From the NCBI RefSeq assembly GCF_001425445.1, contig NZ_LMQU01000009.1, positions 17,817 to 81,816 of the forward strand: a stretch of 64,000 bases of DNA, written 5' to 3'. Both the position numbers and the translations under genes were made by a program. Position 1 is the stretch's first letter. Every line of letters begins with the position of its first letter. Below the pieces are notes generated by a model. It saw only the letters and a program-made list of their open reading frames with translations, was not told the origin of the DNA and made no database searches. Shown one piece after another: positions 1 to 64,000 of the stretch. This stretch comes from Devosia sp. Leaf420 (GTDB lineage: Bacteria; Pseudomonadota; Alphaproteobacteria; Rhizobiales; Devosiaceae).

Positions 1-102
1 AATCCGGGCAAGATCGAGCTGGAACTGATCGAGGTGCAGACCGGGTCTTATCTCGGGGAAGACGATATCATCCGCATCGAGGATGAGTTCGGGCGGAATT
101 GA
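1..102 (+). CDS. C-terminal end of a ManC-like mannose-1-phosphate guanylyltransferase (partial)
   Basis: Only the last 33 codons are inside the window, open from base 1 to a TGA at 100-102. The visible end ([20 protein letters not shown], then DDIIRIED) is the type-II cupin tail typical of bifunctional mannose-1-phosphate guanylyltransferase/mannose-6-phosphate isomerase, which makes GDP-mannose for exopolysaccharide. The match rests on this short cupin motif alone, so a stand-alone phosphomannose isomerase or another sugar-phosphate cupin is possible. A palindromic repeat follows directly. Confidence 0.6.
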
Positions 103-121
103 CCGCAGCGTCTGCCGAAGG

Positions 122-165
122 CCCCCTCACCCGGCCTTCGGCCGACCTCTCCCCAGAGGGAGAGG
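122..165. repeat. Palindromic intergenic repeat, family A, single copy
   Basis: This stretch contains CCCCTCACCC, a GGCC-TTC-GGCC stem-loop, ACCTCTCCCC and a final AGAGGGAGAGG. The same order of motifs recurs as an inverted pair at 60889-61013. It lies between the ends of two convergent genes, as REP-like elements usually do. It has no T-run, so I do not call it a terminator. Confidence 0.6.
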
Positions 166-193
166 TGTCGCTGCGCGACTTTAAATGGTCTCG

Positions 194-1588
194 TCAGCAG
201 GCGACGACGTTGACCGCCAGGCCGCCTTGGCTGGTTTCCTTGTATTTTTCGCTCATGTCGAGGCCGGTCTGGCGCATGGTTTCGATGCAGGCGTCGAGGG
301 GGACGGCGTGGATGCCGTCGCCTTTGAGGGCGAGGGAGGCGGCGGTGACGGCCTTAACCGCGCCAAAGGCGTTGCGCTCGATGCAGGGGATTTGCACCAG
401 GCCGCCGACGGGGTCGCAGGTCATGCCGAGGTGATGTTCGAGCGCGATCTCGGCGGCGTTTTCGATTTGCTCGGGGCTGCCGCCCCAAATGGCGCAGAGG
501 CCGGCGGCGGCCATGGCCGAGGCGGAGCCGACTTCGCCCTGGCAGCCGACTTCGGCGCCCGAAATCGAGGCATTGTGCTTGAGGATGCCGCCGATGGCGG
601 CGGCGGTCAGCAGAAAATCCCGGATGGCAGCCTGGCCCATGCCGGACTGGAATTGCACGGCATAACGCAGCACCGCGGGGATGACGCCGGCGGCGCCATT
701 GGTCGGGGCGGTGACCACGCGGCCGCCAGCGGCGTTTTCCTCATTGACCGCCATGGCAAAAAGACTGAGCCAATCATTGCCGCTCAAGGGGTCGATTTCA
801 TTCCGCTGCCAGCGGGCGGCGAGTTGGCTATGGAGGGCCTTGGCGCGCCGCCGGACTTTTAAGCCCCCGGGCAAGATGCCGTCCTGCGCCAAGCCACGAT
901 CGATGCAATTGGTCATGGCAGACCAGATATCGTCGAGGCCCTTGTCGAGCTGCTGGCGGGAAAGTCGCGCTTCCTCATTGGCGCGCTTCATGGCGGCAAT
1001 GGAGAGGCCGGAGCGCCGGGCCATGTCGAGCATTTTGGCCGCATTGGCGAAGGGCCAAGGGGTGTCCTGCGGCGGCGCGGTGTCAGCTTTGAGGGCCGAC
1101 AATTCGTCCTGGCTGACGACGAAACCACCGCCGATGGAAAAATAAGCGCGCCGGAGGAGCAGTTGGCCATCGGTATCGAAGGCACAAAACTGCATGCCAT
1201 TGGGATGGCCGGGGAGGGGACTTTTGGTATCGAGGACGAGATCGACGGCCGGCCGGAAGCGATAACTGGGGTGACCGGGCGGATTGATGCGGCCGCTGTG
1301 CCGGACCTCTTCGATGATGGCGTCCATGCGGTCTGGGTCGATGTCGCGTGGGTTTTCACCGGCAAGGCCCAGGATGACGGCGCGATCGCTGCCATGGCCG
1401 ATGCCGGTAAAGGCGAGCGAGCCGTGAAGGCTGGCGGTAATGGCGGCCGGCGTGGCGCTGCGAGCGCGGGGCCAATTGCCGTCTTTGAGTTCGGACAGAA
1501 ATCGTCCAGCGGCGGACATCGGACCCATGGTGTGGGAACTCGAGGGGCCGATGCCGATCTTGAAGACGTCAAAGACTGAAAGGAACAT
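194..1588 (-). CDS. sdaA: L-serine ammonia-lyase, single-chain iron-sulfur type
   Basis: A 464-residue protein, the usual length for one-chain L-serine dehydratase, which deaminates L-serine to pyruvate and ammonia in the cytoplasm. The N-terminal beta domain opens with SVFDVFKIGIGPSSSHTMGP. The alpha domain carries Cys349, Cys391 and Cys402, which match the three [4Fe-4S] ligands of the family in position and context (GAEVGCQGEVG, MTCDPVGG, IPCIERN). The last residue is Cys464, as in family members whose C-terminal Cys reaches into the active site. I chose the ATG at 1588, preceded by AAGGTG, because an upstream in-frame extension of 42 residues has no family character. It ends convergently with the ManC-like gene. 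Confidence 0.95.
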   Translation of the reverse strand: MFLSVFDVFKIGIGPSSSHTMGPMSAAGRFLSELKDGNWPRARSATPAAITASLHGSLAFTGIGHGSDRAVILGLAGENPRDIDPDRMDAIIEEVRHSGRINPPGHPSYRFRPAVDLVLDTKSPLPGHPNGMQFCAFDTDGQLLLRRAYFSIGGGFVVSQDELSALKADTAPPQDTPWPFANAAKMLDMARRSGLSIAAMKRANEEARLSRQQLDKGLDDIWSAMTNCIDRGLAQDGILPGGLKVRRRAKALHSQLAARWQRNEIDPLSGNDWLSLFAMAVNEENAAGGRVVTAPTNGAAGVIPAVLRYAVQFQSGMGQAAIRDFLLTAAAIGGILKHNASISGAEVGCQGEVGSASAMAAAGLCAIWGGSPEQIENAAEIALEHHLGMTCDPVGGLVQIPCIERNAFGAVKAVTAASLALKGDGIHAVPLDACIETMRQTGLDMSEKYKETSQGGLAVNVVAC

Positions 1589-1729
1589 GGCGCACCTTAG
1601 CCAAAGGCGGCGCCACCTGCAAAGCCAGAGGATTGTTTCGGAATCGGCAACGGAGCGTGGCGGGAGGCGGAGATTGCCTTGTCTGTGCGCCTGCCGATAT
1701 CGGTGGGACGACAAAGAAGGAGACGCATT

Positions 1730-2329
1730 ATGGCTTCATACCAATTCCGCAGCGCCGAAGGCAGCACGGCTGAGGCTCCGCTGATCCTGCTTTTTCACGG
1801 CACGGGCGGAGATGAAAACCAGTTCTTCGAGCTTGCCGCGCAACTCGTGCCCGATGCTGCGCGCGTCGCGCCGCGTGGTGATGTCAGTGAGCAGGGGGCT
1901 TTGCGTTATTTCCGCCGCACGGGCGAAGGTGTCTATGACATGGCCGACTTGGCACAGCGGACCGAAGCCATGGCGAAATTCGTGCGCGAGCAGATCGCGG
2001 CGCGAAAACCCTCGAAGGTTTTGGGGCTCGGCTATTCTAATGGCGCCAATATTCTCGCCTCGGTGCAATTTGCGGCGCCGGACCTGTTCGATGCTACGGT
2101 GCTGATGCATCCGCTTATTCCCTTTGCGCCGCAAAAGGCCGATTTCTCCGGACGGCGGGTGCTGCTGACCGCGGGCCGGCGCGATCCGATTGCGCCGGCG
2201 CAAATGACGGAAAAACTGGCCGACTATTTTCGCGGCAATGGCGCCGGAACGGAGCTCGTCTGGCACGAAGGCGGGCATGAAATCCGGCAGGAAGAGCTGC
2301 TGGCGGCGCAGACATTTCTCTCGGCTTGA
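1730..2329 (+). CDS. Phospholipase/carboxylesterase-family alpha/beta hydrolase
   Basis: A 199-residue single-domain hydrolase without a signal peptide, so probably cytoplasmic. The oxyanion region LFHGTGGDEN (22-30) and the nucleophile elbow GYSNG, with Ser103, are clear. Asp152 in GRRDPIAP and His183 in EGGHEI complete a catalytic triad. Its length and motifs fit the YpfH/MhqD carboxylesterase group. The substrate cannot be read from sequence. The ATG at 1730 follows a good AAGGAG. The next gene starts 72 bp downstream with its own ribosome binding site. Confidence 0.85.
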   Translation: MASYQFRSAEGSTAEAPLILLFHGTGGDENQFFELAAQLVPDAARVAPRGDVSEQGALRYFRRTGEGVYDMADLAQRTEAMAKFVREQIAARKPSKVLGLGYSNGANILASVQFAAPDLFDATVLMHPLIPFAPQKADFSGRRVLLTAGRRDPIAPAQMTEKLADYFRGNGAGTELVWHEGGHEIRQEELLAAQTFLSA

Positions 2330-2401
2330 GTGTGGCGGCGGGGGTTGACGGGGCGGACGGAACTGGGGCCAATCGGGGCCAGTCAATTCCGGAGGATGGG
2401 A

Positions 2402-3451
2402 ATGTCTCGTCACCTCGCTCTGCTTGCCCTCGCCCTTTCCGTCACGCCAGCCTTGCCCAATGTTGCGGTGCAGGCGGCGAGCTTTGATTGCGCCAAGGCG
2501 TCGACACCATTCGAAAAAGCCATCTGTGCAAGCGACGGGCTTTCGGCGGCGGACGAGCGGCTGGCGAAGAGCTATGCGACGGCGATTGGTGGGCTTTCCG
2601 ACAAGGCCTTGGCCGGGGTCCGCGACGACCAGCGCGCCTGGCTCGATTTTGCGCAGCAATCCTGTTCGCCGGATGCAAAGCCGCTCACGACCGGCACCTA
2701 TGGCGAGAACGCGCAGCAGTGCCTGATCAACCTGTTCAACGGCCGCAGCGGCGTTTTGGAATCAAGCCGCATGATCAATGGCATGCGGTTTTACCCGCGG
2801 GCGCACTATGCGGCCATGCCCGATCCCAACGCCGAGGACGAGGAAGACGCACCATGGGCGGTGGCTCAGCACGAATTGAGCTACGTGCAGCTCGATGCCG
2901 AAGAGCCATTCGCGGCGGCGTTCAACACGTTCGTCGAGGCGGAAGCCAATAAGCTTTCCGACATTGCCGGTGGGGATGGGTCCGAGCAGGACGTCGAATC
3001 CGATGCGACGAGCGACACCAGCAATTCCATCGAGGTGAAGGAGGTCGGTGGCAACCAGATCTCGCTCGATGTCACCACTTACTGGTATGGCCACGGGGCG
3101 GCCCACGGCAATTATGGGCTGACCTATTTGCACTATCTCCGCGAAGAAGATCGGGCCCTCGAGGCCAAGGATATTTTCACCGGCAAGCGCTGGCAGGCCG
3201 CGCTGCTCGATCTCACCGTCGACGCGCTCAAGGACGAGCATGGCGAAAACCTGATGCTGGACGATACGTCCTATATCGCCGATGCAGTCGCCGATCCCTC
3301 GCGTTGGGATCTCTCCGACCCCTATGCTTTGATCCTGCAATTCGAGCCCTATGAAGTTTCGGCCTATGCCTATGGCGCGCCGACGGCGCGGGTGAGCTGG
3401 GAGAAATTGCAGCCCTATCTCTCCGAGACTGCGGATCAGGTGCGCTACTGA
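2402..3451 (+). CDS. Exported protein with LprI-like N-terminal domain and DUF3298-like C-terminal domain
   Basis: 349 residues. Residues 1-26 form a signal peptide. Residues about 30-95 resemble the lysozyme-inhibitor LprI N-terminal domain (DUF1311): FDCAKASTPFEKAICAS, then a helix ending DDQRAWL, with paired cysteines. The C-terminal half, with GHGAAHGNYGLTYLHY and DIFTGKRWQAALLDL, resembles the DUF3298/RsiV-type domain. This architecture is that of periplasmic or lipoprotein-like envelope proteins. A role in lysozyme binding is only suggested by the family. The start at 2402 follows GGAGG. The stop overlaps the next start as TGATG, so the two are translationally coupled. Confidence 0.75.
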   Translation: MSRHLALLALALSVTPALPNVAVQAASFDCAKASTPFEKAICASDGLSAADERLAKSYATAIGGLSDKALAGVRDDQRAWLDFAQQSCSPDAKPLTTGTYGENAQQCLINLFNGRSGVLESSRMINGMRFYPRAHYAAMPDPNAEDEEDAPWAVAQHELSYVQLDAEEPFAAAFNTFVEAEANKLSDIAGGDGSEQDVESDATSDTSNSIEVKEVGGNQISLDVTTYWYGHGAAHGNYGLTYLHYLREEDRALEAKDIFTGKRWQAALLDLTVDALKDEHGENLMLDDTSYIADAVADPSRWDLSDPYALILQFEPYEVSAYAYGAPTARVSWEKLQPYLSETADQVRY

Positions 3452-3846
3452 TGAGCGATATTCTCCATCACATGATCGCCTCCGGCCCGCAGCGGGTGGC
3501 GCCCTTTAGCCATGCGGTCGAAGCCAAAGGTTTTGTTTTCGTCACCGGGCAGATGCCGACTGATCCCGCGGCGCCGAATGCGCCGCTGGCGGAGGGAATC
3601 GAGGCGCAGACGCAGCGGGTGGTCGAGAACCTGAAAATCGTGCTGGGTGGCATCGGTCTCAGCCTTGCCGACGTGACCATGGCGCGGATCTATCTCACCG
3701 AATTCGAACGCGATTATGCCGCGCTCAATGCCCTCTGGCCGACATTCTTCGAGCCGGGAAAGCTGCCGGCGCGAACGACTGTGGGCGTGACAGCGCTGGC
3801 CGTTGGCGCTTTGGTCGAGATCGATCTCGTCGCGCGGCGGCCCTAA
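3451..3846 (+). CDS. RidA/YjgF-family imine deaminase
   Basis: 131 residues, the normal RidA size. The family removes reactive enamine/imine intermediates formed by PLP enzymes such as serine/threonine dehydratases. VTGQMPTD (31-38) and the active-site strand with Arg108 (ARTTVGV) and Glu123 match the catalytic Arg and Glu of E. coli RidA. An L-serine dehydratase lies 1.9 kb away on the other strand; it is an iron-sulfur and not a PLP enzyme, so the link is weak. The start overlaps the upstream stop by one base. Confidence 0.9.
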   Translation: MSDILHHMIASGPQRVAPFSHAVEAKGFVFVTGQMPTDPAAPNAPLAEGIEAQTQRVVENLKIVLGGIGLSLADVTMARIYLTEFERDYAALNALWPTFFEPGKLPARTTVGVTALAVGALVEIDLVARRP

Positions 3847-3978
3847 GCTTGAGGGGATGGCGGCGCTTGTTTGCCTTTCGCCAGACTTGCATCAGACCAA
3901 TAGGTTGCACGCAGGAAGCGGCTGGCGGGAGGCCGCCAGAAAGTGCTAAGGGCTGGCCGAACGGCTGAGGAGCGCGCG

Positions 3979-4920
3979 ATGTTTGTTGTGGGTGGGGAAA
4001 GTCTGGTTGATCTGGTGCCGGTATCGGCAGAGCCGGGCGCCGAAATTCTGGCCTTGCCCGGCGGCTCACCCTTCAATTGCGCCATTGCCCTTGCCAAGCT
4101 CGGCAACGAGACCGGATTTTTGTGCCCCATCAGCACGGATCAGTATGGCGACATGCTGCTCGCGCCTCTTGCCGAGGCTGGCGTGACCCTGCTGATGACC
4201 GACCGCGTCGCGGAGCCCACCACCAAGGCCGTGATCACCTTCAACGCCAAGATGCAGGCGAGTTACGTCTTCGAGCGTGGGGCCGATCGCGCTTTCACCC
4301 AGGACGGGCTGATGGCGGCCTTGCCGCACGAGATCGAACTTTACCAGATCGGTGGCTTTGCACCGATGCTGGAGGAGGATTGGGCCAAGTGGCTCCCGGT
4401 CGTAAAAGCGGCGATCGGGCGTGGCGCCACCATTTCCTTCGACATCAATGTGCGCAAGGTCGACGACGAAGACGGCTATCGCCGCCGCCTCGAAGATTTT
4501 CTCGATCTCGCCCACATCATCAAATTGTCCGAGGAAGATCACGACTGGCTCGAGCCCGGTGTGACGATCGAAGAGCACGCCAAAATGCTGCTCGACCGGC
4601 CCAACTGCGAATTGGTCGTGGTGACCCTCGGCGAGCACGGTTCGCGCGCGTTTTCCAATGTCGCCGAGGGCAAAGCCGGCATTTATGCGCCGCCGGTTTT
4701 CGGTGACACTGTGGGTGCGGGCGATAGCTTGATGGCAGGCATCCTGACCTGGCTTCACGAAACCGGCGCGCTCAAGCTCGGCCAATTGGGACAGCTCGAT
4801 CAGGCGGCGCTTGAAACGACACTGCGCTTCGGCGCCGTGGTCGCCGGGCTCAATTGCGCACAAAAAGGCTGCAAGCCGCCAACCCGCGCCGAAGTCGATG
4901 CCGTCCTCTCGCGCAGTTGA
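3979..4920 (+). CDS. PfkB-family carbohydrate kinase, probably fructokinase
   Basis: A 313-residue ribokinase/PfkB fold. The N-terminal signature GGSPFNCAIALAKLG starts at residue 28 and the C-terminal signature DTVGAGDS at 243-250, with Asp249 as catalytic base. SFDINVR in the middle is also typical. Length and motifs fit fructokinase, but the sugar specificity of this family cannot be read reliably from sequence. The start at 3979 follows GAGGAG. Flanking genes do not point to a pathway. Confidence 0.85.
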   Translation: MFVVGGESLVDLVPVSAEPGAEILALPGGSPFNCAIALAKLGNETGFLCPISTDQYGDMLLAPLAEAGVTLLMTDRVAEPTTKAVITFNAKMQASYVFERGADRAFTQDGLMAALPHEIELYQIGGFAPMLEEDWAKWLPVVKAAIGRGATISFDINVRKVDDEDGYRRRLEDFLDLAHIIKLSEEDHDWLEPGVTIEEHAKMLLDRPNCELVVVTLGEHGSRAFSNVAEGKAGIYAPPVFGDTVGAGDSLMAGILTWLHETGALKLGQLGQLDQAALETTLRFGAVVAGLNCAQKGCKPPTRAEVDAVLSRS

Positions 4921-4987
4921 CCACTGATACCATTGCGGTTTTTCGCTCACTCTGGTGTGATCGCTTTAGCGTCAACCGGGGTTTGTC

Positions 4988-5863
4988 ATGAAAAAGCGTT
5001 GGGTGGTCCTCGGGGCCGTCGTGGTGGTGGGAGCGGCAACTGCCGCCTATTTCCTCAAGCCGGTGACGGGGCCAGCGCGTGATCTGAGCCTGGCTGGCGA
5101 TGTGACGCGCGGCCAGTATGCCATGCGTCTCGGCGGCTGCGTTGCTTGCCACACCAATGCCGCTGCAGGCGGCGCGGAACTGGCCGGTGGCGCGGGGCTC
5201 GTGACGCAATTCGGAACATTCGTGCCGCCCAATATTACCTCCGACCCCAATGTCGGTATCGGAAACTGGACGGTCGAGCAGTTCTCTGCCGCAATGAGCG
5301 ACGGCATGGGGCCACAGGGACACCTCTACCCCGCTTTTCCTTATGAAAATTACACGCTGATGAGCGACCAGGAGATCGTTGATCTCTATGCGGCGCTGAT
5401 GGCGACCGAGCCGGTGACGACGCCGGCGGCCCAGAGCCAAATCCCGTTCCCTTTCAATGTGCGCTTGCTGATGGCCGGCTGGAAGAACCTCTTCTTCTCG
5501 CCGCATCGCTTCGAGCCGGAGGCTGGACGCGACGATGTCTATAATCGCGGCAAATATCTCGCGACCGGCCCGGCGCATTGCGTCGCTTGCCACACGCCAC
5601 GCAATGCCTTGGGTGCGCTCGAATGGAACCAGGCCTTTGCCGGCTCGCCAGGCGGCACCGGCGGCAAGGCACCGGCGCTGACGCGCGCGGCATTGGTCGA
5701 AGCGGGCTACGACGTAGAGACACTGGCCCAGACACTGCAGGACGGTTTCACCCCGGGCTTCGACGTTCTCGGCGGCCCGATGGGCGAAGTGATCGCCGAT
5801 GGAACATCGTTCTGGACCCCGGAAGACCGGACGGCGGTGGCGACGTATTTGTTGGCGGAGTGA
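4988..5863 (+). CDS. Membrane-anchored diheme cytochrome c
   Basis: 291 residues. An N-terminal hydrophobic segment (5-22) follows MKKRW and serves as uncleaved anchor or signal. Two CxxCH heme-binding sites, C51VACH55 and C198VACH202, define two cytochrome c domains in the periplasm. The spacing and motifs such as YPAFPYENYTLM and FSPHRFEPEAGRDDVYNRGKYLATGPAHC resemble the cytochrome subunits of PQQ- or flavin-linked membrane dehydrogenases. No dehydrogenase subunit lies next to it, so its electron donor is unknown. Confidence 0.88.
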   Translation: MKKRWVVLGAVVVVGAATAAYFLKPVTGPARDLSLAGDVTRGQYAMRLGGCVACHTNAAAGGAELAGGAGLVTQFGTFVPPNITSDPNVGIGNWTVEQFSAAMSDGMGPQGHLYPAFPYENYTLMSDQEIVDLYAALMATEPVTTPAAQSQIPFPFNVRLLMAGWKNLFFSPHRFEPEAGRDDVYNRGKYLATGPAHCVACHTPRNALGALEWNQAFAGSPGGTGGKAPALTRAALVEAGYDVETLAQTLQDGFTPGFDVLGGPMGEVIADGTSFWTPEDRTAVATYLLAE

Positions 5864-5869
5864 TCGAGG

Positions 5870-6610
5870 CTAAGGAGCGCTTAGGTGCTTGGCAATGAAT
5901 TGCTGGCGGTGCCAAGCCACTGCGTCTTGGTCGAGGGCCGCCAGACTTTTTAGAAGCAGCTTGCCCTTTGGATTGACCGTAGCCGCGAAGTCGGGCGTGG
6001 CGGCGAACAAATCGACGACGATCTGCAGGTTTGGACCGATCGTCCAGTCGAAGGTCTTGAAGAGTTCAGATGCTTCGCTATCGAGGAAAAGCAGATTGTT
6101 GACGTGCAGTGTTCCGCCGTCCTGCATGGGACGAATGAAGGTGGCGACGCCGTTATCGGTTGCGATGCCGGAGAAGCTACAAACGCCCCTTTGATCCCGT
6201 TTGACCTGCGCGAGCACGCGGCCCAAGGTCTCGGATATGAAACTTGCGCCGAGGGCGTCTTGTGCGTTTTTGATGCCTGTGACCTTTGAGATGATTTCTT
6301 CGTACACATCATCGGGGATCTGATCGATTCTGGGCGCTGCCGGCGCTTGGTCTCTGAACGGTATGGGCTCCGCGAACGGGCTTATGTTCTTGAGATGAAC
6401 ATAGCTCTCCCCACCCTCATTGCTGAAAAAGTCGATTTCGCCCAGAGCAATGTAGCCCGCCATGAAGGAAGGCCCCAGCTCCGCGAGGATCGCAAGCTCG
6501 CCAAGTCTGTGAGAGAAATTTACCTCGTCGTCGAGCGTGCAAGGAAATGCGCGAGAACTGCCAAGTTCAAGAATCTCACCAACTTGCGTGTAGACAACCA
6601 GTTTGGACAA
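5870..6610 (-). CDS. Hypothetical protein with a C-terminal domain like HNH_2 nuclease but lacking its key residues
   Basis: 246 residues from a TTG at 6610, preceded by GGAG nine bases upstream; no ATG gives a better start. The C-terminal third follows the order of the HNH_2 nuclease domain: C144SFSG, then ATFIRP (156-161), GGTLHVNNLLFL (165-176) and SELFKTFDWTIGPN (181-194). In active members the second block reads AHIRP and the last has HxLF. Here Phe158 and Ser181 stand where the two histidines would be, and NG has become NL. The N-terminal half is unfamiliar. The gene is visibly less GC-rich than its neighbours and has no operon partner, which suggests transfer. The domain assignment is my alignment by eye. 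Confidence 0.5.
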   Translation of the reverse strand: MSKLVVYTQVGEILELGSSRAFPCTLDDEVNFSHRLGELAILAELGPSFMAGYIALGEIDFFSNEGGESYVHLKNISPFAEPIPFRDQAPAAPRIDQIPDDVYEEIISKVTGIKNAQDALGASFISETLGRVLAQVKRDQRGVCSFSGIATDNGVATFIRPMQDGGTLHVNNLLFLDSEASELFKTFDWTIGPNLQIVVDLFAATPDFAATVNPKGKLLLKSLAALDQDAVAWHRQQFIAKHLSAP

Positions 6611-6699
6611 GGGGCAGTGCTCCGCGGATCTGACCGCGAAGCACCATATAGTCTCGGTTATAGTACGTACATGATTGTACCTATAGGCGATCTCATCGC

Positions 6700-7551
6700 C
6701 TAAGCCTCGTAAGCCTTCACATTCTGCTTCTGCTCGCCGAGGCCCTCGATGCCGAGGTGCATGACGTTGCCGGGTTTGAGCCAGACGGGGGCGGGCTTGA
6801 TGCCCATGCCGACGCCGGGTGGGGTGCCCGTGGTGATGATGTCGCCGGGCTGGAGGCTCATGAACTGGCTGACATAGGAAACGACCTTGGCAACGCCAAA
6901 GATCATCGTCTTGGTCGAGCCGTTCTGGTATCGGTGGCCGTCGACTTCGAGCCACATGGAGAGGTTCTGCGGATCGGCCACTTCGTCCTTGGTGACGAGC
7001 CAGGGGCCGATAGGGCCAAACGTGTCGGCGCCCTTGCCCTTGTCCCAGGTGCCGCCACGTTCGGTCTGGAAGTGGCGCTCGGAGACGTCGTTGCAGACGC
7101 AATAGCCGGCGACGTGATCGAGCGCATCGGCTTCTTCGACGTAGCGCGCTTCCTTGCCGATGACCACGGCCAGTTCGACTTCCCAATCGGGCTTGATGGC
7201 ATTTTTGGGAATAATGACATCGTCATTGGGGCCGATGACGGCGCTGGTGGCCTTCATGAAGATGATCGGCTCTTCCGGAATTTTAGCGCCGGTTTCGGCG
7301 GCATGGTCGGCGTAGTTGAGGCCGATGCAGATGAATTTGCCGACATTGGCGACGCAGGGGCCGATGCGCTCGGACGCGTCGAGCTTGGGCAGGAGGTCGA
7401 TATCCGTGCCGGCGATCTTGGCGAGGCCTTCGGGGAGGAGCGTTGAGCCGCCGATATCGCCGACCACGCCGGTGAGGTCGCGGATCGAGCCATCTTGGGC
7501 GAGAATGGCGGGCTTTTCGGAACCCTTGGGGCCGACGCGGAGCAGTTTCAT
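6700..7551 (-). CDS. Fumarylacetoacetate hydrolase-family enzyme, possibly a 2,4-diketo-3-deoxy-sugar-acid hydrolase
   Basis: 283 residues, typical of FAH/MhpD-type enzymes that cut C-C bonds in beta-diketo acids with a divalent metal. FICIGLNYADHAAETG, PDWEVELAVVIGKEARYV and TGTPPGVGMG contain the acidic metal ligands and active-site loops. Members of this group act as ureidoglycolate lyase-like proteins or as 2,4-diketo-3-deoxy-L-fuconate/rhamnonate hydrolases. Its neighbours, a FucU mutarotase and an FCD/GntR regulator, favour the sugar-acid role; that is inference. It is the last gene of an apparent regulator-fucU-hydrolase operon, 82 bp after fucU. The ATG at 7551 follows AGAGGA. Confidence 0.8.
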   Translation of the reverse strand: MKLLRVGPKGSEKPAILAQDGSIRDLTGVVGDIGGSTLLPEGLAKIAGTDIDLLPKLDASERIGPCVANVGKFICIGLNYADHAAETGAKIPEEPIIFMKATSAVIGPNDDVIIPKNAIKPDWEVELAVVIGKEARYVEEADALDHVAGYCVCNDVSERHFQTERGGTWDKGKGADTFGPIGPWLVTKDEVADPQNLSMWLEVDGHRYQNGSTKTMIFGVAKVVSYVSQFMSLQPGDIITTGTPPGVGMGIKPAPVWLKPGNVMHLGIEGLGEQKQNVKAYEA

Positions 7552-7633
7552 TGGCAAAAATCCTCTTCTGTGTCGCCTGTCGATGGAGGCGGGTGGTCTT
7601 GGTGTCGAGCGCGACTTTCGTTCGCCGCGGTGG

Positions 7634-8068
7634 TCAGGCCTTGGGGCGGATGATGCCCTTTTTCAGGATTATATTGGCGTAGAGCCGGTGTTCGCCGGTC
7701 TGGACGACGGCGACGGCTTTTTTGGCGCGATCATAAAAGGCGAAGCGTTCGATCGTTGAAAAACTCTTGGCCGGTTCGTGACGGCGGATGATCTCTTCGA
7801 AGGTGTCGTAGATGGGCTCGCGCTGTGAGGGATGATCGACAACGGCCATGCCGATAGCGGTCTCCTCGACGAATTCATCGAGCGGCATGAGCGTCAGTAT
7901 GGCCTCGAGCATGTCGGTCGCCGAGATGCCGTCGGCGCGGTGAACGTTGGGCCCAAGAAATTCGGCGGGGAAATTGGCATCAGCGATGACGATCTCATCG
8001 CCATGGCCCATGGCGCGGAGGGTGGTGAGGAGTTCTGGGCCCAGAATGGGCGGAATGAGCTTGAGCAT
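7634..8068 (-). CDS. fucU: RbsD/FucU-family sugar mutarotase (L-fucose mutarotase-like)
   Basis: 144 residues. FucU-type mutarotases interconvert alpha and beta anomers of L-fucose. GHGDEIVIADANFPA at the N-terminus and LYANIILKKGII at the C-terminus are the two family signatures, with the active-site His in GHGDE. It starts 15 bp after the stop of the GntR-family gene, so both are probably co-transcribed with the FAH hydrolase downstream. L-fucose is the substrate suggested by closest resemblance; another 6-deoxy sugar or ribose is possible. Confidence 0.85.
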   Translation of the reverse strand: MLKLIPPILGPELLTTLRAMGHGDEIVIADANFPAEFLGPNVHRADGISATDMLEAILTLMPLDEFVEETAIGMAVVDHPSQREPIYDTFEEIIRRHEPAKSFSTIERFAFYDRAKKAVAVVQTGEHRLYANIILKKGIIRPKA

Positions 8069-8083
8069 TTTATCTCCAAAAGA

Positions 8084-8833
8084 TCAGCCGAAGGGGAAGT
8101 CGCCATGGTCGAGCGCGCCTTCGGCGCCATCGGCAAACATTTGCGGGTGCTCGCGGGCGAAAGCGAAGAGCTCGACCATGACGGCATCGATATGGGCGCG
8201 GATGGCAGCGATGGCCTGCGGCGTGTCGCCGGCGACGATGCCATCGAGAATGGCCTGATGCTCGGCGATGGTGAGGGCAAGACGGCGCGGCGTGATGATC
8301 AGCCGGCGGGCGCGGTCGAGATTGGCGCGGGCCTTGTCGATGATGGCCTTGACCTTGGTCATCCGCATCGAGCGGAAGATGAGGTCGTGAAAATCGATGT
8401 CGATCTGGTGGAAAGTTTCGCTATCGTCACGCGCGGCAGCGGCGCGCTGATCGGTCATGTTGGCCTGGAGCGCAGCGACCAATTCGGCATCGTGCCGGCC
8501 GATGAGAACGCGCAGAGCCTCGCTTTCGAGGCCCTTGCGGATCAACATATATTCGCGCACGTCGGCGATGCGGACGAGGGAAACGGTGGAGCCGCGCTGG
8601 GGCGCGATGTCGACGAGGCCCTCTTCGGCAAGCCGCGCAAAGGCCTCGCTGACGGGGAAGCGCGAAACGTCGAAATGGGCGCAGATACCTGCCTTATCGA
8701 GCACTGTGCCCGGCGGGAGCGCCAGCGTGACAATGGCCTGCCGCAGGGCCTGCGTTACCTCGGCAGTCACATTGCCGCGCGCTAAGGTCGGCGGCCGTGT
8801 CAAAAAAGAATAAGAACTTGTATGGTTGTTCAT
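8084..8833 (-). CDS. GntR-family transcriptional regulator, FCD (FadR) subfamily
   Basis: 249 residues. The N-terminal winged helix (about 20-90) contains VTQALRQAIVTLALPPGTVLD and VSRFPVSEAFARLAEEGLV. The C-terminal alpha-helical FCD domain (about 95-230) holds the ligand and metal site: Asp and His in DIDFHDLIF, and further His in EHQAIL and RAHIDAV. FCD regulators usually bind sugar acids or hydroxy acids. The palindrome CTAACATGTTAG starts only one base upstream of the ATG, where a Shine-Dalgarno would be expected and none is seen. This suggests autoregulation and perhaps a leaderless or very short-leader message. It is divergent from the UxaA-type gene. Confidence 0.9.
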   Translation of the reverse strand: MNNHTSSYSFLTRPPTLARGNVTAEVTQALRQAIVTLALPPGTVLDKAGICAHFDVSRFPVSEAFARLAEEGLVDIAPQRGSTVSLVRIADVREYMLIRKGLESEALRVLIGRHDAELVAALQANMTDQRAAAARDDSETFHQIDIDFHDLIFRSMRMTKVKAIIDKARANLDRARRLIITPRRLALTIAEHQAILDGIVAGDTPQAIAAIRAHIDAVMVELFAFAREHPQMFADGAEGALDHGDFPFG

Positions 8834-8834
8834 G

Positions 8835-8846
8835 CTAACATGTTAG
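8835..8846. promoter_or_regulatory. Probable operator of the FCD/GntR regulator, copy 1
   Basis: CTAACATGTTAG is a perfect 12-bp palindrome in the 105-bp divergent region between the GntR-family and UxaA-type genes, next to the regulator start codon. An identical 12-mer occurs at 20634-20645 upstream of lldD. FadR-subfamily operators are short palindromes of this kind. The assignment to this regulator is inference from position and recurrence. Confidence 0.65.
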
Positions 8847-8868
8847 TTAGTGCGCAGCCGTCTCGCAA

Positions 8869-8894
8869 TGGCCCAATCTGACTGCGATGGGCCA
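8869..8894. promoter_or_regulatory. Inverted repeat TGGCCCA / TGGGCCA in the UxaA-side leader
   Basis: Seven-base arms at 8869-8875 and 8888-8894 are separated by 12 bases, 45 bp before the UxaA-type start codon. The arms could be a second regulator site or an RNA hairpin near the ribosome binding site. Function unknown. Confidence 0.3.
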
Positions 8895-8938
8895 AAGCGT
8901 AAAGCACCCGTTGAGACCTCTTTCTGCCGGAACGCCCC

Positions 8939-10489
8939 ATGTCCGAAACCATGACCCGCCCGCAAGGCAAGACCCTGACGCTGAATGGCGCCGACAACAT
9001 CGCCGTGGCGCTGGCCAATCTCGATCCCGGCACGGAGACGGCGCAGGGCGTTTCGATCGTCAAGCGCGTGCCGCGCGGGCACAAGTTTGCGACGCGGCCG
9101 ATCGCGGCGGGCGAGGCCATCGTCAAGTTCGGGCAGATCATCGGTTTTGCCAAGGTCGGCATTCCTGCCGGCGATTGGGTGCATGAGCACAATTGCGGCA
9201 TGGGCGGGCCAGACGGCACGCTCGAACACGACTATGCCTTTGCCGAGGGCGCGGTGCCGGTGGAATTTTTGACGGGGCCCGCGCAGGCGACGTTCCAAGG
9301 CTATCGCCGGGCCAATGGCAAGGTCGGCACGCGCAACTATATCGGCATCCTGACATCCGTGAATTGCTCGGCGACCGTCGCCAAGTTCATGGCTCAGGCG
9401 ATCAACAGTTCTGGCATTTTGGACGATTATCCCGAGATCGACGGCATCATTCCCTTTGTCCACGGCACGGGCTGCGCCATGGACAATCAGGGCGAGGGCT
9501 ATCAGATCCTGCGGCGCACGCAGTGGGGCTATACGGCCAACCCCAATCTCGGCGCGGCGCTGCTAGTGGGCCTTGGCTGCGAAGTGTTCCAGATCGAGCG
9601 GATGAAGCAATCCTACGGGATGACCGAGACCGACACGTTCCAATCCATGACGATCCAGGAGATCGGCGGGACCAAGAAGATGATCGATTGGGGCGTCGAA
9701 CGGATCAAGGAAATGCTGCCGATCGCGGCAAGGGCAAAGCGCGAGACAGTGCCGGCTTCGGAACTGACCTTGGCGCTGCAGTGCGGTGGCTCGGATGGTT
9801 ATTCGGGGATCACCGCAAATCCGGCGCTTGGCGTTGCGGCAGACCTTCTCGTGCGCAATGGTGGGACGGCGATCCTTTCGGAAACGCCTGAGATTTATGG
9901 CGCAGAGCATCTACTCACCCGCCGCGCGGTCAATCGTGAAGTGGGTGAAAAGCTGCTTTCTCGCATCAAGTGGTGGGAGGATTACACCCAGCGCAATGGC
10001 GGCGAGATGAACAATAATCCGTCCCCCGGCAACAAGGCGGGCGGGCTGACGACGATTCTCGAGAAGTCGCTCGGGGCCGCGGCAAAGGGCGGCACCTCGC
10101 CGCTGACGGCGGTCTATGAGTATGCCGAGCCGGTGACCGAAAAGGGTTTTGTGTTCATGGACACGCCGGGCTTCGATCCGGTGTCGGCAACGGGGCAGGT
10201 GGCTGGCGGTGCCAATATCCTCGCCTTCACGACCGGCCGCGGGTCGGCCTATGGCTGCAAGCCGGTGCCGTCGATCAAGCTCGCGACCAATTCCGAACTC
10301 TATGGCCGCATGACCGACGATATGGACGTCAATTGCGGGGATATCGTCGAGGGCGTGTCTATCGAGGCCAAGGGGCAGGAGATTTTCGATCTCATGCTGC
10401 GCGTGGCCTCGGGCGAAGAAACCAAGTCGGAAAAGCTTGGCTATGGCGACAACGAATTCGTGCCGTGGCAGGTTGGCGCCGTGATGTAA
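8939..10489 (+). CDS. UxaA-family sugar-acid dehydratase (altronate dehydratase-like)
   Basis: 516 residues in one chain: an N-terminal SAF domain (about 15-105, with VKRVPRGHKFATRPIAAGEAI cut by family-typical GQIIGFA and HEHNCGMG) and a long UxaA C-terminal domain. PFVHGTGCAMDNQG, LALQCGGSDGYSGITANPALG and TTGRGSAYGCKPVPSIKLATNS are signature blocks with the metal-binding Cys and His. UxaA removes water from D-altronate to give 2-keto-3-deoxygluconate, but members of the family take other sugar acids. The neighbouring FucU and FAH genes suggest an L-fuconate- or arabinonate-like substrate here. It is transcribed away from the regulator across a shared operator. Confidence 0.85.
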   Translation: MSETMTRPQGKTLTLNGADNIAVALANLDPGTETAQGVSIVKRVPRGHKFATRPIAAGEAIVKFGQIIGFAKVGIPAGDWVHEHNCGMGGPDGTLEHDYAFAEGAVPVEFLTGPAQATFQGYRRANGKVGTRNYIGILTSVNCSATVAKFMAQAINSSGILDDYPEIDGIIPFVHGTGCAMDNQGEGYQILRRTQWGYTANPNLGAALLVGLGCEVFQIERMKQSYGMTETDTFQSMTIQEIGGTKKMIDWGVERIKEMLPIAARAKRETVPASELTLALQCGGSDGYSGITANPALGVAADLLVRNGGTAILSETPEIYGAEHLLTRRAVNREVGEKLLSRIKWWEDYTQRNGGEMNNNPSPGNKAGGLTTILEKSLGAAAKGGTSPLTAVYEYAEPVTEKGFVFMDTPGFDPVSATGQVAGGANILAFTTGRGSAYGCKPVPSIKLATNSELYGRMTDDMDVNCGDIVEGVSIEAKGQEIFDLMLRVASGEETKSEKLGYGDNEFVPWQVGAVM

Positions 10490-10496
10490 GGCGAGC

Positions 10497-11654
10497 CTAG
10501 CGCTCGCCCTCGTTCGCTGTATCAGCGCTTGGGTCGATCCCGACGCCAAAGGCATCAACCCGGCCGATGGGGGCAGCCATGAGCTGCTCAAGCGTAAAGC
10601 CGTTATCGTTGGCGGCTTGCGGCGCAGCGATGAGGAGATCGGCGGCGCGTTGCGGGGCGCGGCTGATCGGAACGACGGCTCCGGCAACTTCCAAGAGACG
10701 CGTCTGACCCTGGCCTTGATAAGGTGGGCGCAGCATAGCGGCAGCGTCCGTGCCGAGAAGTGGGTCGGCGACAGCCACGGTCAGGCCGCCGCCGCGATAG
10801 AAGGTGCGGATGGACTGGCTGATATAAAAGGCGAGCTTGTCGGCGCCCGCAGTCGAGAAATGAATGCCATCTTCCTTGCGCATTCGGGTGTTCTGGCCGT
10901 TCACGTCCGGACCCTGGGACGAATATTTGCCGTCTTCGCCGAGAAAACGATCATAGATATCGAGATATTCGGCGCCGCCCGAAAAGGCCGCCATTTTAAA
11001 GAGGGCGCTGATCTGGCTCATGGCGGCGGAATATTCGGTCTTTGACATGGGCGGGAGGCCGACCCAGATCACCGGCTTTCGCGCAGCGCGCAGTTGGCCG
11101 AGGAAAGTGTTGACGCGAGCCTGATATGCCGCGGTCCATTGCGGGGTCAGGGACGGATAGCTTTGCCCATCGACCGTGATTTCCTGGCGATCATTGACGC
11201 CGATAATGACGACAGCAAGATCGAAGCTGTCGGCGGCAATCTGTTCGCCGACCGTCTTGTTCCAATCGAAATAATCGTCGCGCACGAAGCCGGAAGAGCC
11301 GACGCCCTGGTTGATGACAATGAGATTTGGGTCTTCGGCGTAAAAGCGCTCGAGCGCCTTGGCGAGATCGACGGCGAGGGAATCGCCGAAGACGGCAAGG
11401 CGCGTGGCGTTTTCGGCTTTTTCGACCTGCGGTTTTGGCGGAGGCAGGGCGGCGACTGGCGCTGCCTTCCGCGGCGCTTGCTGCTGCACCGGGGGCGGCG
11501 CCTGCTGGGGCTCATCGCCAAAAAGTACGTCGAACAGCGTGCGGCGCTTTTGCTGCTGGGCGACCTCGAAGCGCTGCTCGGCCTGCGCGAAAGAGGGCGC
11601 GGTCTCTACTGCCGCGAACAGCACAATCAGCAGGAAAAGGACAATGCGCTTCAT
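10497..11654 (-). CDS. Exported SGNH/GDSL-type hydrolase-fold protein (DUF459-like)
   Basis: 385 residues with a signal peptide (about 1-24, ending APSFAQA). A Gln/Pro-rich linker follows to about residue 80, then an SGNH domain: AVFGDSLAVDLA carries the nucleophile Ser, VINQGVGSSGF the Gly, VVIIGVNDRQE the Asn block, and EDGIHFSTAG the catalytic Asp-x-x-His. Such periplasmic proteins are thought to trim acyl groups from envelope polysaccharides or peptidoglycan. The substrate here is not known. The start at 11654 was chosen for the signal peptide. The stop lies 7 bp from the stop of the UxaA-type gene (convergent). A lytic transglycosylase lies just upstream on the same strand. Confidence 0.8.
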   Translation of the reverse strand: MKRIVLFLLIVLFAAVETAPSFAQAEQRFEVAQQQKRRTLFDVLFGDEPQQAPPPVQQQAPRKAAPVAALPPPKPQVEKAENATRLAVFGDSLAVDLAKALERFYAEDPNLIVINQGVGSSGFVRDDYFDWNKTVGEQIAADSFDLAVVIIGVNDRQEITVDGQSYPSLTPQWTAAYQARVNTFLGQLRAARKPVIWVGLPPMSKTEYSAAMSQISALFKMAAFSGGAEYLDIYDRFLGEDGKYSSQGPDVNGQNTRMRKEDGIHFSTAGADKLAFYISQSIRTFYRGGGLTVAVADPLLGTDAAAMLRPPYQGQGQTRLLEVAGAVVPISRAPQRAADLLIAAPQAANDNGFTLEQLMAAPIGRVDAFGVGIDPSADTANEGER

Positions 11655-11723
11655 AAGTGGTCCCGCAACATCGTTTGGGTCTAGCAGAGGCAAGAGGCCA
11701 AGGCCATGCCGCTCGCCATGGCG

Positions 11724-12926
11724 TTACTGCGCCGCAGCGAGGGCATCGGCGGCGGCGCGGGTGATGAAACCATCGGCAATCTCGCCGCGGGCCGCCTGGA
11801 ACCGGGCATAAGCCGCTTGGGTGATCGGGCCGAGGCGGCCATCGACGGCACCGTCATAAAGGCCGAGGCGCTTGAGCGACTGCTGAATGGACTTGCGCTG
11901 AGCAATGTTGGGGAAAGCGGTATCGCGCGGCCAGGGTGCTGCAAAAGTGCCGCCGCCCTTGAGCCGATCGGTCAGATGGGCGACCGCCATGGCGTAGCTG
12001 TCCGAGAAATTATAGCCTTTTAGGACCAGATAATTGGCCGTCATCAGGAATTTCGGGCCGCGATGCCCTGTCGGCACATAAAGAAAAACGGGCGTGTTAG
12101 CATCGGCAAACGGACGGCCGGAGACGCGGGTAACGCCGCGCTCGGCAAAGAAGCTGATGGGGCGGAGCTGGTCGCGCGTCGCAAGGAGATAATCGAAACC
12201 TTGCGGGACTTCGACCTCAAAGCCCCAATCCATGCCCGGCTGATAGCCGAGATCGCGAAGGAACTTGGCGGAGGTCGCGAGGGCGTCGGCGAGCGATGTG
12301 TGAAGATCGACGCGGCCGTCGCCATCACCATCGGCACCATGCGCTATGACATTGGTCGGATTGACCTGGAGATGGCCAATGGCGCCGGCCCATGAACCCA
12401 CAGGCGAGACGCCGCCATTGCGCTGAGCGAGGAGAAGAGCGGCAAAGAAATCGGCCTTGTCCTCAGCGTAGCGCGTGCGCTGCTGATAGGTAACCGTAGC
12501 GAGCGAGCGGACGATGGGGCGGATCAGGCTGTCATTTGAGAGCACGGCGCCATAGTCGGTCTCGATGCCCCAAATGGCGCCGAGGAGATAGGGATCGACG
12601 CCATATTGCTGGCCAATGGTCGAGAAGAGATTGGCGTTGCGTTCGAGCGCGGCGCGACCGCGGCCGATGCGGCCATCGGTGACCCGGGTTTCGATATAGT
12701 CCCAGACCGGGGCCGTGAACTCTGGCTGGGTCTCGACGAGATTGGGCACACGCGGATCGGGCGTCAGTCCCTGCGTGAGCGCATCATAGGTCGAAGGTTC
12801 GACCCCGCTCGCAACGGCTTCGGGCTTGAGCGCAGCAAGAAACCGGCTGAACGCGGCGTCCTGCGCGAGGACAGGTGTCGCCAGAAGGCTGAGGGCAAGG
12901 ACGGCCGCGCGCAGCATTTTGTGCAT
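11724..12926 (-). CDS. Periplasmic lytic murein transglycosylase, MltB/SLT_2 type, with peptidoglycan-binding domain
   Basis: 400 residues. Signal peptide 1-21, SLT_2 catalytic domain about 25-320 and a C-terminal PG_binding_1 repeat (KSIQQSLKRLGLYDGAVDGRLGPITQAAY). Glu122 in GIETDYG is the catalytic acid of the MltB family. AIGHLQVNP and the EF-hand-like DGDGDGRVDL are also typical. The enzyme cleaves the MurNAc-GlcNAc bond to a 1,6-anhydro product. Its ATG overlaps the galE stop (ATGA), so it is coupled to galE and probably shares its message with the SGNH gene downstream. Confidence 0.92.
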   Translation of the reverse strand: MHKMLRAAVLALSLLATPVLAQDAAFSRFLAALKPEAVASGVEPSTYDALTQGLTPDPRVPNLVETQPEFTAPVWDYIETRVTDGRIGRGRAALERNANLFSTIGQQYGVDPYLLGAIWGIETDYGAVLSNDSLIRPIVRSLATVTYQQRTRYAEDKADFFAALLLAQRNGGVSPVGSWAGAIGHLQVNPTNVIAHGADGDGDGRVDLHTSLADALATSAKFLRDLGYQPGMDWGFEVEVPQGFDYLLATRDQLRPISFFAERGVTRVSGRPFADANTPVFLYVPTGHRGPKFLMTANYLVLKGYNFSDSYAMAVAHLTDRLKGGGTFAAPWPRDTAFPNIAQRKSIQQSLKRLGLYDGAVDGRLGPITQAAYARFQAARGEIADGFITRAAADALAAAQ

Positions 12927-13912
12927 CAGCGATTGCGGGTCATGAGATGGCGTTCCCAATTATAGGCGGTGTCGACGATCTCGTTGAGGTCATCATGCTT
13001 GGGCACCCAACCGAGCAGCGAGCGGACCTTTTCGCCGGTGGCGGTGATGGACGCCGGATCGCCAGCGCGGCGCGGACCTTCTTCGGCGCGGAAATTGATG
13101 CCCGAGACTTTCCGGACCGTTTCGACCACTTCGCGCACAGAATAGCCCCGGCCATAGGCACAGTTAAGCGTCGTGCTTTCGCCGCTCTGGCGCAGGTGAC
13201 CGAGCAGCAGAGCATGCGCCGCGATCAGATCGGTGACGTGGATATAGTCCCGGACGCAGGTGCCATCGGGCGTTTCATAGTCGGTGCCAAAGATATCCAT
13301 CTTTTCGCGCTGGCCGAGCGCGGTCTGGCAGGCGACCTTGATGAGGTGGGTCGCAAGCGGCGTCGACTGACCGGAGCGCTTCTGCGGATCGGCGCCGGCG
13401 ACGTTGAAGTAGCGGAGCACGCCAAAGGTCAGCGGATGAGCCGCTGCCACGTCGGCCAGCATCCACTCGGTCATGAGCTTGGAGCGGCCATAAGGCGACA
13501 TGGGATTGAGCGGGGTATCCTCGACGACGGGCGCCAAGCCGGTCATGCCGTAAACGGCCGCGGTCGAAGAGAAGATGAAGTGCTTTACGCCGCCCTTGAC
13601 CGCCGCCTCGATGAGGTTGCGCGAGGTCGCGGTGTTGTTGGCGTAGTATTTGAGCGGATTGGTCACCGATTCCGGCACGACGATGGAGCCGGCGAAGTGA
13701 ATGATTTCGGTAATGCCGTATTTTTCGATGAGGCCAACGACGAAATCGATGTCACCGGCATCGCCCTGCTCGAAGCGGGCGCGGCCATCGATGGCCCAGT
13801 CGAAGCCGGTGATGAGGTTGTCGAGGACGATAACGTCTTCGCCGGCATCGGCCAGATTGAGAACCATATGGCTGCCAATATAGCCTGCGCCGCCGGTAAC
13901 CAATATCGCCAT
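12926..13912 (-). CDS. galE: UDP-glucose 4-epimerase
   Basis: 328 residues, an extended short-chain dehydrogenase. TGGAGYIGSH (6-15) binds NAD, and the catalytic set is Ser116 region, Tyr141 and Lys145 (YGRSK). The C-terminal GRGYSVREVVETV and the overall length are those of GalE, which interconverts UDP-glucose and UDP-galactose. galU stands divergently 104 bp away, so UDP-glucose supply and use are adjacent. I start at the ATG at 13912, placed well after TAGGA, rather than an in-frame TTG three codons upstream. Confidence 0.92.
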   Translation of the reverse strand: MAILVTGGAGYIGSHMVLNLADAGEDVIVLDNLITGFDWAIDGRARFEQGDAGDIDFVVGLIEKYGITEIIHFAGSIVVPESVTNPLKYYANNTATSRNLIEAAVKGGVKHFIFSSTAAVYGMTGLAPVVEDTPLNPMSPYGRSKLMTEWMLADVAAAHPLTFGVLRYFNVAGADPQKRSGQSTPLATHLIKVACQTALGQREKMDIFGTDYETPDGTCVRDYIHVTDLIAAHALLLGHLRQSGESTTLNCAYGRGYSVREVVETVRKVSGINFRAEEGPRRAGDPASITATGEKVRSLLGWVPKHDDLNEIVDTAYNWERHLMTRNR

Positions 13913-14016
13913 TTGTCCCAATCCTACCCAGAAAAAACTGTTGTCGCGAGGCGCTATGTATCAGATGTTGCCCGGCAAGCGACAGCATTGCGCAATAGTG
14001 TCAAAGGGAAGTTTCC

Positions 14017-14901
14017 GTGTCCAAACGCGTCCGTACCGCCGTCTTTCCCGTCGCAGGCCTCGGAACCCGCTTCCTGCCTGCCACCAAGGCCATGCCGAAG
14101 GAAATGCTGACGGTCGTCGACCGGCCCCTTATTCAATATGCCGTCGATGAAGCCCGCGAAGCCGGGATCGAGCACTTCGTTTTCGTCACCGGCCGCAACA
14201 AGGGCGTCATCGAAGATCACTTCGACCGCCAGTTCGAACTTGAAGCAACGCTAGAGTCGCGCGGCAAGACCGCAGCGCTCGACGAGTTGCGCAAGGACCT
14301 GCCATCGGCCGGCCGCACCAGCTTTACCCGCCAGCAGGAGCCACTTGGGCTCGGCCATGCCGTCTGGTGCGCGCGCGATATCGTGGGCGACCAGCCTTTT
14401 GCCCTGCTGCTGCCGGACATGATTTTCCAGGCCAAGCCCGGTGTCCTCAAGCAGATGATGGACGCCTATGAAGAAAGCGCCGGCAATATCATCGGCGTCG
14501 AGGAATGCGCCTGGGAAGATGTGTCGTCCTATGGTGTCGTTGTGCGCGGGGAAGGCTCGGACAAGGGCTTTGCCATCAATGGCATGGTCGAAAAGCCCAA
14601 GCGCGAAGATGCGCCGTCCAATCTTTTCATCTCGGGCCGCTATATCCTGCAGCCGGAAATCTTCTCTCTGCTGGCCGAGCAGACCCGTGGTGCGGGTGGT
14701 GAAATCCAGCTCACCGATGCCATGCAGACCCTGATGAGCCAGCAGCCGTTCACCGGCGTCAAATATGAAGGCAAGGTCTTCGATTGTGGTTCGAAGCTCG
14801 GTTTCCTGACGGCCAATGTGGTCTTTGCGCTCGATCGTGGCGATATCCGCCCCGGCTTCATCGAAGAACTGCGCAAGCTCGATCTCGAAAACCACCTCTA
14901 A
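14017..14901 (+). CDS. galU: UTP--glucose-1-phosphate uridylyltransferase
   Basis: 294 residues with a GTG start after AGGGAA. The nucleotidyltransferase signature [20 protein letters not shown] is at 10-29, followed by [28 protein letters not shown] and ALLLPDMIF. It makes UDP-glucose from UTP and glucose-1-phosphate for polysaccharides and lipids. Length and motifs match bacterial GalU throughout. It is divergent from galE, and the intergenic region presumably holds both promoters. Confidence 0.96.
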
Positions 14902-14913
14902 GGCAAGATCGCG

Positions 14914-16284
14914 TTAGCGCGAAATGGTGACGCCCAGGCTGACCTGATGGCTCTGGGTGTTGCCGCTCGTGATATTGTCGCTATTGGCATAGCCATAATC
15001 GGCGTTGAGGCTCGTGTGCTTGTTGAACACGTAGTCCGCGCCGCCGCCGAGGGCGAAGCGACGGTCCGTGGTGCCCGTCCCTACAAGCTCTGAATTGCTC
15101 CAGTCAGCCGAAGCGCGGACGCGCAGCCAACTGTTGATATCATATTGTGCGCGGGCAAAGGCCGCATATTGGATGCGGCCCGTGCCGGGGTTGTCGGCGC
15201 CAGCGGGTGACAGGGTCGTGTCGAGGCCCGCCGTGAGCTTGACGGTCGGGTCCGGCGTATAGCTGACTTCAAAACCGTAAAGCTGGGCGCGGAAGGCGCC
15301 GAGGCTCGCTTCATCAAAGACACGTTCGCCAACGCCAACCGAGGCGCTAGCCGACCAGGCGGTGTTCCACTTGCCCGCAATACCGGCGCGTAGGCTGCGA
15401 TTGGTCGCATTAGGGTAGACACCAAGGCTCGCTGTCTGGACGTCGAAAATGTCGCGCTGTACTTCGCCTTGGCCGAAGACTTCCAGAACCGGCGTGAACT
15501 GGTAGCCAAGGCGCAGCGCGCCGTTGCCGGACCAATAATTCTGCTCGGAATTATCGGTGACGCCGGTATCGGTGCGCGTGGTCGGGCCATAATTCACCCG
15601 GTCGATCCCGCCAGTAATCCCCACGTTGAACTGACCAAAACGGCGGTCGACACCAAGGTCGATGCCGCCGGTGACGATCTGCGGTGGGGTGATCACGAAG
15701 GGCGAGAGGCCAACTGCGCCGGGCAGGTCCTGCGAGAGGCCAATATTGGCGCCGGCTTTTACCGAAGTATTGGAATCGATTGGAGCGGTGGCCGAGAGCG
15801 AGAGGCCGCCAGCCGTGACCGTGATGGCATCCTGGCCATTGGCCTTGGCGATTTCGGCAGAACCGGAAAAGACAAGATCGGCAATGCCGCCATTGTGCGT
15901 GGCGGTGAATTGCGGCGTCAGGCGGGTGACAAACGTTTCCTGGCCATTGGAGGTCGTATAGGTGCCACGCAGGCCCACGGACCAATCAAGCGGCACTGTT
16001 TCAGGCGCGTCGTTGGCGACGGCAAATTCGGGGGGCACAGGCTGGACCGGATAGACGCCCGGGCGGAGGCGATCCTCCGTCACATCTTCCGGCTCATCGG
16101 TCATGCGGCGCGTCGTGGTGGCGTTGGTTTGGCCGGTCTGATTGGTCTGGCCGGTCGTGGTTGATTGGCTTGTGTCGGTTATCTCGTCGGTGACGACAAG
16201 CGCGGGGGCGGCAAAGACAGGGCTTGCCAGCATGCCGGCAAGCACGCTCAAGGCAATGGTCCTGTTGTGCTGCCTCTTGGACAC
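14914..16284 (-). CDS. Outer-membrane beta-barrel protein (BBP2-like)
   Basis: 456 residues. The signal peptide (1-25) ends SPVFAAPA. A Thr/Gln/Asn-rich low-complexity stretch with repeated TNQTGQT lies at about 35-60. From about residue 100 the protein is a series of alternating strands of about 10 residues separated by polar turns, in pairs such as SVGLRGTYTT and FVTRLTPQFTAT, as expected of an outer-membrane barrel of the BBP2 type. Function is not known; such proteins often go with exopolysaccharide export. The GTG at 16284, six bases after GGAG, is preferred to a TTG four codons upstream. Confidence 0.75.
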   Translation of the reverse strand: MSKRQHNRTIALSVLAGMLASPVFAAPALVVTDEITDTSQSTTTGQTNQTGQTNATTTRRMTDEPEDVTEDRLRPGVYPVQPVPPEFAVANDAPETVPLDWSVGLRGTYTTSNGQETFVTRLTPQFTATHNGGIADLVFSGSAEIAKANGQDAITVTAGGLSLSATAPIDSNTSVKAGANIGLSQDLPGAVGLSPFVITPPQIVTGGIDLGVDRRFGQFNVGITGGIDRVNYGPTTRTDTGVTDNSEQNYWSGNGALRLGYQFTPVLEVFGQGEVQRDIFDVQTASLGVYPNATNRSLRAGIAGKWNTAWSASASVGVGERVFDEASLGAFRAQLYGFEVSYTPDPTVKLTAGLDTTLSPAGADNPGTGRIQYAAFARAQYDINSWLRVRASADWSNSELVGTGTTDRRFALGGGADYVFNKHTSLNADYGYANSDNITSGNTQSHQVSLGVTISR

Positions 16285-16370
16285 GCCGCGCTCCAAAACA
16301 GGGCGCCTCCAAAACGGAGGGCTCCGCGCGCGATCCTTTCAGCTTATGGTTAACGAACCCTTGCCGAGGC

Positions 16371-16820
16371 CTAAATGGCCTCGACGCGAAGCACCGCGCC
16401 ATCGCTGCCGGTGATGCGGATGCGGCTGCCCGCAGGCAGGTCCGGCCCGGCCACACGCCAGACGGTGTCGTCGAGCGTCAGCCGGCCAAAGCCACCGGCT
16501 ATCGGCTGTTCAAGCACGGCCTCGCGGCCGATGAAGCGATCGGCCCGGCGGTTGAGATAGGGGCTATCGGTGTCCGTCGAGCGGCTCCGGCTAAACCGGG
16601 TCCAGAGGAGGATGGCGATAAGCGCCAAGACAGCGAACATCAGCCATTGCCAGGGCCAGGCGATCGGCTCGATGAAAACGACGATGCCGGTGACAATGCC
16701 GGCAACGCCGAGCCAGACGAGAAAACCGCCCGGCACGACGAGTTCGAGACCAAGAAGCACGAGGCCGGCGATGATCCAGGCCCATGGCGCGTTGGCAGCG
16801 AGGAATTGGATGAGGGCCAT
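16371..16820 (-). CDS. NfeD-family membrane protein
   Basis: 149 residues: two or three transmembrane helices (about 12-30, 32-50, 58-72) followed by a C-terminal OB-fold NfeD domain (IGREAVLEQPIAGGFGRLTLDDTVWRV and on). NfeD proteins partner SPFH/stomatin proteins in membrane microdomains. The gene follows an SPFH gene by 12 bp on the same strand, which confirms the pair. Confidence 0.9.
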   Translation of the reverse strand: MALIQFLAANAPWAWIIAGLVLLGLELVVPGGFLVWLGVAGIVTGIVVFIEPIAWPWQWLMFAVLALIAILLWTRFSRSRSTDTDSPYLNRRADRFIGREAVLEQPIAGGFGRLTLDDTVWRVAGPDLPAGSRIRITGSDGAVLRVEAI

Positions 16821-16832
16821 GCCGGGTTCGCC

Positions 16833-17852
16833 TTAGCTTGGGTTTGGCTCGCGCGGGGTTTGGCCAGCAACCGGCGGCCGCGCGACGGGACGGGTCGGCT
16901 GGGCCTGGCGCGCTTCGCCGCCACCAAAGGTTTCGCGAGCGATTTCGGCAATGCCGCCGATGGCGCCAATGACGCTCGACGCCTCGACCGGCAGCATCAG
17001 GACCTTCTGGTTGGGCGAGGTGGCTAGCTTGCCCAGCGCTTCGATATAGTTGTTGGCAACGAAATAGTTGATGGCTTGCACATTGCCCGAGGCGATGGCG
17101 TCCGACACCATCTGGGTTGCCTTGGCTTCGGCCTCGGCAGAACGTTCGCGCGCTTCGGCATCGCGGAAAGCGGCTTCGCGACGGCCTTCGGCTTCCAGCA
17201 CCTGGGCCTGCTTTTCGCCCTCGGCCTTGAGAATGGCGGCCTGGCGGCTACCTTCTGCTTCAAGAATGGTGGCGCGCTTTTCACGCTCGGCCTTCATCTG
17301 GCGGCCCATGGAATCAACGAGATCCTTGGGTGGATCGATATCCTTGATCTCGATGCGCGTGATCTTGACGCCCCAGGGCGAAACCGCGGTATCGACCACG
17401 CGCAGCAGGCGCTCGTTGATCTCGTCGCGGTGGCTCAAAAGCTCGTCGAGGTCCATCGAGCCCATGACCGTACGAATGTTAGTCATGGTCAGGTTGAGAA
17501 TGGCGTTTTCGAGATTGGCCACTTCATAGGCCGCAGCCGCCGCATCGAGGATTTGGTAAAAGGTCACGCCATTGGCCGTGATCGAGGCATTGTCGCGGGT
17601 GATGACTTCCTGGTGGGGAACGTCGAGCACCTGCTCCATGACATTGATCTTCTTGCCGATCGTGTCGATGAACGGGACGATGATATTGAGGCCTGGCTTC
17701 AGGGTCCGCGTATATTTGCCGAACCGCTCGATGGTGTAGTTGTAGCCCTGCGGCACTGTCTTGGCGCCGGCGAACAGCACCAGGATGATGAGGATACCAA
17801 GGAAGATCAGCGTGATGCTGAGCCCATCCAGAGCGAAACCGTCAAATCCCAT
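16833..17852 (-). CDS. SPFH/Band-7 (stomatin-like, QmcA-type) membrane protein
   Basis: 339 residues. One N-terminal transmembrane helix (about 8-28) is followed by the SPFH domain ([25 protein letters not shown] to about residue 190). A long Ala/Glu-rich coiled coil with repeated EAEG/KAEGE units spans about 200-265. The tail is Pro/Arg-rich. These proteins oligomerise in the inner membrane and modulate proteases and membrane order. The ATG at 17852, eight bases after GGGAG, is the better start over a GTG five codons upstream. It forms an operon with the NfeD gene. Confidence 0.92.
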
Positions 17853-18034
17853 GATGCGTGCTCCCACAATGTTATGTGGTTCTTATCTAAGGATATAGTG
17901 ACAGTTAGGCAATCAGCGAGCGGCTCGACGGCAATTGGCTTTTTTGACGGGGCAATAGTGTTCTGCCTTGCGGGGCAAGCGATCTCAGCCTAACCCTTCA
18001 GCCGAACTGTTCTTTGCTGTGAGAAGAGAAGCCC

Positions 18035-18670
18035 ATGCCGCAGGACGCAACCGCCATCCGCTCTATCCTGTCCCTGGCGCCCGTCGTGCCTGTCATCATT
18101 CTCGATGACGTGTCACAGGCGCGCCCCCTCGCAGAAGCGCTGGTGGCCGGTGGTTTGCCGGTGCTCGAAGTGACGCTGCGCACGCCCAATGCGCTCAAGG
18201 TCATGGAAGAAATGGCCAAGGTTTCCGGCGCCATCGTCGGCTCGGGCACGGTGCGGAATGCGGCGCATATGAAGGCATCGGTCGATGCCGGCTGCCGCTT
18301 CATGGTCTCCCCCGGTGCGTCGCCGCGCCTTCTCGATGCCGCTGACGATGTCGCCATCCCTCTGCTCCCCGGCATTGGCACCCCGACGGAGGCCATGGCC
18401 GCGGCCGAGCGCGGTTATTCCTTCCTCAAATTCTTCCCGGCCGAAGCCCTTGGCGGCGCACCCGTGCTGAAAGCCTTTGCCTCGCCACTGCCCGATATCA
18501 CCTTCTGCCCAACGGGCGGCATCGATGTCGTGAAAGCCAAGACCTATCTCAGCCTGCCAAACGTCATTTGCGTCGGCGGTAGCTGGATCATGCCGGCCGA
18601 CGCCCTCGCGAGCGGCGACTTCGCCCGCATCGAAGCCCTCGCCAAGGAAGCGAGCGCGCTTAAGGCCTAA
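18035..18670 (+). CDS. eda: 2-dehydro-3-deoxyphosphogluconate (KDPG) aldolase
   Basis: 211 residues, a class I aldolase of the Entner-Doudoroff pathway that splits KDPG into pyruvate and glyceraldehyde-3-phosphate. Glu45 (LEVTLRTPNAL) and the Schiff-base Lys132 (FLKFFPAEALGG) are in place, and CPTGGI is the phosphate-binding loop. It may also receive KDPG derived from the UxaA-type pathway if that yields 2-keto-3-deoxygluconate. It stands alone after a 180-bp gap; modE follows after 19 bp. Confidence 0.93.
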   Translation: MPQDATAIRSILSLAPVVPVIILDDVSQARPLAEALVAGGLPVLEVTLRTPNALKVMEEMAKVSGAIVGSGTVRNAAHMKASVDAGCRFMVSPGASPRLLDAADDVAIPLLPGIGTPTEAMAAAERGYSFLKFFPAEALGGAPVLKAFASPLPDITFCPTGGIDVVKAKTYLSLPNVICVGGSWIMPADALASGDFARIEALAKEASALKA

Positions 18671-18689
18671 TGCGATCAAGGAGGTGAGT

Positions 18690-19052
18690 GTGGACAAGAC
18701 AGCGTCCGGTCTCGGTCACCTCCGCATCGTGCTTTCCGACAAGGCCTATATTGGGCCTGGGAGAGCGGATCTCCTAGAGGGCATTGCGGCGACCGGGTCG
18801 ATCTCTGCGGCAGGTAAGGCCATGGGGATGAGCTATAAGCGCGCCTGGAGCTTGGTGCAGGCGCTCAATGAGGGATTTGGACGGCCGTTGGTCGAGACGG
18901 CGCGCGGCGGTGCGGGGCAGGGTGGAGCTCAACTGACAGGTTTGGGCCATGAGGTGCTGGCTCGCTACCGGGCGATGCAGGTCGCGACTGAGACAGCGAT
19001 TGCCGCCGATGTCGCAGCCCTCCGCGCAGCGATATCCGATATTTCCGAGTAA
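18690..19052 (+). CDS. modE: Minimal ModE-like molybdate regulator (DNA-binding domain only)
   Basis: 120 residues containing the LysR-like winged helix of ModE: LLEGIAATGSISAAGKAMGMSYKRAW, then GGAGQGGAQLTGLG. The molybdate-binding TOBE/Mop domains found in full ModE (about 260 residues) are absent, as in many short ModE homologues. I choose the GTG at 18690, five bases after AAGGAGG, over a GTG two codons upstream. It precedes modA and a set of ATATC-type inverted repeats likely to be its operators. Confidence 0.8.
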   Translation: MDKTASGLGHLRIVLSDKAYIGPGRADLLEGIAATGSISAAGKAMGMSYKRAWSLVQALNEGFGRPLVETARGGAGQGGAQLTGLGHEVLARYRAMQVATETAIAADVAALRAAISDISE

Positions 19053-19111
19053 ACATATCGCTTGCGCCTTTGATATGTTTCCGCCATCGATATGGTCGGT
19101 CGAACATATCG
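19052..19111. promoter_or_regulatory. Two tandem inverted repeats, probable ModE operators of modA
   Basis: AACATATC at 19052-19059 faces GATATGTT at 19072-19079 (12-bp spacer). CGATATG at 19088-19094 faces CATATCG at 19105-19111 (10-bp spacer). All four arms are versions of ACATATCG. Known Mo-boxes are ATAT-rich dyads of this kind, and the region lies exactly between modE and modA. The second right arm abuts the modA ribosome binding site GGAGG. Confidence 0.65.
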
Positions 19112-19120
19112 GAGGCTTCC

Positions 19121-19849
19121 TTGTCCCGTCTGCTGCTTTCCCTTGCCGTTATCGCCGCCACTGCAACGCCGGCTTTTGCCGAAACCGTCAATGTCGCGGT
19201 GGCTGCCAATTTCACCGCCGTCGCTGAGGAGCTGAAAACACTCTTCGAAGCCAAGGGCGAACATCAGGTGGAACTGAGCTTCGGTGCGACAGGCCAGCTT
19301 TACACCCAGATCACCCAAGCCGCGCCATTCGGCGTGTTTCTCGCCGCCGACGATACGCGCCCGCAAAAGGCGATCGATGAGGGTTTTGGCGTCGAAAGCA
19401 CCAATTTCATCTATGCTGAAGGCCAGCTCGCGCTTTATGGACCGGGCCGCGATCTCAGCGACGGCGAAGCAGCCCTCAAGGCCGATTTCAACAAGCTCGC
19501 CATCGCTGATCCGGAAGCCGCGCCTTATGGCAAGGCAGCCATCGAAACGCTGACCGCCCTTGGCCTTCTCGAAACGCTGACACCCAAGCTCGTGCAGGGC
19601 GAGAACATTTCCCAGACTTTGCAATTCATCGAAAGCGGCAATGCCGAACTTGGATTCGTGGCCGCTAGCCAAGTGATCGGCAAGGGTGACCAGTGGATCG
19701 TGCCGGCGCAATTGCATGAGCCCATCTCGCAAGGGGCGGTGCTGCTTAAGGGAGGCGAAAACAATCCCGCCGCGGTGGCTTTCCTCGATTTCCTCAAATC
19801 CAATGAAGCAGTGTCGGTTATCGAAGCGGCGGGCTATACCGTCCCCTGA
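19121..19849 (+). CDS. modA: Molybdate ABC transporter substrate-binding protein
   Basis: 242 residues from a TTG at 19121, eight bases after GGAGG; this start leaves a clean signal peptide (1-19, ending TPAFA). The mature protein begins ETVNVAVAANFTAVAEEL and has FGATGQLYTQI, APFGVFLAADD, DPEAAPYGKAA and ELGFVAASQV, the oxyanion-binding blocks of ModA. It delivers molybdate to ModB in the inner membrane. The stop overlaps the modB start (TGATG). Confidence 0.93.
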   Translation: MSRLLLSLAVIAATATPAFAETVNVAVAANFTAVAEELKTLFEAKGEHQVELSFGATGQLYTQITQAAPFGVFLAADDTRPQKAIDEGFGVESTNFIYAEGQLALYGPGRDLSDGEAALKADFNKLAIADPEAAPYGKAAIETLTALGLLETLTPKLVQGENISQTLQFIESGNAELGFVAASQVIGKGDQWIVPAQLHEPISQGAVLLKGGENNPAAVAFLDFLKSNEAVSVIEAAGYTVP

Positions 19850-20544
19850 TGGATTGGACGACGCTTTTTTCCCCGATTGCCCTGACGCTCAGCCTCGCGC
19901 TGAGCGTTACGCTTGTATTGATTATCACCTCGACGCCAATCGCCTGGTGGCTGGCGCATGGACGCTGGGCGGGAAAAGAAGTCGTAGGGGCGCTCGTGAC
20001 GCTCCCCCTCGTTCTCCCGCCGACCGTGCTCGGCTTTTACCTGCTCCTCGCTTTGGGGCCGAACGGACCAGGCGGGTGGATTGCCGGATTTTGGGGCGCG
20101 CGGACGCTCGCCTTTTCCTTTGGCGGCTTGATGATCGGGGCGGGTATCGCCTCGCTCCCCTTTATGGTGCAGCCCCTGCGCAACGCCTTTGCGGCCATTG
20201 AGGCCGAAGTGCTCGAGGCCGCTGACACGCTTGGTGCCTCGGCGCGGCAAAGGTTTTTCCGAGTTGTCCTGCCGCTCGCAGCCCCCGGCTATCTCGTTGG
20301 CGGCATCATGGCCTTTGCCCATACGATGGGTGAATTTGGCGTTGTGCTGATGATCGGCGGGAATATTCCAGGCGAGACCAAAGTGCTCTCGATCGCCATC
20401 TATGATTTCGTCGAGCGCCTGCAATGGGAGCGCGCCCATGTGCTGGCCGGGGGCATGGTGGTCTTTGCCTTCCTCGTCATTTTCTCGATGCTTATGATCA
20501 ATCGAAGGGCGACGGCGCCGGTTGGTGATCGTCAAATCGGCTGA
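19849..20544 (+). CDS. modB: Molybdate ABC transporter permease
   Basis: 231 residues with five or six membrane helices and the permease EAA loop EAADTLGASARQRFFRVVLPLAAPG, which docks the ATPase. LPLVLPPTVLGFYLL and AFAHTMGEFGVVLMIGG are ModB signatures. It is coupled to modA by a one-base overlap. The ATPase gene modC, which normally follows, is absent: the next gene is lldD. The complex must recruit an ATPase encoded elsewhere or be incomplete. Confidence 0.93.
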   Translation: MDWTTLFSPIALTLSLALSVTLVLIITSTPIAWWLAHGRWAGKEVVGALVTLPLVLPPTVLGFYLLLALGPNGPGGWIAGFWGARTLAFSFGGLMIGAGIASLPFMVQPLRNAFAAIEAEVLEAADTLGASARQRFFRVVLPLAAPGYLVGGIMAFAHTMGEFGVVLMIGGNIPGETKVLSIAIYDFVERLQWERAHVLAGGMVVFAFLVIFSMLMINRRATAPVGDRQIG

Positions 20545-20588
20545 TACATCTTGCCATTCGAGCCTAGCTCTCATGGCCTTCTCGGCTC

Positions 20589-20611
20589 AAATCGCGCCAC
20601 TGGCGCGATTT
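20589..20611. other. Perfect 10-bp stem-loop between modB and lldD
   Basis: AAATCGCGCC and GGCGCGATTT form a perfect stem around the loop ACT. No T-run follows on the + strand, so it is not a standard intrinsic terminator. It lies 45 bp after modB and 22 bp before the CTAACATGTTAG site. It may end modB transcription weakly or be a protein site. Confidence 0.5.
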
Positions 20612-20632
20612 GCCCTGCGGGATGCCTTGAAG

Positions 20633-20646
20633 ACTAACATGTTAGT
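20633..20646. promoter_or_regulatory. Probable FCD/GntR operator, copy 2, upstream of lldD
   Basis: A 14-bp perfect palindrome, ACTAACATGTTAGT, whose inner 12 bases are identical to the site at 8835-8846. It lies 37 bp before the lldD start codon, a position suited to repression. Assigning it to the regulator at 8084-8833 is inference. Confidence 0.65.
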
Positions 20647-20683
20647 TGCTAGAGCAGGCGCGACAGCCTCTCGGAGCCCTTTC

Positions 20684-21868
20684 ATGCCCGCCATCGACAA
20701 GATCCTCACCGTTGACGAAATGATGCGGGTGGCGCGTCGACGGGTGCCGAAAATGTTCTTCGAATATGCCGATAGCGGCTCTTACACCGAGAGCACGTAC
20801 CGCGATAACGAGAGCGATTTTCAAAAGATCAAGCTCAACCAGAAGGTCGCGGTGAACCTAGAGGGGCGCAACCTCAAGACCCCGATGCTGGGCAAGGAAA
20901 TCACCATGCCCGTCGCCATTGCCCCGGCGGCAACGGGCGGCATGCAGACCGCGGACGGCGAGATCAAGGCGGCAAAAGCCGCGCAAAAGTTTGGCATTCC
21001 CTTCGCGCTGTCGACCATGAGCGTCTGCTCGATCGAGGACGTGGCCGAGAACACGACGGCGCCATTCTGGTTTCAGCTCTATGTGATGCGCGACCGCGAT
21101 TTCATCAATCGCTTGATCGACCGCGCCAAGGCGGCAAAATGTTCGGCCCTCGTCCTCACCATGGATCTCCAGATCCTTGGCCAGCGCCACAAGGACATCA
21201 AAAATGGGCTATCGACGCCACCGAAATTCACGCCCTATTCAATCTGGCAGATGATGCAGCACCCGCTTTGGTGTGCGCGCATGCTGGGCACCAAGCGCCA
21301 CACGTTCCGCAATATCGTGGGCCATGTGAGCGGCGATCACGACCTCGCCTCGCTCTCGGCCTGGACGGCGAGCCAGTTCGATCCGACGCTCAATTGGGGC
21401 GATGTACGCTGGATCAAGGAGCGCTTTGGCGGTCCGGTGATCGTCAAGGGCGTGCTTGATCCCGTTGATGCGCAGGCCGCGGTGGACAACGGCGCCGATG
21501 CGATCGTCGTGTCCAACCATGGCGGGCGGCAACTCGATGGCGCCCCATCGTCCATTCGCGTGCTGCCCGAGATCGTCGATCGGGTCGGCAACAAGACGGA
21601 AGTCTATCTCGATAGCGGCATTCGCTCAGGACAGGATGTGATCAAGGCGCTGGCCTATGGCGCAAAGGCCACCTTTATCGGCCGACCTATGCTCTATGGA
21701 CTAGGCGCGGGCGGCGAAGCGGGCGTGACGCGCGTGCTCGAGATCATCCGCAAGGAGCTCGATACGACCATGGCGCTCTGCGGCGAGCGCGACATTCTCA
21801 ATGTGGGGCTGCACAATATCTATTCCAACGACATTCCGCCGCGTAACGCACCGAAGCCGCGCGTCTGA
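20684..21868 (+). CDS. lldD: L-lactate dehydrogenase (FMN alpha-hydroxy-acid oxidizing family)
   Basis: 394 residues. The family oxidises L-lactate to pyruvate with FMN and feeds the quinone pool. FEYADSGSYTESTYRDN at the N-terminus, MPVAIAPAATGGM, VKGVLDPVDA, the catalytic His279 in SNHGGRQLDG, and the FMN-phosphate loop DSGIRSGQDV and FIGRPMLYG are all present. The ATG at 20684 follows GGAG by eight bases; upstream in-frame starts would run through the palindrome and hairpin. Other hydroxy acids such as glycolate are possible, but LldD is the closest resemblance. Confidence 0.88.
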   Translation: MPAIDKILTVDEMMRVARRRVPKMFFEYADSGSYTESTYRDNESDFQKIKLNQKVAVNLEGRNLKTPMLGKEITMPVAIAPAATGGMQTADGEIKAAKAAQKFGIPFALSTMSVCSIEDVAENTTAPFWFQLYVMRDRDFINRLIDRAKAAKCSALVLTMDLQILGQRHKDIKNGLSTPPKFTPYSIWQMMQHPLWCARMLGTKRHTFRNIVGHVSGDHDLASLSAWTASQFDPTLNWGDVRWIKERFGGPVIVKGVLDPVDAQAAVDNGADAIVVSNHGGRQLDGAPSSIRVLPEIVDRVGNKTEVYLDSGIRSGQDVIKALAYGAKATFIGRPMLYGLGAGGEAGVTRVLEIIRKELDTTMALCGERDILNVGLHNIYSNDIPPRNAPKPRV

Positions 21869-21871
21869 CGC

Positions 21872-22354
21872 TCAGGTCTCTTCACGCTGGTCTTCGATGC
21901 CGTGGGTGAGAATACGCCGGCGGCGGTCGGGCCCTGCATATTCGGGCGCTTCGATGAATTCGCGCGGATTGATGTCGAGGCTGGCGATGCGCTTTTGCAA
22001 GTCCGCCGCCGAGAATGGCTTCTTTAGAAACTCGCTGACCCCGGCATCGCGGGCGGCGGCGATGCGATCGACGTCAGGGGCCGCCGACATCATGATCACC
22101 GAGGTTGTGCGGTTAGGGCAGTCGAAATCCGTGCGCAATTGGCGCACGAGCTCGATGGCATCAGGCGGACCCATGGCGTCGTCGATGACGATAAGGCTAT
22201 GGGAACGCGCGTTGAGAACGGCCAGAAGATCTTTCGGTGTCGTGACCTCGGTGACCATGCGGTGACCGATACCCCGCATCGTGGTCGCGATAAGGGCAGC
22301 CATATTCTCGACCGGATCGGCAATAACGACGCCGTGCTTCAGGATCTTGTTCAC
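21872..22354 (-). CDS. Stand-alone response-regulator receiver protein
   Basis: 160 residues with a GTG start after AGAGGA. The receiver domain (about 8-125) has acidic Asp13, the phosphoacceptor region LIVIDD (Asp58 or Asp59), Ser90 in MMSAAP and Lys111/112 in FLKKPFS. There is no output domain; the tail ends with GPDRRRR, a basic motif. It probably acts by binding a partner. No histidine kinase gene is next to it. The stop is 3 bp from the lldD stop (convergent). Confidence 0.8.
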   Translation of the reverse strand: MNKILKHGVVIADPVENMAALIATTMRGIGHRMVTEVTTPKDLLAVLNARSHSLIVIDDAMGPPDAIELVRQLRTDFDCPNRTTSVIMMSAAPDVDRIAAARDAGVSEFLKKPFSAADLQKRIASLDINPREFIEAPEYAGPDRRRRILTHGIEDQREET

Positions 22355-22464
22355 AAAAAGTCCTCTGGAACCTGAGAAAAATCCTAGCGGGGAAGGTTGA
22401 CCTCCCGGTTAATGGATAGCGGGGCTCTGATGCGGAAAACGCGGAAAACTCTTTGCTGCGCGCG

Positions 22465-22493
22465 TTGACAGGCCCGGTCTATTTCCCTATGAA
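22465..22493 (+). promoter_or_regulatory. Strong sigma-70 promoter of rpmJ
   Basis: TTGACA at 22465-22470 and TATGAA at 22488-22493 are spaced by 17 bases. Transcription would start near 22500, about 49 bases before the rpmJ start codon. The leader hairpin begins almost at once after that. Confidence 0.7.
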
Positions 22494-22506
22494 GGGCGCA
22501 GTTTTA

Positions 22507-22527
22507 GGGCGCCTTGGCGCCCCTTTT
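22507..22527 (+). terminator. Terminator-like hairpin in the rpmJ leader
   Basis: GGGCGCC-TT-GGCGCCC followed by CTTTTG lies between the promoter and the rpmJ start codon. A perfect seven-pair stem with a short T-run just after the start site looks like an attenuator or 5' stabiliser rather than the end of another gene, because no + strand gene precedes it. Confidence 0.5.
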
Positions 22528-22548
22528 GTTTGACCAGGGAATACAACG

Positions 22549-22674
22549 ATGAAGATCACCAACTCGCTGAAGGCGTTGATGACGCGCCACCGCGCGAACA
22601 AGCTCGTCCGCCGCCGCGGGCGCGTCTACATCATCAATAAAGTGGACAAGCGCTTCAAGGCCCGCCAGGGCTAG
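22549..22674 (+). CDS. rpmJ: 50S ribosomal protein L36, zinc-free type
   Basis: 41 residues beginning [20 protein letters not shown] and ending RGRVYIINK, then [10 protein letters not shown]. This is the longer L36 variant (YkgO-type) that lacks the cysteines of the zinc-ribbon form; no Cys is present. In most Alphaproteobacteria it is the only L36. It sits in its own transcription unit between a consensus promoter and a strong terminator. SD-like AGGGAA is nine bases upstream. Confidence 0.95.
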
Positions 22675-22700
22675 GCCTTTCCGCTTCTCTATCTTGATTG

Positions 22701-22729
22701 GGCCCGTAGCTAACGCTGCGGGCCTTTTT
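22701..22729 (+). terminator. Intrinsic terminator of rpmJ
   Basis: GGCCCGTAGC-TAAC-GCTGCGGGCC followed by TTTTT, 26 bases after the rpmJ stop. The stem has ten pairs with one G-T. Confidence 0.9.
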
Positions 22730-22897
22730 GTTTATGGGCTGGCGTTCGGTGTAAATTAACCCAAACTCTATGGCTCACAGGCACATGCTTGTGACGGTCG
22801 GATGGGAAAGCTAGGACAGCGTGCCGGCCCGAAGCCGGTTCAGATCAGCAAGATCCAGCAGCGCCAGGACGGCGCGCCGATCCTGTTCCAGAGCGTC

Positions 22898-23299
22898 ATG
22901 TTTCCCAGCGTCACTATCAGCCTGACCATCCGGCGGCCTTTTGCAGCCGTCTATACCTTCCTCTCGACACCAGCCAATCTCAATGAATGGATCAACGGGG
23001 TCATCGAAAGGCCTCTCGAACGCCTCTCCGACTATCACTGGCAAGCCCAGTTCGATGGCGAAGAGGTCGAGCTTCATTTCACCCCGCCCAATGTCTATGG
23101 CGTGCTTGACCTGCGGGTGAGCGATGATCGCGGCACGCGGCGGCAATATTGGGTGCGCATCCTGCCCAATGATGATGGTGCCGAGCTCAGTTGCACGATC
23201 CTTCAGGTGCGCGGCGAAACCGATGCGCAGTTCGCTTCTGAGTGCGAATGGTTGCGGACCGACCTCAACGTGCTCCGCAATTACATCGAGACTCACTGA
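22898..23299 (+). CDS. SRPBCC (START-like) family protein, paralogue 1
   Basis: 133 residues from the ATG at 22898. An in-frame ATG at 22802 would add 32 residues, but these are unlike the paralogue that follows, and 133 matches its 134. SLTIRRPFAAVYTFLSTPANLNEW and the alternating strands that follow resemble the SRPBCC hydrophobic-pocket fold; EFDGEEVELHF-like strands and a long C-terminal helix (ECEWLRTDLNVLRNYIE) complete it. Ligand and role are unknown. A terminator separates it from paralogue 2. Confidence 0.7.
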   Translation: MFPSVTISLTIRRPFAAVYTFLSTPANLNEWINGVIERPLERLSDYHWQAQFDGEEVELHFTPPNVYGVLDLRVSDDRGTRRQYWVRILPNDDGAELSCTILQVRGETDAQFASECEWLRTDLNVLRNYIETH

Positions 23300-23310
23300 C
23301 CGAGCAGTGA

Positions 23311-23333
23311 CGCCACCCAAGGGGTGGCGTTTT
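23311..23333 (+). terminator. Intrinsic terminator after SRPBCC paralogue 1
   Basis: CGCCACCC-AAG-GGGTGGCG followed by TTTTGATTT, 12 bases after the stop codon. The eight-pair stem is perfect. Confidence 0.85.
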
Positions 23334-23391
23334 GATTTGGGCGGCAGAGGCTATGCGGATAAGATAAGGGCGGCGACCGAAAGGGGCCCAC

Positions 23392-23796
23392 ATGCGGCGT
23401 TCTCATACAATTTCGATCCAGATCGAGCAGCCGTTTGCTCTCGTCTATGCCTATCTGGCCGAGCCGAGAAACTATGCGCAGTGGGCGGCGGTGGACCCTC
23501 ACCTTTTCCATCAGCTTGAGACTGGGGATTGGCATGCCGAGGTGCGGTTTGGCGGCATCAGGCATATCCGGTTTACGCCGCGCAATGATTTCGGTGTGCT
23601 CGATCACGCCGTTTTCATCCCCGGACAACCGCTGCTCTGGACGCCCATGCGCGTCATGCCCAACGAGAACGGTACCGAACTGCTGTTCACCTTTTTCCAG
23701 CGCCCCGGCATGAGTGCGGAACAATTCAATTCGGCGATTGAATGGATCACCACCGATTTCCTGACGCTCAAGACCCTTCTCGAAACACCGCGTTAG
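23392..23796 (+). CDS. SRPBCC (START-like) family protein, paralogue 2
   Basis: 134 residues, start after AAAGGGG. ISIQIEQPFALVYAYLAEPRNYAQW aligns with the N-terminus of paralogue 1, FTPRNDFGVLDHAV with its FTPPNVYGVLDLRV, and the C-terminal helix with its helix. The two are therefore a tandem duplication. The family binds hydrophobic ligands or acts in polyketide-like cyclisation and stress; no specific function can be given. It ends at a bidirectional terminator shared with pyk. Confidence 0.72.
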   Translation: MRRSHTISIQIEQPFALVYAYLAEPRNYAQWAAVDPHLFHQLETGDWHAEVRFGGIRHIRFTPRNDFGVLDHAVFIPGQPLLWTPMRVMPNENGTELLFTFFQRPGMSAEQFNSAIEWITTDFLTLKTLLETPR

Positions 23797-23805
23797 ACAA
23801 ACAAA

Positions 23806-23827
23806 AAGGCCCGCTTGCGCGGGCCTT
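23806..23827. terminator. Bidirectional intrinsic terminator between SRPBCC paralogue 2 and pyk
   Basis: AAGGCCCGC-TTGC-GCGGGCCTT is a perfect nine-pair stem preceded by an A-run (T-run on the minus strand) 27 bases beyond the pyk stop. It serves the minus-strand pyk well and also ends the + strand gene 10 bases upstream. Confidence 0.88.
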
Positions 23828-23853
23828 ATCATAGGTGCGTCTTGCGTAGGGGC

Positions 23854-25293
23854 TCAGCTCGAGCCAGCGCCGTCCTGGCGGACAAAGGCGATGCGCAGCA
23901 TATTGGTCGCGCCGGGGGTTCCAAGCGGCACGCCAGCGGTGATGGCGATGCGGTCGCCGGGGCGGGCAAAGCCTTCCTGGTAGGCGATGACGCAGGCGCG
24001 ATCGACCATGTCTTCAAGGCTGACGGCGTCTTCAGTCTGCACGCAATGAATGCCCCAGACGACCGACAGGCGGCGAATAGTGCGCAGATTGGGCGAGAGC
24101 GCGATGATGGGCTTGGAGGGACGTTCGCGGGCAGCGCGAATGCCGGTCGAGCCCGACGCGGTATAGGTGACGATCGCGGCGAGATCGAGCGTTTCGGCAA
24201 CCTGGCGCGTGGCGGCAGAGATAGCGTCGGCGGCGGTGGCTTCAGGCTCGGTCTGGGCGGCACGGATGATGTTGCGATAGTTCGCGTCGCCTTCGACGGC
24301 CACGGCCACCTTGTTCATCGTCGCCACGGCTTCGATCGGATACTGACCCGATGCGGATTCTGCCGAGAGCATGACGGCATCTGCGCCTTCAAACACGGCG
24401 ATCGACACGTCCGACACTTCGGCGCGGGTGGGAACCGGCGAAGTGATCATGGATTCGAGCATCTGCGTCGCAACGATCACCGGCTTGCCATAGCGGCGGC
24501 ACATGCGGATCATGCGCTTTTGGAGGCCCGGCACGGTTTCGAGCGGAAGTTCGACGCCGAGATCGCCGCGGGCCACCATGATGGCGTCGGAGAGCTTGAC
24601 GATTTCTTCGAGGCGATCGATGGCCTGTGGCTTTTCGATCTTGGCCATGACGCCGGCGCGACCCTGAACGATCTTGCGCACGTCGATGATGTCTTCAGGA
24701 CGCTGTACGAAGGAGAGCGCGATCCAGTCCGCTTCGGCCTTGAGGCCTTCGAGCAGATCGGCGTGGTCCTTTTCCGTCAGTGCGCCCGTGGGCAACAGCG
24801 TATCGGGCAGGGAGACGCCCTTCTTGTCGGAGAGCTTGCCGCCATAGACGACTTCGGTCTCGATCACGCCGCCTCCGACTTTAGTCGCCTTGAGCTGCAG
24901 CTTGCCATCGTCCAAAAGGAGACGGTCGCCGACGGAAACGCTCTCGATGATTTCCGGATGCGGCAGGTAGACGCGCTCGGAATTGCCGTTGTCGTTCTTT
25001 TCGCTGTCGAGGGTAAACTTCTGGCCCTGGACGAGATTGATCGAGCCTTCGGCGAACTTCCAGACGCGCAGCTTTGGGCCCTGGAGATCGACGAGAACGC
25101 CGAGGGGATGATTAAGCCGCGCTTCGACGCTGCGGATCCGGGCTACGGTCTGATGCAGCAATTCGTGGCTGGCATGGCTCATATTGATGCGGAAGACGTC
25201 CGCACCGGCCTTGGCCAGCTCCTCGATCATCTTTTCCTCGTTGCTTGCAGGCCCGAGGGTGGCGAGGATCTTTGCGCGTCTGATCCGTCTCAT
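23854..25293 (-). CDS. pyk: Pyruvate kinase
   Basis: 479 residues, full family length. It converts phosphoenolpyruvate and ADP to pyruvate and ATP. The barrel begins RRAKILATLGPAS; Arg and Asn of FRINMSHASHE, VDLQGPKLRV, the catalytic-Lys strand MAKIEKPQAI, the metal site ARGDLGVELPLE and ATQMLESMI are all intact. The C-terminal allosteric domain follows. The ATG overlaps the stop of the DUF1036 gene (ATGA), so pyk is translated from its message. Confidence 0.97.
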   Translation of the reverse strand: MRRIRRAKILATLGPASNEEKMIEELAKAGADVFRINMSHASHELLHQTVARIRSVEARLNHPLGVLVDLQGPKLRVWKFAEGSINLVQGQKFTLDSEKNDNGNSERVYLPHPEIIESVSVGDRLLLDDGKLQLKATKVGGGVIETEVVYGGKLSDKKGVSLPDTLLPTGALTEKDHADLLEGLKAEADWIALSFVQRPEDIIDVRKIVQGRAGVMAKIEKPQAIDRLEEIVKLSDAIMVARGDLGVELPLETVPGLQKRMIRMCRRYGKPVIVATQMLESMITSPVPTRAEVSDVSIAVFEGADAVMLSAESASGQYPIEAVATMNKVAVAVEGDANYRNIIRAAQTEPEATAADAISAATRQVAETLDLAAIVTYTASGSTGIRAARERPSKPIIALSPNLRTIRRLSVVWGIHCVQTEDAVSLEDMVDRACVIAYQEGFARPGDRIAITAGVPLGTPGATNMLRIAFVRQDGAGSS

Positions 25294-25874
25294 GGTGATT
25301 CCGTGTTCTGTGTCTCTGGCGGTAGGGGCGGCGGAGGTGGCGGTTCGGTCTGATCGGGGTTTTCGGGGTCGACCAGGAAAGCCGGCTCTTCTAGATCTTC
25401 ACCTTCACCAGGACCGACGACATTTGGCGCGCCAGCGTTCTCGGTGAGCTGCATCGTCCAGTCGGTCCGGTTCTGCGTATCGATTTCAAAGAACCCGGTG
25501 CGCTCATAGCCCCGTGCGAGGCAATCCTCAACCCCGAATATTGTGAAGGTTTCGTCGCGCGTGCACATGAAGACCTGGCCATCCCAGGCGCCGCCCCCGA
25601 TGTCATCGACTGCATAGAGGTAATAAAAGCGCCGCTGCAGGTCGCCCTGATAGAGCGTGCGGCAATCGCCGGGCGGAGTTTGCCACCAGCCTTCGCTCAT
25701 CCAGCCACGCTCGGCGCGATATCCAAGCGAGACCGAAACGACATTGGCTGTCTGGTTGCAGATGCGCAGATCGGCATAGGCCGGAGCAGGTGCGGCAATG
25801 AAGAAACCCGCCGAAACCAGCGGCAAGAGCAGAAGGCCGAGGTGGAAACGGTGCACGGGCAGGCCACTTAACAT
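25290..25874 (-). CDS. Exported DUF1036-family protein
   Basis: 194 residues. A signal peptide (1-34, ending PAPAYA) precedes the DUF1036 domain: LRICNQTANVVSVSLGYR, GWMSEGWWQTPPGDC and YLYAVDD, with conserved Cys pairs. From about residue 150 the tail is acidic and Pro-rich (DQTEPPPPPPLPP). Function is unknown. It is coupled to pyk; I know this gene order from other Alphaproteobacteria. Confidence 0.85.
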   Translation of the reverse strand: MLSGLPVHRFHLGLLLLPLVSAGFFIAAPAPAYADLRICNQTANVVSVSLGYRAERGWMSEGWWQTPPGDCRTLYQGDLQRRFYYLYAVDDIGGGAWDGQVFMCTRDETFTIFGVEDCLARGYERTGFFEIDTQNRTDWTMQLTENAGAPNVVGPGEGEDLEEPAFLVDPENPDQTEPPPPPPLPPETQNTESP

Positions 25875-26123
25875 GGGAAAACCGCTTTTCTTTGAGCCGA
25901 TGGGGCAGGGGAGGTCAATGGCTAATCCAGCGCGCGCTTTCAGAATCGCGTTATGCGCATTCCGCTCTGATCGTCGGCGTGGCTCTTCCCGCGAGCTTTA
26001 GGCACGGGATTTGACGGAATTGCGGGCAAGCCATGCCTGACCCTGTGACGAATCGTCGGTCAAGGGCTTGAACCTTTGCAGCCCTTGGGGTTCAAGGTGG
26101 CCAGAACGAAATGAGGTTTAGCC

Positions 26124-26387
26124 ATGGCCGTTGAAGACAGCGTCGCCCAGGACCAGCTCCGCGCCTTTATCGAGCGCATCGAGCGGATGGAAGAAGAAAA
26201 GGCCGCGATCGCTGCCGACATCAAGGAAATCTATGCCGAAGCCAAGGGCAATGGTTTCGATACCAAAATCCTGCGCAAGATCGTGACGATCCGCAAGCAG
26301 GATGCCAATGAGCGCATGGAGCAGGAAGCCCTGCTCGAGCTTTATATGTCGGCTCTCGGCATGGTCGAAGCGCCACCCGAGCGCTAA
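26124..26387 (+). CDS. gapR: GapR-like chromosome-associated protein (DUF2312)
   Basis: 87 residues, nearly all DUF2312. GapR binds overtwisted AT-rich DNA ahead of replication and transcription forks and stimulates topoisomerases. [37 protein letters not shown] and [18 protein letters not shown] match GapR closely, including the Lys/Arg residues lining the DNA channel. It stands alone after a 249-bp intergenic region with its own start. The gene 11 bp downstream is convergent. Confidence 0.9.
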
Positions 26388-26398
26388 GTGATTTTCGC

Positions 26399-27013
26399 TT
26401 AGCCCGGATCGGCCGGGCTAAGCTGCAAAATGCTCAGTTTGACGCTACGCCAATAGGTGTTCGAGATGCGATTGCCCGGACTGATGGCGTCAGGGTAATC
26501 GAATTTGACGTCGAGATACCCGCTATCGCCGACGGTATCGGCCGGGATGGCGATAGTGAAGCGCTCGGTCTTTGCGGGCTTCACCATCAATTCTCCCAAG
26601 TCCACACCATTGGCCGAAACCAGCACGCGCTGTTGCGCCGGGCCGGGCAGGGTCACGCCGGTCAATTCCACCATCAGCGTCAGGTTTTGCGCGGGGCCAA
26701 CGGCAAAGCGAAGGCGCGAGGTCTGGCCGATGGAATGCATGCCGTCGCCTGCCGGGCCATCCCAGCCGCAGGGCCGCAATTCGCGCGTGTCATCGCCGCC
26801 GGATCGGAAATCGAGTTCGGTGCCGAGCGTGTAGTTCGCTGCGACCGGCTGAGGCAGGCAGGTGGTCGTCTTGTCGATGTAGTAGGCGCGATAATCGTCG
26901 GAAACGTTGGGGTGGAGCGCCTGCCAGAGGATGGCAAGCTCAAAGAGCGCGATCAGTGCAGCCAGCGCGTAAGCGCCGAGGGTGGCGGGAGAGCGTTCAG
27001 ACAAGCGCAACAT
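26399..27013 (-). CDS. Membrane-anchored protein of unknown function, partner of the PIG-V glycosyltransferase
   Basis: 204 residues. One N-terminal membrane helix (about 12-33) is followed by a mostly beta periplasmic domain with two cysteines (CLPQPV, LRPCGWDG) and a strand-rich end (NLTLMVELTGVTL, FTIAIPADTVGDSGYLDVKFDYPDA cut by turns). I recognise no named family. Its start overlaps the end of the PIG-V gene by 17 bp, which implies coupled translation and a shared job in glycan or lipid-linked sugar handling. Confidence 0.65.
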   Translation of the reverse strand: MLRLSERSPATLGAYALAALIALFELAILWQALHPNVSDDYRAYYIDKTTTCLPQPVAANYTLGTELDFRSGGDDTRELRPCGWDGPAGDGMHSIGQTSRLRFAVGPAQNLTLMVELTGVTLPGPAQQRVLVSANGVDLGELMVKPAKTERFTIAIPADTVGDSGYLDVKFDYPDAISPGNRISNTYWRSVKLSILQLSPADPG

Positions 27014-28151
27014 TGCCTCCCAACCAGGCCAGCGTAACGAACCAGGCGCTGACGATGATGGCGACAAAGCTCAGCGCGAACACCACGCGCTGGCGCGCCA
27101 GCAGCGTCGCGACCGTGATGGTGAGCGGCGCCATGGCGGTCATGAAGCGCAACATGGACGCAAGCCCTGCCGCGAGGGGAATGATGATGCAGAAAAGGCA
27201 AAACACCACTGCGGGCCATTGGCGGCGCCAGGCAAGGATGCCGGTGACGATCAGCCCCGCAATGGCTGCGAGCGCGAGGATCTGTGAATTGCTGAACAGT
27301 GCGCCATTGTCCGGCCACTTGTTGAGCCCTTCCCAGAGATAGACCACGGGATTGGCGACCATCCGGCCCCAGGCGCGCTGGGTGTGACTAAAGGCAAGCC
27401 CATCGCCGACCCAATAATTGAGGAAGGCTACATAGGTGAAAAAGCCGAGGGGCGCGATGAAGATGGCAAGGACCAGACGCGGCTGGGCTAGAAGCCCGGG
27501 GACCACGCCCTTCCATGTGCCTTTTGACTTTCGATAATCCATCAGAGCCTGAACGCCGATCGAGAGCGACGCAAAGACGCCGACGATGCGGGTCGCCGAT
27601 AAAAGCGCAGCGGCGCCGGCAGCGCCGAGATAATCGGAGCGGCCGAGGAAGCGAAAAACCAGCGTCGTCAGCAGCACATACATGACCTCGGTGAAAAAGG
27701 TCGTGAAATAGAAGGAGACGGGCCCTGACAGCATGAAGGCCGCATAAAGCGTGTAGGCGCGGATATTGCGTCCGAGGAGCGGCCAGGCTGCGACGACCGC
27801 CGCATAGGCGGTGAGGATCGACAATAGGCTCGCAAGAACAATGGTCGGCAGGGGAATGATTTTGGCGACGAGCCCAACGAGCATGGGGTAGAACGGGAAA
27901 AACGCCCAGTTGCCGGCATTGATACGTGAGGGAATGGGAAACGTGTCATAGCCAGTCTCGGCCATGCGGACATACCAACCGCAATCCCAGCGGCAGAGAG
28001 CGCCGAAATAATTGGTCCAATCTGCATCCGGCTGCGCGTAACGAAAGGCTAAAAACCGGATGAGGGTGCCGCTGAGAACAAAAAGCAGCGGCAAAAGCAG
28101 CAGGAGAGCCGTGGGCCTATCCTGCTTGAGATCGAGACTAGGCGGAAACAT
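26997..28151 (-). CDS. PIG-V-like mannosyltransferase family membrane protein (GT-C fold)
   Basis: 384 residues with about ten membrane helices. YAQPDADWTNYFGALCRWDCGWYVRMAETGYD is the first-loop acidic WD-type motif of PIG-V/GT-C mannosyltransferases, and NWAFFPFYPMLVGL follows as in that family. Such enzymes move mannose from a polyprenyl-phosphate donor on the outer face of the membrane. The donor could be made by the DPM1-like protein encoded divergently. The ATG at 28151 follows AGGAGA. Confidence 0.82.
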   Translation of the reverse strand: MFPPSLDLKQDRPTALLLLLPLLFVLSGTLIRFLAFRYAQPDADWTNYFGALCRWDCGWYVRMAETGYDTFPIPSRINAGNWAFFPFYPMLVGLVAKIIPLPTIVLASLLSILTAYAAVVAAWPLLGRNIRAYTLYAAFMLSGPVSFYFTTFFTEVMYVLLTTLVFRFLGRSDYLGAAGAAALLSATRIVGVFASLSIGVQALMDYRKSKGTWKGVVPGLLAQPRLVLAIFIAPLGFFTYVAFLNYWVGDGLAFSHTQRAWGRMVANPVVYLWEGLNKWPDNGALFSNSQILALAAIAGLIVTGILAWRRQWPAVVFCLFCIIIPLAAGLASMLRFMTAMAPLTITVATLLARQRVVFALSFVAIIVSAWFVTLAWLGGNVALV

Positions 28152-28305
28152 GGCTTCTCCTGCCATGGAAGCATGCCTGAAATTGCATAAAGAGCCGGTT
28201 ATCACATCTGCGGCCCATGCAACCCTGCCATGAAATATCTCTTTGCAACTTTTCGTGCGAGGCGTGCTTTTAAGCTGGATGCCCGAAGCCAGAGTGCTCC
28301 AGTAA

Positions 28306-29445
28306 ATGTCGAACGGTTCGCTTGAAGACGTCCGCGTCGAAACCGCGCAAACTTTCCGCCCCCCACAGCTCGCCGTCATCGTTCCCTCCTACAATGAGCG
28401 GGACAATGTCGAGTTGCTGTACGAGAAGGTCGCCGTTGCACTCGGCGACACGCCTTGGGAGATGATCGTCGTCGATGACGATAGCCCGGATGGCACGGCT
28501 GACGTCGTTAATGAACTGAGCCGGGTTTACGCCAATATCCGCTGTCTGCGCCGTTTTGGCCGCCGTGGTCTGGCCTCGGCCTGCGTCGAAGGCATGGCGG
28601 TTACGGCTGCGCCCTATGTTGCGGTGATCGATGCCGATCTCCAGCACGACGAATCCATTTTGCCGCTGATGCTGGCCGAAGCTCTTTCCGGTGCCGACCT
28701 CGTCGTCGGTTCGCGCTTTGCCGAAGGCGGGTCTGCCGGCGATGGCCTCAGCGCCACGCGCCTTTCGGGCAGCAATTTTGCCAATAAGCTTGCCGGCATG
28801 ATCGCCGGCCAGGCTGTAAGCGATCCGATGAGCGGCTTCTTCCTTATCCGTCGCGAAGCAGCCCTTGCGGCAGCACCTAAACTGGCCAGCGACGGCTTCA
28901 AGATCCTGATTGATCTCATTGTAACCTCTGCCCGCATGGGCAAGCCGCTTGAGATCGCCGAAGTCCCCTACACGTTCCGCCCGCGCCATGCTGGCGAAAG
29001 CAAGATGAACCCGCTGGTGGTCATCCAGTATCTCGGCCTCTGGTTTTCAAAGATGACGGGTGGCGCCTTGCCACCAAGCTTCCTGCTGTTTGGCTTGGTT
29101 GGCGGCACGGGTGTCGTCGTTCACCTGCTTACGCTGGGCTTCTTCACCTCGGTGCTGGCCCAGGGGTTTGTGGTGTCCCAGATCGCGGCGACCCTGATCG
29201 CCATGGCCTGGAACTTCGTTCTCAACAACAACCTGACCTATGCCGATCGCAAGCTCAAAGGCCCGAAGCTTATTACGGGCTTCCTCAGCTTCTGCGCGAT
29301 TTGTGCGCTGGGCGGCATCGCCAATATCTCGGTCGCCAATGCGATCTACCAGTGGGATCATCAGACCTTTATCGCTGGCCTCTCGGGTGCGATCATGAGC
29401 TCGGTGTTCAACTACGCCGTGACGCGCGCCTTCACTTGGAAGTAA
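28306..29445 (+). CDS. Polyprenyl-phosphate glycosyltransferase (DPM1-like GT2) fused to a GtrA domain
   Basis: 379 residues. The GT2 domain (about 20-245) has VIVPSYNERDNVELL, VVDDDSPDGTADVV, the DAD metal motif in VIDADLQHDE and SDPMSGFFLIRRE, the dolichol-phosphate mannosyltransferase pattern. Residues about 255-375 form four membrane helices of the GtrA type, with NFVLNNNLTYADRKLK. The product would be polyprenyl-phosphate mannose or glucose, moved across the membrane for the neighbouring PIG-V-type enzyme. It is divergent from that gene. Confidence 0.88.
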   Translation: MSNGSLEDVRVETAQTFRPPQLAVIVPSYNERDNVELLYEKVAVALGDTPWEMIVVDDDSPDGTADVVNELSRVYANIRCLRRFGRRGLASACVEGMAVTAAPYVAVIDADLQHDESILPLMLAEALSGADLVVGSRFAEGGSAGDGLSATRLSGSNFANKLAGMIAGQAVSDPMSGFFLIRREAALAAAPKLASDGFKILIDLIVTSARMGKPLEIAEVPYTFRPRHAGESKMNPLVVIQYLGLWFSKMTGGALPPSFLLFGLVGGTGVVVHLLTLGFFTSVLAQGFVVSQIAATLIAMAWNFVLNNNLTYADRKLKGPKLITGFLSFCAICALGGIANISVANAIYQWDHQTFIAGLSGAIMSSVFNYAVTRAFTWK

Positions 29446-29470
29446 AGCGCAAGACTCCCCCAATCCAAAA

Positions 29471-29495
29471 ATCCCCGCGCGAGCGGGGATTTTTT
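29471..29495. terminator. Bidirectional intrinsic terminator between the DPM1-GtrA gene and dxs
   Basis: ATCCCCGC-GCGA-GCGGGGAT followed by TTTTT on the + strand and by AAAA on the other side. It lies 26 bases after one stop and 22 bases from the dxs stop. Confidence 0.9.
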
Positions 29496-29516
29496 GTTGG
29501 CTGAATGTGTCTCGGA

Positions 29517-31457
29517 TCAGGCTTGGGCGAGAGCGGCCTTCATGGCGGCTTCATCATAGCCAAGCGCGGTGAGGGCAGTGGCGACTATGCCAATGCGATC
29601 GAGGCCCGCGGCCGCATACATGTCGTTCTGGCTCGAATGTTCATCGAACCGATCCGGGATCATCAGCGGTCGGAAGCGCAGCTTGCCGTCGAGGAGGCCA
29701 TTGCTCGCGAGGAAAGTCGCGACATGGCTGCCGAAGCCACCGAGGCCGCCTTCTTCGGTCGTGACCAGCACATCATGGGTCTGGGCCAGCTTGGCAATCA
29801 GCTCTTCGTCAAGCGGCTTCATGAAGCGCGCATCGGCAATTGTTGGGTTGAGACCCAAAGCAGCAAGCTTGTCGGCTGCCGCAAGAACTTCGCCCAGACG
29901 CGTACCGTATGAAAGGAGCGCGATGGCGCTGCCCTGACGCAGGATACGGCCCTTGCCGATGGGCAGGATTTGGCCGCGCGCCGGCATATCGACGCCCATG
30001 CCATCGCCGCGTGGATAGCGGAAGGTGATCGGTCCGGTGTCATAATCGGCGGCCGTCGCCACCATATGGCGGAGTTCGGCCTCGTCGGCTGCGGCCATCT
30101 GCACGATCCCGGGCACAGCGCCAAGATAGGCATTGTCGTAATTGCCGGCATGGGTCGGACCATCGGCACCGACAAAGCCGGCGCGATCGATGGCGAAGCG
30201 CACCGGGAGGCCCTGGATCGCGACGTCGTGGATCACCTGGTCATAGGCGCGCTGCAGGAAGGTCGAATAGATGGCGCAGAAAGGACGCATGCCTTCGCTG
30301 GCAAGACCTGCTGCAAACGTGACCGCGTGTTGCTCGGCAATGCCGACATCATAGATACGATCGGGAAAAAGCTCGGCGAATTTATCGAGGCCGGTGCCCG
30401 TCGGCATGGCCGCTGTGACGGCGACGATGCGCGGATCGTTCTGTGCTTCCTGGATCAGGGTTTCGGCAAAGACATTGGTGTAAGACGGCGCATTGGACGG
30501 CGCCCTGGTCTGGGCGCCAGTAATAACGTTGAATTTGCTGACGCCATGATACTTGTCGGCCGAGCTTTCGGCCGGGCCATAGCCCTTGCCCTTCTTGGTG
30601 ACGACGTGGATCAGGACCGGTCCCGCTTCCATATCGCGCACGTTTTCGAGGACCGGCAGCAGATGATCGAGGTTGTGACCATCGATCGGGCCGACGTAAT
30701 AAAATCCAAGCTCCTCAAAGAGCGTGCCGCCGGTGAAGAACGAGCGGGCGAATTCTTCGGTCTTCCGTGCGGGTTCGTGTAGCGGCTTGGGGAGCTTGCT
30801 GACGATCGACTTGGCCGCGTCGCGCGTGCCGCGATAGGCGGGGCTGGAGACGAGCTGGGCGAGATAGGCCCGGAGCGCGCCCGTGGGTGGGGCGATCGAC
30901 ATGTCATTATCGTTGAGAATGACGACGAGCCGCGCGTCCATGTCGCCAGCATTGTTCATGGCTTCATAAGCCATGCCCGCGGACATCGCGCCATCGCCGA
31001 TAACGGCAACGACATTGCGCTTGATGCCAAGATGTTCGCTCGCGACCGCCATGCCGAGACCGGCGGAAATCGAGGTTGAGGAATGGCCGGCGCCGAAGGG
31101 ATCGTATTCGCTTTCGGCGCGGCGGGTGAAGCCGGACAGCCCATCCTTCTGGCGCAGCGTGCGCATGCGGTCGCGGCGGCCGGTCAGGATCTTGTGCGGA
31201 TAGGCCTGGTGGCCAACGTCCCAGATGATGCGATCGTGCGGCGTATCGAAGACGGCGTGGAGCGCCACAGTCAATTCGACGACGCCGAGACCAGCCCCCA
31301 AATGTCCACCGGTTACCGAGACCGCGTCGATCATCTCGACGCGCAATTCGTCAGCAAGCTGGCGCAATTCCTCGCGGGGAAGCGCGCGCAGATCGGCCGG
31401 CGTATTGACCGTGTCAAGCAAAGGGGTTTGCGGCTTCTCGGCCAAGCGGGGCTCCAT
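29517..31457 (-). CDS. dxs: 1-deoxy-D-xylulose-5-phosphate synthase
   Basis: 646 residues, the family norm. It condenses pyruvate and glyceraldehyde-3-phosphate with thiamine diphosphate, the first step of the MEP isoprenoid pathway. [36 protein letters not shown], the TPP-binding [18 protein letters not shown] (GDG to NN) and [15 protein letters not shown] are intact. I start at the ATG at 31457; no clear Shine-Dalgarno is seen. Polyprenyl carriers for the adjacent glycosyltransferases ultimately derive from this pathway. Confidence 0.96.
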
Positions 31458-31588
31458 GGGATGCGGCGGCAACAGGAAGTCTTTAGGCTTGCGGTCGTGC
31501 CAATGCAAGAACCGGCAATTAGACTTGCCGATTACAGAGAACGCTTGGAAACCTATAAAGTGGCGTCTTTGCGACCCCAGCCGCCAGA

Positions 31589-33280
31589 TTAGTTGGCGAC
31601 GGGGGCGAAACGGGCATGGCCCAAGGCAGTGGTGTCGTCGCCGGCACCCATCTTGATGGTGTAGCGGCCCATTTCCGGTGTGGGATCGAAATCCGCTTCG
31701 TCGCGATCAAAGATCACGGCGAAATGGTTCGACGAGAGGCTCGCGGGGGCTGCAAAAACATCGGCCACATGCTCGAAATCGGGAGCGACAAGGTCCGGGG
31801 CGCGCATCTCGGCAGCCACAGGCTTGCCGACATGGGTCGCGAGTGCAGCGACGAGGTCGGACTGGCGCGCGGTCTCCGCGGCGCTGAACGTGCCGGAGAA
31901 TAGGCTTGCCATCTGGGTTTCGGACGTAGGAAGCGTCGTCAACTCAGTCGGCATCGGTGTTTCGACAGACGAGAGGATCGGCAGCCGAGCGGCTGGATGC
32001 GGCGGAATTCCGCCGGTTGTCGAGGGGCTGAGCGAAGCGATGACAGGCGCTGCAAGACCATTGGGAATGGTCCGCGCCGTGCTCGGCGCATAGGCGGTCA
32101 GAACCGTCGCGTCGTTGTTTTGCGGCGGCGGCATGGGCATCGGCACATCCGTCAGCGCAGCAAGAGCGGTGACCGCATCGCCGGCCGGGAGTGCTGCGGC
32201 AGTTGCAACGCGGAGGGTTTCCGACTTCATAGCGGGCACCGGCGCAACAGCTTCGGCGACCAGTTCTGCGGCGTCGAGCGGAGCACTGCCGACGGTCGAG
32301 AAGGGGATGGCCGGTGGAGCCGCAGGAACGGGCGCGACGGCCTCTTGCGCTACCGCAGCAACGGTCATGCTAGCCGGGCGCTGGGCGGGAATTGGGGCGA
32401 GGTTCGGCGTGGCGGCTTGCGGTGCGACCGAGGCGACCTGCATGGGTGCTGGCTCTGGTGCTGCGACCGGCGCGGGAGCGGGGGTATTGGCCTGCTTGTT
32501 GCCACCAAAGAGTACGTCCATCAAGGACTTGCCGCTGCTGCCGCCAGAATCGGCGACCATGGTGCCGGAAGACGAGCCGTTGCAAGGATAGGCGTGGCAC
32601 TGTTTCCAGCCGGCCATGGCGACCTGATAACCCTCTTGCGACAAGGGTTTACCATCGCTCGGCAGGTGCATGGTGCGGCCGTCCGGGAACAGTTCCTTGA
32701 GCTGGGCGCGGGTCATGCGTGGCCAGGCGCGGACGGAAGCGACGTCGAGGTGCACGAAGGGGCTGCCGGACGTGGGATAGAATCCGACGCCGCCGACCTG
32801 TTTGCGCATCGCCGTGGCGCGCAATTTGGCGAGCGGCACACCGGGGATAAAGAAGTCCATGGCCTTGCCGCGCATGTGCTGGGAATTGTCCGCAACACCC
32901 GAGGAATTCTGGGCCAGCATGGCATTGGTGGCCGGCGAACGGTATGCCGAGACCACGTTGATAGGTTGGGTCGCGCCGACTTCCTGGTAGACTTCCCAGA
33001 CGAGGTCGAAAAGGCGGGGATCCATCTTGGTCGGCTCGTTCCGGCGCCAGTCTCGCAGGAAATAATTGAGCTCGTCGAGACCGGACTGCACGAATTGACC
33101 GTTGCGCTTGAAGACGATGCGCGCGGTTTCCTTGGTGTGCGTATAATAGATGTAAAGCGCGCGCTCGCTTGCAGCCACAGCAGGTTGAAGGGCAAAAATG
33201 CCGCCCAAACAAAGGGTTACAGCCAATGCTGCGCATGTACGCAGCACGCGGCTACGCTTGAAAAAGGAAAGACCCGTCAC
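31589..33280 (-). CDS. Exported DUF882 peptidase-fold protein (YcbK-like) with long low-complexity tail
   Basis: 563 residues from a GTG at 33280 that leaves a normal signal peptide; a TTG at 33301 would add seven residues. The mature part begins with [19 protein letters not shown], followed by the DUF882 (M15-like) domain: [14 protein letters not shown], the zinc ligands in [14 protein letters not shown] and [12 protein letters not shown]. The fold is that of peptidoglycan L,D-endopeptidases. Residues about 250-560 are Ala/Pro/Val-rich, with no second domain I can name. Another peptidoglycan gene, an L,D-transpeptidase, lies just upstream. Confidence 0.8.
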
Positions 33281-33433
33281 GCCAAACTCTGCCCGGTTCA
33301 ATGCCAGTATCGTTTGATGGTAGCGCTAAAATCGAACGATTTGATTAACGCTAACCAGGTGTGAACTTGGCTCCCAGGAGCCCCCTCACACCCAAAGTAA
33401 TAAGGGCAAAAACGGGCGCAACCAAGGCGAAAA

Positions 33434-33459
33434 TGCTAACAGTCCGTTAGCACCGAGTG
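33434..33459 (-). terminator. Intrinsic terminator of the L,D-transpeptidase gene
   Basis: Read on the minus strand: TGCTAAC-GGACT-GTTAGCA followed by TTTTCG, 38 bases beyond the stop codon. The seven-pair stem occupies 33434-33452, with the T-run at 33430-33433. Confidence 0.65.
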
Positions 33460-33489
33460 CGCCCGAAGCCCGAATTGGGCATGGATCGG

Positions 33490-35190
33490 TTATGGAGAGA
33501 GGTCGTTCGGAATGCTCTCGGCCTCAGCGACAATGGGCGTCTCGGCCGCCGGGGCAAGGCCCATGGCGGCGATCAGCGCTTCGTTGTGTCCATAAACATC
33601 GCCATAGGACCGGATGGTCCCGTCAGCCGAAACGCGCAGTGTAAAATAGGCGAGGTGGACGGGGATTTTCTTTTCCGGATTCACCCAGCGCTCATTGGGG
33701 CCGAACATGGCTTCGAGCGAGCTGCGCGAAATGTTCGGCTCATTGGCCATCAGCGCATCGGCAAATTCGAACGGGTTCTCGACGCGGATGCAGCCATGGC
33801 TGAAGGCGCGGAACGAGCGGGCGAAGAGCGACTTGGACGGCGTATCGTGGAGATAGACGTCGTGCTTGTTGGGGAAGAGGAATTTGATCTGCCCCAGTGA
33901 ATTGCCCGCGCCGGGACGCTGGCGGATCTTGAAGGGGAAATTGGTGGTCGAGACCTGCGACCAGTTCACCTGCCAGGGGCTCACCGGCGAGCCGTTATAG
34001 AGGAGGTCCATATTGTGGCTGTCGGTATAGCCGGGATTGCGCAAGACGGCCGGCGCAATTTCGCCGCGCACGATGGACGAGGGCACATTCCAATAGGGGT
34101 TCACCACCAGGTGCCGGATATTATCCGAGAAGATTGGGGTCTGGTTCTTGGTGGCGCCGACGACGACGCGGGTCGTATATTCTTCCTTGCCGCCGCGCAT
34201 GATCGACAGGCGGAATTCGGGGATGTTGACGAAGACGTTGAAGTCGCCGAGATCGGCCGGCATCCAGCGCCAGCGCTCCATATTGGCGATTATATCTTCG
34301 CGGCGCGTGGCATTGCCACCATTGAAGGCGGCGATGGTTGCGGGGCCGATGATGCCATCGACTTCAAGCCCAGCGCTTTGCTGGAAATTTTCGACGGCGG
34401 CGACGAGACTGTCGTCGTAAACATCGGTGCCCGTGGACGGGATTTCAAAGCGCACACGAATGGCTTCGACGCGGCCATCAGTGCCGCCAGGACGCAGCAC
34501 CGGGCCATCGGCGATCGGGGCCGGGCGGTCGGCTGGCTTGTCATCGAACGTGGCAAGCGCGGCCTTCAGCGCGAGGAATTCAGGATGCTTGGGTTCAAGC
34601 TCGGCGAGGATCGGGGCGGGATCGTCGCTCTTGGCCAGCCGTTCGAGCAGCGCTGCCTGATCGATGGGCTTTGCCTCGATATCGAGATTTTCGCTGACCG
34701 ATTGCGGCTTGATGCGGCCATTGTAGAGATGATTGGCATAGCGCATGACCGCGCCGGAAAAGGCGGTTTCAAGACCAGCCAAGGCGGTGGGGTCGGTGCT
34801 CGATGCGCGGGTCAGGTCGATATCGGCGGTGAGATAATCGCTGGGCCTGAGGCCTTCGCTGCCGGCATCCTTGAAAAGCGAAATGATCTTTTCGGCGGCC
34901 GGCGAGAAGGTGATCTTGCCGCTGCCGGCATCGTTGAGCCAGATCGGATCGAAATGGCGCTGGCCATAGAGATAGTAGAGCTTTTGCGCGTCTTCGTAGC
35001 CGAGCGTGCCGGGCTTAGCAGCGCCATAGGCAGCGGAAAGGCCGGCCTTGATGGTGCGGGCGAGGTCGTTTTGCGGAGGCGCGATGACAACCGGCTGGAC
35101 GGCAAGACTTGCCACCTGCTGGGCCATGGCTGGCTGGCCGAGGGACGCCGCTGCAACGAGGGCAACGAGACTGACCAAAAGCTTCCGCAT
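33490..35190 (-). CDS. L,D-transpeptidase, YcbB/LdtD-like, with peptidoglycan-binding domain
   Basis: 566 residues. Signal peptide 1-24; a helical scaffold region; a PG_binding motif about 265-300 (VAAVENFQQSAGLEVDGIIG); a YkuD catalytic domain about 325-500. The active site is S464HGCIRV470 with nucleophile Cys467, preceded by HDTPSKSLFARSFRAF. Such enzymes form 3-3 cross-links between peptidoglycan stems or attach proteins in the periplasm. The start follows AGGAG. It has its own terminator, so it is separate from the DUF882 gene. Confidence 0.92.
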   Translation of the reverse strand: MRKLLVSLVALVAAASLGQPAMAQQVASLAVQPVVIAPPQNDLARTIKAGLSAAYGAAKPGTLGYEDAQKLYYLYGQRHFDPIWLNDAGSGKITFSPAAEKIISLFKDAGSEGLRPSDYLTADIDLTRASSTDPTALAGLETAFSGAVMRYANHLYNGRIKPQSVSENLDIEAKPIDQAALLERLAKSDDPAPILAELEPKHPEFLALKAALATFDDKPADRPAPIADGPVLRPGGTDGRVEAIRVRFEIPSTGTDVYDDSLVAAVENFQQSAGLEVDGIIGPATIAAFNGGNATRREDIIANMERWRWMPADLGDFNVFVNIPEFRLSIMRGGKEEYTTRVVVGATKNQTPIFSDNIRHLVVNPYWNVPSSIVRGEIAPAVLRNPGYTDSHNMDLLYNGSPVSPWQVNWSQVSTTNFPFKIRQRPGAGNSLGQIKFLFPNKHDVYLHDTPSKSLFARSFRAFSHGCIRVENPFEFADALMANEPNISRSSLEAMFGPNERWVNPEKKIPVHLAYFTLRVSADGTIRSYGDVYGHNEALIAAMGLAPAAETPIVAEAESIPNDLSP

Positions 35191-35487
35191 AGTTACTCCT
35201 ATTCCACTGGAAAGGCCGTAAATCCCGGGAGATTCGCGGCCTAGTCCTAAAATTCATTACTCATGAAATCTTAACAGGAGCAATCACTCGCAAAAGAGTG
35301 AAGCCCGCCTGTGGCGGAAGGGTCACTGTTGGAAAACGGAAAAGAGGATGCGCCGATGAGGCTCAGGAACGCGAGACGGCTTTGTAACCTCGGTTATCGA
35401 GGGGATAATTTTGATCTCCCAAAGCTAAAATGCTGAGGCTATTGTTTTCCTGGTGATGCATCATTCGATGCTGCTTGGGAGACGCCG
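35191..35487. other. Intergenic region between divergent genes
   Basis: 297 bases with no coding sequence that I can support. It must hold the promoters of the L,D-transpeptidase (minus) and of the small membrane protein (+). I see AT-rich patches around 35255-35290 and 35400-35440 but no convincing promoter hexamers or repeats. Confidence 0.5.
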
Positions 35488-35823
35488 ATGAATCCTGACC
35501 TCAAAGCCCGGCTTTCGGGGCTCGCCTGCATTTTGGCTGGTGGCGCCATTTCCTGGCCGACGATTTTTGATCGGCTGAGGCTCGCGCAGGAGGGCGTTCC
35601 GGAGATCAGCACCTGGTCCCTCGCGTCATTTCTGGTTGGCCCACTGATCGTTTTCGGCCTGACGCTGCTGATCCTTGGCGAGCGAACCGAAGTGCTGATG
35701 CGGGATGCCGAGAAAAAGCGCATGAAGCCGCTTGGAAACCTCATTGCCCTCGCCTGCGCCGTTGCCGGTTTTGGCGGCATGTTGGGCACGACATTCCTGC
35801 TGCAATCCTACGGGTATCAGTAG
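35488..35823 (+). CDS. Small three-helix membrane protein of unknown function
   Basis: 111 residues after GGGAGA. Hydrophobic segments at about 8-25, 43-62 and 84-107 are separated by short charged loops (DRLRLAQEG, GERTEVLMRDAEKKRMK). No family recognised. It is convergent with the membrane protein downstream and monocistronic. Confidence 0.6.
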   Translation: MNPDLKARLSGLACILAGGAISWPTIFDRLRLAQEGVPEISTWSLASFLVGPLIVFGLTLLILGERTEVLMRDAEKKRMKPLGNLIALACAVAGFGGMLGTTFLLQSYGYQ

Positions 35824-35847
35824 GCGCGGAGCGTCAGTTCAAAAAAC

Positions 35848-36915
35848 TCAGCCTATCTGCGGTTCAGTGCGGCGTCGGCCTAAGGCGCCGCGCATGAGAT
35901 CTGCGATTGCCCATGGCGCCCAGGCGAGGCCGAGCGAGAGCAGCGGCGTATAGATCAGGCCCCAATAGGTATTGAAGGGTTTTCCGACGACAGCGAAGAC
36001 GATTATGACCGCCAGCACGGTCAAACTGGCCCGCACGCCCGTCTCCCCTGGCCACGCCAAAAGACCGAGCAGGGCCACCGGCAAAAGGACCGCATGGGCC
36101 GGCGTGGGCAGGAGGGCGAAAAAGCCGTTGAAGGCCGAGGTCGCCAAGACAAAGCTCAAGCCGCCAAACTGGATCCAATCCTCGGCATAGCCTCTATCGG
36201 CGGCGGTCACGTGCAACTGCACCTGGCCATAATGCCACAGGAAATAGGCGCCATAGACAAGGAGCACGGCCGCCCAGGCTGACAGTTCGCGCCAGCGTTG
36301 GGCTCGCCATGCGAGCCAAATGCACACAAGAATATAGACGCCGGCGAATTCGCGCGCAAAAAGCGCTACCGCGCCAGCGGCCAAGCCCGCGCGGCGAAAG
36401 CCAGAACCATAAAAAGCGACCGATAGCAGCACAAAAATGCCCGCGACAAGTTCGCTCAGCAGCACCGTGCCGGGCATAAAGGCGCCGGCCAAACTGAGCA
36501 ACATGACCAGAGCGCCGAGCGCTGCCAACCTCGACCCGCCTTGCTGATTAAGCACCCAGACCATGATGTTGCCCGCAAGGACAGCGATAGCGATAAGTAT
36601 CCACTGACCGATATCGAGGGATGGTAGGACGCTCAGGATAAAGGCCAGGCCCGGCAAGCGCCAATTGAAGACCGACTGGGTGCCGTAGCCGCTCGTGACC
36701 AATTGGTGGTGCGCGGCGGCATAGTAGGACGCGCCGCCCTGCATCTCGGCGACGATGCGGCGAAAAAGGGCGAGATCGCCATCGCCGGAGGAAGAGATAT
36801 TCTCTGGGGAAACTGGCACTGTCGCGGCAACCGCGAGTAGGAGCCGCATGAAGCATCCTGCCAAGGCCAGGATGCCGATTGCCTGCCACCGACCGAGGCT
36901 GCTCCAACGGGTCAT
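35848..36915 (-). CDS. Polytopic membrane protein, possibly GT-C-type glycosyltransferase
   Basis: 355 residues with nine or ten membrane helices. After helix 1 an external loop carries SSSGDGDLALFRRIVAEM, an acidic stretch in the place where GT-C enzymes have their catalytic Asp. TQSVFNWRLPGLAFIL follows, similar to dolichol-mannose-using transferases. I cannot assign a named family, and a polysaccharide polymerase-like role is also possible. It has no operon partner; the MFS gene is divergent across 250 bp. Confidence 0.6.
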   Translation of the reverse strand: MTRWSSLGRWQAIGILALAGCFMRLLLAVAATVPVSPENISSSGDGDLALFRRIVAEMQGGASYYAAAHHQLVTSGYGTQSVFNWRLPGLAFILSVLPSLDIGQWILIAIAVLAGNIMVWVLNQQGGSRLAALGALVMLLSLAGAFMPGTVLLSELVAGIFVLLSVAFYGSGFRRAGLAAGAVALFAREFAGVYILVCIWLAWRAQRWRELSAWAAVLLVYGAYFLWHYGQVQLHVTAADRGYAEDWIQFGGLSFVLATSAFNGFFALLPTPAHAVLLPVALLGLLAWPGETGVRASLTVLAVIIVFAVVGKPFNTYWGLIYTPLLSLGLAWAPWAIADLMRGALGRRRTEPQIG

Positions 36916-37168
36916 TGATTACTTCCGAAATGCTCGCTGCTCACCTTTGCGAAAAGTCCGTAATTTTCGGTTAGTCGATCGAGGGCTCCGACAAGGCCGC
37001 GCTGTGGCGCGCGCCCGAATTGGCCGGCGCTGGGCATAAAATAGGCAGCATGCTGCTTGACAGAGCAGCGAGAAGAGTTTTCAAAGCTAATACTTGGAAA
37101 ATTCACCAGAGTCGGGATTGCGCGCTTGGTTGCGCGATGAACCGGCCGGTTTGACGCGAGGTGCCGCC

Positions 37169-38593
37169 ATGTCTGATACGGTCGAAGGTCGCTGGGGCGA
37201 GATATTCACGCCGCGCTATGCGACGGTGACGCTGATCCTTTGTCTTGGCGTTGCGCTCCTCGCATTTAATGCATTCCTCGCCTCCATTTCGCTGCCGACG
37301 GCGGTGCAGGAATTGGGTGGCGTCGCGCTGATTTCCTGGGCGCTGACGCTGTTCCTGGTCTTTGCCATTGTTGGCGGGTCGGGCGCGGCGCTGCTCAAGC
37401 GGCGGCTCGGCGCACGCAATGCGCTTCTTTTGTCGGCCGGTGTGTTCCTGATCGGAACGCTGATTGCTGGAGCGGCAACGTCGATGCCGCAGGTCCTCGT
37501 CGGCCGGGCGATCCAGGGGTTGGGCGAGGGCGTGGTATCTGCCATCTGCTTTGCGCTGATCCCTGAACTTTTCCCCTCGCGTCTCGTGCCCAAAGTTTTT
37601 GGCCTCCAGGCGACGGTCTGGGCTGTCGCGGCCTTTGGTGGCCCGGCGGCAGCCGGCCTTCTCACTGAACTCGTCTCCTGGCGCGCGGCCTTTCTCGTCA
37701 ATGTGCCGCTGGTGCTGATCTTTGCGAGCATGGTGATGATCAAAGTGCCGGCGCGCGTCAGCGAGGGCGCCGAGGCGATCGGCTTTCCCGGGATAAGGCT
37801 CGGATTGATCGGCAGCGGCATCTTGCTCGTCGCACTGGCGGCGGTCGTCGCGCCCTTGCCCGCCACCGGTCTGCTGATTGGCGCAGCCGTGCTGCTCGTT
37901 GGCTCCGTCTGGCTCGACGGGCGTTCGGCGACGCGGCTGATGCCGCCCGATGCCTTCCGGTTCTCTTCTGTGGTGGGGAGCGGGCTTTGGGCCGTGTTGC
38001 TGATCAATATCGCGGGGGCCGGCTCGGCCGTCTATCTCGTGCTTGTCGTGCAGGAGATGTGGAGTTTTGGGCCTACGGCGGCTGGGGCGCTTGCCGCCGT
38101 CTTGGCCGTCGCCTGGAGCGCGAGCTCGATCACGGTCGCCAATGTCAAAAGCAAGGAAACGCGCAAGACCCTTATTCGCATCGGCCCGGCCATGATCGGC
38201 CTGGGGCTGCTGCTGGTTCTGGCTGGGCTCGAGCTAGACCAGGTGGCGCTGGTGGTTTTGGGCCAGATGGTGACGGGGTCAGGCTTTGGGCTGCACAATG
38301 GCTATTTGAGCCTGACGATGATGGAAGCGGCGAGCGATGCCGAGCGCGATCGGACCTCGGCACTACTGCCGACGACGCAATCGGCGGGCAATGCGATCGG
38401 TGCGGCTTTGGCCGGTGTTGCGGCCAATGCGGCGGGGCTTGCGACCGCGGTCTCGGCCAGCGACGTCAAGGTCGCGATCATCCCGGTCTATGTGCTCGGC
38501 GCGGTTGTCGCGGCAATGGCGCTGGTCGCGGCGTGGCGCATGGTCGGCCTCGTGCGGCCGCAGGATCGTGACTCGAGCTTTGCCGCGGGCTAG
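37169..38593 (+). CDS. Major facilitator superfamily exporter
   Basis: 474 residues with 12-14 membrane helices. The loop 2-3 region KRRLGARNALLLSAGVFLIG and the helix-5 region QATVWAVAAFGGPAAAGLL, with its Gly/Pro-rich exporter motif, point to a drug:H+ antiporter-type transporter. The start at 37169, in GAGGTGCCGCCATG, is preferred to one 25 codons upstream. Substrate unknown. Confidence 0.85.
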   Translation: MSDTVEGRWGEIFTPRYATVTLILCLGVALLAFNAFLASISLPTAVQELGGVALISWALTLFLVFAIVGGSGAALLKRRLGARNALLLSAGVFLIGTLIAGAATSMPQVLVGRAIQGLGEGVVSAICFALIPELFPSRLVPKVFGLQATVWAVAAFGGPAAAGLLTELVSWRAAFLVNVPLVLIFASMVMIKVPARVSEGAEAIGFPGIRLGLIGSGILLVALAAVVAPLPATGLLIGAAVLLVGSVWLDGRSATRLMPPDAFRFSSVVGSGLWAVLLINIAGAGSAVYLVLVVQEMWSFGPTAAGALAAVLAVAWSASSITVANVKSKETRKTLIRIGPAMIGLGLLLVLAGLELDQVALVVLGQMVTGSGFGLHNGYLSLTMMEAASDAERDRTSALLPTTQSAGNAIGAALAGVAANAAGLATAVSASDVKVAIIPVYVLGAVVAAMALVAAWRMVGLVRPQDRDSSFAAG

Positions 38594-38624
38594 GCGATCG
38601 AGTGGAAAAATTTCCATGCGCTCG

Positions 38625-38652
38625 GGAAGGGATTGGGGGCATTGCGCGTATA
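38625..38652 (+). promoter_or_regulatory. Possible ECF-type promoter before the sigma-factor gene
   Basis: GGAAG at 38625-38629 and CGTATA starting at 38647 are 17 bases apart, a spacing and sequence reminiscent of ECF sigma promoters. It would start transcription only a few bases before the sigma gene, so it is weakly supported. Confidence 0.3.
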
Positions 38653-38661
38653 TGATCCATC

Positions 38662-39180
38662 ATGATCGCCAAGCTGCCCAAGGTAACCGACCATATTCCC
38701 GATCTCCGGCGCTATGCGCTGGCGCTGACGCGTCGGGGCGAGGACGCCGAAGACCTGGTGCAGGAGACGCTGACCCGCGCCTATGATCGCCGGGCTGATT
38801 TCAAGCCCGGCGCGGCGATGCGGCCGTGGTTGATGTCGATCCTCCACAATCTGCATGTCGATGGCGTTCGCTCGCGCCTGGTGCGCATCCGGCATGCGGC
38901 GAGCGCTCCGGCCAATCGGGATTTTGCGCCGGCGAGCCAGGAAGACGCGGTGCGACTATCCGAAGTGCGGCGCGCTTTTCTCGAACTGCCCGAGGAACAG
39001 CGCGAAGCGCTCCATCTCGTCGGGATCGAGGGCCTGACCTATCCCGAAGCTTCGCAAATACTCGGCGTGCCGGAGGGCACCGTGCTGTCTCGCGTGTCGC
39101 GGGCGCGGCAAACCCTGCGTGAACGCGAGCACCAGCGCTCGCGACGATTGCGTGTGGTGGGAGGTTCGGATGGCGCGTGA
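38662..39180 (+). CDS. ECF-family RNA polymerase sigma factor
   Basis: 172 residues. Region 2 (about 10-70) has LRRYALALTRRGEDAEDLVQETLTRAY; region 4 (about 105-160) has RRAFLELPEEQREALHLVGIEGLTYPEASQILGVPEGTVLSRVSRA cut into its helix-turn-helix. The two-domain layout is that of a group 4 sigma factor. Its end overlaps the start of a membrane protein that looks like its anti-sigma factor. The inducing signal is unknown; an envelope or oxidative stress role would fit the exoD genes downstream. Confidence 0.93.
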   Translation: MIAKLPKVTDHIPDLRRYALALTRRGEDAEDLVQETLTRAYDRRADFKPGAAMRPWLMSILHNLHVDGVRSRLVRIRHAASAPANRDFAPASQEDAVRLSEVRRAFLELPEEQREALHLVGIEGLTYPEASQILGVPEGTVLSRVSRARQTLREREHQRSRRLRVVGGSDGA

Positions 39181-39922
39181 ACCGATCAGCGAAACGGAAC
39201 TGGCCTACTATATCGACAATCAGCTCGCGCCGGCGCGGCAGATCGAGGTGGAAGCCTATCTCGCGCAGGAACCGGCTTTGGCTGCTCGCATCATGGAAGA
39301 GCTCAAGATCATCCATGCGCTGCGGATGGCAGCGACCGACGCTGACGGCACGCCCGATCCTGCAACAACGAGCCTTGCGCTAAGACTGCAGCGGGCGATG
39401 GCGCGGCGCATGGTCTTGAATAAATTAAGGCCGGCATTGGCCGCTTGTTTTCTCCTGGCCGCGGGCGCGGTGGGCGGAGCGGCGATGACTGCTGCGGTCT
39501 TCAAACCCGATAGGCCGGGCTATCTTGAAGCCGCGCTCGAGGCGCACGCGGTGAGCCAGGTGCGCGCCGTGATGGTGTCGCAGCTCGAGGCGCCGGAATA
39601 TGACCGGGACGAGCTGCTTTCAGCCACGGCCATCATCATGCCGACATTGCCCGATGATTGGGTGGTGACCGATGTGCAGGTCTATCCCTCTCGCTTCGGC
39701 CCCAGCGTTGAAATGGCGATCGATGCCGGTGGGCTCGGGCGGGCGTCGATCTTTGCGGCGCGGCCGGGCGATTTCGTCACGATCGAGCCAACGACAGCCC
39801 CGAACGGCGATGCGACCCTGGCGCATTGGCAGATCGACGAGGTGGCCTATGTCCTCGTCAGCAAGGCCGAGCCGGACGCCATTCTTGCGGCAGCAAACGG
39901 GCTTGCCGCGACCCTTGATTGA
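39170..39922 (+). CDS. Probable transmembrane anti-sigma factor
   Basis: 250 residues. The cytoplasmic part (1-80) starts ISETELAYYIDNQLAPARQIEVEAYLAQEP, the helical anti-sigma domain pattern without zinc-binding CxxC. One membrane helix lies at about 87-110 and a periplasmic domain follows (RVAM-type, ending with VAYVLVSKAEPDAILAAANGL). The ATG at 39170, after GGGAGG, lies inside the sigma gene (11-bp overlap), typical of a cognate sigma/anti-sigma pair. Confidence 0.82.
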   Translation: MAREPISETELAYYIDNQLAPARQIEVEAYLAQEPALAARIMEELKIIHALRMAATDADGTPDPATTSLALRLQRAMARRMVLNKLRPALAACFLLAAGAVGGAAMTAAVFKPDRPGYLEAALEAHAVSQVRAVMVSQLEAPEYDRDELLSATAIIMPTLPDDWVVTDVQVYPSRFGPSVEMAIDAGGLGRASIFAARPGDFVTIEPTTAPNGDATLAHWQIDEVAYVLVSKAEPDAILAAANGLAATLD

Positions 39923-39935
39923 ACGGAGACGATAC

Positions 39936-39986
39936 ATGACGTGTTGTTTCGGTCGGCGCGGCGGCAGCGCCGCCATGGAGTTTTAG
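39936..39986 (+). CDS. 16-codon reading frame between the anti-sigma gene and exoD
   Basis: MTCCFGRRGGSAAMEF, preceded by GGAGAC at a normal distance and followed by exoD 6 bases after its stop. A GGCGGC-AGC-GCCGCC stem-loop lies within it. It could be a leader peptide controlling exoD, a very small protein, or chance. Adjacent Cys codons and the coupling distance make it worth noting. I know of no family. Confidence 0.35.
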   Translation: MTCCFGRRGGSAAMEF

Positions 39987-39992
39987 GCGAAC

Positions 39993-40646
39993 ATGCCCGA
40001 CCCCAGTCGAAGTCTCGCCGAGGGTGATGTGCCGTCTCGAGACGATCATCGCCTCTCGGCCACCCTGCTGCGCATCGCCTCCGAACCGGACCGCGAGCGC
40101 ATCTTCATTCGCGATCTCCTCCGGGAACTGGACCATCGCGCTCTTGCGGCGCTGCTGTTCATTTTCGCGGTGCCCAACACCATTCCCGTGCCGCCCGGCG
40201 TTTCCGGCGTCCTCGGCGCGCCGCTGATCTTCCTTGGCGCCCAACTGATGCTCGGGCGGTCGCCATGGTTGCCGCGCATCATCGCCGATCGCTCTTTTGC
40301 CCGCACCGACTTCGAAAAGGTGGTGATCAAGGTCGGGCCCTGGCTTGGCAAGGCGGAAAAGCTGATGCGCCCGCGGCTCGAAATATTGGCGCGGCCGCCG
40401 GCCGAATATCTCGTCGGCGCAATGGTATTGCTGCTCGCCATCATCCTCTTCCTGCCCATTCCGCTCGGCAACATGCTGCCGGCGATCGCGATCTCCATTC
40501 TCGCGCTGGGGCTGATCGAGCGGGACGGGATCTGGATACTCGTCGGGACGCTGACCGCCATCGTCTCGGTCATCATCGTTTCCGGCGTCGTCGCAGCCTT
40601 TGCCTATGCCGCCTGGCTTGCCACAGCCGCAATCTTCTCCTTGTAA
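39993..40646 (+). CDS. exoD: ExoD-family exopolysaccharide synthesis protein
   Basis: 217 residues. The N-terminal soluble part has RIFIRDLLRELDHRALAALLF, then VPNTIPVPPGVSGVLGAPLIFLGAQLMLGRSPWLP, the ExoD signature cut here by loops. Three or four membrane helices fill the C-terminal half. ExoD is needed for normal exopolysaccharide and alkaline tolerance in rhizobia; its biochemical role is unresolved. It lies between a sigma/anti-sigma pair and CBS-domain transporters on the same strand. Confidence 0.9.
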   Translation: MPDPSRSLAEGDVPSRDDHRLSATLLRIASEPDRERIFIRDLLRELDHRALAALLFIFAVPNTIPVPPGVSGVLGAPLIFLGAQLMLGRSPWLPRIIADRSFARTDFEKVVIKVGPWLGKAEKLMRPRLEILARPPAEYLVGAMVLLLAIILFLPIPLGNMLPAIAISILALGLIERDGIWILVGTLTAIVSVIIVSGVVAAFAYAAWLATAAIFSL

Positions 40647-40655
40647 GAAACAGTC

Positions 40656-42017
40656 ATGCTCGAGCCCATTCTGACGCTTCTGCTAGGGATCCTCGTGATC
40701 CTCGCCATCATCGCGGCCAATGGCTATTTCGTCGCCCAGGAATTCGCCTATATGGCGGTTGATCGCACCCGCCTGGCGGCGCAAGCGGCAAAGGGCGATG
40801 TCTCCGCCAAGCGCGCCCTGTCGGTCACGAGCCGCACAAGCTTCATGCTTTCCGGAGCGCAGCTCGGGATTACCTTGACGGGTCTTCTCGTCGGCTATGT
40901 CGCCGAGCCGCTCGTCGGGGCGTCGCTCGGCACGCTGCTGGGCGGCGTCGGTGTGCCGACCGAGGTCGGTATCGCCACCGGCACCGTGCTGGCTCTGGTG
41001 TTCGCGACAGTCGTCCAGATGATCTTTGGCGAACTTTATCCAAAGAACCTCGCTATCGCGAGCCCAGAGCCGCTGGCCCGGGCCCTCGCGGGATCGACCC
41101 TTATTTATCTCGGCGTCATGGGCTGGCTGATCAGCTTTTTCGACAAGGCGGCAAATCTCTTTTTGCGCCTCTTGCGCATTGAGCCGGTGCACGATCTCGA
41201 CGTCTCGGCCTCCATCGAAGATCTGCCGCGCATCATCGCGGATTCGCGTGACAGCGGCGATCTGCCGGTCGAACTCTCGCACATGATGGAGCGCATCATC
41301 GACTTCCAGGAGCAAGATGTTGCCCATGCCATGGTGCCGCGCTCGCAGGTCGACTGGATCGGACCGGACGCGACGATCGGTGAGGTTCGTCAACTGATGG
41401 CGCATGGCCATACGCGCTATCCCGTCATCGACGATGAGGAAGCGCCATTGGGCGTCGTTCACCTTGCCGACCTGCTGACCCAACTCGACGAGGCTTCGGG
41501 CGATAAGCTCGTCAGCTCCGTCATGCGGCCGGCCGAAGTGCTATCGAGCCTCATGAGCCTTCCCGCGGCGCTGCAGCAGCTTCTCGAACGCGGCGAACAA
41601 TTGGCCTGTGTGGTCGATGAATATGGTGGCTTTGCCGGCATGCTGACCCTTGAAGATATCGCCATGGAGATCGTGGGCGAGATCAAGGACGAACATGACG
41701 CCGAGATCGATGCCGTCGTCAGGCAAGAGGCCGACGGCGTCTGGGTCATGGATGGGGATGCGCCACTCGACGAAGTCGAGCGTCTGCTGGACCGGACATT
41801 GCCGCGCGGCGAGGTCGAAACCCTCGCGGGCCTCCTGATCGTCGAAGCCGGAGCCTTGCCCGTTGTCGGCGACACGGTGTCGATCGTGCTGCCCAGCGAT
41901 CCCGAAGAGATCGTCGATGATCATCCGATCGAGCGACGTCTGGAGCTCGAGGTTCTTGAGATCGAGCGGCATGTGCCGACGCGGGTGCGCGTCAAGCTGA
42001 TCGAGAGTGCGGAGTAA
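40656..42017 (+). CDS. CNNM/CBS/CorC-type membrane protein (hemolysin C family)
   Basis: 453 residues: DUF21/CNNM membrane domain (about 1-185), a CBS pair (about 205-335, with MVPRSQVDWIGPDATIGEV and VVDEYGGFAGMLTLEDIAMEIVGEI) and a C-terminal CorC_HlyC domain (about 355-440). This is the complete architecture of bacterial CorB/CNNM-type Mg2+ or cation transport proteins. It begins 9 bp after exoD and is followed at 4 bp by a shorter paralogue. Confidence 0.9.
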   Translation: MLEPILTLLLGILVILAIIAANGYFVAQEFAYMAVDRTRLAAQAAKGDVSAKRALSVTSRTSFMLSGAQLGITLTGLLVGYVAEPLVGASLGTLLGGVGVPTEVGIATGTVLALVFATVVQMIFGELYPKNLAIASPEPLARALAGSTLIYLGVMGWLISFFDKAANLFLRLLRIEPVHDLDVSASIEDLPRIIADSRDSGDLPVELSHMMERIIDFQEQDVAHAMVPRSQVDWIGPDATIGEVRQLMAHGHTRYPVIDDEEAPLGVVHLADLLTQLDEASGDKLVSSVMRPAEVLSSLMSLPAALQQLLERGEQLACVVDEYGGFAGMLTLEDIAMEIVGEIKDEHDAEIDAVVRQEADGVWVMDGDAPLDEVERLLDRTLPRGEVETLAGLLIVEAGALPVVGDTVSIVLPSDPEEIVDDHPIERRLELEVLEIERHVPTRVRVKLIESAE

Positions 42018-42021
42018 GATC

Positions 42022-43041
42022 ATGAGCGGCACATTGTTCGTAACACTCATCACGACGCTCCTGATCGTTCTGAGCGCCTTCTTCGTCATCATCGAATTTG
42101 CCCTGCTCGGCGCGCGCCGGCATCGGCTGGAAGAGCAGGCAAGCCATAGTGCTTCGGCGCGTGCTGCCCTGCGCGGCATGAACGATTTGACCCTGATGCT
42201 CGCCGGCGCCCAGCTTGGCATTACGGTCTGTACCTTTGCTCTTGGCGCCATCACCAAGCCTGCCGTCGATCACTGGCTTGGGCCCAATCTTGCCGCGCTC
42301 GGCCTGCCCACCATTGTTGCGGACAGCGCCTCGTTTGCGCTCTCCATGTTCTTCGTCACCTTCCTCCATCTCGTCGTCGGCGAAATGGCGCCCAAATCCT
42401 GGGCCATCGCGCATCCCGAGCGATCCGCGGTGTCGATTGGTTTGTTGGCACGCGCCTATATCTGGCCGCTACGGCCCATTCTTGGCTGGATCAATTTCGT
42501 CGCCAATCGCCTGGTCGCTGCGAGCGGTGTCACCCCGGTCGAAAGCGCGGCGGTGGGCGGCCGGGATATGGCAACGATCCGGCAACTGGTGGAGCATTCC
42601 GCCAAAGTCGGAACGCTCGAGCCGCAGATCCAGCGGCAGATTTCAGGGCTTGTCGAGCTTGGTACCATGCCGGTGCGCGAGATCGTCCCAATCGCCCATC
42701 GCCTCGCCGCGGTGTCACCGCAGGCAACGATAGGCGAGGTTCGGCGCGTCGCGCGCGAGTCAGGCCATATGCGCATCATCATGCTGACGGAAGACCCGGC
42801 GCAGTTAAAGGTCGTCCACGTGCGCGACACCCTTTTGCGCGGTGACGACGAGCCGGCGCTCGATACAGCAAGGCCAGCGGTGACGCTCGAAGCAAAGACG
42901 CCCGTCTATGAGGCCCTGGCGAAAATGCGCGAAAACAGCGTCCAACTCGCCGTCGTTCTCGCCGAAGGCAAGGTTGGGGGGCTTGTCACTTTGGCCGACA
43001 TCACCAAGCGCCTGCTGCCGGCTGGCGACGTCAGCGTATAG
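42022..43041 (+). CDS. CNNM/CBS membrane protein lacking the CorC domain
   Basis: 339 residues from the ATG at 42022, seven bases after GGAG. The CNNM membrane domain (about 1-175: FFVIIEFALLGARRHRLEEQA, MLAGAQLGITVCTFALG, VVGEMAPKSWAIAHPE) and a CBS pair (about 200-335, ending GLVTLADITKRLLP) are clear. The C-terminal CorC_HlyC domain of the upstream paralogue is missing. The two may form a heterodimer; that is inference from adjacency. Confidence 0.85.
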   Translation: MSGTLFVTLITTLLIVLSAFFVIIEFALLGARRHRLEEQASHSASARAALRGMNDLTLMLAGAQLGITVCTFALGAITKPAVDHWLGPNLAALGLPTIVADSASFALSMFFVTFLHLVVGEMAPKSWAIAHPERSAVSIGLLARAYIWPLRPILGWINFVANRLVAASGVTPVESAAVGGRDMATIRQLVEHSAKVGTLEPQIQRQISGLVELGTMPVREIVPIAHRLAAVSPQATIGEVRRVARESGHMRIIMLTEDPAQLKVVHVRDTLLRGDDEPALDTARPAVTLEAKTPVYEALAKMRENSVQLAVVLAEGKVGGLVTLADITKRLLPAGDVSV

Positions 43042-43529
43042 CAAAGTCGCTTCCGTCGCGGTTGCTCAGCCAAGATGCCGTCAGGGATCGGGGATGGCGA
43101 GAGCTATTGTCGAGATCAATGGCCCTTTGCCACCTGACCATCGCGGTAAGGCAAGTTGGGATTGAAAACAGCAGATAGCGCGGAAAAGAGAGCTTCGTAG
43201 ACCGATGTGCCGCTCCAAAAAAGCGAGCAGCCTCAGTGCTATCCAACCTCTGAACGGCACCCGTTCAATGCCTATTCCCGTCGGCTGTCACGTTTCAATT
43301 GTGGCCCTGAGCGGGCAGTTTCGCGCACAGAAACGTGAATCTGCATTTTAACTATAGATATCCAAGGCTTTGAAACCGATCACTTTTTTCGCGCCGAAAT
43401 TGCCGGAACAGCGAAGACAGAAAGCGGTTATCCTCCCCGACGCCGCAACTGCGGGTCACTTACGAGCGACACTCTCAAGGGTGTAACTCCTCGCCCGACG
43501 AACGGGCAAACAGAAGAAGGAACAATCAA
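43042..43529. other. Long non-coding region ahead of the type I secretion locus
   Basis: 488 bases without a supportable gene, visibly more AT-rich than its surroundings near 43310-43400. It contains a 9-bp inverted repeat, TCACGTTTC at 43288-43296 and GAAACGTGA at 43330-43338. TATAGA at 43353-43358 could be a -10 box, in which case the right arm would overlap the -35 position. GCCCG-ACGAA-CGGGC at 43493-43507 forms a small hairpin before the ribosome binding site AGAAGAAGGAA. The leader would be about 165 bases long. Confidence 0.45.
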
Positions 43530-43823
43530 ATGTCGATTCTTGATCAGCTTCTTGGTGGTGGTGATAACGCTTCCGTCTCGAACAATTCGGACACCTCCAG
43601 CAATGAAGTCGGGGCTAGCCCAGTGCTTGGGTTCAGCCTTGATGACGTGCTCCACTCTTCGAGCACCGATGATGACGGCGACTCCTCTTCATTCACCGGT
43701 ATTGGTGGCCTGAGCCTTGGCCTGGGCGCCCCGATCTATCTCGGTTCGAGCTCGTCGAGCGAAAGCTCCGACCAGCAGGTTTCGGACAGCGATAGCGGTG
43801 GTCTGCTTGGTGGCCTGCTCTAA
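43530..43823 (+). CDS. Small acidic Ser/Asp/Gly-rich protein, candidate type I secretion substrate
   Basis: 97 residues. It starts MSILDQLLGGGDN and ends with the hydrophobic GGLLGGLL. The middle is poor in basic residues (essentially no Lys or Arg) and rich in Ser, Asp and Gly, with runs such as SSSTDDDGDSSS and GSSSSSESSDQQ. There is no N-terminal signal peptide and no RTX nonapeptide. Lack of a Sec signal, acidic composition, a hydrophobic C-terminus and position just before an ABC/HlyD exporter are the features expected of a type I substrate. I recognise no family. Confidence 0.65.
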   Translation: MSILDQLLGGGDNASVSNNSDTSSNEVGASPVLGFSLDDVLHSSSTDDDGDSSSFTGIGGLSLGLGAPIYLGSSSSSESSDQQVSDSDSGGLLGGLL

Positions 43824-43843
43824 TCCAGCAACCATCACGAATT

Positions 43844-43874
43844 GGCGGGGTTCTTCGGAACCCCGCCTTTTCTT
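43844..43874 (+). terminator. Strong intrinsic terminator between the small acidic gene and the exporter genes
   Basis: GGCGGGGTTC-TTCG-GAACCCCGCC followed by TTTTCTT: a perfect ten-pair stem with a UUCG tetraloop. It starts 20 bases after the small gene and ends 15 bases before the ABC transporter start, so exporter expression must depend on readthrough or a separate promoter. Confidence 0.93.
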
Positions 43875-43888
43875 ACCCGGAACACCTC

Positions 43889-45598
43889 ATGGCAGCAGAA
43901 AACAAGACAAATAATGAGCTGAGCCAGGCAGTTCGCTCCCAACTGCCGCATTTTGCGGTGGCGGGCGTCTTCAGCGGCGTCATCAATCTGCTGTACCTGA
44001 GCTCGCCGCTTTATCTGATGCAGATTTATAATCGCGTCCTGGTGTCCGAAAACGTCACGACACTGATCCTGCTTACCCTGATCCTCGTCTGCGCCCTTCT
44101 GACCATGGGCGCGCTTGACGCCTTGCGCGCGCAATTGCTGGTGCGTGCGGGCATGCGGCTCGATCGATCGCTCGCGGGGCGCGTCTTTGATGCTCTGGTG
44201 CGCAAGTCGGCGCGCTTGGGTTTTTCGAAGGGTAGCCAGACATTGCGGCAACTGGACCAGTTCCGCACCTTCATTACCGGCCCGGGCATCTATTTCGCGT
44301 TCGATCTGCCCTGGATCCCGCTCTATCTGCTGCTGCTGTTTTTCATTCATCCCGTCTTGGGCGTGGTGTCGACAGTTGGCGCTGTCATCCTCCTGCTTCT
44401 GGCTCTCGTCAACGAGCGCACCACCCGGCCGTCATTGCGCGTCGCGGAGACCGAGGGCAACCGGGCCTATGCCTTCAGCGAAAATATTCTCCGCCATTCC
44501 GATGTCGTCGTGGCCATGGGCATGCAGCCTGCCATCGAAGGCCATTGGCAGCGCAGTCGCGACACGATGTTGGCGAGCCAAGGCATGGCCAGTGATCGCA
44601 ACGCTGTCGTGTCGTCCGGCATCCGCTTTGCGCGGCTCTTGCTCCAGGCCTTGATGCTGGGCGCAGGCGCATGGCTTGCCATCGGACAATATATCCAGCC
44701 GGCAACGATCTTCGCCGCTTCCATCATCATGGGCCGCGCTTTGGTTCCCGTTGAGCAGGGCGTTGCGACGTGGAAGCAGTTTACTGAAGCGCGGACGGCC
44801 TATCGCGAAGTTTCAAAACTGCTCGATGAGGTTCCGGGCCGGGAAGACAAGACCATCGTGCCTGCCAATCAGAACGGACTGACCGCCGAGCGCGTGTCCT
44901 TTGCTATTCCGACGCGGCCCGAACCCATCCTGCGCGATATCAGTTTTGCGATTAAGCCGGGCGAAGCAGTCGGCATTGTCGGCCCGAGCGGCTCGGGAAA
45001 ATCCACCCTCGCGCGCCTCCTGATCGGCGCCATTCCAACGACGGCAGGGACGCTCTCCTTCGGCGATCTCAGCTATCGGAGCTGGGACCCGACGGTGTTC
45101 GGGCGTCAGATCGGCTACCTGCCGCAAGATGTCGGTCTTTTTGCCGGCACTGTGCGGGAAAACATCGCGCGCTTCGGCGATGCGGAGATCGAAGATATCG
45201 TCATTGCCGCCAAGAAGGCCGGCATTCATGACATGATCTTGGGGCTGCCCAAGCAATATGACACCGAACTCGGGCCCGAGGGCGTCGGCCTTTCGGGCGG
45301 TCAGCGGCAGCGGCTGGGTCTCGCGCGGGCGCTCCTCGGCCAACCCGCTTTGCTGGTGCTCGACGAGCCCAATGCCAATCTCGACACGGCGGGCGAAACC
45401 GGCCTTCGCCATGCGCTCGAGGCTTTGAAAGCGGCAGGGACCACCATCGTCCTCGTGACCCATCGCACGACCGTGCTCGAAATGGTCGATCGCATGATGT
45501 TCGTGCGCAATGGCAGGCTCGAGGTTTTTGCCAAGCCCGACGACGTTTACCGGCACATCAAGGAGAACGTCGTCCCTGAAATGCAGGCGGCAGAATGA
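43889..45598 (+). CDS. Type I secretion system permease/ATPase (PrtD-like)
   Basis: 569 residues. Membrane domain about 20-320 with six helices (VINLLYLSSPLYLMQIYNRVL at its start), ATPase domain about 335-555. Walker A is G365PSGSGKS, the signature motif LSGGQ is at 468-472, Walker B is LLVLDEPNANLD, and the switch His is in VTHRTT. There is no C39 peptidase or C39-like N-terminal domain, as in PrtD/AprD exporters. It forms an operon with the HlyD-type gene (4-bp overlap). Confidence 0.93.
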   Translation: MAAENKTNNELSQAVRSQLPHFAVAGVFSGVINLLYLSSPLYLMQIYNRVLVSENVTTLILLTLILVCALLTMGALDALRAQLLVRAGMRLDRSLAGRVFDALVRKSARLGFSKGSQTLRQLDQFRTFITGPGIYFAFDLPWIPLYLLLLFFIHPVLGVVSTVGAVILLLLALVNERTTRPSLRVAETEGNRAYAFSENILRHSDVVVAMGMQPAIEGHWQRSRDTMLASQGMASDRNAVVSSGIRFARLLLQALMLGAGAWLAIGQYIQPATIFAASIIMGRALVPVEQGVATWKQFTEARTAYREVSKLLDEVPGREDKTIVPANQNGLTAERVSFAIPTRPEPILRDISFAIKPGEAVGIVGPSGSGKSTLARLLIGAIPTTAGTLSFGDLSYRSWDPTVFGRQIGYLPQDVGLFAGTVRENIARFGDAEIEDIVIAAKKAGIHDMILGLPKQYDTELGPEGVGLSGGQRQRLGLARALLGQPALLVLDEPNANLDTAGETGLRHALEALKAAGTTIVLVTHRTTVLEMVDRMMFVRNGRLEVFAKPDDVYRHIKENVVPEMQAAE

Positions 45599-46908
45599 TG
45601 AACCCTGGCGAAACCCTCAACAGCAAATTCCTTAATCCCGGCACGCCGGCCCGCTTGGGCTTTCTCGTCATCGTGGTCTTCGCCATGGTGATGATCGGCT
45701 GGGGTGCGCTGGCGCCGCTCTCGGGAGCAGTGGTAGCCAATGGGGTTTTGCAGGCAGAAGGCGGCCGCCAGGCGGTCCAGCACCCCTATGGCGGGGTTGT
45801 CACCGAACTGCTTGTCGCCGAAGGCGATAGCGTGCGCGAAGGCGAGGTGCTGATGCGGCTTTCCGATGCCGAACCGCGCGCGCAAGTCGATGTGCTCTCG
45901 GCAGAGCGAGATACCTTGCTCGCCGCAGAAGGACGGCTAGAGGCCGAACTGGCCGGCGCGACAGAGCCGGCTTTCCCGGACGATCTTCTGTCCCGCCGGA
46001 CCGAACCAACTGTCCAGCAGGCAATGAACAACGAAATCGCGCTGATGGGGGCGCGGGCCGAGCAATTCGAGACGCGAAAAAATGTGCTTTTGCAGCAAAA
46101 GGCGCAGCTCGACGAGCGCGTCAATTCCGCTCAAGCCCAGATTGCTGGGCTCGATCAAAGGCGGGCGTCCATTGCAGGCGAACTTGAAGACGCGCAGGCA
46201 TTGTTGGCCCAGCAATTGATCGAACGCAGCCGGGTTTTGGAACTCGAACGCTCGCTCAACGACATCGATGCCCAGGCGTCCGTGCTTCGCGCCGATATCG
46301 CGACGGCCAACAAGGCGATGGCCGAGGCGGATTTTGAAATTTCGGGTCTCGACCGCGAGCGTCAATCGGGCGCGAGCGAGGACCTGCGCGCCAATCAGGC
46401 GGCGCTTGCCGCTCTCAATCCAAAACTTGCGGCGGCAGAGGATGCGCTGATGCGCACTGACGTGACCGCAACGGCCAGCGGCCGGGTGGTCGGCCTTTCC
46501 GTCATCACGGTGGGCGGTGTCGTCTCGCCCGGCCAGGAACTGCTCTCGATCATCGCTTCGGATGGGCCGATGATCGTCGAAGCACAAATGCGGCTCGCCG
46601 ATGTGACGGATGTAACCCCCGGCGAGGTGGCCGATATCCGACTTCTCGCAGTGCCTGCCTCGATAAGGCCATCCCTGAGCGGTACGGTCGAGACTGTTTC
46701 GGCCGACCGCGTGATCGACGATCGGAGCGGCCAGTCGTTTTATGCGCTGCGGGTTTCGCTCGATGCGCAGCAAGTCGCCGATGCCGGGATCGACATGACG
46801 GCCGGCATGCCCGTTCAGGTGGTCATTCCCACCAAGGGACGCACGTTGATCGATTACCTCACCAGCCCGCTCCTCGATGAGGTGAGCGGCGCCTTCCGGG
46901 AACGCTAG
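45595..46908 (+). CDS. HlyD-family type I secretion periplasmic adaptor
   Basis: 437 residues. One membrane helix (about 19-42) is followed by a lipoyl-like half (VANGVLQAEGGRQAVQHPYGGVVTELLVAEGD), long coiled coils rich in Glu, Ala, Leu and Arg (about 95-290), the second lipoyl half (TATASGRVVGLSVITVGGVVSPGQ) and a beta-barrel end. It would bridge the ABC exporter to an outer-membrane channel, probably a TolC encoded elsewhere, since none is present here. Confidence 0.93.
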   Translation: MMNPGETLNSKFLNPGTPARLGFLVIVVFAMVMIGWGALAPLSGAVVANGVLQAEGGRQAVQHPYGGVVTELLVAEGDSVREGEVLMRLSDAEPRAQVDVLSAERDTLLAAEGRLEAELAGATEPAFPDDLLSRRTEPTVQQAMNNEIALMGARAEQFETRKNVLLQQKAQLDERVNSAQAQIAGLDQRRASIAGELEDAQALLAQQLIERSRVLELERSLNDIDAQASVLRADIATANKAMAEADFEISGLDRERQSGASEDLRANQAALAALNPKLAAAEDALMRTDVTATASGRVVGLSVITVGGVVSPGQELLSIIASDGPMIVEAQMRLADVTDVTPGEVADIRLLAVPASIRPSLSGTVETVSADRVIDDRSGQSFYALRVSLDAQQVADAGIDMTAGMPVQVVIPTKGRTLIDYLTSPLLDEVSGAFRER

Positions 46909-46918
46909 GAGATTTGAA

Positions 46919-47827
46919 ATGACCACTCCGCAAAAGCAACGGCGTCAGGACGACAACCGCCAGCCCGCCCAAACCCCGCTCGCCGACGCGATCGTCCTGG
47001 GAACGGCAGCCGGCGGCCTGGTCCTGGGCACGATGCAGGCGCAAGCGGCGACGGCAGAGGCGTCGGACGTGCATACGCCGGTGCCCGGTTTGGATGTCGG
47101 CGACCACCCGGCGACAACAGGACCGGCAGCGGAATTGGACAGCGCGCAGCAGGCCGATCAGGAGCCGGCTTTGGCCCCAACCGGCATGGATGATCCAGCG
47201 CAACTAGCAGTGATGCCGGTTGAGGCAGCGCTTCCAAGCCCGATGGTCACATCGGTGGAAGATCAATTGGTCCATGAGCTGTCGCAACAGATGGCGGGTA
47301 CCATCTCCAAGGTGATGGAAGGCGCAGAGCCTGGGATGAGTGCGGAAGCGTTCAGCCAGGCGATCTCCAGCGACATCGTCCAATCTGCCCAGGAAATTGT
47401 CGCGCGCCTCGATATAGGCTCGCTGCTGACCAGTAGTGATAACCTCGGCGAGACCACTCTCGCTGAGATCGATCCTGTTTCGATGGTGGACGGCATCTTG
47501 GGTGCCACCGCAAACCTGGCCGATACGATATTGACCGATGTCGGCGCCCTGCCATCCGAAATTTTGGGCGGGACCATTGGCGATCTCGCCGACCTGCCAT
47601 CGGCCCTTTTGGGCAATGAGGGCCCAGACGGCTCGGATGGATTGCTCTCGGACTTGTTCTATGCCGATGGAGGCAGCGATAGCTTGGCTATACCTGACCT
47701 CAGTGATGCAGCGTCGTCGCTCGTGGCAGACGTCGGCAGTTCGGTGGGCGGACTTTTGGGCTTGAGCTACACCGATGTTCCGGACCTCGCCGGCTCCCAC
47801 GGCTTGAACGCCCTGAGCCTTCTTTAA
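46919..47827 (+). CDS. Acidic protein of unknown function after the exporter genes, second candidate substrate
   Basis: 302 residues after TAGGAG, 10 bp from the HlyD stop, so part of the operon. Residues 1-20 are polar and basic; 21-45 are hydrophobic (ADAIVLGTAAGGLVLGTMQA), which could be a membrane segment. The remainder is acidic and rich in Asp, Leu, Ser and Gly, with repeated LxDLxxLPSxLLG-like units around 210-250. It ends HGLNALSLL. It shares acidic, Lys-poor composition and a Leu-rich C-terminus with the small protein before the exporter. No RTX repeats. No family recognised. Confidence 0.6.
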   Translation: MTTPQKQRRQDDNRQPAQTPLADAIVLGTAAGGLVLGTMQAQAATAEASDVHTPVPGLDVGDHPATTGPAAELDSAQQADQEPALAPTGMDDPAQLAVMPVEAALPSPMVTSVEDQLVHELSQQMAGTISKVMEGAEPGMSAEAFSQAISSDIVQSAQEIVARLDIGSLLTSSDNLGETTLAEIDPVSMVDGILGATANLADTILTDVGALPSEILGGTIGDLADLPSALLGNEGPDGSDGLLSDLFYADGGSDSLAIPDLSDAASSLVADVGSSVGGLLGLSYTDVPDLAGSHGLNALSLL

Positions 47828-47892
47828 GGCTGGATTTCAATGCGAGACGGCAAACCCGAGCGATATTCCGACATCGGGTAAGGCCTGAGGAC

Positions 47893-47966
47893 TGGAGCGG
47901 GTGAAGGGAATCGAACCCTCGTCATCAGCTTGGGAAGCTGCTTCTCTACCATTGAGATACACCCGC
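47893..47966 (-). tRNA. tRNA-Gly (anticodon CCC)
   Basis: The minus strand gives acceptor GCGGGTG pairing with CACCCGC, a D-arm with CTCAATGGTAGAG, an anticodon loop TTCCCAA (anticodon CCC), a T-arm AGGG-TTCGATT-CCCT and an encoded 3' CCA. The size of 74 nt with CCA is normal. The 3' end faces the type I secretion locus. Confidence 0.95.
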
Positions 47967-48018
47967 ATTCCGGTGTTGACCCTAGATGCTGGAAATCGGG
48001 GTCAGCGTCAAGACGGTC

Positions 48019-49122
48019 TCAGGGGAACGGCTTGAAGTGTTTTGAAAGCTTGAGTGTCTGGGCTTGATAGTTCGAGCCGAGTGCCGAGCCATAGAGACGG
48101 TCGGGCGTTTCGGCGAGGCTTTCGTAGATCAGGCGGCCGATGATCTGTTTGTGGCCGAGAAGAAACGGCACTTCGCGGCTGCGCACTTCGAGAACCGCGC
48201 GGCTGCCTGTGCCGCCGGCGAGGGAATGGCCAAAGCCGGGATCGAAAAAGCCGGCATAATGAACGCGGAATTCGCCTACGAGCGGGTCGAACGGCACCAT
48301 TTCAGCGGCATGGCTCGGCGGCACATGCACGGCTTCATGGCTGACAAGGATATAGAATTCATCAGGGTCGAGCGTCAGCTCGGGCCGTCCGCGGCTATAA
48401 AGCGGCTCCCAGAAATCGAGGACGTCGAGCGCGCTTTTCTTGTCGACATCGATCACGGCCGTATGGCGTTTGGAGCGGAAGCCGATGAGGCCATCGCGGC
48501 CTTCGCCCAAAAGATCGATCGAAAGCGCGACGCCGCCATCGACCGGCAGATCGCCGCCGATAACCAGCGTGTCGCTGGCATGCAGCGCCTGATGCTCGGA
48601 TGACGAGAGACGCGTATCGCCGGAGCGGAACCGCATTTGGCTCAGCCGCGACCCGGTCCGCACCAGGACGGGAAAGGTGCGCGGGCTGACTTCAAGATAG
48701 AGCGGCCCGTTATAACCCTTGGGCATTTGATCGAAACCGCGCGCCCGATCGCCGATGACGCGGGTGAAGACATCGAGCCGGCCTGTCGAACTCTTGGGAT
48801 TGGCCGAGGCGCTGACGTCGGACGGGAGAGCAAGGCTTTCCTGCAGCGGCACCAGATAAACGCAACCACGCTCCAGCACCGCGCCCTTGGTCAGATCGAT
48901 CTCGTGGAGTGTTAGCGCTTCGATCCGCTCGGCCATCGAATGGGCCGGGCCGGGCAAAAAGCTCGAACGTACGCGATAGGCGACATCGCCAAGCCGGAGA
49001 TCGAGGCTTGCCGGCTGTACCTGATCGGCGTCGAATTCGCGTGTCGCAGTGATTGCGCCTTGCGCATGGAGCTTTTCGATCAGGCGCGCGGGAAAGACGC
49101 CTTGGGGCCAAGCCTCTTGCAT
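48019..49122 (-). CDS. dcd: 2'-deoxycytidine 5'-triphosphate deaminase (long, two-repeat form)
   Basis: 367 residues, about twice the classical Dcd, as found in Alphaproteobacteria. QPASLDLRLGDVAYRV and GRLDVFTRVIGD with its following TYLEVSPRTFPV-like strand form the first dUTPase-like unit, and FYILVSHEAVHVPPSHAAEMVPFDP with YAGFFDPGFGH the second. The reaction is dCTP to dUTP and ammonia for thymidylate supply. The start follows GGAGCGCG. It is divergent from metZ, with the SAM-II leader between them. Confidence 0.88.
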   Translation of the reverse strand: MQEAWPQGVFPARLIEKLHAQGAITATREFDADQVQPASLDLRLGDVAYRVRSSFLPGPAHSMAERIEALTLHEIDLTKGAVLERGCVYLVPLQESLALPSDVSASANPKSSTGRLDVFTRVIGDRARGFDQMPKGYNGPLYLEVSPRTFPVLVRTGSRLSQMRFRSGDTRLSSSEHQALHASDTLVIGGDLPVDGGVALSIDLLGEGRDGLIGFRSKRHTAVIDVDKKSALDVLDFWEPLYSRGRPELTLDPDEFYILVSHEAVHVPPSHAAEMVPFDPLVGEFRVHYAGFFDPGFGHSLAGGTGSRAVLEVRSREVPFLLGHKQIIGRLIYESLAETPDRLYGSALGSNYQAQTLKLSKHFKPFP

Positions 49123-49173
49123 GCTGCGCGCTCCGTCAAATCAGGGGTCGCTCTCCCTAGCAAAGCGCGGAGA

Positions 49174-49202
49174 TTGACGCCACCGGCCAATTGCGGTTTA
49201 GT
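49174..49202 (+). promoter_or_regulatory. Probable promoter of the SAM-II/metZ transcript
   Basis: TTGACG at 49174-49179 and TTTAGT at 49197-49202 are 17 bases apart. The predicted start near 49209 coincides with the first paired bases of the riboswitch. Confidence 0.5.
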
Positions 49203-49208
49203 CCCAAC

Positions 49209-49265
49209 CAGTGGTGATTTGGCCGGTCGCTTGCAGCCACTTTAAATAAGTCGCTAAAGACCGTT
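49209..49265 (+). ncRNA. SAM-II (metA-type) riboswitch
   Basis: GTGGTGATTTGGCC, then GCTTGCAGCCAC and TTTAAATAAGTCGCTAAA form the conserved SAM-II core: P1 pairs GTGG with CCAC, and the 3' segment AAGTCGCTAAA folds back as the pseudoknot with the conserved TTT-rich loop. SAM-II RNAs are found in Alphaproteobacteria ahead of methionine genes, and metZ follows directly. High SAM should switch metZ off. Confidence 0.92.
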
Positions 49266-49270
49266 ATTGG

Positions 49271-49300
49271 AACCGGCCGCCATTCGCGCGCCGGTTTTTT
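49271..49300 (+). terminator. Intrinsic terminator downstream of the SAM-II aptamer
   Basis: AACCGGC at 49271-49277 pairs with GCCGGTT at 49290-49296, followed by TTTT, ending 17 bases before the metZ start. The aptamer 3' end is only a few bases upstream, which suggests that SAM binding may act through transcription termination. Confidence 0.75.
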
Positions 49301-49316
49301 GTTTGAAGGCAGAGCC

Positions 49317-50525
49317 ATGTCCAAAGAGAAAAATCCCCTCCTTGATCCAGCCAAGCATTCTGCGGCGACGCAAATGGTGCATGGCGGGGGGATGCGCTCG
49401 CCGTTCAACGAGACCAGCGAAGCGATTTTCCTTAATTCGGGCTATTCCTATCCCAGCTCGGAACATGCCGAATTGCTGTTCCAGGGCAAAATCCCGGGCG
49501 GCCACAACTATTCCCGCTTTGCCAACCCGACCGTCGACATGTTTCAAGAGCGCATGGCGCTGCTAGAAGGCGCGGAAGCCAGCCGCGCCTTTGCCTCGGG
49601 CATGGCTGCGGTCACCAATGCGGTGATGAGCCAAGTGCGGGCGGGCGATCATATCGTTGCCGCGCAAGCGCTGTTCGGCGGTTGCCGCTATGTGGTCGAA
49701 GACTACGCGCCGCGTTTTGGCGTCGAATCGACGCTCGTCGATGGCCGCGACCCCGCCAATTTTGAAGCGGCTATGCGCCCCAATACTAAGGTGGTCTTCA
49801 TCGAAACGCCGACCAATCCGACGCTGGAACTGGTCGATATCGCTGCCGTCGCCAAAATCGCGCATGCCCATGGCGCCAAGCTGATCGTCGATAATGTCTT
49901 TTCGACCGCGCTCTATCAAAAGCCGCTCCAGCTCGGAGCCGATCTCGTCACCTATTCGGCGACGAAACATATCGACGGGCAGGGCAGGGTGCTCGGCGGC
50001 ATCGTGCTCGGCTCGAAAGCGCTGATCGAAGGCGACGTCCACACTTTCCTTCGCCAGACCGGTGCGACGCTCAGCGCCTTCAATGCCTGGGTGCTGCTCA
50101 AGGGCCTTGAGACCTATACGCTGCGCGTCGAGCAGATGACCAATAGCGCCGAAAAAGTCGCCGAGGCGCTGGGCTCGCATCCGAAAATCGCGCGCGTCAT
50201 CTATCCGCACCACAAGAGCCACCCGCAGTACGATCTGGCCAAGCGCCAGATGACCCGGGGGTCGACGCTGCTGGCGCTCGAGGCCAAGGGTGGTCAGGAG
50301 GCTGCGTTCGCCTTATCCGACGCGCTCGCGGTGATCCTGATTTCCAACAATCTCGGTGACGCCAAGTCGCTGATCACTCATCCACGCACGACGACGCATG
50401 CGCGGTTGACCGAAGAGGTCCGGCTCGAAACGGGCGTGACGCCGGGTCTGCTGAGATTGTCGGTTGGTCTCGAAGATCCAAATGATCTGATTGCCGACCT
50501 GATGTATGCGCTGGATCAGGTGTGA
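49317..50525 (+). CDS. metZ: O-succinylhomoserine sulfhydrylase
   Basis: 402 residues, a Cys/Met-metabolism PLP enzyme. Substrate loop NYSRFANPTVDMFQERMALLEGA, cofactor site FASGMAAVTNAVMS and ETPTNPTLELVDI, and Schiff-base Lys217 in SATKHIDGQG are present. MetZ turns O-succinylhomoserine and sulfide into homocysteine. The SAM-II leader supports the methionine role and the gene name. I start at the ATG at 49317. Its stop overlaps a possible ATG, but the next gene probably starts further on. Confidence 0.93.
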   Translation: MSKEKNPLLDPAKHSAATQMVHGGGMRSPFNETSEAIFLNSGYSYPSSEHAELLFQGKIPGGHNYSRFANPTVDMFQERMALLEGAEASRAFASGMAAVTNAVMSQVRAGDHIVAAQALFGGCRYVVEDYAPRFGVESTLVDGRDPANFEAAMRPNTKVVFIETPTNPTLELVDIAAVAKIAHAHGAKLIVDNVFSTALYQKPLQLGADLVTYSATKHIDGQGRVLGGIVLGSKALIEGDVHTFLRQTGATLSAFNAWVLLKGLETYTLRVEQMTNSAEKVAEALGSHPKIARVIYPHHKSHPQYDLAKRQMTRGSTLLALEAKGGQEAAFALSDALAVILISNNLGDAKSLITHPRTTTHARLTEEVRLETGVTPGLLRLSVGLEDPNDLIADLMYALDQV

Positions 50526-50543
50526 TGACCTCTACGTCCGGTC

Positions 50544-50657
50544 ACCCCCACCTAGCCTCCCCCTCGAAGGGGGAGGGACAGTTTCGTGGTCGGGACACGA
50601 TCAAGCTACACGCGCAGAAGTATTCCTCCCCCTTGCAGGGGGAGGCTAGGTGGGGGT
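50544..50657. repeat. 114-bp element with 21-bp perfect terminal inverted repeats
   Basis: The 21 bases at 50544-50564 (starting ACCCCCACCTAGCC) are the exact reverse complement of those at 50637-50657 (ending GGCTAGGTGGGGGT). Each end also contains its own small hairpin of CCTCCCCCT facing AGGGGGAGG. The 72-base centre has no coding sense. It looks like a paired REP or MITE-like element inserted between metZ and the solute-binding protein gene. Confidence 0.8.
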
Positions 50658-50659
50658 CT

Positions 50660-51466
50660 TTGCGCGCATTCCTCGCGCTGGCGTTCTTCGCCCTCAGTGC
50701 CCCCGCCGTCGCCCAACCCCTCCCCAATCACGCCGATCCCGATGCCCGCGAAATCCTGCCGATGCAGGGCGCCGTGCCGGCCATTCGGTTCCTGACCACG
50801 GCGGATTTCCCGCCGTTCAATTTTCGCGACAGCACCGGGGAACTGATTGGCTTCAATGTCGATCTCGCCAAGCGCATCTGTGCCGAGGTCAATATCGCTT
50901 GCACGCTCCAGGCCTGGCCGTGGGATCAAGCCGCTAATGCACTGGGCGATAACCAGGGCGATGCACTGATTGCCGGTCTGGCAGTCAGCGCTGAAAACGG
51001 CGAACGCTTCGATTTTTCATCGACCTATCTGGCCTTGCCGGGACGCTTCGTCACGCGCACCGACGACGCCGCGAGCTTTTCGGTAGCGGGTCTTAAAGGC
51101 AAGACCGTTGCCCTGCGCGAAGGCAGCGCCCATGCCCAATTCATGGCGCGCTATATGCCGGACGTGACGGTTGCGCCCTTCGCAACCGAGATCGACGCGC
51201 TTTCCGCGCTTCGTGATGGCAAGGCGGATGCCTATTTCGGCGATGCCATGCGCACCGCGTTCTGGCTCAATGAAAATCCCGACTGCTGCAGCTTTGCCGG
51301 CGAACCCTATTTCCGGCCGGAGCTCTTTGGGGAGGGGCTCACCATCGCCGTTCCCGCTGGAAACGACGCCATCCGGCACACCATCGATTGGGCACTCGTC
51401 CGCCTCAAGCAGAACGGCGCCCTCGATGAACTCTATCTGCGCTGGTTCCCTGTCGGGTTTTATTAA
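50660..51466 (+). CDS. Family 3 extracellular solute-binding protein
   Basis: 268 residues from a TTG at 50660, which gives a regular signal peptide (1-19, ending PAVAQP). The body is a SBP_bac_3 domain: LTTADFPPFNFRDSTGELIGFNVDLAKRI, GLAVSAENGERFDFS, KTVALREGSAHAQFM, GKADAYFGDAM. Family members bind amino acids or related small solutes for ABC import; no permease or ATPase is adjacent. An ATG at 50525 would read through the inverted-repeat element and put the signal peptide inside the protein, so I reject it. The TTG's ribosome binding site (GGAGG/GGGGG) is supplied by the repeat. Confidence 0.8.
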   Translation: MRAFLALAFFALSAPAVAQPLPNHADPDAREILPMQGAVPAIRFLTTADFPPFNFRDSTGELIGFNVDLAKRICAEVNIACTLQAWPWDQAANALGDNQGDALIAGLAVSAENGERFDFSSTYLALPGRFVTRTDDAASFSVAGLKGKTVALREGSAHAQFMARYMPDVTVAPFATEIDALSALRDGKADAYFGDAMRTAFWLNENPDCCSFAGEPYFRPELFGEGLTIAVPAGNDAIRHTIDWALVRLKQNGALDELYLRWFPVGFY

Positions 51467-51876
51467 GCCGGCAGACGACGGTGGCGGGCGCGGGCCGCGA
51501 CTTCGATTGCGGCCGTCGTCAACCGATCGATGCTGAGCTTGTCGCGGAGCATTTCGAGAAAGCGCAGCTCTTCTTGTTCGAGGTGCAGGTCAACGGCCGT
51601 CACCTCGACCGCGAGGGCATAGGCGGTATCTTCGAGCTTCTTGGGCAAGGCTGCCAAGGCATTGTCGAGCACGCGATCGAGGCCATCGGGCTCGTTCAGC
51701 ATATCCGCGCAATCATTGGCGACCGCCATCAGCCTGGATTTATCAAAGCCTTCGAACACCGGCAGGCGGTCGATCAGGGCCTGGATGCGAAACAGTTCGC
51801 GCTCCGTCATGGTGCTGTCCGAGGACGCAGCGACAAGCATCACGTGGATCAGAGCGTCATGGGCAGTGGTCGTCAT
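51463..51876 (-). CDS. TerB-family tellurite resistance-like protein
   Basis: 137 residues, all helical. ALIHVMLVAASSDSTMTERELFRIQALID and ALAVEVTAVDLHLEQEELRFLEMLRDKLSID carry the two acidic metal-site motifs of TerB. Most stand-alone TerB-like proteins have no proven role in tellurite resistance. The ATG at 51876 follows GGAAAG. It ends convergently, overlapping the solute-binding gene by 4 bp. Confidence 0.8.
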   Translation of the reverse strand: MTTTAHDALIHVMLVAASSDSTMTERELFRIQALIDRLPVFEGFDKSRLMAVANDCADMLNEPDGLDRVLDNALAALPKKLEDTAYALAVEVTAVDLHLEQEELRFLEMLRDKLSIDRLTTAAIEVAARARHRRLPA

Positions 51877-52024
51877 GGTGCTTTCCGGCAAAGAGTGAAC
51901 AGGCACAAGAACTAGGTCTCCGGCTGCACTTTCGCAACCACCTGCGACATTGACGTCAAAGCGAGGGAATGCGACACCGCATGCCTTGCCTGTTTTCTCG
52001 TATTTTCCGAAAGGCCGCCAGCCC

Positions 52025-53668
52025 GTGTCGTCCGCTGCTTTGCCCGAACTTGACCCCTCCTTCTTTGAGCCTGCGCAGACCGCTCGCGCCTGGCCGTTTG
52101 AAGAAGCGCGCAAGATCGTCAAACGGCTCGAAAAGTCGGGCAAGGGCGAAGCCTTGTTTGAAACCGGCTATGGTCCTTCGGGCCTGCCTCATATCGGCAC
52201 GTTCGGCGAAGTGGCGCGCACCACGATGGTGCGTACGGCCTTTCGCCTGTTGACGCGCGACCAGATTCCGACGCGGCTCCTGTGCTTTTCCGACGATCTC
52301 GACGGCATGCGCAAGATCCCGGACACTGTCCCTTCCAAGGAAGCGATGGAGCCGCATCTGCAAAAGCCGTTGACCTCGGTGCCGGACCCGTGGACCAACG
52401 AATATGAAAGCTTTGGCCACCACAACAACGCCATGCTGCGCCGCTTCCTCGACACCTTTGGGTTCGATTACGAATTTGCGAGCGCGACCGACTATTATCG
52501 GTCCGGCCAGTTCGACCCCGTATTGCGCCTCGCGGCCGAGCGCTATCAGGCGATCATGGATGTGATGCTGCCGACCCTCGGCGCCGAGCGTCAGGCCACC
52601 TATTCGCCATTCCTGCCGATCTCGCCGATTTCGGGCCGCGTGCTTTACGTGCCGATGAAGGAAGTGAACGCCAAGGACGGCACCGTGACCTTCGCGGACG
52701 AAGACGGCCGCGACACCACGGTTCCGGTCACAGGCGGCCACGTCAAGCTGCAGTGGAAGCCTGACTTCGGCATGCGCTGGGCCGCGCTCGGCGTCGACTT
52801 TGAAATGTTCGGCAAGGATCACCAGACAAATCAGCATATCTACGACAAGATCTGCGCGATCCTCGGCGGCACTCCGCCCGAGCACTATGTTTACGAGCTC
52901 TTCCTCGATGCTGAAGGACAAAAAATCTCGAAATCGAAGGGCAATGGCCTGACGATCGACGAATGGCTGACCTATGCGCCGACGGAGAGCCTTGGGCTCT
53001 ACATGTTCCAGAAGCCGCGCGTCGCCAAGCGTCTGCATTTCGATGTCATCCCGCGCGCGGTCGACGAATATTTCGCCCATGTCGCCTCTTATGAGAAGCA
53101 GGAAGCGGCAGCACGGCTCGAAAACCCGGCCTTCCATGTCCACTACGGCAATGTGCCCAAGGTCGACATGCCGATCACTTTCGCGCTGCTGCTTAACCTC
53201 GCAACGGCGTCGAACCCGGAAACGCCCGAAGTCATGTGGGGCTATATTTCGGCCTATGCGCCGGGGATTTCGGCCAAGACCCATCCGCATCTCGATGCGC
53301 TGGTCGGCTACGCCATGCGCTACTTCCGCGATTTCGTGAAAAAGACCTATCGGGCACCGGACGATGTCGAACGGGCCGCGCTCGAAGGGCTTTCCGCTGC
53401 GTTCGCAGCGCTGCCCGCCGATGCCGATAACGAAACGATCCAGAATGCGGCGCTCGATGTCGCGCGCAATATCGAGCGCTATCAGGATCACACCAAGAAG
53501 GGTCCGACCGGCGGCCCCGGCGTTTCCGGCGAGTTCTTCCAGATGCTCTATCAGGTGCTGATCGGGCAGGAACGCGGCCCGCGCTTCGGCTCGTTTGCGG
53601 CGCTCTACGGGATCGAAAATACGCGAAAGCTGATCGACAAAGCGCTGGCCGGCGAGCTGCTGAACTAG
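52025..53668 (+). CDS. lysS: Class I lysyl-tRNA synthetase
   Basis: 547 residues with a GTG start after GAAAGG. The Rossmann domain has HIGH-type P55HIG58 and the KMSKS loop K300ISKS304, so this is the archaeal-type class I enzyme and not class II LysS; that form is usual in Alphaproteobacteria. [16 protein letters not shown] and the C-terminal helical domain are family-typical. It charges tRNA-Lys. Upstream in-frame starts would add residues without family character. Confidence 0.94.
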
Positions 53669-53673
53669 CGCTC

Positions 53674-53713
53674 CATCCCCTCCCTTCCTCCCCCGCGATG
53701 GGGAGGGAGTGGG
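53674..53713. repeat. Palindromic repeat after lysS
   Basis: A CCCTCCCTTCCTCCCC arm faces GGGGAGGGAGTGGG across CGCGAT. It sits between the convergent lysS and acetyltransferase genes. Composition is like the other dispersed palindromes in the window but the sequence differs. There is no T-run. Confidence 0.5.
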
Positions 53714-53733
53714 CATGCCTCACAACCCAGCCG

Positions 53734-54210
53734 CTACCCCAAAACTTTCCTGAAAAACACCACGCGCTGCGTTTCGGCAAAGCCCAGCGCGGCATGCATC
53801 GCAAGGCTTGCTGCATTCTCGGGCGCTGCATCTGAAGCAAATTCAGTGCAGCCTTGGGCGCGGCTCCAGCCTTCGACGGCGGCAATAAGCGCACGCGCCA
53901 CGCCTTTGCCGCGCGCCTCCGGCACAACGAAAATCCCTTCGAGAAACGCTACCGGCGAAGTCTTGCAGCCGTTGACGTAGTCGCGCCGCAGCGCGGCCTC
54001 GGCAAAACCGAGCGCCGCGCCATCCGCACCTCGTGCGATCAGGTTGATCGTCTCGCCGGGATCTTTGAGCAGTTCAGCAATCTCGGCCGCGTGTTCACCA
54101 TTGCCACCACTGGGCCAAAGCGCCGTGCGCATGGATGTCCAATCGCAGGCGTCACTCGGGACGGCGGGAGCGATCGTTACTGGCTGGCCCAGATGATCCG
54201 CGCGATCCAT
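53734..54210 (-). CDS. GNAT acetyltransferase closely resembling aminoglycoside 6'-N-acetyltransferases AAC(6')-I
   Basis: 158 residues. DYVNGCKTSPVAFLEGIFV (78-96) with PEARGKGVARALI, CTEFASDAAPEN (121-132), SLAMHAALGF and RVVFFRKVLG reproduce block by block the layout of AAC(6')-Ic/Ig-type enzymes, which acetylate the 6'-amino group of aminoglycosides with acetyl-CoA. The N-terminal LWPSGGNGEHAAEIAELL also matches. The true substrate in this organism is unknown. The start follows AAGGA and overlaps the S24-regulator gene by 34 bp, so both are one operon. Confidence 0.82.
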   Translation of the reverse strand: MDRADHLGQPVTIAPAVPSDACDWTSMRTALWPSGGNGEHAAEIAELLKDPGETINLIARGADGAALGFAEAALRRDYVNGCKTSPVAFLEGIFVVPEARGKGVARALIAAVEGWSRAQGCTEFASDAAPENAASLAMHAALGFAETQRVVFFRKVLG

Positions 54211-54812
54211 TCGATATCCTTCATGTTCAGTATCCGCGGATCATAGGCGGGATTCAGCGAATGAAGTTCAATCTGGTTGGCCGTCTGGCGATAGAGGATT
54301 TTGGCCATGACCTCACCCTCGCGCGTCTTGACGACGACGCGATCGCCGCGCCGCACCTGTTCGGTGGGCGAAACCACGACCCGGTCCCCCTCGCGATAAA
54401 GCGGCTCCATGCTATCGCCCTGGATTTCGAGCGCATAAATGCCGGGATCGCCCGGCGTGGGCAGGCTGACCTCGTCCCAACCCTGTCCGGCTGGAAAACC
54501 TGCGCTATCGAAAAAGCCGCCGGCCCCCGCTTGGGCCAGACCGAGCAGCGGCACCGTGCGGTAGCGGGGGGCATCCATATGCAGAAACGTGCCGCCCGCG
54601 AGAAACGAATCCATCGTCTCTCCCGTCGCTTCGAGCACTTTGGCGATGCTTTCCGTCGACGGCCAACGCTCCCGCCCGTCCTTGCTCACGCGCTTCGAGA
54701 CATTGAATGCCGTGGCGTCGAGCCCCGCCAATTTGGCGAGCGCCGACACCGATAGGCCATTTCTTTGCGCCACAGCGTCGATACCGTCCCAGAGGGCCCG
54801 ATGTGAAAGCAT
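54177..54812 (-). CDS. XRE-like helix-turn-helix regulator with S24 (LexA/CI-type) peptidase domain
   Basis: 211 residues. An HTH (about 10-65: GLSVSALAKLAGLDATAFN) is joined to an S24 domain (about 85-205). Ser134 in GDSMEP and Lys171 in EVMAKIL form the catalytic dyad, and Ala-Gly bonds at 95-98 could be the self-cleavage site. Such repressors are inactivated by RecA filaments or act without cleavage. No phage genes are present, so this looks like a resident regulator. It precedes and overlaps the acetyltransferase. Confidence 0.85.
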   Translation of the reverse strand: MLSHRALWDGIDAVAQRNGLSVSALAKLAGLDATAFNVSKRVSKDGRERWPSTESIAKVLEATGETMDSFLAGGTFLHMDAPRYRTVPLLGLAQAGAGGFFDSAGFPAGQGWDEVSLPTPGDPGIYALEIQGDSMEPLYREGDRVVVSPTEQVRRGDRVVVKTREGEVMAKILYRQTANQIELHSLNPAYDPRILNMKDIEWIARIIWASQ

Positions 54813-54852
54813 GTCACAGCCGTAAAAAGGAGTTCGATTATAGACAAGGAAA

Positions 54853-54862
54853 TTAGTCCTAA
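54853..54862. promoter_or_regulatory. Short dyad TTAGTCCTAA upstream of the S24 regulator
   Basis: TTAG-TC-CTAA lies 40 bp before the regulator start codon. It is placed well for an autoregulatory operator but is short and occurs once, so support is weak. It does not match the alphaproteobacterial LexA box GTTC-N7-GTTC. Confidence 0.3.
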
Positions 54863-54938
54863 ACTAGCCCTCTCAACTGGCCCTGTAAAGAGCCGATGCG
54901 CGCTTGCCGATCCGCTGCGCCTTGTCTAGTTTCGCGCC

Positions 54939-55295
54939 ATGTCGACACCCGAACTGATCTATAAAATCACCACGCCCGCTGCTTTTGCCCCAGCCCGCGC
55001 TTCCGGCAATTTTGCCGGAATGCCGATCGATGCTGCAGACGGCTACATGCATTTTTCGACGGCGAGCCAACTCTCGGAAACGCTACGGCTGCATTTTGCC
55101 GGCCAATCGTGTTTGCTGCTCCTAGCGGTCAAAACGGTGGATCTGGGCGATAGGCTCGTCTGGGAACCTTCGCGCGGTGGCGAACTCTTTCCGCATCTTT
55201 ATGGTGGGCCGCTCGACATCGCCGATATCCTCTGGGAAGAGCAGATCAGCGTTGCTGCGGACGGTTCGTGTCATTTGCCGGCCGGTGTCCAATGA
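54939..55295 (+). CDS. DUF952-family protein
   Basis: 118 residues. YKITTPAAFAPARASG, GYMHFSTASQLSETLRLHFAGQ and LVWEPSRGGELFPHLYGG are the full DUF952 signature, with conserved His, Glu, Arg and His. Function is unknown; a glutathione transferase- or ADP-ribosyl-related role has been only speculated for the family. Its stop overlaps the pyrD start (ATGA). Confidence 0.88.
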   Translation: MSTPELIYKITTPAAFAPARASGNFAGMPIDAADGYMHFSTASQLSETLRLHFAGQSCLLLLAVKTVDLGDRLVWEPSRGGELFPHLYGGPLDIADILWEEQISVAADGSCHLPAGVQ

Positions 55296-56395
55296 TCTTC
55301 TCCGCCTTCTCGCCACTGCTGCGCAATGCCGGTTTGGCCAATCTGACGCGCGACGCGCTGTTGCGCATGGACCCGGAAACCGCGCATGGCGCGACGATCA
55401 CGGCGCTCCGCATGGGTCTTGCGCCGACGCAGGAGCGGCCCGATCCGGCGGAGCTCGCGACCAGCCTCTGCGGTCTCGACCTCAAGAACCCGATCGGCAT
55501 GGCAGCCGGCTTTGACAAGAACGCCGAAGTGCCGCGCCCATTGGCGCTGATGGGTTTCGGCATGGTCGAGATCGGCACGGTCACGCCGCGCCCGCAGGCC
55601 GGCAATCCAAAACCCCGCCTCTTCCGCATTCCGGAAGCCGAAGGCGTCGTCAATCGCATGGGCTTTAACAATGAAGGCCATGAAGCCGCGTTCGAGCGCC
55701 TGAAAGGCCTTCGCGTCCCCGCAGCGCTCGGGGTCAATATCGGCGCCAACAAGGACAGCGAGGATTTCGTCGCCGACTATGTCGCGGGCGTCAAACGCTT
55801 TGCCGATCTCGCCGATTATCTGACGGTCAATATTTCCTCGCCCAACACGCCGGGTCTGCGCAATCTCCAGGCCGATGAGGCCCTGACGCGGCTGCTCGAT
55901 GCTGTGCTTAATGCGCGCGCCAAGGCCAAGACCCGCGTGCCCACGCTTCTCAAGATCGCGCCCGACCTCGACGAAGCGGCGATGGATGCCATTGCGCGCG
56001 TCATCGGCGCGACCGATCTCGATGGCCTGATCGTGTCCAACACCACCATTTCGCGCGATCCGGTCGCTGGCCTCGAAAATGCCGATGAGATGGGCGGCCT
56101 CTCGGGCAAACCGCTCTTCACCCTCTCGACCCAGCGCCTCGCCCAGATGCGCCAGCGCGTCGGGGCGCTGCCGATTGTCGGCGTCGGCGGCATCCATTCG
56201 CCGCAGACGGCGCTCGCCAAGTTCGAAGCTGGCGCCAATGCCATCCAGCTTTATTCGGCATTGGTCTTTGGTGGTCTCGATCTCCTGGAGCGCATCAAGG
56301 CAGGTCTTGTCACGAGCGTGCGCGCCTCGGGCAAGAAAAACATCACTGATCTTGTTGGCACCAAGACCGATGCCTGGGCCCGCGGCGAGGCTTAA
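55292..56395 (+). CDS. pyrD: Dihydroorotate dehydrogenase, class 2 (quinone-linked)
   Basis: 367 residues. The N-terminal helical extension of the membrane-associated class 2 enzyme is present (1-40), then KNPIGMAAGFDKNAE, GTVTPRPQAGNPKPRLFR, catalytic Ser in NISSPNTPGLRNLQ, LLKIAPDL, VSNTTISR and GVGGIHS. It oxidises dihydroorotate to orotate and passes electrons to quinone. Start coupled to DUF952. Confidence 0.96.
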   Translation: MIFSAFSPLLRNAGLANLTRDALLRMDPETAHGATITALRMGLAPTQERPDPAELATSLCGLDLKNPIGMAAGFDKNAEVPRPLALMGFGMVEIGTVTPRPQAGNPKPRLFRIPEAEGVVNRMGFNNEGHEAAFERLKGLRVPAALGVNIGANKDSEDFVADYVAGVKRFADLADYLTVNISSPNTPGLRNLQADEALTRLLDAVLNARAKAKTRVPTLLKIAPDLDEAAMDAIARVIGATDLDGLIVSNTTISRDPVAGLENADEMGGLSGKPLFTLSTQRLAQMRQRVGALPIVGVGGIHSPQTALAKFEAGANAIQLYSALVFGGLDLLERIKAGLVTSVRASGKKNITDLVGTKTDAWARGEA

Positions 56396-56592
56396 GAACT
56401 GACGCCAGAGCAGATCCGCGCCGCTTGTGCTTCCACATCGCGCGGATCGAGCGTCACCGTCAGGTCCTGCCGGAAAATGTCCTCCGAGATGATCCCCACG
56501 CATTCGCGAAAGGGGCTCGGCTTGAGCACTACGGCGCATGCAACGATTGCCGCTCCCGCGACGACGGCGAGCGCAATCGGCCAGGTCTTCAC
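56392..56592 (-). CDS. Small single-helix membrane or exported protein
   Basis: 66 residues from a GTG at 56592. A hydrophobic helix (about 4-22, ALAVVAGAAIVACAVVL) is followed by a short polar domain with two cysteines (RECVGI, ARICSG), perhaps disulfide-bonded outside the membrane. Start overlaps the stop of the kinase gene (GTGA), so it is the last gene of a three-gene overlapping operon. No family recognised. Confidence 0.6.
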   Translation of the reverse strand: MKTWPIALAVVAGAAIVACAVVLKPSPFRECVGIISEDIFRQDLTVTLDPRDVEAQAARICSGVSS

Positions 56593-57263
56593 TGGGCGAC
56601 GTCGAGCGTGATGATCACATCTGCTCGTCCCTGCGTTTCCGTGACGCGATCATAATTGGGCAGGTCGTTCCGCTCGATATGGGCGCGGTTGCGCTCCTCG
56701 GTAAACAGCCCTTCTTCGCCATGGCGTTTCATCAACCGCGCGCGGACGAGGTCGCGCGGCACGGAGATGAACGCTGCATAATCCAGCAGCGGACGCACCG
56801 CGGCCCAATCGTCGTCGTCGAGCAACAGATAATTGCCCTCGACCACCAGCACCTTCACCTCCGGGGGAACGGTAAAGGCATCGTCGACTGTATCCTCGAT
56901 CTTTCGCGAATAACCCGGACCGCTCATGGCCTCCGTCGCCACCTTGAGCCGGCTGAGGAACTGCGCGAAGTCGCTTGCTTCGAAGGTGTGCGGCGCCCCT
57001 TTGAAATCCGTCTGGCCCATGGTTTCGAGCTTGGCGTGCTTCATATGGAAGCCATCCATGGGCACCAGCGCCGCAAGCCCCGGCTGCGCCGCATTAAGCG
57101 CCCCAACCAGATCCGCCGCCAGCGTCGATTTGCCGACGCCCGGGCCACCCGCGAGACCCAGCACTATGCGCCGGCCTTCTGCCTTATCGGCCAATTGCTG
57201 CGCAATGACCGTCAATTCGGTCAGCGCATCGATCGGGGTCAGCGTCAGCTTGCCGGAGAGCAT
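56589..57263 (-). CDS. P-loop nucleoside/sugar kinase-like protein (uridine kinase/pantothenate kinase fold)
   Basis: 224 residues. Walker A is GGPGVGKST (39-47); VPMDGFHM carries the catalytic Asp; VLVVEGNYLLLDDDDW and the lid RDLVRARLMKRHGEEGL with RNRAHIERND complete the PRK/URK fold. These proteins, called YggC or FrcK in other bacteria, include a fructose kinase in rhizobia, but specificity is not readable here. It overlaps both neighbours in its operon. Confidence 0.85.
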   Translation of the reverse strand: MLSGKLTLTPIDALTELTVIAQQLADKAEGRRIVLGLAGGPGVGKSTLAADLVGALNAAQPGLAALVPMDGFHMKHAKLETMGQTDFKGAPHTFEASDFAQFLSRLKVATEAMSGPGYSRKIEDTVDDAFTVPPEVKVLVVEGNYLLLDDDDWAAVRPLLDYAAFISVPRDLVRARLMKRHGEEGLFTEERNRAHIERNDLPNYDRVTETQGRADVIITLDVAQ

Positions 57264-57550
57264 CAGCGTGCCCGCAACAGACGCAGGACAATCCAGACCG
57301 GGATCACGATCGCGGCACCCGTTAGGATATAGGCGCCAAGCTGACGGAACACGCCGCCGCCATCGCGCAGAACATCGCGGATTGCATCAGTCGCGCCGCG
57401 CACGAGATCGGCGGCATCGAAGCCAAAGACGGTCATGAGAAAACCGACGAAAAGCGAGATCAGCAGCAGCCTGATGGCTAGCGCCATCGGCCGGTCGCCC
57501 AAAAACCGTTCGAGCCCGGAACGCGGGTCGGGGCGTAGGTCTTCTGTCAT
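57263..57550 (-). CDS. Small two-helix membrane protein (DUF6460-like)
   Basis: 95 residues. Two hydrophobic helices (about 23-45 and 70-92) flank LVRGATDAIRDVLRDGG. The pattern RFLGDRPMALAIRLLLISLFVG resembles the DUF6460 family. Function unknown. The start follows ACGGAGCG, and the stop overlaps the kinase start (TGATG). Confidence 0.6.
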   Translation of the reverse strand: MTEDLRPDPRSGLERFLGDRPMALAIRLLLISLFVGFLMTVFGFDAADLVRGATDAIRDVLRDGGGVFRQLGAYILTGAAIVIPVWIVLRLLRAR

Positions 57551-57615
57551 CGGTTCGCTCCGTTTGGCAGGTTCAAGCCCATCATATAGGCTTTAGCCCG
57601 ATTTGCAGTAGGTGC

Positions 57616-60117
57616 TTGTTGTCAACTTTCGTGCCCCCGAGCCTTCCACCTGTCATTGCCAACTGGTTTGCCAAGCGCGGTTGGTCGCCGCGTCAGCACC
57701 AGCTCGATGTGCTAGGGAGCTATCAATCGGGCGCGAGCCAGTTGCTGATCGCGCCGACCGGCGCGGGCAAGACCATGGCCGGGTTTCTCCCGAGCCTCAC
57801 CGATCTCGTCGACGGCAAGTTCGAGGGTCTCCACACCCTCTATATCTCCCCGCTTAAGGCTCTCGCCATCGACGTCCATCGCAACCTCTCCAACCCCATT
57901 ATCGAAATGGGCCTGCCTATCCGGGTCGAAGCGCGCACCGGCGACACCTCGGCGAGCAAGCGCGCCCGGCAGCGGCTGAAGCCGCCGCACATCCTGCTCA
58001 CCACGCCCGAGCAATTGGCGCTGCTCATTTCCCATCCCCATGCCGAATTGATGTTTGGCACACTCCGCCGCGTCGTTCTCGACGAACTCCATGCGCTCGT
58101 GACCAATAAGCGCGGCGATCTCCTGTCGCTCGGGCTAGCCCGGCTTGCGCGCCTCGCGCCCGAAATGCGGGTGACGGCCCTCTCGGCCACCATTGCCCGC
58201 CCCGATCTCCTCCGCGATTGGATCGCCGAACCCGTCCCCAACCGACACACCGATCTCCTCCGCATGACCGGTGGCGCGCCGCCCGAACTTGCCATTCTAG
58301 AAACCGAGCAGCGCCTCCCCTGGGCCGGGCATTCGGCGGGCTATGCCCACCACGATCTCTACGAGACCATCAAGGCCCACAAGACGACGCTCCTCTTCGT
58401 CAATACGCGCTCCCAGGCCGAGATGCTGTTCCAGGGTCTTTGGGATATCAACGATGACATGCTGCCCATCGCGCTGCACCACGGTTCGCTGTCGGTCGAG
58501 CAGCGCCGCAAAGTCGAAGCAGCCATGTCCGAAGGCAAATTGAAAGCCGTCGTTTGTACCTCGACGCTCGATCTCGGCATTGATTGGGGCGATGTCGATC
58601 TCGTCATCCAGATCGGCGCGCCAAAAGGCTCCTCGCGCATGTTGCAGCGCATCGGCCGCGCCAATCACCGGCTCGACGATCCCTCCCGCGCGCTTCTCGT
58701 GCCGTCCAACCGCTTCGAGGTGCTTGAATGTGAAGCGGCCGTCGAAGCGGTTTCGGAGGGCCATCAGGACAGCGAGGACCCGCATCCCGGCGCCTATGAC
58801 GTCCTCGCCCAGCACGTTCTCGGCATGGCCTGCGCCGAGCCCTTCTTTGCCGATGATCTCTATGCCGAAGTGATCCGCGCCTGGCCCTATCGCGATCTCG
58901 AGCGCAAAAAGTTCGATCGCATCCTCGATTTCGTCGCGACCGGCGGCTATGCCCTGCGCGCCTATGAGCGCTATGCCCGCCTGCGCCAGAACGAGGACGG
59001 GCGCTGGCGCCTGTCGCATCCATCCGTCGCCCAGCAATACCGGCTCAATATCGGCACCATCATCGAAGAGCCCATGGTCCGCGTGCGCCTCATTCGCTCC
59101 AAGGAGCAAAAGCGTGGGCGGACGACCGGCCCGATCGGCTCAGGCGGTCGCGTGCTCGGGGAAATGGAAGAGTACTTTTTCGGCCAGCTTGTCCCCGGCG
59201 ACACTTTCGTCTTTGGCGGCGAGATCGTCGCCTTCGAGGGCATCAAGGACAACGAGGCCTTCGTTTCCCGCGCCTTTGCCAAGGACCCCAAGGTGCCGTC
59301 TTATTCCGGCGGCCGCTTCCCGCTCTCGACCTATCTCGCGGAGCGCGTTCGCCGCATCATGGATACGCCCGACGAGTGGGATAAACTCCCCAATCAGGTG
59401 AGTGACTGGCTGCGCCTGCAGCGCGATTTTTCGGTCTTGCCGCGGCGCGATAGCCTACTCGTTGAAACCTTTCCGCGCGGCTCCAATCATTTCCTCGTCT
59501 GCTATCCCTTCGAGGGGCGTTTGGCGCACCAGACGCTCGGTATGCTGCTAACCCGGCGGCTCGAACGCATGCGTGCCCGCCCGCTCGGCTTCGTCGCTTC
59601 CGAATACTCCTTGGGCATCTGGGGGCTCGGTGATCTCTCGGCGCTGATCCGCACCGATCGTCTCTCGCTCGACGAACTTTTCGACGAGGACATGCTCGGC
59701 GACGATCTCGAATCCTGGCTCGATGAATCCGCGCTCATGAAGCGGACCTTCCGCAACTGCGCCATCATTTCCGGCCTCATCGAGCGCCGCCATCCGGGAA
59801 AGGAAAAGTCCGGCCGCCAAATCACCATGAGTTCGGACATCATCTACGACGTGCTCTATCAGCACGAGCCGGACCATATCCTGATCGAAGCCACCCGCCG
59901 CGACGCCGCCCGTGGTCTCCTCGATATCGAGCGCCTGGGCCAGATGCTGGCGCGCATCAAATCCCATATCGTCCATAAGCCGCTCACGCAGATTTCACCG
60001 CTCGCGGTGCCCATCATGCTCGATATCGGCAAGGAACCCATTTTCGGAGAAGCCCGCGAATCGGCTATGGCAGACGCAGCAGAAGAACTCCTGCGCGAGG
60101 CCGTCGGCGAGATTTGA
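57616..60117 (+). CDS. Ligase-associated DEXH-box DNA helicase (Lhr-like)
   Basis: 833 residues. Superfamily 2 motifs in order: Q-like SPRQHQ, Walker A APTGAGKT, Ia PLKALAIDV, TTPEQLALL, DEXH box DELH, SAT, then VNTRSQAEMLFQ, TSTLDLGIDWGDVDLVIQIG and QRIGRANHR. The C-terminal Lhr-core region (about 430-830) follows. In many Alphaproteobacteria it is encoded with PdeM and an ATP-dependent DNA ligase. Here PdeM follows but no ligase is in the window. The TTG start at 57616 is uncertain; a GTG five codons later is possible. Confidence 0.9.
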   Translation: MLSTFVPPSLPPVIANWFAKRGWSPRQHQLDVLGSYQSGASQLLIAPTGAGKTMAGFLPSLTDLVDGKFEGLHTLYISPLKALAIDVHRNLSNPIIEMGLPIRVEARTGDTSASKRARQRLKPPHILLTTPEQLALLISHPHAELMFGTLRRVVLDELHALVTNKRGDLLSLGLARLARLAPEMRVTALSATIARPDLLRDWIAEPVPNRHTDLLRMTGGAPPELAILETEQRLPWAGHSAGYAHHDLYETIKAHKTTLLFVNTRSQAEMLFQGLWDINDDMLPIALHHGSLSVEQRRKVEAAMSEGKLKAVVCTSTLDLGIDWGDVDLVIQIGAPKGSSRMLQRIGRANHRLDDPSRALLVPSNRFEVLECEAAVEAVSEGHQDSEDPHPGAYDVLAQHVLGMACAEPFFADDLYAEVIRAWPYRDLERKKFDRILDFVATGGYALRAYERYARLRQNEDGRWRLSHPSVAQQYRLNIGTIIEEPMVRVRLIRSKEQKRGRTTGPIGSGGRVLGEMEEYFFGQLVPGDTFVFGGEIVAFEGIKDNEAFVSRAFAKDPKVPSYSGGRFPLSTYLAERVRRIMDTPDEWDKLPNQVSDWLRLQRDFSVLPRRDSLLVETFPRGSNHFLVCYPFEGRLAHQTLGMLLTRRLERMRARPLGFVASEYSLGIWGLGDLSALIRTDRLSLDELFDEDMLGDDLESWLDESALMKRTFRNCAIISGLIERRHPGKEKSGRQITMSSDIIYDVLYQHEPDHILIEATRRDAARGLLDIERLGQMLARIKSHIVHKPLTQISPLAVPIMLDIGKEPIFGEARESAMADAAEELLREAVGEI

Positions 60118-60170
60118 GGATCGCCCCAGCGGGTCCGCCAGACCTTCCGATCGGGTGACGAAGAAACCAT

Positions 60171-60878
60171 ATGCTCAGCGCTGCCTCCGATATTTCTCCG
60201 CTGGAGTCCCCCGTGCTGCGCTTCGCCGGCCACAATTTCGAGCCTCTCCCCTCCGGCGGCCTTTATTGGCACGCGCGGCAGACCCTGCTCGTGGCCGACC
60301 TGCATTTTGAAAAAATGGCGAGCTTTGCGCGCCGCGGCCAGATGTTGCCGCCCTATGATACCGGCATGACGCTGGCGCGGCTCGAAGCCGATCTTCGCCG
60401 CACCGGCGCAAAAAAGCTGATCTCGCTCGGTGACACCTTTCACCGCGCCGATGCCAGCGCCTTGCTCGGCGCAGCCGAACGGCTTCGGCTTGATACGATC
60501 GTCGAAACCATCGAATGCACCTGGCTTTCGGGCAATCATGATCCCGCCCCCCATGTCATCGGCGGCATGTGCTGCGCCGAACTCGAACTGGACGGGCTTT
60601 CGCTGACCCATGAACCGAAGCGGGGCAAAGCGGGTCTCGTTGCTGGCCATCTTCATCCCGCGGCGCGCATCGCTGTGTCGGGCCGCACCGCCCGCAGCGC
60701 CTGCTTTGTCCACGACAACCGCCTGATGATCCTGCCGGCCTATGGCAGCTCGACCGGCGCGCTCAACATCCTCTCGCCCGCCTTTGTCGGCCTCTTGCAC
60801 TGGCCTTCGGTGGAAGTGACGATGCTGGGGCGTGACCGGACTTATCCAGTTTCGCCCAAGCGATTGGTGCGGGGCTAG
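60171..60878 (+). CDS. pdeM: Ligase-associated metallophosphoesterase PdeM
   Basis: 235 residues. Calcineurin-type dimetal motifs are complete: VADLHFEK, LGDTFH, SGNHDP, LTHEPK and AGHLHP. The family is a DNA-end-processing or nucleotide phosphoesterase partner of the Lhr-like helicase in DNA repair; its substrate is not settled. It starts 53 bp after the helicase on the same strand, in the known order. Confidence 0.9.
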   Translation: MLSAASDISPLESPVLRFAGHNFEPLPSGGLYWHARQTLLVADLHFEKMASFARRGQMLPPYDTGMTLARLEADLRRTGAKKLISLGDTFHRADASALLGAAERLRLDTIVETIECTWLSGNHDPAPHVIGGMCCAELELDGLSLTHEPKRGKAGLVAGHLHPAARIAVSGRTARSACFVHDNRLMILPAYGSSTGALNILSPAFVGLLHWPSVEVTMLGRDRTYPVSPKRLVRG

Positions 60879-60888
60879 GATCGGATTT

Positions 60889-61013
60889 TCCCCCTCACCG
60901 ACCCGGCTCTGCCGGGCCACCTCTCCCCGAGGGGGAGAGGAATAAAGGGGGCCGCAGTACATTCTTCTCCCTCTCGGGGAGAAGGTGGCGCGCAGCGCCG
61001 GATGAGGGGGGAA
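60889..61013. repeat. Palindromic intergenic repeat, family A, inverted pair
   Basis: The left unit starts CCCCCTCACC, has CGGC-TCTG-CCGG and CACCTCTCCCCGAGG. The right unit is the reverse orientation: CTCTCGGGGAGAAGGTGGCG, GCGC-AGC-GCGC-like stem and GATGAGGGGGG. Together they span 125 bp between convergent pdeM and the TIGR02186-type gene. The single copy at 122-165 has the same motif order. Confidence 0.7.
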
Positions 61014-61027
61014 GCCGTCGAGGGCGG

Positions 61028-61789
61028 CTACCGCCGGAACAGCACCCCGCCCAACCAGCCGGTAAACAGCGCCAGCACGACGCAGGCGATGCCATATAGC
61101 AGCGGTGACTGCGTCGCTGATTGCGCGAGGAACCGCTCGAAATCGATCTTGCGGACCGCAAATCCCTCGGACTTGCGAGCGATGATCTGGCCGTTCTTGA
61201 ACACATAGGTCTGGGCGATATAGGGCCCGGGCGGTGCGCTGCTCGGCAGGGTCAACTGCGCCGAATAGAACGTGTCGGACATGAACTGGACGCCGTTTTC
61301 CTGCACGCCAAACAAGCCATCCTGCGACATCAGGCGGATCAGTTCGCGCCCGAATTCGAGCGTCTTCATGAAGCCGGCCGGGTTCGGCGCCATGGCATGG
61401 GCTTCGGGCAGGATGTAGTTTTCATTAAGGAGGTTGATGTCGGCGATCTCGATCAGCCGCTTGCTCGATAGCACATGGAAATAGCTCGGAAAGCGCTTGA
61501 ACTCGACCTGCTCGGTATTGAGCCAGATGCCGAAATTATGCGTCATCTCGCGCGCGACCCGGTTCTGCGTCGGGCCAAGGATGACGACGACGACGTCGAA
61601 CGGTCCCTGAACGACGCGCTCCGTCGATCCAGCATCGGGCGCGATCGTGCCGTAAAAAGTCAGCCGCTCGCCGTCAAAGCTCGAGGTGATCTGGATCGTG
61701 TCATTGGAAATGCCTGAAACCAGCCGTTCGGCTTGGACGGGCAGGACGGGAAGCAGCAGCGCCAGGATAAAAAGCCAAAGCCGTTTCAT
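61028..61789 (-). CDS. TIGR02186-family membrane-anchored periplasmic protein
   Basis: 253 residues. Signal peptide (1-20), periplasmic beta domain starting RLVSGISNDTIQITSSFDG with YGTIAPDAG and VVVVILGP, and a C-terminal membrane helix (about 229-248) followed by RR. This gene regularly stands beside a TauE/SafE transporter. Its start overlaps the transporter stop (ATGA), so the pair likely forms one transport complex. Biochemical role unknown. Confidence 0.85.
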   Translation of the reverse strand: MKRLWLFILALLLPVLPVQAERLVSGISNDTIQITSSFDGERLTFYGTIAPDAGSTERVVQGPFDVVVVILGPTQNRVAREMTHNFGIWLNTEQVEFKRFPSYFHVLSSKRLIEIADINLLNENYILPEAHAMAPNPAGFMKTLEFGRELIRLMSQDGLFGVQENGVQFMSDTFYSAQLTLPSSAPPGPYIAQTYVFKNGQIIARKSEGFAVRKIDFERFLAQSATQSPLLYGIACVVLALFTGWLGGVLFRR

Positions 61790-62703
61790 CGCGCCACTGC
61801 CATCGAGAACACATCGCTCGGGGTCAAGACCAGCGATAGCCCGAAGCGAATAGCGACGGCGAGGACGAGGAGGGCGAGAAGCCCGCGCAATTGTTCGCCG
61901 CGCAGGTGCTGGCCTGCCGCAGCGCCAAATTGTGCGCCGGCCGTGCCGCCCACCATCAGGCAGAAGGCGAGGAGAATATCGACGCTCTGGCTCTGCACCG
62001 CATGCATGATCGTCGTAGCCGCCATCATGGCAACGACCTGCGCGAGCGAGGTCCCGATCACGACATTGCCGGGCACGCGCAAGAGATAGACGAGCGCGGG
62101 CACCATGACGAAGCCGCCGCCAATGCCGAGGAGCGAGCCGACGAAGCCGATAAAGAGCCCGATCAAGAGGACCGGCAGCACGCTGATATAGAGCCGGCTC
62201 TTCTTGAAGCGCACGCGCCAGGGCAGGCCATGGATCCAGCTATGCTGGTTGGGCTGTCGGTCGCGAACGACGACGCCCTTGCGCTGCTTGAGGAGCGCGC
62301 GCACCGATTCCTGCAGCATCAAGGTGCCGACAAAGCCAAGGAGCACCACGAAGCCGACCGCGATGACAAGATCGAGTTGGCCATTGGCCCTCAGGATCGA
62401 GAAGGTCGCAACGCCCCCGAAAGCGCCGAGAATGCCCGAAAGGATGAGGTACATCGCCAGATGCAGGTCGATGCCGCCGCGTCGATAGTGGCTAAGCGCC
62501 CCTGAGGTCGAGGCGGCAACGACCTGCCCGGTCACCGATGCAACGGCGACCGAAGTCGGGACGCCGGAAAAAATCAGCAGCGGGGTGAGGAGAAAGCCAC
62601 CACCGACGCCGAACAGTCCCGACAAGAAGCCGACTGCCCCTCCGATCCCCACGAGGAAAAAGAGGTTCACGGAAAGCTCGGCGATCGGCAGATAGATCTG
62701 CAA
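61786..62703 (-). CDS. TauE/SafE-family anion exporter
   Basis: 305 residues with seven to nine helices in two repeats: GAVGFLSGLFGVGGGFLLTPLL near the start and GFVGSLLGIGGGFVMVPALVYLL in the second half, both Gly-rich TauE motifs. A basic loop (KQRKGVVVRDRQ) lies between. The family moves sulfite, sulfoacetate or related anions. It starts with TTG at 62703 (no ATG nearby gives a full first helix). Confidence 0.85.
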   Translation of the reverse strand: MQIYLPIAELSVNLFFLVGIGGAVGFLSGLFGVGGGFLLTPLLIFSGVPTSVAVASVTGQVVAASTSGALSHYRRGGIDLHLAMYLILSGILGAFGGVATFSILRANGQLDLVIAVGFVVLLGFVGTLMLQESVRALLKQRKGVVVRDRQPNQHSWIHGLPWRVRFKKSRLYISVLPVLLIGLFIGFVGSLLGIGGGFVMVPALVYLLRVPGNVVIGTSLAQVVAMMAATTIMHAVQSQSVDILLAFCLMVGGTAGAQFGAAAGQHLRGEQLRGLLALLVLAVAIRFGLSLVLTPSDVFSMAVAR

Positions 62704-62835
62704 GACCCTGGGTCCCGTCTGGTCTGGTGTTTGAGCCTGAAGCTAACGGTTAGACCGTCAACAAGTGGTCAAGGTTCCAGAAAAACAGGTCAAAATTTTA
62801 TCGATCCGTAGGATTTTTTGTGCACCGCCGTTTGG

Positions 62836-63234
62836 CTAGTTCGCCACAGGCGTCGCCATCAGCTCCCACACATTGCCCTCGGTATCCTCGAAATAGGCCG
62901 AATAGCCCCATTCCGATTCCGTGCCCGGGGTAATGATGAGACCGCCACCGATCAGCACGCGCTCGAGGATCGCATCAACTTCCTCGGCGCTCTCCGCGCG
63001 GTGGCTGAGCACGAAGCCGGGGGTGCCTTCGAGAGCTTCGGGCTTGCCGGCGGTCAGGGCAATCTGCTCGCGCGGGAAGAGAACGAAGGAAAAATCGTCA
63101 TCGAAAAAGAAGGCGATGTGATCTTCACCCGCGCCGATCTGCTCATCGGGAATGTCGAACAATTCGCGATAAAACACAAAGGCGCGTTCGAGTTCGTCCA
63201 CCCCGATGGTGATGATGTTGATTTTCGGCTTCAT
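62836..63234 (-). CDS. VOC (glyoxalase/bleomycin resistance) family protein
   Basis: 132 residues with two beta-alpha-beta-beta-beta units. INIITIGVDELERAFVFYRELF opens the first; WGYSAYFEDTEGNVWELMATP closes the second with the metal-site Glu. Members include glyoxalases, dioxygenases and drug-binding proteins; this one lacks features to choose. Monocistronic. Confidence 0.85.
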   Translation of the reverse strand: MKPKINIITIGVDELERAFVFYRELFDIPDEQIGAGEDHIAFFFDDDFSFVLFPREQIALTAGKPEALEGTPGFVLSHRAESAEEVDAILERVLIGGGLIITPGTESEWGYSAYFEDTEGNVWELMATPVAN

Positions 63235-63263
63235 GGCGCACTCCGGTTTCGCGGTGGCCTCGT

Positions 63264-63935
63264 CTAGGCTTTTTCTGCCCCGGTGGCAAAGAGCGCTTCG
63301 AATTGCCCTTCTTCGATGCGGGCAGCCGCGATGACAGCCTGGGTACGGCTATCGACATCGAGCTTTTGGAGGATGGCGGAGACGTGGGCCTTCACCGTCG
63401 CTTCGGAAATGGACAGTTCATAGGCGATCTGCTTGTTCATCAGCCCATCGCTGAGCATCATCAGAACACGGACCTGCTGCGGGGTGAGGGCCGCAAGCCG
63501 CTTCATCAGCGCAGATTGTTCGTCCTCGCCGGTCAGGGTCGTGCCCTTAGGTATGAATACTTCCCCCGCGAGCACTGTCTCGATCGCACGCCGGATCTCC
63601 GTCGGACCTTCGGACTTGTGAAGATAACCCGAGGCGCCAAGCTCGAAGGCGCGGCGCACGACGGTCGCATCTTCGACCGCGGAAATGATCATTACCGGAA
63701 TATCGGGATATTGCGCCCGCACCAGCAAGAGACCGGAAAAACCCCGCACGCCCGGCATGTTGAGGTCGAGCAGCACTAGGTCGCAATCGCGGTCGGCATC
63801 GAGCGATTTGCTCAACGCGTTGAGGTCGCCTGACTCCTCGACATGCACGGTCGCATCCCCTCCCGCAAGCGTCTGGCGCAGGGCTGCGCGGAACAGCGGA
63901 TGGTCGTCGACGATGATGATACGGCGGCGAGTCAT
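63264..63935 (-). CDS. NarL/LuxR-type response regulator
   Basis: 223 residues. Receiver domain (1-120) with acidic VDDHP, phosphoacceptor Asp in LVLLDLNMPG, Ser in ISAVED and Lys in LHKSEG. The C-terminal LuxR HTH (about 148-210) reads LTPQQVRVLMMLSDGLMNKQIAYELSISEATVKAHVSAIL in its helices. It is a DNA-binding two-component regulator. A possible reading frame diverges from it at the window edge and could be its sensor kinase. Confidence 0.93.
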   Translation of the reverse strand: MTRRRIIIVDDHPLFRAALRQTLAGGDATVHVEESGDLNALSKSLDADRDCDLVLLDLNMPGVRGFSGLLLVRAQYPDIPVMIISAVEDATVVRRAFELGASGYLHKSEGPTEIRRAIETVLAGEVFIPKGTTLTGEDEQSALMKRLAALTPQQVRVLMMLSDGLMNKQIAYELSISEATVKAHVSAILQKLDVDSRTQAVIAAARIEEGQFEALFATGAEKA

Positions 63936-63963
63936 GGGCGTTTGGAACTCCAGAAGCGATCAA

Positions 63964-64000
63964 ATGACGAGAAAACCATCGTTTCAGGCCTTCAGCATTC
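63964..64000 (+). CDS. Possible start of a divergent gene (partial)
   Basis: An ATG at 63964 opens MTRKPSFQAFSI and runs to the window end without a stop. It is divergent from the response regulator 28 bp away. Too short to identify; a sensor histidine kinase would be a natural neighbour, but that is a guess. Confidence 0.3.
   Translation, partial: MTRKPSFQAFSI

Follow-up and report, generated by a model that had tools for sequence, protein, structure and literature searches.

In Caulobacter crescentus, the GTA genes are activated by gafYZ, and gafYZ are repressed by RogA (CCNA_00080), an HTH-S24 protein of 213 amino acids (PMC9632790). According to the parts of that account used here, the RogA sites are two inverted repeats of the form GGAA-N4-TTCC, the ChIP peaks of the protein lie at gafYZ and CCNA_02002 and not at rogA itself, and RogA reportedly lacks the cleavage residues of the LexA/CI type and yet represses. 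In the Hyphomicrobiales, the gafA form consists of a DnaA-like gene and a GafA-like gene beside mucR (PMC9638019); the portion of that account of GafA/GafYZ drawn on here connects them with neither a RogA operator nor a resistance gene. The same order includes a chromosomal aminoglycoside acetyltransferase, AAC(6')-Iaq of Brucella intermedia, which gives aminoglycoside resistance by its published description (PMC11932996), so that a chromosomal AAC(6') of the Hyphomicrobiales can be a resistance gene. One of three Devosia type strains in a published table is given as kanamycin resistant (PMC5644702). In the literature covered on Devosia, DUF6456 and RogA/GTA, which took in few subscription journals, no link between an aminoglycoside gene and rogA was found.

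The window analyzed here is a stretch of 64,000 nucleotides from Devosia sp. Leaf420. On its minus strand, a gene for an S24 regulator (54177..54812) is followed by an acetyltransferase gene (53734..54210), and an earlier note on this DNA had read the pair as an AAC(6')-I-like enzyme in an operon with a self-cleaving-type repressor, possibly an ancestral resistance gene under stress control. We consider it likely that the AAC(6')-I-type gene, referred to below as aac, is the second gene of an autoregulated rogA operon, that RogA also controls gafYZ and the GTA, and that aac is translationally coupled to rogA. The enzyme alone would be one more environmental AAC(6'). The surprise is its setting: in most genomes of the genus, a resistance-type gene would be transcribed as one unit with the master repressor of a GTA.

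The reading frame of the putative aminoglycoside 6'-N-acetyltransferase, which begins with the ATG at 54210, is open over 158 amino acids and contains the motifs quoted in the earlier note. The product, a member of the GNAT group, scores 171.7 bits against the NCBIfam equivalog for AAC(6') group E (NF043067; cut-off 140), and among the best 25 of 32 families no other AAC(6') model reaches its own cut-off. It aligns with the solved proteins AAC(6')-Iy, -Ih and -Ig (E values 7e-40 to 1e-33). The predicted model has a mean pLDDT of 90, falling below 50 in residues 1–6, and matches the same three structures with Z scores of 22.0–22.7, rmsd values of 1.5–2.0 and 44–48% identity; in nine of the best ten Foldseek rows the query-normalised TM score is 0.84–0.87. 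The next structural family is the polyamine acetyltransferase DpA (Z 18.5; 16–17% identity). In AAC(6')-Iy, Asp115 is the proposed general base and Glu79 is an active-site residue, according to the part of the source used here (PMC4964394). By alignment, Glu91 and Asp127 of the Devosia protein correspond to Glu79 and Asp115, and all 31 aligned homologues have both residues. The likeness to AAC(6')-Iy, -Ih and -Ig thus extends over fold, P-loop region, the E79/D115 equivalents and length, whereas the window protein differs by 10 additional N-terminal residues encoded within rogA and by its place in the operon of a GTA repressor, and its activity is predicted only. AAC(6')-Iaq, compared here by its published description, is likewise a chromosomal AAC(6') of the Hyphomicrobiales but has a different genetic context.

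The closest relatives of the protein are Devosia proteins with 63–81% identity (nine loci, L031–L039). For phylogenetic analysis, 21 non-Devosia and five Devosia loci were taken from 46 homologue loci; L032, L037 and L038 were treated as duplicates of G023, G013 and G002, and L033 was omitted together with the remaining weaker or redundant loci. In the resulting 61-row tree, which is midpoint rooted, has weak deep forks and consists of AAC rows throughout, with no non-AAC outgroup, the window protein groups with other Devosia proteins in a set of 14 (95/89). The reference AAC(6') proteins are spread over several other parts of the tree, and the window protein lies inside their spread. The phylogeny with known AAC(6') families that the earlier note had proposed as a check therefore places the protein among the AAC(6'), and together with the NF043067 score, the structural matches and the Glu91/Asp127 pair it supports the assignment of the gene as AAC(6')-I-type, the acetylation itself being predicted. 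The description as an ancestral resistance gene holds in part. The gene is chromosomal and spread through the genus, but its neighbours in the tree are AAC(6') proteins and environmental homologues, and it does not stand basal to any clinical gene there. The pN/pS ratio is 0.22–0.26 in each of six pairings between the window gene and a relative from Devosia, and on these ratios aac is under purifying selection and appears to be a maintained gene. The GC content of aac (0.63) is close to that of the S24 gene (0.62) and of the window (0.61), so base composition gives no sign of recent arrival, although the GC3 of aac (0.66) is below that of three neighbouring genes (0.74–0.77).

The regulator gene has an open reading frame of 211 amino acids, and its product scores 91.4 bits against Peptidase_S24 (PF00717; cut-off 23.3). 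The N-terminus has no Pfam HTH match; helices are predicted at residues 4–17 and 22–28 in a poor model (pLDDT 61). Ser134 and Lys171 align with the dyad of E. coli LexA, and Ala95-Gly96 presumably sits at the position of the LexA cleavage site. All 49 aligned proteins (36 from Devosia and 13 from other families of the order; the count excludes the frameshifted rogA of G006 and those of G040, G045 and G057) have the Ala-Gly pair, the Ser and the Lys. The alignment and this conservation bear out the earlier description of an S24 regulator of the self-cleaving type with an intact Ser/Lys dyad, as far as the sequence can indicate. A class-wide sample was drawn from 61 other genomes with an S24 match, in which 51 loci were examined, the rest being partial or weak, and L225 was not counted. 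All four residues are kept in 30 of the 50 usable homologues, while 20 depart, a pattern that suggests repeated loss of self-cleavage. The RogA-like homologues missing one to four of the residues are L219, L236, L237, L239–L253, L256 and L257; single changes are seen in L219 (Lys to Gln) and L245 (Ser to Cys).

The regulator shares with LexA the S24 domain, the Ser/Lys dyad and the Ala-Gly pair, but it scores 36.4 bits against the LexA equivalog (cut-off 110.95). The alphaproteobacterial LexA box is GTTC-N7-GTTC. When a LexA-like box was sought with at most one mismatch in the 150 bp ahead of rogA, 35 of 36 Devosia promoters had none, including that of the window. Control of rogA-aac by LexA within the SOS system was rejected on these two results, and the proposal that the gene is under stress control is not supported in that form. 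If there is a damage response, RogA itself would have to mediate it, and induction by DNA damage or stress through RogA self-cleavage is possible.

A RogA-type operator, AGGACTAATTTCCT, was identified by sequence conservation in the rogA promoter (54847..54860, minus strand). It is abutted by TAGTTT (54861..54866, minus strand), a putative -10 element with a weak match to the consensus, and TTTACA (54884..54889, minus strand), at a spacing of 17 bp from the -10, is the putative -35 element for rogA-aac. In the genus, 35 of the 37 genomes have TTTACA no more than 120 bp from rogA. The stretch common to the Devosia rogA upstream regions is AGGA-N6-TCC(T), and a second such site follows 18–21 bp further in 31 of 37; the rogA promoter of the window has one of the two tandem operators when at most one mismatch is allowed. 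At the same stringency, all Devosia genomes but G017 and G029 (35 of 37) have an operator no more than 120 bp from rogA, compared with a mean of 1.6 and a maximum of 6 in 200 shuffles. The operator pattern was derived from Devosia sequences before comparison with the published RogA sites. Based on the position of the sites, the rogA operon is probably autoregulated, and RogA would act as repressor of its own promoter.

In the window genome, the exact pattern TAGGANWWWWNTCCT occurs only at the rogA promoter and ahead of gafYZ, with one match for the reversed control. Across 41 Devosia genomes there are 46 match rows in 32 genomes, a count in which palindromes score on both strands, against 14 for the reversed control; 37 rows lie at rogA or gafY, four (G061–G064) are outside the rogA/gafY tally, and nine of the 41 genomes have no exact match. 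Five rows lie elsewhere (G016:C1:3588181, G028:C1:30742, G030:C163:4047 and G017:C107:3088), and these isolated matches in individual genomes, away from the two promoters, may be due to chance. With one mismatch, the single-site pattern gives three match rows in the window genome, at the same two places, and the reversed control gives six. Since the control outnumbers the matches, the counts say little by themselves, and the argument was based on conservation. A larger RogA regulon was considered and rejected, as a 34-base two-site pattern had no matches in the window genome and one in the reversed control. Of 24 AAC homologues that lie apart from rogA, one (L047) has a relaxed form of the operator in the 400 bp upstream, which we attribute to chance.

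The second place at which the window genome matches TAGGANWWWWNTCCT is ahead of a gene whose product has a DnaA C-terminal domain; a Ros/MucR gene stands before that gene and a DUF6456 gene behind it. These are the same DnaA-like and GafA-like genes beside mucR that the account of the Rhodobacter and Hyphomicrobiales GafA/GafYZ describes (PMC9638019). AGGA-N6-TCCT precedes gafY without mismatch in 36 of 37 Devosia genomes and with one mismatch in G029. Among genomes from other families of the order, 11 of the 14 with an S24 match have a gafY site when a single mismatch is tolerated, and none of the five without an S24 match has one (Fisher p 0.005). Many gafY promoters have AGGAA-N4-TTCCT, with the same symmetry as the Caulobacter GGAA-N4-TTCC. 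At C9:466-478.5 kb, starting some 23 kb past gafYZ and reaching to about 35 kb, the window genome carries GTA genes for a portal, prohead protease, capsid, connector, head completion protein, tail tube, NlpC peptidase and the 'megatron' protein, the last of which scores 1433 bits (cut-off 800).

Taking together the operator conservation, the link to gafYZ, the GTA genes and the literature on Caulobacter RogA, the most fitting identity for the S24 gene is rogA, which encodes the GTA repressor, and the product would bind and repress at these sites. This probable orthology to the Caulobacter protein was judged on domain make-up, operator and gafYZ linkage. As far as the Caulobacter protein is described (PMC9632790), the two are alike in the S24-like region, which a putative HTH would precede in Devosia too, in length (213 and 211 amino acids) and in sites of the GGAA-N4-TTCC type at gafYZ, with gafYZ and a GTA cluster likewise found in Devosia. 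They differ in that Devosia RogA has all cleavage residues intact where those of the Caulobacter protein are reportedly missing, in that the Devosia sites include the promoter of rogA itself where the Caulobacter peaks are confined to gafYZ and CCNA_02002, and in the aac gene apparently coupled behind rogA.

The two genes of the window overlap by 34 bp (54177..54210, minus strand), as the earlier note had stated, but this overlap is not the junction of the genus. In 19 of 22 adjacent Devosia pairs, the TGA stop of rogA lies within ATGA or GTGA, with the RTG in the aac frame, giving an overlap of 4 bp. Where the genes are not adjacent, rogA ends in TGA in only two of 15 Devosia genomes and in TAA or TAG in 13 (Fisher p 2e-5). 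The conserved architecture is an overlap of the kind associated with translational coupling, and coupling would be the expected consequence. In the window, the rogA stop is TAA, which abolishes the start at -4, and the upstream ATG at -34 stays. This start lies in GA(A/G)TGG, which encodes a conserved Glu-Trp of the regulator and occurs with or without an aac gene, and the first 10 residues of the window AAC are an extension encoded by rogA codons. AAGGA (54217..54221, minus strand) stands ahead of the ATG at 54210 and may serve as a Shine-Dalgarno element. AGGGA is found at this position in the near kin G023, G014, L031, L033, L034 and L035, and the Shine-Dalgarno-like words that were sought are present in three of 34 other Devosia genomes (G013, G020 and G022). 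L033 likewise is without RTGA and has ATAA instead. In G027 and G029 (L104, L107), which have no aac, other reading frames begin at the -34 position inside rogA, and in G027 the rogA stop is still ATGA, followed by an ORF of 123 amino acids. Downstream, a convergent gene on the plus strand (51950..53668), which we take to encode a class I lysyl-tRNA synthetase, has a like ORF downstream of rogA in several Devosia genomes without aac.

The S24 gene is present in all 37 Devosia genomes, although it is split by a frameshift in G006. In the search for AAC orthologues, which covered 36 genomes of the genus besides that of the window, the gene was found within 100 bp behind rogA in 22 of the 37, at about 0.5 kb in one (G009) and unlinked in one (G026), and it is absent from 13. 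At the AAC-like loci outside Devosia, no S24 match was found within the stretch examined in any of 35 (L040–L074). When the presence of aac is placed on the rogA tree (built, like the S24 alignment, without the frameshifted G006), it is scattered, requiring 14 changes compared with a mean of 13.9 after shuffling. As aac is missing from 13 of 37 genomes in this scattered manner, RogA does not need it to function. G022 and G016, which branch off earliest among the Devosia rows of the rogA tree, have an adjacent aac; on the AAC tree, in which the deep forks are weak, G016, G022 and G026 fall outside the main Devosia set of 26. The shared junction and the adjacency in G022 and G016 favour an early gain followed by repeated loss, although the AAC tree does not unite all Devosia rows. 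GTA_TIM was found in 30 of 37 Devosia genomes, and six of the seven without it carry aac, which may be a trend.

In the proposed mechanism, dimers of RogA, with a putative HTH and an S24 region, would bind AGGA-N6-TCCT palindromes at the rogA promoter and at that of gafYZ. Binding would keep the GTA genes silent and hold the rogA transcript at a set level. From this mRNA, aac would be translated by coupling, usually across the 4-bp stop/start overlap and in the window from the start 34 nt inside rogA. We infer that the output of AAC would then track the synthesis of RogA, being basal in normal growth and higher when RogA is inactivated, an event that would also free gafYZ and the GTA. In this sense the coupled aac could be a natural reporter of RogA status.

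Several other explanations of the locus were weighed. RogA might be a damage-sensing repressor in which cleavage activated by RecA turns on the GTA and AAC(6') together. The residues expected of such a protein are invariant in the 49 aligned homologues, and their retention in 30 of 50 class-wide suggests selection in those lineages, but the other 20 depart from them and 35 of 36 promoters have no LexA-like box. For many S24 repressors, a response to damage is not known. With Caulobacter RogA described as repressing without cleavage residues (PMC9632790), we regard the damage-sensing explanation as possible but not probable. Another doubt concerns the substrate, as the enzyme might acetylate a polyamine, a cell-wall amine or a protein amine in normal physiology and provide little or no protection from aminoglycosides. 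Purifying selection on a chromosomal gene of a soil genus would fit such a role, as would the position of DpA as the next structural family, and roles of mycobacterial AACs beyond resistance have been addressed in the literature (PMC6363676). However, those AAC(6')-Iy active-site residues that were compared have been retained, and the gap of about 3.5 Z units, together with the difference in identity (44–48% versus 16–17%), favours AAC(6') over DpA; we therefore hold a purely physiological role to be doubtful.

It is also conceivable, if on balance unlikely, that aac stands behind rogA by chance as a passive passenger that borrows a transcript, the regulation having no meaning for resistance. 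Its scattered distribution with absence from 13 of 37 genomes, its displaced or unlinked position in G009 and G026, and the homologues of other genera that stand without rogA are all in keeping with chance placement. The RTGA junction in 19 of 22 adjacent pairs argues against it, with TAA or TAG taking the place of that stop in 13 of 15 non-adjacent cases. An operon in which a GNAT gene overlaps the gene of a repressor also resembles a toxin-antitoxin pair, with the HTH protein as antitoxin. This explanation is very improbable, given that rogA occurs without the GNAT gene in 13 of 37 Devosia genomes and in other families, that the GNAT gene occurs apart from rogA in G026 and in other genera, and that the GNAT protein is of the AAC(6') type while its HTH partner has another known role. 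Our preferred explanation remains the autoregulated rogA operon with aac as its coupled second gene.

Devosia RogA keeps the whole LexA/CI cleavage site that is reportedly missing from the Caulobacter protein (PMC9632790), and a RogA that looks catalytically intact in an order rich in GTAs offers a direct cleavage test of what turns GTAs on. We offer as speculation, and consider rather improbable, that RogA of the Hyphomicrobiales is an active self-cleaving switch, that a single cleavage event (e.g., after DNA damage or antibiotic stress) both releases GTAs and raises AAC in Devosia, and that the Caulobacter lineage has lost the switch. If this were true, resistance and gene transfer would be driven by a single phage-like repressor.

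Two further observations concern the rogA and gafY loci. In G006, rogA (G006:C2:594492-595129; L123) is broken in two by a frameshift close to residue 84, on the N-terminal side of the Ala-Gly pair; the promoter sites and aac are intact, GTA_TIM was not found in this genome, and the frameshift could be either a natural loss or a sequencing error. A binding motif for GafY could not be predicted in the Caulobacter work, according to the part of it used here (PMC9632790). In 35 of 37 Devosia genomes, TTATCC(C/A)C lies 30–34 bp ahead of the RogA-type site of gafY (L128, ~1468-1477; G000:C9 442248), and this element, which resembles a DnaA box, may be a binding element of the DnaA-like GafY.
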